A stretch of DNA of 38,343 nt from Lacunisphaera sp. (GTDB lineage: Bacteria; Verrucomicrobiota; Verrucomicrobiia; Opitutales; Opitutaceae), in NCBI GenBank assembly GCA_023269445.1, contig JAHFTH010000003.1:1-38343 (forward strand), given 5' to 3'. Below are positions 1 through 38,343 of the stretch, piece after piece. Position 1 is the first letter of the stretch. Each line of letters starts with the position of its first letter. Made by a program: the position numbers and the translations under genes. The notes beneath the pieces were generated by a model. It did not search any database. It worked only from the letters and a program-made list of their open reading frames with translations, and was not told the origin of the DNA.

Positions 1-705
1 GAGCTTCATCATCGCGCCGGCCAGCAGCTGGTCGCCGGCCGCGGTGAGGCTGGAGATGCGCGGCGCGTATTCGTAGGTCGGGTAGAGGACGTCCTGCGAG
101 AAGGTGATGTAGGCGAAGACGGGCGTCATGCCGATGAGCACGGCGGGCAGGTAGAGCATCTGCGCGGCGTAGGAAGCCGGCGGGTATTCGCGCGAGGGGC
201 TGAACAGCGGCCACCAGTAGAACAGCGCGGCGCCGAACATCGTGAAGTGCTCCGCGATGTGGAGCGGGCGGTTCTGCAGCGCGAGATCGTAGAGCAGCGG
301 GATGTGCCAGCCGGTCATCACGGCGGTGTAGAGCACGCCGCAGACGACGGGACTGGCCAGCACGCACAGCGCGGGCCGCAGGCCGGGCCGGCCGGTGAGC
401 GGGCGCACCAGCCAGTCGGGGAGGCCGAGGAGGAAGAGGATGGCCGCCGGGTAGATGATGAGCTGGTGCTGTAGCATGTGGGCGCTGAGCAGGAAACGTT
501 CGCCGAGCTGATCGAGCGGGGAGCCGACGGCCAGATAGAAACAGAGCAGCGCGAGGTAGAACCGGATGGCGTGGCCCCGCGGATAAGCGGCACCCGGCAC
601 GAGGCGGTCGCGCAGCGGACCGGTCAGGATGGCGTAGAGCCAGCCGAGGAAGATGAGCCCGCCGATCAGGACGGGTTCATTGTGCCAGTGGGTCCAGTCG
701 ATCAT
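1..705 (-). CDS. Cytochrome c oxidase assembly factor, CtaG (caa3 type) family, partial (C-terminus runs off the window)
   Basis: Reverse frame starting MIDWTHWHNEPVLIGGLIFLGWLYAILTGPLRDRL, polytopic, with ..HMLQHQLIIYPAAILFLLGLPDWL.. and ..NRPLHIAEHFTMFGAALFYWWPL..; open to base 1; sits at the end of a cox cluster. Confidence 0.82.
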   Translation of the reverse strand, partial: MIDWTHWHNEPVLIGGLIFLGWLYAILTGPLRDRLVPGAAYPRGHAIRFYLALLCFYLAVGSPLDQLGERFLLSAHMLQHQLIIYPAAILFLLGLPDWLVRPLTGRPGLRPALCVLASPVVCGVLYTAVMTGWHIPLLYDLALQNRPLHIAEHFTMFGAALFYWWPLFSPSREYPPASYAAQMLYLPAVLIGMTPVFAYITFSQDVLYPTYEYAPRISSLTAAGDQLLAGAMMKL

Positions 706-797
706 CAGGATCTAAGCGTGATCATACAGGCGGAATTAACCACGGATTTCACAGATGAGCACGGATAAATGCATCAGCGATAACTTCCGTTCGATAG

Positions 798-851
798 GTG
801 GGAGCGAGCTTGCTCGCGATGGAGTGTAGTCGCGAGCAAGCTCGCTCCCAC
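798..851. repeat. REP-like inverted pair GTGGGAGCGAGCTTGCTCGCGA / TCGCGAGCAAGCTCGCTCCCAC
   Basis: Perfect 22-bp inverted repeat, 10-bp spacer; same 22-mer again at 17140..17161. Confidence 0.92.
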
Positions 852-874
852 AGGTCCGAATCAACCCGACTGAC

Positions 875-1228
875 TTAGAACACCAGCAGCCCGACGATCG
901 AGCTGATGGGTTTGCTGGCCTCGGCACCGAAGAGATGGAGCAGGGCCCACATCGTGCCGCCGGCGAGGATAAGCCCGATGAAAAACAGGATCGTGCAGAA
1001 CACCTTGTCCCAGCGCAGGTGCATGAAATAGAAAATAACGGCCATGAATTTGCCCGCAGAGAGAGTCACGAGCGCGGTGACGACGAACCACTTGGGGAGC
1101 GGCAGGTAGACCAGCACGACCTCGATACCCGTGACGACGGACAGGATCATCGCGACCTGGATGTAGAAATGAAACTTGCTCGGCTCGACGTGACCGGCAG
1201 CGGGAGAGGAAGTGGCGGGAGCGGACAT
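875..1228 (-). CDS. Cytochrome c oxidase subunit IV-like small membrane protein
   Basis: 117 aa, three TM segments, ..SAGKFMAVIFYFMHLRWDK.. typical of prokaryotic COX IV; follows subunit III. Confidence 0.85.
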   Translation of the reverse strand: MSAPATSSPAAGHVEPSKFHFYIQVAMILSVVTGIEVVLVYLPLPKWFVVTALVTLSAGKFMAVIFYFMHLRWDKVFCTILFFIGLILAGGTMWALLHLFGAEASKPISSIVGLLVF

Positions 1229-1346
1229 GGGAGGAAGGGAAAAAGGAGGGTGAGAGTGAAAGTGAAAGAGTCCGGAAAATGATGAAGCTTTGGCTGGTCA
1301 GGGTTTGGTGGGATTGATCACTTTCACCTTCACTCTCACTTTTGCC

Positions 1347-2180
1347 TCAAAGGTATTCGAGCAGATAGACGGCGGTGAAGATGATGATCCAGACGATGTC
1401 GACGAAGTGCCAGTAGAGGCCGATGGCCTCGATGTCGCCGGCGTTCTTCTCGCCAAACTCGACGGGGCCGGCGGTGCGGCCGAACCAGAGCACCGCAATG
1501 AAGGCGGCGACGCCGACGGAGAGCGGCACGGCGTGGTGGCTGAGGAACTCGCCCAAGGGCAGACCGTAGATGACCTCGATCATACCGGGGACAAACCAGA
1601 TGAAGGACACGCCCATCGTGACGCACACGGCGCCGAGGTGGGCGAAGTTGCGCAGCAGGCCGTTGCCGGAGGTGGGCTTGAAGGTGCGCACATACATCAT
1701 GCCGAGCAGCAGCACACCGATGGCGACGTGGGTGCCGTGCGTGCCGGTGAGGGTGAAGAACGTGGAGCCGAAGATGCTGTTCGAGAGCGTCATCTTCTTC
1801 ACGAAGACGAAGTGGGTGAACTCGAAGACCTGGCCGCCGAGGAAGATGCAGCCGAAGAACATCGTGCCGAGGAGCATCAAGCGGGTGCTCTTGACGTTGC
1901 CGCGCTGGATGGCGTTCACGGCGAGCGCCATGAGCAGCGAGGACATGAGCAAAATGAACGTCGAGAAGGACGTGAGCTCGATGTTGAAGATCTCGGTGGG
2001 GACCGCGTTGCCCGGGGGCGGGTTGAGGCGATAGACGAGATGCGTCGAGATCAGCGTGCCGAAGAACATGCAGTCCGAGGCGAGGAAGGCCCACCAGAGG
2101 AGCTTCTTGTTCGGGATGCCCGTCGCTGTCGTGTGATCGTGATGGTGGTCGATGGCACCAGTGGCTGCGTGACTGCTCAT
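1347..2180 (-). CDS. ctaE: Cytochrome c oxidase subunit III
   Basis: 277 aa; ..FFGTLISTHLVYRL.., ..FTLTGTHGTHVAIGVLLLG.., ..YWHFVDIVWIIIFTAVYL.. Confidence 0.93.
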   Translation of the reverse strand: MSSHAATGAIDHHHDHTTATGIPNKKLLWWAFLASDCMFFGTLISTHLVYRLNPPPGNAVPTEIFNIELTSFSTFILLMSSLLMALAVNAIQRGNVKSTRLMLLGTMFFGCIFLGGQVFEFTHFVFVKKMTLSNSIFGSTFFTLTGTHGTHVAIGVLLLGMMYVRTFKPTSGNGLLRNFAHLGAVCVTMGVSFIWFVPGMIEVIYGLPLGEFLSHHAVPLSVGVAAFIAVLWFGRTAGPVEFGEKNAGDIEAIGLYWHFVDIVWIIIFTAVYLLEYL

Positions 2181-2198
2181 GAGAGGGATCGGTAAGGC

Positions 2199-4208
2199 TT
2201 AGTGATGATAGCCGCCGCGGGATTCCGTGGCGTTGCCCTTGGCATCGAGGTGAATGTGGTAACCGCCGGGGCCTTCGAGCGACCAAAGGTAGCAGGCCAG
2301 CACGAGAATACCGAGGCCGGCCAAGGCGAGGGGAAGATGGGAGGAGAGGACTTGGTTGCCCAAGATCAGCACGGGGTGCTTGAGCTGCGCGAAGTTATAG
2401 GCACCGATCAGCAGGCCGGCGGCGGCGAAGAGCGGATACCAGGACTGGTCGGGCATGTGGATGCCGCCGTGGGCTTCCTCGGCTTTCATCAGCTCGGCCT
2501 TTTCCGAGGCGATCTCGTCCTGGTGGGTCTTCTCATACCACCAAGCATCGCGGGCATGCACCTTGGGGATGGAGGCAAAGTTGTGCTCGGGCGGGGGAGA
2601 AGGGATGGACCACTCCAGCGTGCGGGCATCCCACGGGTCATTGCCGGCGGGCTTGCCCTTGAAGAAAGACCAGACGAGGACGGCAAAGTAGGTGAAGATG
2701 CCGACGCCGAGCAGGTAGGCGCCGATGGTGGCGAACAGGTTGCCCTCGTTCCAACCCATGTTGGCGTCGTAGGTCCAGGTGCGGCGGGGCATGCCGTTCA
2801 GGCCGAGGAAATGCATCGGGAAGAATGTGGCGTTGAAGCCGACGAAGATGAGCCAGAAGGAGACCTTGCCCCAGAACTCCGGCACCATCCGGCCGAAGAA
2901 CTTCGGGAACCAGAAGTGAATGGCGGCCAGCAGTGCGAAGGTGGCGCCACCGATCAGCACGTAGTGGAAGTGGGCGATGACGAAGTAGCTGTCCTGCTGC
3001 TGGGCGTCGGCCGGGGCGGCGGAGTGCATGATGCCGGTGAAGCCGCCCATCATGAACATCCAGATGAAGCCGAGGGCGAACATCATGGGCACGCGGGTGA
3101 CGATGCGGCCGCCCCAGAGGGTGCCGATCCAGTTGAAGACCTTGACGCCGGTCGGGACCGCGATGGCCATGGTGGCGAGCGCGAAGGCGGCGGTGGCGAT
3201 CGTGCCGAGGCCGGTCGTGAACATGTGGTGGCTCCACACGCCGAAGCCGATGAAGCCGATGGCGACGCCGGAGAAGACCACGATCGGGTAGCCGAAGAGG
3301 GGCTTGCGCGAGAAGGTGGGCAGAATCTCCGAGACGTAGCCCATTGGGGGCAGAATCAGAATGTAGACCTCGGGGTGGCCGAACACCCAGAAGAGATGCT
3401 GCCAGAGGATGGGCTGGCCGCCACCGGAGACCTCGAAGAAGTTGGTGCCGAAGTTGCGGTCAAACATCACCTCGACCAGCGCGATGGCGATGGCGGGCAG
3501 GGCGAGCACGAGGAGGAAGCTGGTGACGAGTGCCATCCACGTGAACACCGGCAGGCGCATCATCGTGAGGCCCGGGGCGCGCATGTTGATGATCGTGACG
3601 ATGAAGTTCAGCGAGGCCACGATGGACGAGAGGCCGAGCAGCTGGATGCCGAGCACCCAGAAGTCCGTGGACAGGTCGGGGGTGAACTGCTTCGAGGTCA
3701 GCGGGGAGTAGCCGAACCAGCCCACATCAGGCGCGCCGCCGAAATCCCAAGCGGGGACGAAATGCGAGATCCAACCGACGTTGAGGAGGATGGCACCGAC
3801 GACCCAGACCCAGAGGGAGAATGAGTTGAGGCGGGGGAAGGCGACGTCGCGCGCGCCGACCTGGATCGGGATGAGCAGGTTGAAGAACGCGGCGTTGAGC
3901 GGCATGACCGCGAGGAAGATCATCGTGGTGCCGTGCATCGTGAACAGCTCGTTGTAGAGCTGGGCGCTGACGAACCGGTTGTTCGGCACGATGAGCTGGG
4001 TGCGGATCATCAGGGCCTCGATACCGCCGACGAGGAAGAACAGAATCGCGAAGCCGCCGTAGAGCATGCCGATCTTCTTGTGATCCACGGTGGTCAGCCA
4101 GCCGACGAGGCCGGTCTTGGCCGTCGGGCGGGCGAACAGCCCGAAGGTGGGCTTGGTGGGCGCATGAGCGGCACCGGTGTAGTCGGATTTGGCGATGGCT
4201 TGGGCCAT
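2199..4208 (-). CDS. ctaD: Cytochrome c oxidase subunit I
   Basis: ..WLTTVDHKKIGMLYGG.., ..LFWVFGHPEVYILILPPMGYVSEILPTFSRKPLFGY.., ..YFVIAHFHYVLIGG..; start chosen at MAQAIAKSDYTG rather than the longer ORF start at 4379. Confidence 0.95.
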   Translation of the reverse strand: MAQAIAKSDYTGAAHAPTKPTFGLFARPTAKTGLVGWLTTVDHKKIGMLYGGFAILFFLVGGIEALMIRTQLIVPNNRFVSAQLYNELFTMHGTTMIFLAVMPLNAAFFNLLIPIQVGARDVAFPRLNSFSLWVWVVGAILLNVGWISHFVPAWDFGGAPDVGWFGYSPLTSKQFTPDLSTDFWVLGIQLLGLSSIVASLNFIVTIINMRAPGLTMMRLPVFTWMALVTSFLLVLALPAIAIALVEVMFDRNFGTNFFEVSGGGQPILWQHLFWVFGHPEVYILILPPMGYVSEILPTFSRKPLFGYPIVVFSGVAIGFIGFGVWSHHMFTTGLGTIATAAFALATMAIAVPTGVKVFNWIGTLWGGRIVTRVPMMFALGFIWMFMMGGFTGIMHSAAPADAQQQDSYFVIAHFHYVLIGGATFALLAAIHFWFPKFFGRMVPEFWGKVSFWLIFVGFNATFFPMHFLGLNGMPRRTWTYDANMGWNEGNLFATIGAYLLGVGIFTYFAVLVWSFFKGKPAGNDPWDARTLEWSIPSPPPEHNFASIPKVHARDAWWYEKTHQDEIASEKAELMKAEEAHGGIHMPDQSWYPLFAAAGLLIGAYNFAQLKHPVLILGNQVLSSHLPLALAGLGILVLACYLWSLEGPGGYHIHLDAKGNATESRGGYHH

Positions 4209-4234
4209 AAGAAGAGTGGGTTGGGAGAGGGCGC

Positions 4235-5530
4235 TTACTTCAGGCTGTGCAGGTAAGCGACGAGGGTATCGATCTCGGAGTCGCTGAGGGTGAATTTCGG
4301 CTGGCCGGTCGCTACGTCGATATAACCGCCGTGATACATCTTGTTGCCGGGTTTGAAATAGGCGGGGTCTTTGATCCACTGGTGAAGGCGTTCGGGTGTG
4401 TTCTCCAGCACACCGGCGGCGATGGAGGAGCGGGCGCCGACGTGCGTCAGCTCGGGCCCTGCGATACCGATGCCCTCATGTCCGCGCACGGTGTGGCAGG
4501 TGATGCAGGTTTTGTCGGAAAAGTTTTTGCGGCCGGCGGTGATCAGCGCGGCGTTCTCGCCGGCATCGTGATCTTGCATTTTCTTCCAGGCCGCGAAGGG
4601 ATCGGCATCGAAATCGGGAGAACCAGCGAGGGTGCTATTCGGACCGGTGTCCTTGAGACTGGCGAAGCGAACATGGGTGATGGCCGCGTCGGCCGCGAGG
4701 GACTGGGCCGTGACCGTGCGGGCGGACAATTTCTGATTGTCGAGCCACTTGATGTAGTCAGCGGCGGAGAGTGCGATGACGCGGAATTTCATGATCGCGT
4801 GCGACTCGCCGCAATACTCGGCGCATTGGCCGTAGTAGTAGCCGGGCTTGTCAGCTTTGAACCACAGGAAATTGCCGCGGTTGGGCATCATGTCCACTTT
4901 GCCGGCCAGCTTGGGGATCCAGAAGCTGTGGATGACATCGACGGTGCGGAGCTGCACGCGGACGGCGGTGTTGGCGGGCACGACGAGCTCGTTGCCGGTG
5001 GAGAGGGGGGCTTCGCCGCCGTTGGGCAGTTTCACCAGCTCGGACGGATAATCGAATTTGAACCACCACTGGTAGCCGGTGGCAGTGACCTCGATCGCGC
5101 CGGCTTTTTCGTCCTCGGGGACATCGTGCGTATACCAGATGTCGCGAACGGTCGGGATGGCGATGAAGACCAGCAAAATAACGGAGCCGGCGATCAGGCC
5201 GATCTCAACGAAGGGGTTGCCATGGCCGGCCTCCGCCGGCGGTGCGGCGTGCTCATCGGCCTCGGTCTTGGCGCGGAACTTGATCTGCGCGTAGGCCAGC
5301 ACGCTGCCGACCACGATGAAAATGAAGGTGCAGACCCACACGGTGACCATGAACAGATCCCACTGGCGTGAGGCGACCGGGCCGGCTGTGACCATGGTGG
5401 ATTGCGGGCCGGAAAGACTGAACACTTGGTGCAGCTTGCTGCAGCCGGTAAGGAGCAGCAGGGCAAAACCGCCGGTCAGGGCGGCAATTAGACGCAAAAT
5501 AGGGCGTGAGGCGGAACGTAGGCGGGTCAT
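4235..5530 (-). CDS. ctaC: Cytochrome c oxidase subunit II with C-terminal cytochrome c domain (caa3 type), lipoprotein-like signal
   Basis: CuA motif ..GQCAEYCGESHAIM..; heme c motif CITCH; lipobox-like LLLTGCSKL; ORF could start at 5569. Confidence 0.94.
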   Translation of the reverse strand: MTRLRSASRPILRLIAALTGGFALLLLTGCSKLHQVFSLSGPQSTMVTAGPVASRQWDLFMVTVWVCTFIFIVVGSVLAYAQIKFRAKTEADEHAAPPAEAGHGNPFVEIGLIAGSVILLVFIAIPTVRDIWYTHDVPEDEKAGAIEVTATGYQWWFKFDYPSELVKLPNGGEAPLSTGNELVVPANTAVRVQLRTVDVIHSFWIPKLAGKVDMMPNRGNFLWFKADKPGYYYGQCAEYCGESHAIMKFRVIALSAADYIKWLDNQKLSARTVTAQSLAADAAITHVRFASLKDTGPNSTLAGSPDFDADPFAAWKKMQDHDAGENAALITAGRKNFSDKTCITCHTVRGHEGIGIAGPELTHVGARSSIAAGVLENTPERLHQWIKDPAYFKPGNKMYHGGYIDVATGQPKFTLSDSEIDTLVAYLHSLK

Positions 5531-5735
5531 GTGTAACAGTGGCGGCATCAGCGGGGTGCGCTGTGCCATAGCTATTCGGGCAGACTTCGGAAAATATTAG
5601 CCATTTCAACCACAAAACCGCACCAAAACCCCGGCGAGTGGCCCGCTATTAAGCCGGCTCGTCCTCGCATTAGCGTGCGGCAAACCGGTTTTGCGCGATT
5701 GCACCCGTTCCGGGCCTGTGCTTTACTGCCCAACC

Positions 5736-6236
5736 ATGAAAAAATATCTCGTTTTCCCCCTGCTGGCCGGCGCCTTGGTTCTGGCCGGTTGCGGCAAGAA
5801 AGATGAAGCGGCCCCGACCGCCTCCACGCCGGCTGCCGCTCCCGCGGCCCCGGCGGTCGCCCTCATCGAAATCACCGCCAACGACAGCATGAAGTTCAGC
5901 CAGACCCGCTTTGAAGTCACCGCGGGCCAGGAAGTGAAGGTCACCCTGACCAACCTCGGCACCATGCCCAAGGTCGCGATGGGCCATAATTTCGTGCTCC
6001 TGAAGAAGGGTGCCGACCTCAAGGCCTTCACCGATGCCGCCATCATGGCCGCCGCCACCGACTACGTGCCGGCTGTCCTGGCCGACCAGGTCATCGCCCA
6101 CACCAAGCTGCTCGGACCCAAGCAGAGTGACGAGATCTCCTTCAAGGCTCCGACAGAGCCCGGCGAGTATCCGTTCCTCTGTTCCTTCCCGGCGCATTAC
6201 CTGACCGGCATGAAGGGCGTGATCGTCGTCAAGTAA
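5736..6236 (+). CDS. Azurin-like cupredoxin, lipoprotein-like signal
   Basis: LVLAGCGKK; ..MKFSQTRFEVTAGQEVKVTLTNLGTMPKVAMGHNFVLL.. and ..EYPFLCSFPAHYLTGMKGVIVVK carry plausible type-1 Cu ligands (H, C, H, M). Confidence 0.93.
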   Translation: MKKYLVFPLLAGALVLAGCGKKDEAAPTASTPAAAPAAPAVALIEITANDSMKFSQTRFEVTAGQEVKVTLTNLGTMPKVAMGHNFVLLKKGADLKAFTDAAIMAAATDYVPAVLADQVIAHTKLLGPKQSDEISFKAPTEPGEYPFLCSFPAHYLTGMKGVIVVK

Positions 6237-6261
6237 GCCGTCGCTTACTCCCCATTCACGA

Positions 6262-6287
6262 AGCCGGGCCCTGCGCCCGGCTTTTTT
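6262..6287 (+). terminator. Rho-independent terminator after the azurin gene
   Basis: AGCCGGGC-CCTGC-GCCCGGCTTTTTT: GC stem followed by a T run, 26 bp after the stop codon. Confidence 0.85.
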
Positions 6288-6291
6288 GGGC

Positions 6292-6735
6292 TCATTCGGT
6301 CGGGATCACCGGCCACCACCGGTAGAGGAAGAAATACACCAGCACGCCGGTGATCGAGACATACAGCCAGATGGGGAAGACGATTTTTGCCCAGCGCTTG
6401 TGGCGTTCGTAGTCACCCTTGATCGCCAGCAGGAAAGTGCGCGGCACGAGGTAGGCGATGGCGATGGCCAGCACGATGTGCGTGAGCAGCATCGTGTAGT
6501 AGAATGCCCGCAGCGCCGGGCTCTCGCCGCCGAAGGGCGTGTGGATGCCGCGCATCAAAACCTTGTGGGTCACGTAGCCGACGAGGAACAGTGCCGAGAC
6601 CACGCCGGCCGTCAGCATCGTGGCGCGGTGGGCGTCGCGCCGGCCGCGCTTGATGAGAACAAACCCCGCGAGGATCAGCACGGTGGCCGTGGCGTTGAGC
6701 GCGGCGTTGAGGGTCGGGATGTCGTGGACGGTCAT
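6292..6735 (-). CDS. DUF420 family membrane protein (cytochrome oxidase biogenesis associated)
   Basis: ..HKVLMRGIHTPFGGES.., ..MLLTHIVLAIAIAYLVPRT.., ..HKRWAKIVFPIWLYVSITGVLVYFFLY.. Confidence 0.85.
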   Translation of the reverse strand: MTVHDIPTLNAALNATATVLILAGFVLIKRGRRDAHRATMLTAGVVSALFLVGYVTHKVLMRGIHTPFGGESPALRAFYYTMLLTHIVLAIAIAYLVPRTFLLAIKGDYERHKRWAKIVFPIWLYVSITGVLVYFFLYRWWPVIPTE

Positions 6736-6742
6736 GGCTTGG

Positions 6743-7654
6743 TCAGAGACGGAAGATCATCCGGTCGGCGACCAGGATCATCATCAGCAGCGGCAGGTAG
6801 GCGATGGAGATAAGGAACACGCGCCGGGCGAGAGTCTCGCGTTTTGCCGGGTTCAGGAAATTAAACGCCGCGTGCAGGAACCAGAGCCCGAGCAGCATCG
6901 CGGCGCCAAAATAATACCACGAGCAGTAGCCGAGCAGCGTCGGCATCGCGCTCGCGGCGACCAGCAGCACGGTCCAGATGAATGTCCAGCGCGAGACCTT
7001 GGTGCCGCTCGGATCGGTGACGGACAGCATCGGCATCCCGGCGGCGGCGTAGTCCTTGCGGTAGGTCCAGGCGAGGGCGAAGAAATGCGGCATCTGCCAC
7101 GTGAAGAGAATGGCGAAGAGCGACCAGCCCAGCCCGGGATTCGAGCGTCCGGCCGCGGCCCAGCCGATCATCGGCGGCAGGGCGCCGCTGATGGCGCCGA
7201 GCTCCGTGTTCCAGCGCGACCAGCGCTTGGCCGGAGTATAAATGGCGAGGTAGGCGACGACGGTGGCGAGCGCGAGGAAGGCCGAGTAGCCGTTCACGAA
7301 CTTGAACAGCACGACCAGACCGGCGAGGGTGAGGATCCAGCCGACGACAAAGGCCGAGCCGGGCGCGATGATGCCGGCGGGAATCGGCCGGCCGGCGGTG
7401 CGCTGCATCTTCGCGTCGGTATCGCTCTCCATCCACATGTTGAGCGCGGCCACGCCACCGGCGCACAACGCCGTGCCGAGCATCACCAGCAACGTGCGCT
7501 TCCAGTCCCAATAAGTGTAGGGCACGGCCGCGAGATAGCCGACCATCGCGGTGATGACCGACATGAAACTCAACCGCGGCTTGGTGAGCTCGAGGTAGTG
7601 CCGCCAGGTGGCGCGTCCGGTGACGGGCAGGGTGTCGATGTGGGCCGGGGTCAT
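6743..7654 (-). CDS. ctaB: Heme o synthase (protoheme IX farnesyltransferase)
   Basis: UbiA-family; ..ELTKPRLSFMSVITAMVGYL.., ..NMWMESDTDAKMQRTAGRPIPAG.. Confidence 0.93.
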   Translation of the reverse strand: MTPAHIDTLPVTGRATWRHYLELTKPRLSFMSVITAMVGYLAAVPYTYWDWKRTLLVMLGTALCAGGVAALNMWMESDTDAKMQRTAGRPIPAGIIAPGSAFVVGWILTLAGLVVLFKFVNGYSAFLALATVVAYLAIYTPAKRWSRWNTELGAISGALPPMIGWAAAGRSNPGLGWSLFAILFTWQMPHFFALAWTYRKDYAAAGMPMLSVTDPSGTKVSRWTFIWTVLLVAASAMPTLLGYCSWYYFGAAMLLGLWFLHAAFNFLNPAKRETLARRVFLISIAYLPLLMMILVADRMIFRL

Positions 7655-8610
7655 GTTGAGCCCTCTATCGAGTCACGCCGGGTCAGGAAGACGACGAGAA
7701 AAGTCGTGGCCAGGGTCAGCGCGCCAACGACCACGTGCCCGGTGGTCATGGTGATGCTGCGCCCGGTCCAGATGATCTGTGCTCCCAGCAAAATCTGGGT
7801 GGTCACCAAGGCGACCAGCAGCAGGCCACCGCCGCGCAGGAGCGGGTGGAGGGTCTTCTCGCGCCAGAGGATATGGCCGTAGGCGGCAATCGCGACGCCG
7901 ATGAGCGCGGCCATGGCGCGGTGGGCAAACTGCAGCGCCACCCGGTAATCCCACGTGGCCGGCAGCAGGGCCCCTTCGGGCGTGGAGGAGGGGAAGGTCG
8001 GGATGGCCATGCCGGCGTAGTTGTGGCGCATCGTGGCCGCGATGGTCAGTTGGGCGAACAGCAGTGCCACGCACCACCAACCCAGCCGGCGGACGCGCAC
8101 GCTGGCGGCGCCGAGAGTGTTGGCCATCCAGGGGCGCGAGACTCCGGCGGCGATCGCGAAGAGCACACACCCATAAACCTGGGCGAGGACCCCGTGCGGG
8201 ATGCGCAACATCTGGCCGAGCGACATGTCGAAACCCGGGACGTGCATCGGATCGAACAGCACGCGCGTGCCGCCGAGCACGCCTTGGAAAATCACGATGG
8301 CCAGCGCCCACCAGCCGAGCCGGCGCAACCACGCGCGCGATTCGGCGCGATGCAGCCAGACGGCGAGGATGATGGTGATGAGGCCCATCACCGTGCCCGA
8401 GAGCCGGTGCGAGTGTTCCGCGAATTTGTCGATCTCGGTCAGCCAGCCGTGCGGGTTGACCGAGCCGTTGGACAACGGCCAGTCGGCAAAGGCCATGCCG
8501 GCGCCGATCGTGGTCGTGAAGGCCCCGAGCGCCACCAGCACGAACACCCACGCGCTGCCGACGGCGGCGAACCAGGCGAGGCCGGGTTTATAGGTGGAGG
8601 TGCGGGACAT
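7651..8610 (-). CDS. ctaA: Heme A synthase, COX15/CtaA family
   Basis: ..GAFTTTIGAGMAFADWPLSNGSVNP.., ..EHSHRLSGTVMGLITI.., ..FAHRAMAALIGVAI..; overlaps the heme o synthase start by 4 bp. Confidence 0.9.
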   Translation of the reverse strand: MSRTSTYKPGLAWFAAVGSAWVFVLVALGAFTTTIGAGMAFADWPLSNGSVNPHGWLTEIDKFAEHSHRLSGTVMGLITIILAVWLHRAESRAWLRRLGWWALAIVIFQGVLGGTRVLFDPMHVPGFDMSLGQMLRIPHGVLAQVYGCVLFAIAAGVSRPWMANTLGAASVRVRRLGWWCVALLFAQLTIAATMRHNYAGMAIPTFPSSTPEGALLPATWDYRVALQFAHRAMAALIGVAIAAYGHILWREKTLHPLLRGGGLLLVALVTTQILLGAQIIWTGRSITMTTGHVVVGALTLATTFLVVFLTRRDSIEGST

Positions 8611-8707
8611 CAGGCGGGATTATCGGAGGAAACCGGCAGGTGATACTTCGGGCCGGGGCAGAGCAAACCTTTTGACAATTCCCGCCGTTGGCAAATGTGT
8701 GTGCGGG

Positions 8708-9622
8708 ATGAAGCCGAGTTATTCGCCCGCCGTTGCCCTGGTCGCGTGCCTGCTAATGGGCGGTTGCGCGAAGCAAGAGACAGTAGCTCCGGCGGTGACC
8801 ACGACCCCTGCGGTCGTTCCCGCCGCACCGACTGAGGTTCGCCATCCGCTCACGGGCGAAATCGTCAAGGTGGATGCGGAGCGGCACACCCTGCTCGTCA
8901 GTCACGACAAGATCGCGGGCTTCATGCCGGCGATGACGATGGAATTCAAAGTGTCGAAAGCCGACCTCGCGAACGCCCAGCCCGGCCAGCGTATCCGCGC
9001 CGAAATGGTGGACCGCGGCGAGGACTACTGGCTCGAGAAAATCTGGCCCGACGATACCGTGACGAAAACCACCCTCGATGCCGCCGCCAACGCGCTCGCG
9101 CAGGACACGGCGGTGCGCGGCAAGGAAGCCTACCGCGAAGTCGGCGAGGCGATGCCGGTTTTCACGCTGCTCGATCAGGAAGGGCGCACGGTTTCGGGCA
9201 GCCGCTTCCGCGGCAAGCGGATCGTGCTCAATTTCATTTTCACGCGCTGCCCCGTCGCCAACATGTGCCCGGCCGCGACGCTGCGGATGGCCGCGTTGCA
9301 GAAGGCGGCGCGCGAGGCCGGCGTGCAGGACTTCGAACTCGTCTCCATCTCGATGGATCCGGAATACGACACACCCGGCATCCTCCGCGAATACGCCGAG
9401 GTGCGCGGGCTCGACACCACCAACTGGTCGTTCCTCACCGGGCCCGACGCCTCGGTGCGGCACCTGCTCGCGCAACTGGGTGTGATCCGCGAGTTCGAGG
9501 GTGCCACGATCAAGCACACCCTCGCCACCGTGCTCATCGATGAGTCGGGTCGCATCGTTCACCGCGTGGACGGCAGCACGTGGCAACCCGAGGAATTTGT
9601 CCGGCGGCTGAAGAAGGGATGA
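8708..9622 (+). CDS. SCO family protein with N-terminal CusF-like copper-binding domain
   Basis: LLMGGCAKQ lipobox; ..DKIAGFMPAMTMEFKV.. (CusF-like); ..FIFTRCPVANMCPAATLRM.. and ..SISMDPEYDTPGILREYA.. (SCO). Confidence 0.88.
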   Translation: MKPSYSPAVALVACLLMGGCAKQETVAPAVTTTPAVVPAAPTEVRHPLTGEIVKVDAERHTLLVSHDKIAGFMPAMTMEFKVSKADLANAQPGQRIRAEMVDRGEDYWLEKIWPDDTVTKTTLDAAANALAQDTAVRGKEAYREVGEAMPVFTLLDQEGRTVSGSRFRGKRIVLNFIFTRCPVANMCPAATLRMAALQKAAREAGVQDFELVSISMDPEYDTPGILREYAEVRGLDTTNWSFLTGPDASVRHLLAQLGVIREFEGATIKHTLATVLIDESGRIVHRVDGSTWQPEEFVRRLKKG

Positions 9623-9623
9623 A

Positions 9624-10607
9624 ATGAGCGAGTCCGATCAACTTGGAGGCGGTCCCGCGGCCGCGGGATCACCCCGCAAGGCGGACGAGGGCGTCCGCCC
9701 TCCATTGCTGAATTCCGCGCAACGCCGTTCCATCGCCTTCATCACCGGCGCGGCCCTGATCCTGTATCTCGCGGTGCGCCTGCTGCCCGCCGGCTCCAAT
9801 GTGAACCACATGGATTTTCGCGTGGAAGGGAAGGGGGTGCTGGAGTTTTGCGATCCGGCCAACCCCCAGTTCATTCCCGTCGTGGCCGTGCGCTCCCCGG
9901 TCGTCATGACCGTGCAGTCCGCTCGCGCCGCCGCGAAGGACGAGCCGGTGGAAATCACGGTCACGCTCCGCACCGCCAGCGGCAAACCCATCGGGCCGGC
10001 CGATCTGCTCGTGGCGCACACCCGCAAGCTGCACCTGCTGGTGGTGGACCCGACGCTGACCGACTATCAACATATCCATCCCGAGCCGGGCCGCCGGGAT
10101 GGCGAGTGGAAATTCACCCTCACGCCGGCGCGCGCCGGACTCTACCGGGTCTTTGCGGATTTCACGCCAGCGGCGACGCAGCGCGGGCTCTACGCCTCGG
10201 CTGATCTGCCCGTATCGGGGCCGGTGGCCACGGTCATCACCAGCGGCAGCACGGTCTATCAGGACCGCGGCTATAATTTCGAGTTGATACTCCCGCCGAT
10301 TTTGCGCGCGGGCCAGCCCACCGTGCTGCGTTTCCGCATCGAGAGCCAGGGTGCGGTCAAGCGGCCGGTGCCGTTGCAACCGGTCATGGGGGCCTTCGCC
10401 CATCTGGTGGCCTTTGACGAGTCGCGCAGCGGCTTCGCGCATTTGCATCCGGTGGAGAACGACCTGTCGAAACCACCCGATGCCTTGCACCCCGAGCTGA
10501 ATTTCCGGCTCACCATCCCGGTGTCCGGTCGCTACGTCATCTGGGCGCAGGTGAAACTCGACGACAAGGAAGTCTTTGCGCCCTACTGGGTGGACGTGTT
10601 GCCGTGA
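9624..10607 (+). CDS. Membrane-anchored periplasmic protein of unknown function with two H-rich motifs; probably co-translated with SCO
   Basis: One TM near the N-terminus; ..HTRKLHLLVVDPTLTDYQHIHPE.. and ..FAHLVAFDESRSGFAHLHPVE..; starts 1 bp after the SCO stop. Confidence 0.8.
   Translation: MSESDQLGGGPAAAGSPRKADEGVRPPLLNSAQRRSIAFITGAALILYLAVRLLPAGSNVNHMDFRVEGKGVLEFCDPANPQFIPVVAVRSPVVMTVQSARAAAKDEPVEITVTLRTASGKPIGPADLLVAHTRKLHLLVVDPTLTDYQHIHPEPGRRDGEWKFTLTPARAGLYRVFADFTPAATQRGLYASADLPVSGPVATVITSGSTVYQDRGYNFELILPPILRAGQPTVLRFRIESQGAVKRPVPLQPVMGAFAHLVAFDESRSGFAHLHPVENDLSKPPDALHPELNFRLTIPVSGRYVIWAQVKLDDKEVFAPYWVDVLP
9645..9703. repeat. REP-like hairpin pair located inside the coding sequence of the 9624..10607 gene
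   Basis: GGAG foot 9645..9648, TCCCGCGG|CCGCGGGA palindrome 9653..9668, GGCGGACG-AGGG-CGTCCGCC 9680..9699, inverted foot CTCC 9700..9703. Confidence 0.8.
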
Positions 10608-10620
10608 GATTTGTTTGAGG

Positions 10621-10645
10621 GTAGGGCGAGTCGTCTCGACGAGCC
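10621..10645. repeat. REP-like hairpin, foot GTAG
   Basis: GTAG + GGCGAGTCG-TCT-CGACGAGCC (two mismatches in stem). Confidence 0.65.
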
Positions 10646-10692
10646 GTAGGTCAGGGCGGCTCATCCGGAGGATTCGCCCCACCGGCCTTGCC

Positions 10693-11385
10693 TCACACCG
10701 GTTCGCCCGAGAGCGCCATGACCTCGCCGCCATCGGTGGTGAGGAACTGGCCGAGCTCGCTGCCGGGGAAACTGCCGAAGACGCCGGGGTGGCAGCGCAA
10801 CAGGCCCTCGCGGGCGAGGCGCACGATGCTGCGCTGGTTGAGCTCGGGGTCGTTGCAGAAGTAGTGTTCGCGCGCCTTGTTGGACCACACGAGACTGCCG
10901 CGCAGCACGTCGCCGATCAGCGCCTCGCCATTGGCGAGCACGACGGAGACGGAGCCGGCGGTGTGGCCCGGCGTGGGCAGCACGCGGCCGCGCAGGCCGT
11001 AGGGTTCGAGCGCAATGCCCTCCTTGAAAATCAGGTCGGGCTCGAAGGCTTCGAATTCCTCGTCGACGAAGGGCCGCAGCACGCGGCCCAGCGCGTCCTG
11101 GACGGCGATCACGCCGTTGCGGCCGGCGCGAACCAGCGGAACGTCGCCGGTATGCAGGGCGATCTGCGCCCCGGTGCGGCGCCGGAGTTCGGCGGCGCAG
11201 CCGGCGTGGTCGCTGTGGCCGTGGGTGAGGAGAATGAGCGCGAGGTCCTTCGGCTCGACGCCATGGGCCTCGAGCCCGGCGAGGATGCGCTTGAGGTCAC
11301 CCGGCGCGCCGGTGTCCACCAGCACGGGTTTCTCGCCGAGCAGCAGGTAGCAGTTGGAAATCGCGCCTTTGATTCTGATTAACAT
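10693..11385 (-). CDS. MBL-fold metallo-hydrolase
   Basis: ..LTHGHSDHAGCAAELRRRTG.. (HxHxDH), ..PTPGHTAGSVSVVLANGEALIGD.. Confidence 0.9.
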   Translation of the reverse strand: MLIRIKGAISNCYLLLGEKPVLVDTGAPGDLKRILAGLEAHGVEPKDLALILLTHGHSDHAGCAAELRRRTGAQIALHTGDVPLVRAGRNGVIAVQDALGRVLRPFVDEEFEAFEPDLIFKEGIALEPYGLRGRVLPTPGHTAGSVSVVLANGEALIGDVLRGSLVWSNKAREHYFCNDPELNQRSIVRLAREGLLRCHPGVFGSFPGSELGQFLTTDGGEVMALSGEPV

Positions 11386-11398
11386 GAAAAATTCATTT

Positions 11399-11503
11399 TT
11401 AACCACGGATTACGCGGATGGGCACGGATAAAGGTATGATAGGGGAAGGTTCTGATCCTCTCTGCAGGATTGATCCGTGATCATCCGTGCTATCCGTGGT
11501 CAA
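11399..11503. repeat. Long imperfect inverted repeat of the AACCACGGAT..CACGGAT type
   Basis: TTAACCACGGATTACGCGGATGGGCACGGATAAA vs inverted TTGATCCGTGATCATCCGTGCTATCCGTGGTCAA; related single copy at 736..769. Confidence 0.8.
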
Positions 11504-11518
11504 ATTCCGTCGGTCGGC

Positions 11519-12289
11519 TCAGAACTTCAGGTGCTTCACCGTGACGCCCTTGTTGATGAGCTGCTTCAGGGAATCAAGGCCGATGCGCAGGTGGGAGGTG
11601 ACGTGCTCGTTGTCCACCTTCTTGTCGGTCTCGGCGGTCTTCACGCCCTCGGGGGTCATGGGCTCGTCGGAGACGAGCAGCAGGGCGCCGGCGGGAATCT
11701 CGTTGGCGAAGGCGGTGATGAAGATCGTGGCGGTCTCCATGTCGACCGCCATGGCGCGGATTTTCTTCAGGTAGGACTTGAAGCCCTTGTCGTGCTCCCA
11801 CACGCGGCGGTTGGTCGTGTAGACGGTGCCGGTCCAGTAGTCGCGGTGGTGCTCGCGGATGGTGGTGGAGATGGCCTTTTGCAGGGCGAAGGAGGGCAGG
11901 GCGGGCACCTCGGGCGGGAAGTAGTCGTTGCTCGCGCCCTCGCCGCGAATGGCGGCGATGGGCAAAATGAGGTCGCCGATCTTGGCGCGATGTTTCACGC
12001 CGCCGCACTTGCCGAGGAACAGGACGGCCTTGGGCTTGATGGCCGAGAGCAGGTCCATGACCGTGGCGGCGGGGGCGCTGCCCATGCCGAAATTGATGAT
12101 GGTGATGTTGCCGGCGGTGGCGCTGCGCATGGGCTTGTGGCGGCCATGCACGGGCACGCGGTGCCACTGGGCGAAGAGCTCGACGTAACGGTCGAAGTTG
12201 GTGAGCAGGATGTAGCGGCCGAACTGTTTCAGCGGCACGCCGGTGTAGCGGGGCAGCCAGTTGGCGACGATTTGTTGCTTGGTCTCCAT
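11519..12289 (-). CDS. amn: AMP nucleosidase, short form
   Basis: ..NITIINFGMGSAPAATVMDLLSAIKPKAVLFLGKCGG.., ..AVDMETATIFITAFANEIPAGALLLVSDEPMTPEGVKT.. Confidence 0.88.
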   Translation of the reverse strand: METKQQIVANWLPRYTGVPLKQFGRYILLTNFDRYVELFAQWHRVPVHGRHKPMRSATAGNITIINFGMGSAPAATVMDLLSAIKPKAVLFLGKCGGVKHRAKIGDLILPIAAIRGEGASNDYFPPEVPALPSFALQKAISTTIREHHRDYWTGTVYTTNRRVWEHDKGFKSYLKKIRAMAVDMETATIFITAFANEIPAGALLLVSDEPMTPEGVKTAETDKKVDNEHVTSHLRIGLDSLKQLINKGVTVKHLKF

Positions 12290-12358
12290 GTGATTTGCTT
12301 TTGCCCTCAAAAAATAACCGGGCCAGCCGACATCGCGAGGCTAAACCGGGGTTTGAGG

Positions 12359-12383
12359 GTAGGGCGGAGCGGCTCGCTCCGCC
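12359..12383. repeat. REP-like hairpin, foot GTAG
   Basis: GTAG + GGCGGAGC-GGCTC-GCTCCGCC, perfect 8-bp stem. Confidence 0.85.
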
Positions 12384-12407
12384 GCGGCGCGCCGTTTGTA
12401 TCGAGCA

Positions 12408-12512
12408 ACACACCCCGGCGCTAGCGCGCCACCCCTCTTGATAGAGGGGAATCAATCATCCGCAGCCGAAGTCCCCTCTATGAAGAGGGGTGCCCGACAG
12501 GGCGGGGTGTGT
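12408..12512. repeat. Nested inverted repeat (ACACACCCCG.. CACCCCTCTTGATAGAGGGGA / TCCCCTCTATGAAGAGGGGTG ..CGGGGTGTGT)
   Basis: Inner 21-bp arms at 12430..12450 and 12472..12492 differ at one position; outer ACACCCC/GGGGTGT arms also inverted. Confidence 0.85.
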
Positions 12513-12527
12513 AGGGGCGATTGAATC

Positions 12528-14543
12528 CTACCACCGCAAATTCAACTCAGCGCCCCATGTGAGCGGGGCGCCGGGCGTGCCGTGGCCCACGCCGGGCGTG
12601 ATCGAGCTGTAGTATTCCTTGTTGCCGAGGTTGCGGCCATAGACCCGAAACGCGTGGTTGCCGATCCGGTAACCGGCGTTGGCCTCGAGCAACGCGTAGG
12701 AACGCTGGCCGAACATCGCCGTCTCCTGCTCGTCGTAGAAAGTGGTGCCCGTCCAGGTGAGGCCGGCGCCGGCGAAGAATCCGCTGCTGGGCCGGTAGTC
12801 GAAACGCAATGAGACGTTGCCGGACGGAGCGTAGGGGGCTTGATTGCCCGAGTAGCTGGTGCCGGTGAACGGGTCGGTGAAGTTTTCCAGCGTGGCGCGG
12901 CAGATGGACGCGGCGAGCGTCACGTAGACGGCGTGCGCTGGTTGCCACTCGGATTCGAGCTCGAAGCCGAGCACGCGGGCTTCCTCGGCATTCACGACGA
13001 GGTATTCGTCGCTGAACGAGCCTGGCACCGCAAAGGAGCGTTCGATCTGGTAGCCGCGGACGCGCGAGGCGTAGGCGCGGGCGATAAAATAGTAGGCGCC
13101 TTCTCCGGTGGCTTTACCCGAAGCGAAGTGGTAGGCCGCGTCGAAGGTCCATGTGCGTTGCGCGCCAAAGCCCGTGAGATCGGCCCGGCCGGTGTAACCG
13201 GAATAGCCGCCGGGTTTGAAACCGCGGGCGAGCGTGACGGTGTAGTTGCTCTTCCCGTCAATTTTATGGGAGACCGAGAGGCTGGGCAGAAAGGCCGACC
13301 AGTCGTCGTCGCGCTGGATAATGGACGAGCCCGGGATGGTCTCGGTGCGGATGAAATCCTTGGCCGTGCGCTCGACCCGGAGGCCGGGGGTGACGGTCCA
13401 GCCGGGAGCTGTTTCAAAGGTGGTGCGGCCGAACAGCGCCAGTGATTGGCCGTCGATAGCATAAGACGAGCGCTCGACCGGGAACCCGCTGAAGGTGCGG
13501 TCGGCGTAACCGCGCGTGCGACCGTCGGAGTAGTAGGCGCCGCCGGAATAATTCCCGCCGACGAAACGCACCTCCTCCGTGAACGTGCTTTGCGACTGGG
13601 TGAGCGCGGAATCAAAATCGAGGCCGCCAAAGACGACGAGCCGGTTGGAGTAGGGGGACAGCTCCCACTTTGAGTAGCTGGTGGTGGCCGTGAGTGTGCC
13701 GTCGGCCAGTTGGTGGACCACCCCGAGTGCGGCGGCGCCGAAGTCCGTGTCGGAGAGGCCTTCCTTGCCCCGCGCGACCTCGTGGTAGGGCCCGCCGAGC
13801 GGGACGAGGGCCTGCGCGCCGTCCCGGGTGCGTTCGCCGAAGAGATGCAGGGAGATTTCGGTATCCTTGCCCGGCCGGTAGTGGGCGCGCAGGTGGCCGG
13901 CCAGCGTCTCGTGGTCATCCACGTTCTGGTTCAGCTGTGTGTTGCGGATGTAGCCGTCGCGGCGCGTGGCGTCGAGGCTGATGGTGATGTCCGCCGTCTC
14001 GGTCCGGGGCGATTCCATGATGGCACCGACCGACAGGAGGCCGTGATTTCCCACCGAGGCATCCAGCATGGAGAAACGGCCATGCCCGCCCAGGCTCTTG
14101 ATCTGGATGACGCCGGCATCGCCGGCCCGGCCAAACAGCGTGGCGGCCTGGGGTCCGCGGTAGACCTCCACGTCGGCGGTGGTGAAAATGCGGATGGGGA
14201 AGGCAAAGGCGCTGCCAAACGGAATACCGTCGAGATAGATCGGGGCCGAGGTCTCGCCGAAGAACGGCGTGTTGCTCAGGCCGCGCAGGCTGGCGGTCTG
14301 GCCGAAGCCACGGGCGCCGGCGTCGTTGAAGTTCAGGCCGGTCGTGGCGCGGGCCAGATCGCTTAGGTCGATTCCGGCGCGGTCGTCGTGCGACCAGCTG
14401 ATGAGAGCCGGCTTCGCGGAATAGGGCCCGGCGGGCGCAGTGACCGTGAGCGGGGGCAGATGCTGCACCTCGTCGGCGGCGAGGGTGGCGCAAAGGATGG
14501 CCACAAGGGAAAGGAGAGTGAGTCGGCGGAGGGACAGCGTCAT
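12528..14543 (-). CDS. TonB-dependent outer-membrane receptor
   Basis: Signal peptide MTLSLRRLTLLSLVAILCATLAADE; plug ..FGQTASLRGLSNTPFFGETSAPIYLDGIPFGS..; ..DVEVYRGPQAATLFGRAGDAGVIQIKS..; C-terminal ..AELNLRW. Confidence 0.93.
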   Translation of the reverse strand: MTLSLRRLTLLSLVAILCATLAADEVQHLPPLTVTAPAGPYSAKPALISWSHDDRAGIDLSDLARATTGLNFNDAGARGFGQTASLRGLSNTPFFGETSAPIYLDGIPFGSAFAFPIRIFTTADVEVYRGPQAATLFGRAGDAGVIQIKSLGGHGRFSMLDASVGNHGLLSVGAIMESPRTETADITISLDATRRDGYIRNTQLNQNVDDHETLAGHLRAHYRPGKDTEISLHLFGERTRDGAQALVPLGGPYHEVARGKEGLSDTDFGAAALGVVHQLADGTLTATTSYSKWELSPYSNRLVVFGGLDFDSALTQSQSTFTEEVRFVGGNYSGGAYYSDGRTRGYADRTFSGFPVERSSYAIDGQSLALFGRTTFETAPGWTVTPGLRVERTAKDFIRTETIPGSSIIQRDDDWSAFLPSLSVSHKIDGKSNYTVTLARGFKPGGYSGYTGRADLTGFGAQRTWTFDAAYHFASGKATGEGAYYFIARAYASRVRGYQIERSFAVPGSFSDEYLVVNAEEARVLGFELESEWQPAHAVYVTLAASICRATLENFTDPFTGTSYSGNQAPYAPSGNVSLRFDYRPSSGFFAGAGLTWTGTTFYDEQETAMFGQRSYALLEANAGYRIGNHAFRVYGRNLGNKEYYSSITPGVGHGTPGAPLTWGAELNLRW

Positions 14544-14606
14544 AGGTGAACCGCCGAATGGGAGTCTCCGACGGCAAAATCGCAAGCCCGGTTTAGGTCA
14601 TGCGCG

Positions 14607-14631
14607 GTAGGGCGCGACCGCTGGGCGCGCC
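14607..14631. repeat. REP-like hairpin, foot GTAG
   Basis: GTAG + GGCGCG-ACCGCTGGG-CGCGCC. Confidence 0.65.
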
Positions 14632-14691
14632 GCTCCTCTCGTTTGAGGCTCGCGCAACCCAACGCATTTCAAGTTATCTATTCGCCAAAGT

Positions 14692-15096
14692 ATGGGACAA
14701 GCGCGCCGCAAAGCTGAGGATTTTGGGAATCGGGTGCCCGCGTCGGAGCGCTGGCTCGGCGTGATCGTGGCGAGCGGCGCTCTGTTTGTTGCTTGGGATC
14801 TCGTGCTGGCTGACCGCTTGACCATCGCGCAGTATCGCCGTCATGCATGGCTACGCCGACTCATGGATAAGGAATGGAAACCGGAGGTTGTCGTTCTCCA
14901 CGGTTGGCCGGTGTTTTGGGCTTATCTGGTTCTGGCTCTTGTTGCCGTCATGGCACTGAGCTTCGTGATCGATCATTATGATCGGCGTTTTAATGCATCG
15001 TTCTACGTGACGCTCAGACGTGTGATGCTTGTTTTCACCTGTCTCGTGGCTGTTGTCGGCACGGTTGCAGCAATGATCCAAATCTCAAATCGTTGA
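14692..15096 (+). CDS. Hypothetical small membrane protein
   Basis: 134-aa ORF with three predicted hydrophobic segments; no family recognised. Confidence 0.6.
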   Translation: MGQARRKAEDFGNRVPASERWLGVIVASGALFVAWDLVLADRLTIAQYRRHAWLRRLMDKEWKPEVVVLHGWPVFWAYLVLALVAVMALSFVIDHYDRRFNASFYVTLRRVMLVFTCLVAVVGTVAAMIQISNR

Positions 15097-15115
15097 AGAA
15101 GTCGAGCCGCCGCGC

Positions 15116-15199
15116 CTACCTTAGTTCCGATGCCTTGATGGTCTTGGTGAAGGGCACGACGCCCTGCTTGTCGGTGCAGGTGATGACGACCGCGCGGTT
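15116..15199 (-). pseudogene. Duplicated 3' end of the phoD-like gene, stop codon retained
   Basis: Reverse frame ..RAVVITCTDKQGVVPFTKTIKASELR* vs ..RAVVITCTDKQGAVRFTKTIKASELK* at the end of 15685..17055; ~84 bp, about 87% identical by eye. Confidence 0.85.
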
Positions 15200-15217
15200 G
15201 ACTTCGCTGCGGCGGCC

Positions 15218-15436
15218 TCAGCTCACCCGGGCCCACTCGGCTTGCAATCCGAGCCGCGCGATCCACTCAGACAGCGCCGGATGGTCGAATAGTTCGCCGC
15301 TCACTTCGAGCATGGCCTTGATATCGGTGAGATGTTTGCCGTATACAATGGCAGCGGTGGCACCGGTCACCATGTAGGTCAGGCCCGCCCCGTCCAGCGC
15401 GCGCGTGAACAGCGCAATGTAGTCAACCCCGGGCAT
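15218..15436 (-). pseudogene. Nucleotidyltransferase-like protein with internal deletion
   Basis: MPGVDYIALFTRALDGAGLTYMVTGATAAIVYGK joined to HLTDIKAMLEVSGELFDHPALSEWIARLGLQAEWARVS: N- and C-terminal ends of a NTase-like family without the catalytic GxxxDxDxx region (family recalled from memory). Confidence 0.6.
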
Positions 15437-15644
15437 GGAGCGTGCGGCGCGCAATTTCGCGGCGCCGCTCTGTTTCGGACCACGTCGGATGGGACGCGCG
15501 AAGACCGGCATCCATCAGCGTCCGCGCCTGCTCATGCATGACCAGGGCCACGGCCACGCGCTGCTTGGGCGACATGCGCCGGTAGATCTCGGTCTGGCGT
15601 GCGTCGGCTGCAAGCACATGTTCGCTGGTGGACATGTCATGCAA
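15423..15644 (-). CDS. Small protein of unknown function, partner of the nucleotidyltransferase-like gene
   Basis: ..TEIYRRMSPKQRVAVALVMHEQARTLMDAGLRASHPTWSETERRREIARRTLHARG; overlaps the next ORF (15436) by 14 bp. Confidence 0.65.
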   Translation of the reverse strand: MHDMSTSEHVLAADARQTEIYRRMSPKQRVAVALVMHEQARTLMDAGLRASHPTWSETERRREIARRTLHARG

Positions 15645-15684
15645 TTTGGTCGCGACCGTCGGGGGCGCAAGCCCGCCTTTCGCT

Positions 15685-17055
15685 CTACTTCAGCTCGGAC
15701 GCCTTGATCGTCTTCGTGAAGCGCACGGCGCCCTGCTTGTCGGTGCAGGTGATGACGACGGCGCGGTCGTTCTTGGGGCCGGTGACGCTCAGCTGGCAGA
15801 AGTTCTGGTCGTCCACAAAGGTGCCCTCGATGCGGTGGGGATCGGCGGTGTGCTCGGTGATATTGCGGGCGTCGACCCCGCTGGACAGGGGCGACGAGGT
15901 GAGCTCGTAGACCCACTGCGTGTCGGTGATCTTCTTGCGGGCGAGTTCCGTGAAGTGCACATCGCCGCTCAGGATTATGACCCCGGTGATGTGGTGCTGG
16001 ATGATGAACTTGAGCAAGTCCTCCCGCTCCTCGGGGTAGTAGGCGAAGGTCTCGCTGTGTCCGCCAAAGTCGGTGATCACCTGTCCGCCGGTGACGATGA
16101 ATTTGAAGGTGCAGTGCTCGTTGATCTGGGCATTGAGGAGCGACTGCTTGAGCCAGTCACGCTGGTGCTCGCCGTATTGCGTCTTCATCCGCTTGAGCGC
16201 GGTGGCGTCGAGGTGGTCGTCGTCGCGGGACCAGCGGTTGTCCATGAGAATGAAGGCGGCATCGCCCCACATGAACTTGGTGTAGACGCCGGGGTGGCCG
16301 GTCTCGCCGTAGCTCGGGTTGCCCCAGTAGGCTTGGAAGATTTTCAGCGACTCGTCCTTCAGTTCGTAGCTTTTGTTGGCGTCGTTGGAACCGTAATCGT
16401 GGTCGTCCCACGTGGCGTAGTGCGGCATGGCGGCGAAAAGTTTGCGCAGCTCCGGCAGGACGCGGGTGACCTGGGCGCGATACCACAGGCCGCTGACGGA
16501 ATCGAAGTCAGTCTCGCGGGTATACCAGTTGTCGCCGCCCCAGATCATGAAGTCGGCGCCGCTGTCGCCCATGAGCCGGAAGGTCTCCAGCGTCTTGCCG
16601 TAGCCGGGGCCGGGCCGGTCGTGGGCGGGCTCGTTGAAGTAGGCGCAGGAGCCGTAGATGAACTTGAAGTCCGGCGGCGGGCCGCGCCATTCCCAGAGCG
16701 GTTTGGTGCGGAATGTGGCGGGGAAGGGGAGTGCCTGCGGCACGCCGTCGATGCTCAGGGCGTATTCGTAGGTCGCGCCGACCTCGAGGAGGCCGGGCTG
16801 GAAGTGGCTGATCTGTCCGCCGGCGGGCGTGGTTTCCAGGTCGGTTTGCAGGATCGTGCTTTTCATTTCCGGCTGGCCGGCGAGCCAGTAGTCGAGCGCG
16901 ACGGTTTTCGCGTCGCGGGTCTCGACCCACAGGAACACCTCGCGGTGCGCCGCGTAGCCCAGCATCGGGCCGGACACGAGCGAGCCGGCGGCAAGACCAG
17001 AGGACAGAAGACCGAGCACAGAGGACACCAGAACGGCGAGGCGGGACAGTTTCAT
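15685..17055 (-). CDS. PhoD-like alkaline phosphatase D family protein, exported
   Basis: Signal peptide; ..FIYGSCAYFNEPAHDRPGPG.., ..FMIWGGDNWYTRETDFDS.., ..MPHYATWDDHDYGSNDANKSY.., ..VIILSGDVHFTELARKKI.. Confidence 0.9.
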   Translation of the reverse strand: MKLSRLAVLVSSVLGLLSSGLAAGSLVSGPMLGYAAHREVFLWVETRDAKTVALDYWLAGQPEMKSTILQTDLETTPAGGQISHFQPGLLEVGATYEYALSIDGVPQALPFPATFRTKPLWEWRGPPPDFKFIYGSCAYFNEPAHDRPGPGYGKTLETFRLMGDSGADFMIWGGDNWYTRETDFDSVSGLWYRAQVTRVLPELRKLFAAMPHYATWDDHDYGSNDANKSYELKDESLKIFQAYWGNPSYGETGHPGVYTKFMWGDAAFILMDNRWSRDDDHLDATALKRMKTQYGEHQRDWLKQSLLNAQINEHCTFKFIVTGGQVITDFGGHSETFAYYPEEREDLLKFIIQHHITGVIILSGDVHFTELARKKITDTQWVYELTSSPLSSGVDARNITEHTADPHRIEGTFVDDQNFCQLSVTGPKNDRAVVITCTDKQGAVRFTKTIKASELK

Positions 17056-17139
17056 GAGTTCCAGTCAAAGCGCCGCCGGGCCGATGGCAATCCAGGTTAG
17101 GGTTGGGTGCGTTAATTCCGTGGCTCGATGGATTTTGGT

Positions 17140-17161
17140 GTGGGAGCGAGCTTGCTCGCGA
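17140..17161 (+). repeat. Single copy of GTGGGAGCGAGCTTGCTCGCGA
   Basis: Identical to the arm at 798..819. Confidence 0.9.
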
Positions 17162-17268
17162 GGGCACTGTTATCGCAGGCAGACCCGCTTCCGCGTGAGT
17201 GGTGGGCACCCGCCGAGATACAGCGGTTGCAATCCGGCGCGGGACGATTTCCCTCGCTGCGTCACCCC

Positions 17269-19851
17269 ATGCCCCGCCTGCCCAAGATCCTGCCCTTGCT
17301 GGCGCTGCCCGGCATGTTGCTGTCGGCCGAACCGGCCCTGACCAGCTTCAAGCGCGACGTCGCGCCGGTGCTGGAGCAGTATTGCTACAACTGCCACGGC
17401 GACGGGAAGGAAAAGGGCGGGGTGAAGCTCGACAGCTTCACCAGCGAGAGCCAGATCAAGGACCCCAAGCTCTGGCAGCGGGTGCTCAAGAACACCCGCT
17501 CACACATCATGCCTCCGTCTGATGAGGACGAATTGCCCGAAGCGGAAATCGAGAAACTCGCGCTGTGGATCAAACGCGACGCCTTCGGGCTCGACCTCGC
17601 CCGGCCCGATCCCGGCCGTATCACCGTGCGCCGCCTCAACCGCGTCGAATACCGCAACACGGTGCGCGAGCTGATGGGCGTGGAGTTCGACACGCTGAAG
17701 GAATTTCCCGCCGACGACACCGGGCACGGCTTCGACAACATCGGCGATGTGCTGACCATCTCGCCCATGCTGCTGGAGCGCTACCTCGACGCCGCGCAGA
17801 CCATCGTCTCCGGCGAAGTGCCCACCCGCGCGCTCGTGGTGGCCGAGCATCCGCTCCCGGGCCGGGAATTCGTGGCGACGCCCAGCGCCACGCCCGCCCC
17901 CGCCAAGGACCAGCCGCCCGCCGCCGCCGCGGTCTTTGCCCGCCCGGTCCCGGTTATCGCGGGCCATGCGCTGGAGCTCTCCTATTACACCCCGGTCACG
18001 GTCGAGAGCGTGCAGCACGTGGCGCATGACGGCAAATACCAGCTCGTCGTGGACCTCAGCGCGATCGAGCGTTATGCGGACGACCAGTTCGACTACAACC
18101 GCTGCCGCCTGCTGTTTCGGGTGGACGGCGAGACCTTGCTGGACCGGGAGTTCGTGCGCGAGGGCGAGACCAAGGCCTTCAAGTTCACCTATGACCGCGA
18201 CTGGAAGGCCGGCGACCACCGGCTCGCCTTTGAGGTCCAGCCGGTCAGCCCCGACCGCGAGCAGAAGCGCCTGCTCCGGATCAAAATCAACGACGTGACG
18301 GTGCGCGGCCCGTTCGACGAGAAGTATTGGGTGCAGCCGGCCGGTTACGCCAAGTATTTCCCCAAGCCCGTGCCAAAGCGCGCCGCCGCCCGCACCAAGT
18401 ATGCGCGCGAGCTGCTCACCGACTTTGCCACCCGGGCGTTCCGGCGGCCCGTGGACCAGCCCACCATCGACCGGCTCGTCGCCATGGCCGGGCGCGTCTC
18501 GGCCGCTCCCGACGGGACCTTCGAGGCGGGGATTGCGCAGGCGATGGTCGCCGTGCTGGCGTCGCCCCGCTTCATCTTCCGCGAGGAGGGCGTGCTGCCC
18601 CTCGCCGTGGGCCAGGCCCATCCGTTGGTGGACGAATACGCGCTCGCCTCGCGCCTGTCGTATTTCTTCTGGTCGTCGATGCCCGATGCGGAACTCTTCC
18701 GCCTCGCCGGGGCGGGCCATCTCCGCGCCGGACTGCCGGCCCAGATCAGCCGGATGCTGGCCGATCCGCGCTCGGCGGAGTTTGTGCGCAACTTCACCGG
18801 CCAGTGGTTGCAGGGCCGCGACATCGCCAACGTGCAGATCAATGCCTTTGCCGTCTTCTTCCGCGAGCATCCTGATCCCGCAGTGGATCAGGCGCAGGAG
18901 AGTTTTCGCCGCATCAACCGCATTGCCGAGGATAAGCGGACCCCGGAGGAGAAAGAGGAGTTCAACAAGGCGCGCACCGTCTTCTTCGCCATGTTCCGTT
19001 CACCCAAACCCGAGCTCACGGGTAGCCTCCGCGAAGCCATGCAGCAGGAGACCGAGCTGACCTTCGCCCATCTGCTGAAGGAGGACCGCAGTCTCCTCGA
19101 ACTGATTGAGAGCGACTACACCTTCCTCAACGAGGAACTGGCGAAACACTACGGTATCGAGGGCGTCACGGGGAAGGAGATGCGCAAAGTGTCGCTCGCC
19201 CCCGGCAGCCCTCGCGGCGGCGTGCTCACACAGGGCACCGTGCTGGCCGTGACCTCGAATCCCACCCGCACCTCCCCGGTCAAGCGCGGCGTTTTTATCT
19301 TGGAGGCCATCCTCGGCACGCCGCCGGCTCCACCCCCACCCAACATCCCCGCGTTGGAGGATGCCGCTTCGAAAGAAGCACTGGCCAAGATGAGCCTCCG
19401 CGAAACCCTCGCGTTGCACGCCAAGAACCCGATGTGCCGCTCCTGCCACAACCGCATGGACCCGCTCGGCCTCGCGCTCGAGAATTTCAACGCCCTGGGC
19501 CAGTGGCGCGACCGCGAGATGAACCAGCCGATCGAGAGCAGCGGCCAGCTCATCACCGGCGAGAAGTTCACCAACATCCGCGAGCTGAAACATCTCCTTG
19601 CGACCGAGCACCGGCGCGATTACTTCCATAACATCGCCGAAAAGCTGCTCACCTACGCTCTGGGTCGCGGCCTCGATTATACGGATGTCGAGACTGTGGA
19701 TCGGCTCGTGGCGCAGCTCGAGGCCGCCGACGGCCGGCCCTCCGCCCTTCTGCGGGGCATCGTCGAGTCCGTCCCGTTCCAGCAACGCCGCCTTTCCCCC
19801 GCCATCCAGACCGCCGAGCAACCTGCTCCCGCTCCCACGCCAAACGGTTAA
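17269..19851 (+). CDS. DUF1587/DUF1592/DUF1595/DUF1588/DUF1585 multidomain cytochrome-like protein
   Basis: N-terminal ..VLEQYCYNCHGDGKEKGGVKLDSF..; ..RRLNRVEYRNTVRELMGVEFD..; C-terminal ..CRSCHNRMDPLGLALENFNALGQWR..; start chosen at MPRLPKILPLL, ORF extends to 17128. Confidence 0.92.
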   Translation: MPRLPKILPLLALPGMLLSAEPALTSFKRDVAPVLEQYCYNCHGDGKEKGGVKLDSFTSESQIKDPKLWQRVLKNTRSHIMPPSDEDELPEAEIEKLALWIKRDAFGLDLARPDPGRITVRRLNRVEYRNTVRELMGVEFDTLKEFPADDTGHGFDNIGDVLTISPMLLERYLDAAQTIVSGEVPTRALVVAEHPLPGREFVATPSATPAPAKDQPPAAAAVFARPVPVIAGHALELSYYTPVTVESVQHVAHDGKYQLVVDLSAIERYADDQFDYNRCRLLFRVDGETLLDREFVREGETKAFKFTYDRDWKAGDHRLAFEVQPVSPDREQKRLLRIKINDVTVRGPFDEKYWVQPAGYAKYFPKPVPKRAAARTKYARELLTDFATRAFRRPVDQPTIDRLVAMAGRVSAAPDGTFEAGIAQAMVAVLASPRFIFREEGVLPLAVGQAHPLVDEYALASRLSYFFWSSMPDAELFRLAGAGHLRAGLPAQISRMLADPRSAEFVRNFTGQWLQGRDIANVQINAFAVFFREHPDPAVDQAQESFRRINRIAEDKRTPEEKEEFNKARTVFFAMFRSPKPELTGSLREAMQQETELTFAHLLKEDRSLLELIESDYTFLNEELAKHYGIEGVTGKEMRKVSLAPGSPRGGVLTQGTVLAVTSNPTRTSPVKRGVFILEAILGTPPAPPPPNIPALEDAASKEALAKMSLRETLALHAKNPMCRSCHNRMDPLGLALENFNALGQWRDREMNQPIESSGQLITGEKFTNIRELKHLLATEHRRDYFHNIAEKLLTYALGRGLDYTDVETVDRLVAQLEAADGRPSALLRGIVESVPFQQRRLSPAIQTAEQPAPAPTPNG

Positions 19852-19896
19852 CCTGATTTGTCCAATGCCTGATGCTTCAACGGAGAATCCATCTTT

Positions 19897-19974
19897 GTGG
19901 GCGGGGTGCCCTCACCCCGCGAGGCATGCGCTGTGCGAAACCTGAAACCAGCGGGGTGAGGGCACCCCGCCCAC
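19897..19974. repeat. REP-like inverted pair GTGGGCGGGGTGCCCTCACCCCGC / GCGGGGTGAGGGCACCCCGCCCAC
   Basis: Perfect 24-bp inverted arms at 19897..19920 and 19951..19974, 30-bp spacer. Confidence 0.95.
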
Positions 19975-20021
19975 ACTAGACCGAAAGGCGAAGCATTAAT
20001 CCTCTAACTACCGCCACCCCG

Positions 20022-21413
20022 ATGAACTCTCCCCAAGATTCCGCCATCGAGAAACATTTCGCTCGCATGAATCGGCGCCACTTCCTCAAGGGCCTCGGCG
20101 CCTGCCTCGCGCTGCCGGCGTTCAATTCGCTCATGCCCGCCCGGCTCATGGCCGCGGCCACCGCCGCCAAGTTCGCCACCACGGCGACCGGCGCGCCGTT
20201 GCGCACCGCCTTCATCTTCTTTCCCAACGGCGCGATTCCCGCCCGCTGGTGGCCGACGGGGGGCCAGACCGACTTCGCGCTCCACGACACCCTCGCGCCG
20301 CTTGAGGGCATGCGGAAGCACGTGCAGGTGCTCGGCGGGCTGGCCCAGTCCAACGCCAACCCCGGCAACGACGGCGGCGGCGACCACGCGCGCGGCAACA
20401 GCGTGTTCCTCACCGGGGTCCGCATCAACAAGAGCGCCACCGACGTGCGCGCCGGCATCTCCATCGACCAGACCATCGCCAATCAGGTCGGCCACCTCAC
20501 CCGTTTCCCCTCGCTGGAACTCTCCTGCGATTCCGGCCGCAAGTCCTCCGACTGCGACTCGGGCTACTCCTGCGCCTACCAATACAACATCTCCTGGCAG
20601 TCGGCCACCACGCCGATGACGCCGGAGAACAACCCGCGCCTCGTCTTCGAGCGCCTGTTCGGCGGCGGAGAGCACGGCACGCGCTCCGCCAACGCCCAGC
20701 GCCGCATGCAGGAGCGCCGCTCCGTCCTCGACTCGGTCGTGTCTGACGCCCGCGCCATGCAGCGCCGCCTCGATTTCTCCGACCGCGAGAAGCTCGACCA
20801 ATACCTCACCGGGGTCCGCAACATCGAGACCCGCATCCAGAAGGCCGAGCAGTTCGGCCCCAACGTCGATCCCGGTCAGGCCACGCCCGCCGGCATCCCC
20901 GCCACCCACGCGGAATACGTCGAGCTCATGTATGATATGATGCTCATCGCCTTCAAGACCGACTCCACCCGCGTCGCCACCTTCGTCCTCGGCCACGACG
21001 GCGACAACCGTTCCTTCAGCGAGATCGGCATCACCGAGGGGCACCACGACCTTTCGCACCACCAGAACAACCCGGAACGGGTGGACAAGATCGCGCAGAT
21101 CGACCGTTGGTATGTCGAGCAGTTCAACAAATTCCTCGTCAAGATGGACCACACGATGGACGTGGATGGCCATTCCCTGCTGCACAACTCGCGCATCCTC
21201 TACGGCAGCGGCAACGCCGATGGCAACCGCCACACGCACGAGAACCTGCCGCTCCTCCTCGCCGGTGGCGGCGGTGGCGCGCTCAACGGCGGGCGCTTCA
21301 TCGACCACGGCAACCAGCCGCTCTCCAATCTCTTTCTCAGTCTCGCCGATCAGGCCGGCGTCACCGGTCTCGAGCGCTTCGGCGACTCGACCGCGCGGTT
21401 GGCGAACGTGTAA
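20022..21413 (+). CDS. DUF1552 family protein, Tat-type signal
   Basis: MNRRHFLKGLGACLALPAFNSL; ..AFIFFPNGAIPARWWPTGG.., ..LSYDSG-like ELSCDSGRKSSDCDSGYSCAYQYNISW..; partner of the upstream DUF1592 gene. Confidence 0.92.
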   Translation: MNSPQDSAIEKHFARMNRRHFLKGLGACLALPAFNSLMPARLMAAATAAKFATTATGAPLRTAFIFFPNGAIPARWWPTGGQTDFALHDTLAPLEGMRKHVQVLGGLAQSNANPGNDGGGDHARGNSVFLTGVRINKSATDVRAGISIDQTIANQVGHLTRFPSLELSCDSGRKSSDCDSGYSCAYQYNISWQSATTPMTPENNPRLVFERLFGGGEHGTRSANAQRRMQERRSVLDSVVSDARAMQRRLDFSDREKLDQYLTGVRNIETRIQKAEQFGPNVDPGQATPAGIPATHAEYVELMYDMMLIAFKTDSTRVATFVLGHDGDNRSFSEIGITEGHHDLSHHQNNPERVDKIAQIDRWYVEQFNKFLVKMDHTMDVDGHSLLHNSRILYGSGNADGNRHTHENLPLLLAGGGGGALNGGRFIDHGNQPLSNLFLSLADQAGVTGLERFGDSTARLANV

Positions 21414-21416
21414 TTC

Positions 21417-21479
21417 TTGTAGGAGCGGCTTTATGCCGCGATTCTATCGATCCATCGCGGCATAAAGCCGCTCCTACAA
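21417..21479. repeat. REP-like inverted pair TTGTAGGAGCGGCTTTATGCCGCGAT
   Basis: Perfect 26-bp arms at 21417..21442 and 21454..21479, 11-bp loop. Confidence 0.95.
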
Positions 21480-21498
21480 ATACGGAACAAGGGGAGAC

Positions 21499-21522
21499 GC
21501 GGGGTGAGGGCACCCCGCCTCC
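21499..21522 (-). repeat. Single REP unit GGAG-GCGGGGTG-CCCT-CACCCCGC (reverse)
   Basis: Identical to the copy at 32402..32425 flanking the RAYT gene. Confidence 0.92.
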
Positions 21523-21528
21523 AAAAAA

Positions 21529-21957
21529 CTACTCCTTCTTCTCGCCGGTCGTGGCGACGACGTCCTTGAGCCACGCCAGCAGGACGGCCTTATCGCCGTG
21601 CTTGTCGTAATCGGCCTTCAGCGCGGTGAGCCGTTCCTGCATCTTTGGATCGCCGCGCAGCCGGCGGCCGAGCTTCGGCTTGTGCGGCATCGTGTCCTCG
21701 AGGACGTATTGTTTGAGCCGGCCGACCTCGGGCAGGGTGGAGCGGATCGCCTCGTCGGTGCTCAGGTCGAGATCGTCGCGGATCTCTTGCTGGCCGTCGA
21801 TCACCTCGCCGTGGCACATGACGCAGCTCTGGTCGAAAATCTTCCGGATCTCGGGCTTGAGCGGCAGGAGTTTTTCCAGCGCCGGCTCGGCGGCGAAGGT
21901 GCCGGCGACAGGCAGGCAGAGGAGCAGGAGGGCGGACAGCGGGCGACGCAGGATCAT
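21529..21957 (-). CDS. Exported single-heme c-type cytochrome-like protein
   Basis: Signal peptide MILRRPLSALLLLCLPVAGTFA; ..FDQSCVMCHGEVIDG.. (CxxCH). Confidence 0.8.
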   Translation of the reverse strand: MILRRPLSALLLLCLPVAGTFAAEPALEKLLPLKPEIRKIFDQSCVMCHGEVIDGQQEIRDDLDLSTDEAIRSTLPEVGRLKQYVLEDTMPHKPKLGRRLRGDPKMQERLTALKADYDKHGDKAVLLAWLKDVVATTGEKKE

Positions 21958-22871
21958 GGGGAGGCTTTTTCGGATTCGAGGAGCGGGATGATTCTTTGGA
22001 TGGCCTTCGCGGAAAGCGGTCCGGTCTGGTTAAGCAGGAGCAGATAATCGGCCAGCAGCTCTTTTTCGGGCGCGGTCAGCTGGTCGCGGTAGCCGGGCAT
22101 CGGGATGGCCTGGCCGTCGAGATACTTTTTCGCGATGCCGCCGAGCAGACCCGACTCGACCGCCGCGCCGCGCCCATGGTCGATCCAGTGGAGGATCTCG
22201 GTGCGATCGCCGTTGGCCGTGAGCTTGCGGAAATCCTGGCCGAAGAATCCGGGGATGTAGCCCTTGAACGAGGCCGGGTTGGCCACGCCGCCCTGGCCGA
22301 GCTCGCCGTGGCACTGGTAGCAGCCGTATTTGCGGGAGAGGCGGTCGCCTTGCACGAGCAAGCGGTCACCCATCGGTGACTGATGGGTTTCTTCAATTGG
22401 CTTGGCGCTGGATCCGACGCCTTGGCTGGATTTCAGCCCCTCGGCGAGGACCCACGCCGCAATGGCGTCGATCTCGTCGGACTTGAGCCGGTCCTTGTAG
22501 GCCGGCATTTTGATGAAGAGTCGTTTGTGCTTCTCCACTTCGTCGGCGGTGACGCCGTTGGTGATCCACTCCACCAGCTCGTCCACTTTGGTGATGTCTC
22601 CTTCCCAGAGGCTGGGATTGTTCTTCGCGGCCCATTGATCCTCTCTCCGCCGGAGATTGAAACGCTTTTCGCCGTCGCCCCGGCCGTGACAGGCGAAACA
22701 GCCCGCCGACTCCGCGAGCTTCGCGCCGCGACCGACCGGCGCCAACTCGGGCTGCTTCTCGATCTGCAGGAGAATCGTTCCGCCCAGACCGAGCACCAGC
22801 AACAGCACCAAAATAATTGGCAAAATCCTGCCCGCGTTCTTCGGAGCGGCGGTCAGCGGAGGTTTTTCCAT
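21954..22871 (-). CDS. Di-heme c-type cytochrome, membrane anchored
   Basis: MEKPPLTAAPKNAGRILPIILVLLLVLGLGG..; two motifs ..GCFACHG.. and ..GCYQCHG..; the listed ORF to 24005 is an artefactual read-through. Confidence 0.87.
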   Translation of the reverse strand: MEKPPLTAAPKNAGRILPIILVLLLVLGLGGTILLQIEKQPELAPVGRGAKLAESAGCFACHGRGDGEKRFNLRRREDQWAAKNNPSLWEGDITKVDELVEWITNGVTADEVEKHKRLFIKMPAYKDRLKSDEIDAIAAWVLAEGLKSSQGVGSSAKPIEETHQSPMGDRLLVQGDRLSRKYGCYQCHGELGQGGVANPASFKGYIPGFFGQDFRKLTANGDRTEILHWIDHGRGAAVESGLLGGIAKKYLDGQAIPMPGYRDQLTAPEKELLADYLLLLNQTGPLSAKAIQRIIPLLESEKASP

Positions 22872-22894
22872 TGCGGAAAATAGCTGCGGGTCGT

Positions 22895-23791
22895 TCAGAC
22901 CCCGGCCAGCGCCGGCTTCACGTTCAGGTGCCCTTCGCCGGTGTATTTCGAGGACTGCTCGTCGGCGTGGTAGCTGGAGCGGACGAGCGGGCCCGACTCG
23001 ATGACGCCGATGCCGAGGTCGAGGCCGAACTGCTTCCAGTGCTTGAACTCCTCGGGCGTCACCCAGCGGTCGACCGGCCAGTGCTGGGCGGTGGGCTGGA
23101 GATACTGGCCGAGCGTGAGGATGTCGGTCTTGTCGGCGGCGATGTCGCGGAGGGTCTGCTCGATCTCGCCCTTCGTCTCGCCGAGGCCGAGCATGATGCC
23201 GGTCTTGGTGGTGAAGCCGCGGGACTTGGCGTGCTGGAGCACGGAGCGGGAGCGGTCGTAGCGGGCCTGCACGCGCACGGGGCGCTGGAGGCGCTCCACC
23301 GTCTCGAGGTTGTGGTTGAAGATGTCGGGCTTGGCGTCGAGCACGAGATCCACCTGGTCGAGCTTGCCGACAAAGTCCGGCACGAGCACCTCGATGGCGC
23401 ACTGGGGGTTTTTGTAGCGGACGGCGCGGATGGTCGCGGCCCAGACGCTGGCGCCGCCGTCCTTCAGGTCGTCGCGGGCGACGGAGGTGATGACGCAGTG
23501 GCGCAGGCCCATCTTGGCGACGCCGTCGGCCACGCGGGCGGGTTCGCCGAGGTCGTGTTCGGTGGGGCGGCCGTTCTGGATCGCGCAGAAATTGCAGGAG
23601 CGGGTGCAGATGTTGCCGAGGATCATCACCGTGGCCGTGCCGCGCGACCAGCACTCGCCGATATTCGGGCATTGGGCGCTCTGGCAGACCGTGTGCAGCT
23701 TGTTCTCCTCCACCAGGCCGAGGGTGGCTTTGTAGGCGGGGCCGGAGGGCAGCTTGGCACGGAGCCAGTCGGGTTTGCGGGAGGCGGACAT
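22895..23791 (-). CDS. lipA: Lipoyl synthase
   Basis: ..CQSAQCPNIGECWSRGTATVMILGNICTRSCNFCAIQNGRP.. (both Fe-S cysteine sets). Confidence 0.96.
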   Translation of the reverse strand: MSASRKPDWLRAKLPSGPAYKATLGLVEENKLHTVCQSAQCPNIGECWSRGTATVMILGNICTRSCNFCAIQNGRPTEHDLGEPARVADGVAKMGLRHCVITSVARDDLKDGGASVWAATIRAVRYKNPQCAIEVLVPDFVGKLDQVDLVLDAKPDIFNHNLETVERLQRPVRVQARYDRSRSVLQHAKSRGFTTKTGIMLGLGETKGEIEQTLRDIAADKTDILTLGQYLQPTAQHWPVDRWVTPEEFKHWKQFGLDLGIGVIESGPLVRSSYHADEQSSKYTGEGHLNVKPALAGV

Positions 23792-23904
23792 CTCGGGTTC
23801 CGAATGGATACGAAAACAACCCAAGCACAAGTGGGTTTTCGACGCCCGGGCGGCCCACTTTCCCGTTGCCCCGGCGGAGCCCACCGCCAAGCCTGCGCCA
23901 TTCC

Positions 23905-25401
23905 ATGAGCGACATTCCCCAGGACATCACCCACGACCAGTATGCCGTGCGGCTCAAGAAGCTGCAGGATATGCGCGCCGCGGGCACGGACCCCTTCCGG
24001 GCCAACTGCGACCAGACGCATTTTTCCGCCGAGGCGCTGAAAGCTTATGTGGACGGGCAGGACAACACCGTGGCCGTGAAAGTCGCCGGCCGGCTCGTGG
24101 TCATTCGCGACATGGGCAAGAGCCAGTTCGTCAAGATTCTCGACCAGCAGGGCCAGCTCCAGCTTTACGTGAAGAAGGACGTCGTCGGCGACGACGCCTA
24201 TGCGGCCTTCAAGAAACTCGACCTCGGCGACATCATCGGGGCCACCGGCACGCTTTTCAAATCCAAGAGCGGCGAGGTCACCGTGCGCGTTGAAAAATAC
24301 GCGCTCGTCTCCAAGGCCCTGCGGCCGCTCCCCGAGAAGTGGCACGGCCTGACCGATCCCGAAACTGTTTATCGCCAGCGCTACCTCGACCTCATCGTCA
24401 ACCCCGAGTCCCGCGCGCGCTTGATGCTGCGCAGCCGGATCGTCGCCAGCATCCGCGCGACGCTGGCCGGCCGGAAGTTCCTCGAGGTTGAGACGCCCGT
24501 GCTCGAGGGTGTGGCCGGCGGCGCCGCCGCGCGGCCCTTCGTCACGCACCACAACGCGCTCGGCGCCGATTTCTATTTGCGCATCGCCCTCGAGTTGCGG
24601 CTCAAGCGCCTGCTCGTCGGCGGCTACGACCGCGTGTTTGAGATCGGCCGCATTTTCCGCAACGAGGGCGTCTCGCGGAAGCACAACCCCGAGTTCACCA
24701 TGCTCGAGGTTTATCAGGCTTACTCGGATTTCCGCGGCATGATGACGCTGATCAAATCCATCTTCGGCGACCTCTGCCGCGATGTCATTGGCGCGACCGA
24801 GATCAAGCACGCCGCCAGCGGGCAGCTGATCAACTTTGCCGGCGACTGGCGCGAGGCGCGCTACTTCGACCTCATTGACGAAGCGGTCGGCTTCAAGCTC
24901 AGCGCGCTGCGCAGCTCACCCGATTACCGCGCCAAGGCGACCGAGGCCGCGGCGAAGCTCGGCTTGGAAATCCACCCCGGCTGGCAGACGCACGAGGTCG
25001 TGAACGAGATCTTCGGCAAGAAGATCGAGCCCACGCTCATCCAGCCGACCTTCGTCACCCACCTGCCCAAGGAACTGTGCCCGCTGGCCAAGCTCAACGC
25101 CGAGGACCCCGGCCTGATCGATGTCTTCGAACTCATCATCGGCGGCATGGAGGTGGCCCCGGCCTACTCCGAGCAGAACGATCCTTTCGTGCAGCGCATG
25201 ATGTTCGAGACGCAGGCGGGCGAGGACCAGCAGAAGATGGACACCGACTTCCTGCTCGCGCTCGAGCACGGCATGCCGCCCGCCGGCGGCATGGGCGTCG
25301 GCATCGACCGGCTCTGCATTTTGCTCACCGGCGCCGAGAGCATCCGCGACGTGATCCTGTTTCCGTCGCTGCGGCCGAGCGGCGCTACGCCGCAGGTTTA
25401 A
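23905..25401 (+). CDS. lysS: Lysine--tRNA ligase, class II
   Basis: ..MRAAGTDPF.., ..[77 protein letters not shown].., ..[27 protein letters not shown].. Confidence 0.97.
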
Positions 25402-25474
25402 GGTTTAAGTTGTAGAGCTGTAAGCGCAGCACAGGGCTCGACCTTACACCTTAAAACTTACATCTTAAAACTGA
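25397..25474. repeat. AT-rich imperfect inverted repeat (AGGTTTAAGGTTTAAGTTGTAGAGCTGTAAG / CCTTACACCTTAAAACTTACATCTTAAAACT)
   Basis: Two arms roughly 75% complementary by eye, between lysS and the permease gene. Confidence 0.65.
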
Positions 25475-25477
25475 TCC

Positions 25478-26707
25478 ATGCCCTGGCCAATCTACCTCGC
25501 CCTCAAGCAGCTTTTCCCGTCGGGGCGGCGGTTGCCGTTTTTCACGCTGATCTCGGTGCTGGGCGTCGGGCTCGGTGTGGCGCTGATGCTGGTCTCGACG
25601 AGCGTCATGGGCGGCTTCGGCCACCAGGTCAAAACGATGATCATCGACACGCAGGGCGAGGTGCAGATTCGCGGCCGGACTGCACTCAAGGCGACCGAGG
25701 CGCTGGAGAAAATTATCGCGAGTGTGCGGGAGGTCGCCGCCTTCGGGCCTTATGCCCAGGGTGTGGTCATGCTGGAGTTCGAACACCGGCCGGCTTTCCC
25801 GGGGGTGCAGGGCTTCGACATCGCGCGGATCAAGCAGGTCATCCCGCTCGAGCACTACATCACCGAGGGCTCGCTGGACGACCTCGACGACGACTCGGTG
25901 ATCCTCAGTTCCCAGCTGGCCTACGGGCTCGGCGCGCACGTCGGGGACAAGGTCAGCGTTTACTCGCCGCTCATGCTCGAGCGGATGAAGGCCAATGAGG
26001 TGCTGCTGCCGCGCGAGGTGCGGGTGGCGGGGATTTTCCGCATCGGCCACCAGCAACTCGACAGCTCGACGGTCATCTGCTCGCTGCGTCTCATGCAGGA
26101 TCTCTACGGCATGGACCGGCTCGTGCACGGCTACAACGTGCGCTTGAAGCCCGGTGCCGATCCCGACCATGCCGCCGCCGCGCTCAACGCCGTGCTCCCG
26201 GCCGGCGCAGGCGCGTTGACGTGGTTCGAGGCCAACGCCGATTTCCAGGCCGTGCTCAGCTTCGAGCGCAACATGATCTTCTTCCTGCTGACGTTCATCA
26301 TCGTCGTGGCGGCGTTCTCCATCACCAGCTCGCTGCTCGTGACGGTCGTGCGCAAGACGCGCGAGGTCGGCCTGCTCGGCGCCATGGGCGGCCGGGCGCG
26401 GGATGTCGCCGCGTGTTTCTGCGTGCAGGGCCTGTTCATCGGGCTCGCGGGCACGGCCGTGGGACTCGTGCTGGGCTTCGCCCTGTTGCATTACCGCAAC
26501 GCGCTGGTGGCGCTCATCGCGAAGTTCACGATGGGACAGGAGACGTTCGTGAAGTTCTATCAGTTTAGCAGCCTGCCGGCGCACACCGAGACGAAGGATG
26601 TCGTCATGATCATTGTGTTCTCCGTCATCGCCTCGACGCTGGCCGGGCTGATCCCTGCCTGGCGTGCGGCGAAACTCAAACCCGTGGAGGCGCTCCGCAG
26701 TGAGTGA
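25478..26707 (+). CDS. LolC/LolE-type lipoprotein-releasing ABC permease
   Basis: ..LTLISVLGVGLGVALMLVSTSVMGGFG.., ..IIVVAAFSITSSLLVTVVRKTREVGLLGAMGGRARDVAACFCVQGLFIGLAG.. Confidence 0.9.
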   Translation: MPWPIYLALKQLFPSGRRLPFFTLISVLGVGLGVALMLVSTSVMGGFGHQVKTMIIDTQGEVQIRGRTALKATEALEKIIASVREVAAFGPYAQGVVMLEFEHRPAFPGVQGFDIARIKQVIPLEHYITEGSLDDLDDDSVILSSQLAYGLGAHVGDKVSVYSPLMLERMKANEVLLPREVRVAGIFRIGHQQLDSSTVICSLRLMQDLYGMDRLVHGYNVRLKPGADPDHAAAALNAVLPAGAGALTWFEANADFQAVLSFERNMIFFLLTFIIVVAAFSITSSLLVTVVRKTREVGLLGAMGGRARDVAACFCVQGLFIGLAGTAVGLVLGFALLHYRNALVALIAKFTMGQETFVKFYQFSSLPAHTETKDVVMIIVFSVIASTLAGLIPAWRAAKLKPVEALRSE

Positions 26708-26714
26708 CCATTCC

Positions 26715-26764
26715 TGTAGGTCGGGCTTTACGCCCGACATGTCGGGGATAAACCCCGACCTACA
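26715..26764. repeat. REP-like inverted pair TGTAGGTCGGGCTTTACGCCCGACATGTCGGGGATAAACCCCGACCTACA
   Basis: Two hairpins with feet GTAG, stems GTCGGGC and GTCGGGG, loops TTTAC and TTTAT. Confidence 0.93.
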
Positions 26765-26778
26765 AAACGGAGGTGCCC

Positions 26779-27459
26779 ATGTCTGACGTCGTCCTCAAAG
26801 CCATTGCTCTGAGCAAGACCTACCCGAGCGGCGACAAAACCCTCGGCGTTCTGGCCGGCGTGGACTTCGCCGTCGCGGCGGGCGAGAGCGTCTCCATTCG
26901 TGGCGAATCCGGTTCGGGCAAGAGCACGCTGCTTAACCTCCTCGCCGGACTCGACCGCCCCGATGCGGGCGAGCTTTTCTGGGGCGGCGAGGCCGCGCAT
27001 AAGCTCAGCCTTGGCGAACTCACGGCCCGGCGCGGGCGTTTCCTTGGCATGGTGTTCCAAGCCTACTACCTCATTCCCGAGATTGATGCCTTGGCCAACG
27101 TCCTCATGGGCGCGCGCATGGTCGGCGGGGTTGGGCCGGTGGAGTGCGACCGCTCCGCCGCCCTGCTCAAGCGCGTCGGACTCGCCGAGCGCGGTCACCA
27201 CCTGCCGGCGCAATTGTCCGGCGGCGAGCGCCAGCGCGTCGCCGTCGCCCGGGCCCTGATGAACCGCCCCAAGGTCATTCTCGCCGACGAGCCGACCGGC
27301 AACCTCGACGAGCGCACGGGCGACGAGGTCATCGCGCTGCTGCTCGAGGTCTGCGCCGAGCAGCAGACCGCCCTCGTGCTCGTGACGCACAACGTCGCGC
27401 ACGCCAAAAAAACGAATCGCCAACTTGACCTGAAAAACGGACAACTGGGGCATGGCTAA
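26779..27459 (+). CDS. LolD-type ABC transporter ATP-binding protein
   Basis: Walker [10 protein letters not shown], signature [15 protein letters not shown], Walker [13 protein letters not shown]; next to the LolC/E permease. Confidence 0.92.
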
Positions 27460-28432
27460 GCCCAAGATCAAATGCGGGGTCGTCGGGGTCGGTTCCCTCG
27501 GCCAGCACCATGCGCGCATCTATGCCTCGCTGCCCGGCGCCGAACTCGCCGGCATCTTCGAGACCAGCGACGCCCGCGCAAAGGAAATTTGCGAGAAGTT
27601 CAACTGTCGCCGTTTCGCCACGATGGCGGAACTCGGCGAGGCCTGCGATGCGGTCAGCGTCGTCGTGCCGACGGACAAGCACGCGATCGTCGCCCTGCCG
27701 CTGCTGGCGCAGGGCTGCCACCTCCTGATCGAGAAGCCGCTCTGCGCCAATCTCGAGGAGGCCGAGCAGGTGCTCGCCGCCGCGCGGCAGCACAACTGCC
27801 TCGTGCAGGTTGGCCACATCGAGCATTTCAACCCGGTGATGAGCTACCTCGAGAAGCACACCGGCCGCCCGCAATACATCACCACCGAGCGGCTCGCGCC
27901 CTACCAGACGCGCGGCACCGAGGTGGGTGTCGTGCTCGACCTGATGATCCACGACATCGACATCGTGCTGGCGCTGGTGAAGTCGCCCATCCGCAAGATC
28001 GACAGCGTCGGCATCAACGTGCTCTCGAAGACCGAGGACATCGCCAACGCCCGCATCGAGTTTGAGAACGGCTGCGTGGCCAACCTCAGCGCCTCGCGCA
28101 TGAGCTTGAAGAAGAACCGCGAGATCCGCGTCTTCCAGGACAACGCCTACCTCTCGCTCGATTTCATGAACCAGAAGGGCCACCTCGTGAAGAAGAGCGA
28201 CATCATCGCCTACGGCCTGAAGCTGAAGATCGGCCTCGCCAAGGCGGGCGAGGACAAGGTGCCGGTGCACGAGATCCCCATCGAGAAGGGCGAGCCGCTC
28301 GCCATCGAGCTGGCGCATTTCATCGAGAGCGTGACCGAAGCGACGCAGCCCAAGGTCGGCGGCGCACTCGGCAAGTCGGCGCTCGAGGTCGCGATCACCA
28401 TCACGGAGCAGATTCGGAATAATCAGAAGTGA
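27452..28432 (+). CDS. Gfo/Idh/MocA family oxidoreductase in a lipid A/lipoprotein gene neighbourhood
   Basis: ..[17 protein letters not shown].. Rossmann motif, ..[16 protein letters not shown].., ..[15 protein letters not shown].., ..[14 protein letters not shown].. Confidence 0.93.
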
Positions 28433-28511
28433 AGCATGTCACCACGAAAGACACGAACGATCAGTCTTCGCCAAGCCTACGACCGACAGGCACGAACGGT
28501 GGTCTTCATTT

Positions 28512-28587
28512 GTGGGCGGGGTGCCCTCACCCCGCGAGGCATGGCGGACGATCGCGGTAGCACGCGGGGTGGGGGCACCCCGCCCAC
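28512..28587. repeat. REP-like inverted pair of the GTGGGCGGGGTGCCCTCACCCCGC type
   Basis: Arms 28512..28535 and 28564..28587, one mismatch (GTGGGGG vs GTGAGGG). Confidence 0.94.
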
Positions 28588-28601
28588 AGGGGGAAGAAGC
28601 C

Positions 28602-29753
28602 ATGGGTAAGCTCGCACTTCCCGAAGGTCTGCCGGCACCCGCCGGCGGGGCGGTTGACCTGCTGATCGTGGCAGCCGAGCACTCGGGGGACGAACATGCG
28701 GCGCGCCTGGTGCGCAGACTGCGGGCAAAGAATCCCGTGCTGAAAGTCTGCGCCCTCGGCGGTGCACAGCTGAATGCGGCTGGCGCGCAGTTGCTGCGCG
28801 ATCTCACGGCCGGCTCCGCCATGGGCTTCGCCGTGCTGGCCAAGATTTCCTATTACCGGGCGTTGATCGCCGACATCGTGCGCTGGGTGGGCACGCATAA
28901 GCCGAGGGCGGTGTGCTTCGTGGATTCTTCGGGGCTGAACCTGCGGATTGCGCAGGGACTTTTCGAGCAGGGCTACTCGGTCAAGGCCGGCGGCCCGACG
29001 AAAGCGCTCTATTACATCAGCCCGCAGATCTGGGCGTCGCGGGCGGGCCGGCGTTTCGGGATGGCAAAGCACCTGGACGGACTCGCCGCGATTTTCCCGT
29101 TCGAGCCGGCGGTCTATGCCGATACGACGCTGCCCGTTGAATTTGTCGGCCATCCGTTTGTCGCGCCGGATTACGTGGCGCCGGTGGCGTTTGATCCGGC
29201 CGGGCCTGTGCTGCTGCTCCCCGGCAGCCGCCGGCAGGTGGTGAAGCGGTTATTTCCCGTGTTGCTGGAGGCGTATCGGCTGTCCGGCACGAAGCGGCCG
29301 GCAGTGGTCTTGTATCCGAGCGAGGAAATCCGGGCCCTGCTTAGAACATTTAATCCTCCGGAAAATATTCGCCTGCTGTCCACCCATGGGGCGGGAACGG
29401 TTGCCGCGTCGGCCGTGCTGACGGCGAGCGGCACGATGTCGATGCACTGCGCGCTGGCCGGCATCCCCGGGGCGCTGACTTACAAGACCGACCCGCTGAC
29501 GTATTTTCTCGGACGGTTGCTGGTGAAGTTGGAGTTCATCGGCATCGCCAACCTGCTCCTGAAGGAAGCGATGTATCCGGAGTATATCCAAGGGGCGGCC
29601 AAGCCCGCCGCGCTGGCGGAGGAACTGCGCGCCGGCCTGGAGGATCCGGCCCGGCAGGAGCAGACCCAAATGCAGTCGGCCAAATTGCGGGCGTTGCTGA
29701 CGCAGCCGACCAACGGATCCGTGGTGGACTGGATGCTACGCCACCTCGGGTAA
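28602..29753 (+). CDS. lpxB: Lipid-A-disaccharide synthase
   Basis: ..LLIVAAEHSGDEHAARLVRRLR.., ..PTKALYYISPQIWASRAGR.., ..VLLLPGSRRQVVKRLFPVLLEAY..; start MGKLALPEG, upstream ORF extension runs through the REP. Confidence 0.93.
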   Translation: MGKLALPEGLPAPAGGAVDLLIVAAEHSGDEHAARLVRRLRAKNPVLKVCALGGAQLNAAGAQLLRDLTAGSAMGFAVLAKISYYRALIADIVRWVGTHKPRAVCFVDSSGLNLRIAQGLFEQGYSVKAGGPTKALYYISPQIWASRAGRRFGMAKHLDGLAAIFPFEPAVYADTTLPVEFVGHPFVAPDYVAPVAFDPAGPVLLLPGSRRQVVKRLFPVLLEAYRLSGTKRPAVVLYPSEEIRALLRTFNPPENIRLLSTHGAGTVAASAVLTASGTMSMHCALAGIPGALTYKTDPLTYFLGRLLVKLEFIGIANLLLKEAMYPEYIQGAAKPAALAEELRAGLEDPARQEQTQMQSAKLRALLTQPTNGSVVDWMLRHLG

Positions 29754-29807
29754 ACGCAAGAAATTGGCTTCGGTTATCGGCCCAAGTGCCGATGACACAG
29801 GGGAGAA

Positions 29808-31907
29808 ATGAATTCCGACGCCACCGCCTGCGGGCCCACAGGCTGGCTGCCGCCTTATGCCCCGGCGGAGCCAGCAGGGCGTGAGGCTGTCCTGAACTCG
29901 ATTCTGCACGCTCTGCCCATCGGCGTGTGCTGGCAGCGAGGTGCGGACGGGGAAAATTGCTGGTGCAATGAATCCTTCTCCCGTCTCACCAATCGGGATT
30001 GGACCGGGATGACGGCAATCGATTCGCTCGCGGAGACCCTGCATCCGGAAGACCAGCCGGCTTATGGCGCGGCGCTCACCCAGTTGCGGGTGGGGGCAAC
30101 GGAGCAATGTGACCTGGAATTGCGCTGCCAGGTCGGAGACGAGATCTGGTGGCGGCGGTTTCTTCTGCAGGCCAACCGGTCGCCGGAGGGACGGATCACC
30201 GATTTGCTGCTGACCGTGACGGACATCAGCGAGCGCAAGCAGCACCAGGAGGAAATGCGCGCGGCGCTGGCCGGCGCCGAGGCCCTCAACGAGCAGATCG
30301 AGCTCGCCATCGGCCGGGCGCAGGAGGCGGCGGTGGACGCGAATCTGGCCAGCCTCTCGAAGAGCCAGTTTCTCGCCACGATGAGTCACGAGATCCGCAC
30401 CCCGATGAACGGAATCATCGGCATGACCGACCTCCTGCTCGAAACACCGCTCAACCGGGAGCAGCGCGACTTTGCTGACACGATCCGGGTCAGCGGCGAG
30501 GCCTTGCTGACGATCATCAATGACATTCTGGATTTTTCCAAGATTGAGTCCGGCAAGCTGGAGTTGGAAGAGGCGGATTTTTTCCTGCGCGATTGCGTGG
30601 AAGGTGCGCTCGACCTCATGGCCGCACGGGCGCGCGAAAAGCAGCTCGATGTGCTTTATGAAATCGCGGATGGCACTCCGGCCATGGTGCGCGGCGATGT
30701 CACGCGGTTGCGCCAGATTCTTCTCAACCTCGTGGGTAATGCGCTCAAGTTCACCCCCAAGGGTGAGGTGGTGGTCCGGATCGAACCCGAAGTGGGTGGC
30801 ATCGTGGCCCCGGGTCTGATGGGCTTCCATGTTTCCGTCCGGGACACGGGCATCGGTATTACCCCCGAAGGGCAGAGCCGGCTGTTCCAGTCCTTTAGCC
30901 AGGTGGATGCCTCCACCACCCGCAAATACGGTGGCACCGGCCTGGGCCTCGCGATCAGCAAGAAGCTGGCCGAGCTGATGGGCGGACGCATGTGGGTGGA
31001 GAGCGAGGTCGGGCAGGGCTCAATTTTTCATTTCACCGTCACGCTGGCCACCCGACCCGGTTCCGCCCGGCCGAACGTGGCCGTGGCGCGGGCCTTGCTC
31101 TCGGGCCGGCGTGTGCTGCTGGTCGAGGACAATGACACCAGCCGGCGCAACCTCGCCGAACTTATCAGTCGTTGGGGCATGGAGCCCCTCGCGGTGGGTT
31201 CGGAGGAAGAAGCGTTGGCCGCGCTGAAGACTGGGCGGAATTTCGACATCGCAATCCTCGACGCCCAGCTGCCGGGCACGGATGGGGTGCAGCTCGCCCG
31301 GCAAGTCAACCAGCACCGATCCGGCCCGCCGTTGCCGTTGCTGCTATTGGCCGCCCCCGGCCAGCGGGTGCCGGAGGGTGTGACTGCGACCTGTGTGGCC
31401 AAGCCCTTGAAAGCAGTCGCGTTGTTCGAGGCGTTGGCCGCGGCCTTTGGCCGGCCGAGTGAAGCAACCGTTCCGATCATGCCCGTAGCGAAGGCCTCGG
31501 CCACGGTGCAGACGACCAAACTGCTGCTCGCCGAGGACAATCTTGTGAACCAAAAGGTCGCCGTGAATCTCCTGAAAAACATCGGCTACCAAACCGAAGT
31601 GGTGGCCAACGGCTTGGAGGTGCTCGCGGCCGTGGAGCGCCAGACCTACGACATCATCTTTCTCGACATGCAAATGCCGGAGATGGACGGACTGGAAGCG
31701 GCCCGCCGGCTCGTTGAATTGTATCCGCGGCCGGAGCAGCGCCCTTGGATGATCGCACTCACCGCGAACGCCATGCAGGGCGACCGCGAACTCTGCCTCG
31801 ACGCGGGCATGGACGACTACATCACCAAGCCCATCAAGAAAGTTGAACTCGCCACCGCGATTGAACGGGGCCGCGCCGTGATCGCGGGGCGGACTGTGAT
31901 GTCCTGA
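29808..31907 (+). CDS. Hybrid sensor histidine kinase with PAS, HisKA, HATPase and two receiver domains
   Basis: ..[28 protein letters not shown].., ..[30 protein letters not shown].., REC1 ..[20 protein letters not shown].., REC2 ..[26 protein letters not shown].. Confidence 0.95.
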
Positions 31908-31913
31908 TGCAAT

Positions 31914-32425
31914 GGAGGCGGGGTGCCCTCACCCCGCTAGCTGAATTGCAAATCGTGCAAGGTGCCCTGATAAGGCCAATCGGCGCTGCGCAAACAGAGA
32001 CCCTGCCGCACCGGATTGTTCTGCACGTAATCCCATTTGTGTCGGTAGCTAACAGCCGAACGCATGAAGTGATCAAAATAGTCACCTTGCCAGACTGGAG
32101 TGACGGCTTGGCAGCCGGCGGAGATTCGGCGAGAGGAAATTGATTTCCAGCTTTTCATCCAGGCCGCGAGTGGCTTCGCCTCAATGACAGGTTGAGTGAA
32201 GAAATGCACATGATCCGGCATGAGCAGATAGTGGCCGACGAACCACCCATCGACGGTGGCCGCTTTTGCCCACACCGCCTCAAGTATTTCCTTTGCGGTG
32301 CTCCCTGCCAGAAGCGGCCTTCGATTCGCTGTGCAAGTAGTAATAAACAGGAGTGGCTGCTTGCTGAATGACTGTAAGTGAGGGAGGTGCATTATACCTT
32401 TGCGGGGTGAGGGCACCCCGCCTCC
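31914..32425. mobile_element. RAYT gene bracketed by perfect 24-bp inverted REP units
   Basis: GGAGGCGGGGTGCCCTCACCCCGC 31914..31937 and its exact reverse complement 32402..32425. Confidence 0.88.
31937..32392 (-). CDS. REP-associated tyrosine transposase (Y1_Tnp / RAYT family)
   Basis: ..LLFITTCTANRRPLL.., ..GHYLLMPDHVHFF.. (HUH), ..GDYFDHFMRSAVSYRHKWDYVQNNPVRQGL.. (Y..NPV). Confidence 0.93.
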   Translation of the reverse strand: MHLPHLQSFSKQPLLFITTCTANRRPLLAGSTAKEILEAVWAKAATVDGWFVGHYLLMPDHVHFFTQPVIEAKPLAAWMKSWKSISSRRISAGCQAVTPVWQGDYFDHFMRSAVSYRHKWDYVQNNPVRQGLCLRSADWPYQGTLHDLQFS

Positions 32426-32426
32426 A

Positions 32427-33470
32427 TCAGGAGTTGCGAGCTAGACTCTGCGCCACCTGCGGCCAGAGCGCAGCGGTGCGCTCAGCGAGAATGGCGCGGC
32501 AGCGGGCGATCTCAGCCTCGCGCTGGGCGAGGTTGCCCTCCGCAATTTTCGCGAGGTCATCGAGGTTGTAGAGAAAGACGTTGGCGATCGCGGCGGCCGC
32601 GGGATCGATGTCGCGGGGCAAGGCGAGGTCGATGAGAAAGAGCGGCCGGGCGCGGCGCTGCATGGCGGCAGTGACCATCTCATGCGTCAGCACAAAGCCC
32701 GGTGCGGCGGTCGAGCAGGCGACAATATCGGCGGTGGCGAGGATATCGGGGAGATCGGACAGGCTCGCGGCCCAGCCGCCGGCCGAGGCGGCGGCTTCCT
32801 CGGCCTTGGAGAGTGTGCGGCTGGCGACCGTGATGGCCTTGGCCCCGCGGCTCTGGAACGCCTGCACGGTCTTGAGGCCGATATCGCCGGCGCCGACGAC
32901 GAGCACGTTCACCGGGGCAAGGTCGCCGAAGATTTTCCCGGCGAGGTCCACGGCCACGTTGGCGACACTGATCTGCCCCTCGCCAATGCGCGTGTGGGAG
33001 CGGATGTGCTTGGCCGCCTGGAAGGCTTTCTGGAAAACGCGGTTGAGCACGGGCCCGGTCCATTGACGGGCGAGGGCCTTGTCGTAGGCGGTCTTTACCT
33101 GGCCGAGCACCTCGGTCTCACCGACAATCTGCGAGTCGAGTCCCGCGGCGACCGAGAAAAGATGGGCGACGACATCGTGGTGTTGTCGCAGGTGCAGCAC
33201 GCCGTCCAGTTCGGCCGGCGCGCAGCCGGTAGTCTCGGCGAATGCGGCGCGCAGGACCGCGAGTGATTCCTCACCTCCGGCGACGCCGTAAAGTTCGACG
33301 CGGTTGCACGTATTGAGCAGGGTGAATTCGCTGATGCCCGGGGTCTGCTGCAGGCGCGTGGCGAGCGCGGCGGCGCGGGCGTCGTCGAGCGCGAGTTTCT
33401 CGCGGACAGCGAGCGGCGCGGTGTGATGGCTGGCGCCGAGGAGAAAGAGGACGGACGGGGTCGGCTCCAT
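32427..33470 (-). CDS. hemA: Glutamyl-tRNA reductase
   Basis: ..LGASHHTAPLAVREKLAL.., ..FTLLNTCNRVELYG.., ..GETEVLGQVKTAYDKA.., ..VLVVGAGDIGLKTVQ.. Confidence 0.96.
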   Translation of the reverse strand: MEPTPSVLFLLGASHHTAPLAVREKLALDDARAAALATRLQQTPGISEFTLLNTCNRVELYGVAGGEESLAVLRAAFAETTGCAPAELDGVLHLRQHHDVVAHLFSVAAGLDSQIVGETEVLGQVKTAYDKALARQWTGPVLNRVFQKAFQAAKHIRSHTRIGEGQISVANVAVDLAGKIFGDLAPVNVLVVGAGDIGLKTVQAFQSRGAKAITVASRTLSKAEEAAASAGGWAASLSDLPDILATADIVACSTAAPGFVLTHEMVTAAMQRRARPLFLIDLALPRDIDPAAAAIANVFLYNLDDLAKIAEGNLAQREAEIARCRAILAERTAALWPQVAQSLARNS

Positions 33471-33473
33471 CGT

Positions 33474-34322
33474 TCAGCGGTTGATCGGGGTCAGGACGAC
33501 TTCGTGCTGCCGGCTGGAGTTCACCGGGCCGAGTGAGAGCAGGGCGAGGAGAAACATCACGAGACAGACCCAGGCAAACCGGACCGAGACGAGGAGCGCG
33601 CGCCAGCGCAGCAGCAGCACGGTGAGATAGACGGCCCACACGCCGAGCGTGACGACGAGCTTGGGCAAATTGACCGAGGCGGTATCGCGCAGCCACCACA
33701 CGGAGCCGACCGCGAGGGAGAAAGTGAGGAGCAGCACCCCGAGCGCGAGCATCCGGGTGTTGATCTGGTCGAGCTGGACGACGGAAGGCAGAAACCAGAA
33801 GAGGCCGTTGAGGCGCTTGTGCTTGAGGCTCCAGTTCTGGAGGAGGGTCATCACGGAAGTGAGGGCGAGGAGGCCGAAGACGCCGTAGCTGAACACGGCG
33901 AGCGCGGCGTGAAGCTCGATCCAGGGATTGGACCCGAAGATTTTCTGCCCGTGGGTGGCATCCCAGGCCGGGATGAGCAGCGAGATGAGCGCGAGGGTGG
34001 CGGCATAGCCGGCCGTAAACAGGCCGAGCAGACTCACGCGGAACGCGGTGCCGACGAAGAAATAGAGCACCATGGCCGACCACGCGACAAATTGGACGAG
34101 TTCAAACGTGTTGCCGAGGGGGCAGCCGCCGGTGGCGAGGCCGCGCACATAGAGACCGGCCATCTGGGCGATCCAGCCGGCCACGAGCAGGGAGTTGAGC
34201 ACGGCGCGCGGGGCGGGGGTGGTCGACCGCCGGGCCAGTGTCAACAGGCCGGCGACAAAGCCGGCGAGGTAGAGCAAGGCGCCGAGCCACAGGAGGGCGC
34301 GGTCGGTGGGCAGGGAGGACAT
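33474..34322 (-). CDS. ccsA: Cytochrome c biogenesis protein, CcsA/HemX-like
   Basis: ..GGCPLGNTFELVQFVAWSAMVLYFFVG.., ..PWIELHAALAVFSYGVFGLLALTSVM..; adjacent to hemA. Confidence 0.85.
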   Translation of the reverse strand: MSSLPTDRALLWLGALLYLAGFVAGLLTLARRSTTPAPRAVLNSLLVAGWIAQMAGLYVRGLATGGCPLGNTFELVQFVAWSAMVLYFFVGTAFRVSLLGLFTAGYAATLALISLLIPAWDATHGQKIFGSNPWIELHAALAVFSYGVFGLLALTSVMTLLQNWSLKHKRLNGLFWFLPSVVQLDQINTRMLALGVLLLTFSLAVGSVWWLRDTASVNLPKLVVTLGVWAVYLTVLLLRWRALLVSVRFAWVCLVMFLLALLSLGPVNSSRQHEVVLTPINR

Positions 34323-34393
34323 GGCGGCAACTTGGCAGGGTGGGAGCAGCACCGCAAGTCTGGCAGGCCCGAGGATTTCGCTTATCAGACAAT

Positions 34394-34558
34394 GGAGGCG
34401 GGACTATCAGTCCCGCAGGGATTGCCGGGCTTGTTGTGGGCGGGGTGCCCTCACCCCGCGAGGCACTGGTTGCGGAAGCGATAACACGCGGGGTGAGGGC
34501 ACCCCACCCACAAAATCAGCGTCATCCGCTAACACCGGCGCTCATAGAGCGCCGCTAC
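34394..34558. repeat. Compound REP cluster with four hairpins of three stem types
   Basis: GGAG-GCGGGACT-ATC-AGTCCCGC 34394..34416; GTGG-type pair 34436..34459 / 34488..34511; CGGCGCTC-ATA-GAGCGCCG-CTAC 34536..34558. Confidence 0.9.
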
Positions 34559-34606
34559 AGCTGATTCTGCCTTGGCGGTGCCGGTAAGTTAGGTGAATGT
34601 GAACCC

Positions 34607-35203
34607 ATGCTCTTCGACCCCAAGCCGGTCCTGCTGGAAGGCCGCCACGTGCGGCTGGAGCCGCTGGCACCAAGCCATGCGGCAGGCTTGTTTGCGGCTA
34701 GTCAGGATCCCGGCATCTGGCGCTGGCTGCCTATTCCCATGTTCCCTGCGGAGGAGGAGGTGGAGCGATGGATCGACGATGCACTGAAACTGCAGGCTTC
34801 CGGGGCCGAACTGGCTTTTGCGATTGTCCGAAAAAGCGACGGGGTGGTCGTCGGTGCGACGCGTTATCTCGACATCCGCCGGCCGCACCGCGCGCTGGAG
34901 ATCGGCTGGACCTGGCTGGCCACGGCGGCGCAACGCACACCGATTAACACGGAAGCGAAATATCTGCTGCTCCAACACGCCTTCGAAGTGCAGGGTGCGG
35001 TGCGGCTGCAGTTGAAGACGGACGAGCGGAACGAGCAATCCCGCGCGGCCATCCTGCGTCTTGGCGCGGGGTTCGAGGGGATTTTGCGCAATTATCAAAC
35101 GCGGGTCCACGACGGCTACGTGCGCAACACCGCGATGTATAGCATTACCGCCACCGAGTGGCCGGCCGTGAAGGCGCGGCTCGAGGCGAAGCTGGTTAGG
35201 TAG
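34607..35203 (+). CDS. GNAT family N-acetyltransferase
   Basis: ..LLEGRHVRLEPLAPSHAAGLF.., ..VGATRYLDIRRPHRALEIGWTWLA.., ..LKTDERNEQSRAAILRLGAGFEGILRN.. Confidence 0.92.
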   Translation: MLFDPKPVLLEGRHVRLEPLAPSHAAGLFAASQDPGIWRWLPIPMFPAEEEVERWIDDALKLQASGAELAFAIVRKSDGVVVGATRYLDIRRPHRALEIGWTWLATAAQRTPINTEAKYLLLQHAFEVQGAVRLQLKTDERNEQSRAAILRLGAGFEGILRNYQTRVHDGYVRNTAMYSITATEWPAVKARLEAKLVR

Positions 35204-35253
35204 GGGCGCTTGCCCTCAAGCGCCCTCGGGCCGTTGGGGGCAACGGCCCCTAC
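35200..35253. repeat. REP-like inverted pair with feet GTAG overlapping two convergent stop codons
   Basis: GTAG-GGGCGCTTG-CCCT-CAAGCGCCC and inverted GTAG-GGGCCGTTG-CCCC-CAACGGCCC. Confidence 0.93.
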
Positions 35254-35738
35254 CGCTTCGGGGCCCAGGCCTTGAGGAAGGCGGTGATTTTGGCCGGGTC
35301 GTGCGCCTCGCCGCCGTCTTCCAGGGCGCCGGTCTCCTGGGTGGTGAGCAGGCGGCCGTCGGCGTCGAGCACGAGCAGCACGGGCAGGCCGTGCTGGACC
35401 GGGTTGCCGTATTTCTCGTTCACGGCGGCGTTGCGGTTTTTGCCGTCCCGGTGGTTCACATCGATCAGCACGAGCACATAATCCTTCGCCAGTTCCTTGG
35501 CCACGACCTCGCTCTGGTGAAAAGTGGCGCTGAGGCGGTGGCACCAGACGCACCAGTTGGCACCCAGTTTCAGCAGCACGTGCTTGTGCTCGGCCTTGGC
35601 CTGCGTGAGGGCGGCGGCAATCTGCGCGGTGCCATCGGCCTCGCGGTCGTAGATATCAGGGCCCCGCTTCGGGTATTCCGGCTCGGCGGAAAACGCGGTC
35701 GTGGCGGAGAGCAGGGCGAGGACGGTCAAGATTCGCAT
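35250..35738 (-). CDS. Thioredoxin-like exported protein
   Basis: Signal peptide MRILTVLALLSATTAFS; ..LKLGANWCVWCHRLSATFH..; ..VNEKYGNPVQHGLPVLLVLDADG.. Confidence 0.88.
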   Translation of the reverse strand: MRILTVLALLSATTAFSAEPEYPKRGPDIYDREADGTAQIAAALTQAKAEHKHVLLKLGANWCVWCHRLSATFHQSEVVAKELAKDYVLVLIDVNHRDGKNRNAAVNEKYGNPVQHGLPVLLVLDADGRLLTTQETGALEDGGEAHDPAKITAFLKAWAPKR

Positions 35739-35772
35739 GGGGGCAACCTAGCCAGCGGCGTCGATTCGACTA

Positions 35773-36080
35773 GGGCGTGTTTTCAAACCCGATGAGAGAG
35801 CCAATCCAGGATTGCGGCGAACTGCACGAAGGCGAGAAACGTCGCGGCGAGTTTCTCGTAGCGCGTGCTGATGCGGCGGTATTTTTTGATGCGGCCGAAG
35901 AAGTTTTCGACCTGATGGCAACAACGGTAATACCCGCGATGAAACCGGGCCGGCTGGCGGCGGCCGCGTCTGGGCGGAATGCAGCAGGGCGTGTGCTGCC
36001 GCCGCAACCGATTCCGAAAAGAGTCGGCGTCGAAGCCTTTGTTGGCCACGCAACGGTGGTGCCGATATCCATGGTCCTTC
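35773..36080 (-). pseudogene. IS5-family transposase remnant (C-terminal part only) with one probable IS end
   Basis: ..HHRCVANKGFDADSFRNRLRRQHTPCCIPPRRGRRQPARFHRGYYRCCHQVENFFGRIKKYRRISTRYEKLAATFLAFVQFAAILDWLSHRV*; end sequence GGGCGTGTTTTCAAACCC at 35773; no N-terminal part found. Confidence 0.85.
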
Positions 36081-36159
36081 CGACTATGATACAGGCATTA
36101 TTTAAGAAATTCCCGGGTATCAGTGGAAAGGCGGAGACCGTCATTCTGCCGATGACGCC

Positions 36160-38343
<2,184 letters not shown>

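Follow-up and report, generated by a model that had tools for sequence, protein, structure and literature searches.

The window, meaning the whole stretch of 38,343 nucleotides from the Lacunisphaera sp. contig JAHFTH010000003.1 that was analysed, carries a 512-bp cassette in which a predicted open reading frame (ORF) for a REP-associated tyrosine transposase (RAYT) lies between two perfect inverted 24-mers. The left REP unit (31914..31937, plus strand) has the exact sequence GGAGGCGGGGTGCCCTCACCCCGC, a GGAG foot and a hairpin with an 8-bp stem and a 4-nt loop (-14.9 kcal/mol with RNA parameters), and the right unit (32402..32425, minus strand) is a perfect inverted copy, the exact reverse complement of GGAGGCGGGGTGCCCTCACCCCGC. 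The inverted match reaches 2 bp further outward on each side (AT before the GGAG), so the arms of the cassette measure 26 bp. To the left lies a hybrid histidine kinase gene (29808..31907, plus strand; PAS, HisKA, HATPase and two receiver domains), and the left REP unit begins 6 bp past its stop codon (31905-31907). To the right lies hemA for glutamyl-tRNA reductase (32427..33470, minus strand; assigned from its domains), and the right REP unit ends 1 bp short of its stop codon (32427-32429). The RAYT (TnpA-REP) ORF occupies 31937..32392 on the minus strand and encodes 151 aa plus stop, and its TAG stop (31939-31937) overlaps the left REP by its final base, at 31937. An ORF of 159 aa with a GTG start opens within the right REP, but the start is likely the ATG at 32392, because the other four Lacunisphaera copies begin at the corresponding ATG; it is preceded by AAAGG, a predicted Shine-Dalgarno sequence (32397..32401, minus strand) directly behind the right REP hairpin, and a purine-rich motif stands at the same place in RAYT orthologues. 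An earlier note, made from the letters of the window, had described a RAYT element of about 512 bp bracketed by perfect inverted 24-bp REPs and fitted between the two stops at distances of 6 bp and 1 bp, and these coordinates are exact to the base. Its one slip concerns the RAYT stop, which it had starting on the left REP's last base; since the RAYT is on the minus strand, the stop in fact ends there.

The protein scored 87.9 bits against the curated NCBIfam model NF047646 (cut-off 80) and matched PF01797, and a sequence search led to the E. coli TnpA-REP structure 4ER8, which is bound to a REP hairpin. The same structure was the best fold match of the RAYT model (E 1.3e-10; model pLDDT 92.5). 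The motif set of the RAYT family is present, with an HUH motif (H61-V-H63), one catalytic tyrosine (Y122 by homology) and the NP(L/V)(R/K)xG motif as N126-P-V-R-Q-G; H61, H63, Y122 and N126 are invariant over 38 aligned sequences, the last three as invariant columns. By homology, the cassette protein is a RAYT, an HUH/Y1 single-strand nuclease, and the score above the NF047646 cut-off together with the top fold match bears out the earlier identification of a RAYT with flanking REPs. An IS200/IS605 transposon was considered and rejected, with 27.2 bits against the IS200 model NF033573 (cut-off 55) and no second copy of the element in the genome. The RAYT itself has no second close copy in its own genome, where the next best protein is 47% identical. 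The general architecture is already known, since an earlier study (Nunvar 2010, PMC2817692) described RAYT genes that are flanked by inverted, coevolving REPs and encode a fast-evolving protein.

Nine matches to the REP core with up to three mismatches lie in the window, where 0.01 are expected, and the four other loci named in the earlier note (19901/19951, 21499, 28516/28564 and 34440/34488) were all recovered by this search. The solo REP at 21499..21522 (minus strand) is the sole other copy of the core with a GGAG foot in the window and is, as had been claimed, identical including the foot; the remaining three loci have GTGG instead of GGAG and are REPINs (inverted REP pairs) at 19897..19974, at 28512..28587 by the 5' end of lpxB, and at 34436..34511. 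A second GGAG REP, at 9680-9703 of the window and at 15 other sites in the genome, keeps the GCCCTC loop on a different stem (GGAGGGCGGACGCCCTCGTCCGCC) and is found in compact hybrid pairs together with the GCGGGGTG REP. Across the genome that contains the window (G000; 3.03 Mb), 93 cores with up to two mismatches (0 for a reversed control pattern) and 26 exact 24-mers were found. The feet at 97 sites were GGAG (42), GTGG (34), GTAG (15) and others (six), and the three main classes share one common hairpin. These sites form 29 pairs, 28 of them inward-facing, with a spacer that is usually 28 bp. Mixed-foot pairs also occur (GGAG/GTAG, GTAG/GTGG and GTGG/GGAG; G000 C16, C177, C200, C213, C264 and C270) and look as if built from two REP classes. 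It was considered whether the REPIN spacers (GAGGCATG...) derive from the start region of the RAYT gene (Shine-Dalgarno to ATG), but this was dropped because the GAGGCA tail also follows the REP downstream of other RAYTs (L149, L150).

A second RAYT in the same genome, at C203, is 47% identical to the cassette protein; its flanking REPs combine the same hairpin with GTGG feet, and it most likely serves the GTGG REPs of the genome. The proposal that the cassette RAYT is the source of the dispersed repeats therefore stands for the GGAG class but not for most copies in the window, which have GTGG feet and fit the C203 RAYT. G000 has 15 GTAG sites, but the part of its genome that was covered (86% complete) yielded no RAYT flanked by this hairpin with GTAG feet; other Opitutaceae do have RAYTs of that kind (L080, L089). 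Exact GGAG 24-mers numbered 26, 10, 20, 7 and 2 in the five genomes with the RAYT, and 2, 2, 2, 2 and twelve zeros in the sixteen genomes without it (p=0.0003, or p=0.003 minus the two flanking copies; shared descent weakens both values). The exception is G017, with a RAYT and no GGAG REPs besides its own two flanks. G000, G005 and G014 are rich in GTGG copies, and C203-type RAYTs are present in G000 and G014; no close RAYT was found in the fragmented 590-contig assembly of G005 despite its 40 exact GTGG REPs.

REP positions relative to genes were evaluated using a home-made codon-usage gene caller with start correction. Among loci in tandem gaps, 22 of 30 were closer to the upstream stop (p=0.016), and at nine of 13 convergent loci a stop was no more than 10 bp away (5.6 expected, p=0.009), some of the convergent entries being RAYT arms. 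The suggestion that gene ends are preferred landing sites thus has modest positional support, but selection against harmful insertions explains the bias equally well; selection suffices, and target choice is no better an explanation. Fifteen of the 67 REP loci of G000 fall inside predicted coding regions, possibly as in-frame additions to proteins.

A search with hemA recovered a gene order common to relatives, lpxB - kinase(s) - [RAYT] - hemA - ccsA - acetyltransferase. The RAYT is present at the kinase-hemA junction in five Lacunisphaera genomes (G000, G003, G017, G010 and G004), with amino-acid identities of 59-71% between the other four and G000, and all ten REP arms of the five cassettes are the same 24-mer with a GGAG foot. 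Third codon positions of the five RAYT genes are 31-46% identical, against 70-82% at positions 1 and 2, and dN is 0.19-0.38 with saturated dS; the ORF is intact and under strong purifying selection. The five RAYTs are monophyletic (91/85 among 40 RAYTs, 99/96 among 56). At least two further Opitutaceae genera have a RAYT at the same junction: G146 (59% identical, GGAG arms) and G368 (53% identical, within an array of GGAG REPs); the AU test (p 0.37-0.42) neither established nor rejected a grouping of these two with the Lacunisphaera clade. The array in G368 (L391, 1160-2340) is BIME-like, with GGAG REPs of two alternating stems around the RAYT; the stems vary by paired changes, and the foot and the loop GCCC[TA]C are nearly constant. 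In other Lacunisphaera the kinase-hemA junction is without a RAYT. A degenerate REP in G016 and an outer REP half in G018 remain at such junctions and point to RAYT loss, and the RAYT-less junction of G009 bears a complete solo REP. A related RAYT elsewhere in G016 (L153, G016:C2:272239) has an in-frame TGA and is probably decaying. In the lpxB-hemA interval (L235-L254), hybrid kinases are tandem, single or absent among Lacunisphaera. Judged from synteny and divergence, the RAYT locus is old, vertically inherited and single-copy rather than a recent insertion. RAYT-less junctions, for which the earlier note had proposed to look, do exist, yet the RAYT is common to five species; relatives carry it with diverged flanks, as the note had expected of a domesticated gene, but dispersed copies exist as well.

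The orientation of the cassette differs between species. Four of the RAYTs read in the direction of hemA (G000, G003, G146 and G368) and three in that of the kinase (G017, G010 and G004). In the species tree, G000 and G003, which have one kinase each, fall in one clade (100/100). One origin within Lacunisphaera together with two orientations implies at least one inversion, so at least one in-place flip of the cassette is probable; two inversions would be needed if the orientation seen in the other genera is the ancestral one. A literature search found no description of in-place RAYT inversion, which does not prove its absence from the literature.

In the literature, RAYT feet are given as GT[A/G]G (PMC2817692, PMC6006769, PMC8266576), with CnGA for class 3. 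A GGAG foot does not occur in PMC3733652, PMC6006769 or PMC8266576, and a literature search found no pairing of REP transposases with GGAG, although absence from the literature is not thereby proven. Because all protein features hold, the RAYT with a GGAG foot was filed as a variant, and the GT[A/G]G foot describes the REPs published so far rather than defining the protein family. The second foot base goes with two residues of the protein. In a discovery set, residue 15 was L/V/I in 15 of 15 GGAG RAYTs and Y/F in 30 of 30 GTRG RAYTs, and residue 109 was F/Y/Q in the former and L/V/I in the latter. A held-out set was assembled from later sequences of the family and phylum plus loci of relatives outside the discovery set; duplicates of the discovery set were removed and feet were read by a script that took every foot to have the form G-N-[AG]-G, so that other feet would be missed or misread. 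In this set, the ratio of G to T at the second foot base was 14:2 for non-aromatic and 3:44 for aromatic residues at position 15 (p=2e-9), and 13:0 for F/Y/Q and 4:46 for others at position 109 (p=2e-10); exceptions were L093, L118, L255, L364 and L375. A tree built without columns 15 and 109 contained three independent foot contrasts on supported branches, so the held-out p values overstate independence; residue 15 followed the foot switch in about two of the three and never went the opposite way. The sequences thus link G or T at the second foot position to residues 15 and 109 of the RAYT, with few independent switches.

In the RAYT model, residue 15 opens strand 15-21 and residue 109 closes strand 106-109. 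The E. coli TnpA-REP contacts its GTAG foot through beta1, around beta4 and through a C-terminal tail (PMC8266576), and PMC6006769 names W94, Q95, E100, H101 and R104, which surround the residue aligned with 109. As the model strands coincide with the published E. coli contact regions, it is plausible that residues 15 and 109 contact the foot.

The locus is very probably a REPtron, that is, a long-resident single-copy RAYT with its own inverted REPs, whose function is inferred from homology and comparison. The RAYT would bind single-stranded REP through the GGAG foot and hairpin, would cleave and rejoin at the REP by analogy with E. coli TnpA-REP, and would thereby spread GGAG REPs and REPINs in trans, while GTGG REPs would be served by the C203 RAYT. 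The cassette itself would not multiply. Its perfect inverted arms may be the substrate that lets it turn round in place, by strand transfer by the RAYT or by homologous recombination. A more tentative joint reading, which seems rather doubtful at present, is that residues 15 and 109 set the second foot base (T or G) as a specificity code and that the cassette works as a switch that slowly flips between the inverted REPs on its two sides; under such a code, one genome could run two RAYT/REP systems, GGAG and GTGG, on one hairpin. That the two residues are instead lineage markers of RAYT clades with no role in reading the foot is a real possibility, if short of probable, given just two to three independent foot switches on supported branches and five held-out exceptions; against it, two separate GGAG clades changed at both residues, and both lie in beta1/beta4, where the solved homologue contacts the foot.

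The recently inserted autonomous mobile element of the earlier note would account for perfect inverted arms, a tight fit between two stops and RAYT-less junctions in related species, but it is very improbable in view of one junction in five species, a monophyletic RAYT with near-saturated third positions, a next copy in the genome of 47% identity, and REP remnants at some RAYT-less junctions that suggest loss. If related RAYTs had landed several times independently in a REP-rich hot spot behind hemA, no flip would be required, and such a history would suit both the REPs or REPINs at the RAYT-less hemA junctions of G009, G012 and G019 and the AU result for G146 and G368; it is unlikely, as the five Lacunisphaera RAYTs form one clade (99/96) that holds both orientations and the identical 24-mer pair is found in five of five. 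Full domestication by the host, with the REPs reduced to hairpins that work in both directions between convergent genes, as terminators or mRNA stabilisers, is quite improbable. The location between convergent stops, the strong purifying selection and the hairpin energy agree with it, but the unpaired 4-nt foot is conserved like the stem and would be needless for a terminator, no T-run follows the hairpin, the foot base goes with protein residues, and GGAG REPs are commoner where the RAYT is present.

The preferred reading, a resident REPtron, places the cassette beside systems known from other bacteria. Like the gammaproteobacterial REPtron (PMC2817692), it has a RAYT ORF between two inverted REPs, as is always the case there, a REP number that follows RAYT presence, syntenic RAYTs that evolve faster than their neighbours, and extragenic REPs in inverted doublets. 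It differs in its GGAG rather than GT[A/G]G foot, in arms that are identical in five copies, whereas the REPs of syntenic RAYTs there differ by up to three changes, and in an orientation that varies between species. The E. coli TnpA-REP (RayT/YafM, 4ER8; PMC8266576) shares the fold, the HUH and Tyr motifs and the NPV motif at about 23% identity; at the position aligned with residue 15 it has W, an aromatic residue that fits its GTAG foot, where Lacunisphaera has L, its C-terminal tail of about 20 residues appears absent in the Lacunisphaera RAYT, and the Lacunisphaera REP has a perfect short stem without the bulge of the E. coli REP. REPINs and BIMEs (Bertels and Rainey 2011, PMC3116915; PMC3733652) are likewise inverted REP pairs with a short spacer and many copies, but in Lacunisphaera some pairs mix two feet and some are hybrids that include a second stem (GGCGGACG..CGTCCGCC). 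The Opitutus terrae repeats (PMC3733652) are palindromic tagged repeats, also from Verrucomicrobiota, but with the tag GTAG, and the GGAG class is unmentioned there. IS200/IS605 elements (IS608, ISDra2) share the HUH/Y1 fold, whereas the ends of the cassette are inverted, not on one strand, and there is no multiplying element.

The kind of system is thus known; this variant has a GGAG foot and one locus conserved across species, with an orientation that differs between them. The field has yet to explain how a RAYT selects its REPs and what ties one REP family to one RAYT, and natural GGAG and GTRG RAYTs on one hairpin provide a clean pair for tests of foot recognition. The flipped syntenic cassette raises the further questions of what has kept its arms unchanged for so long and whether DNA between REPs can be inverted by RAYTs.
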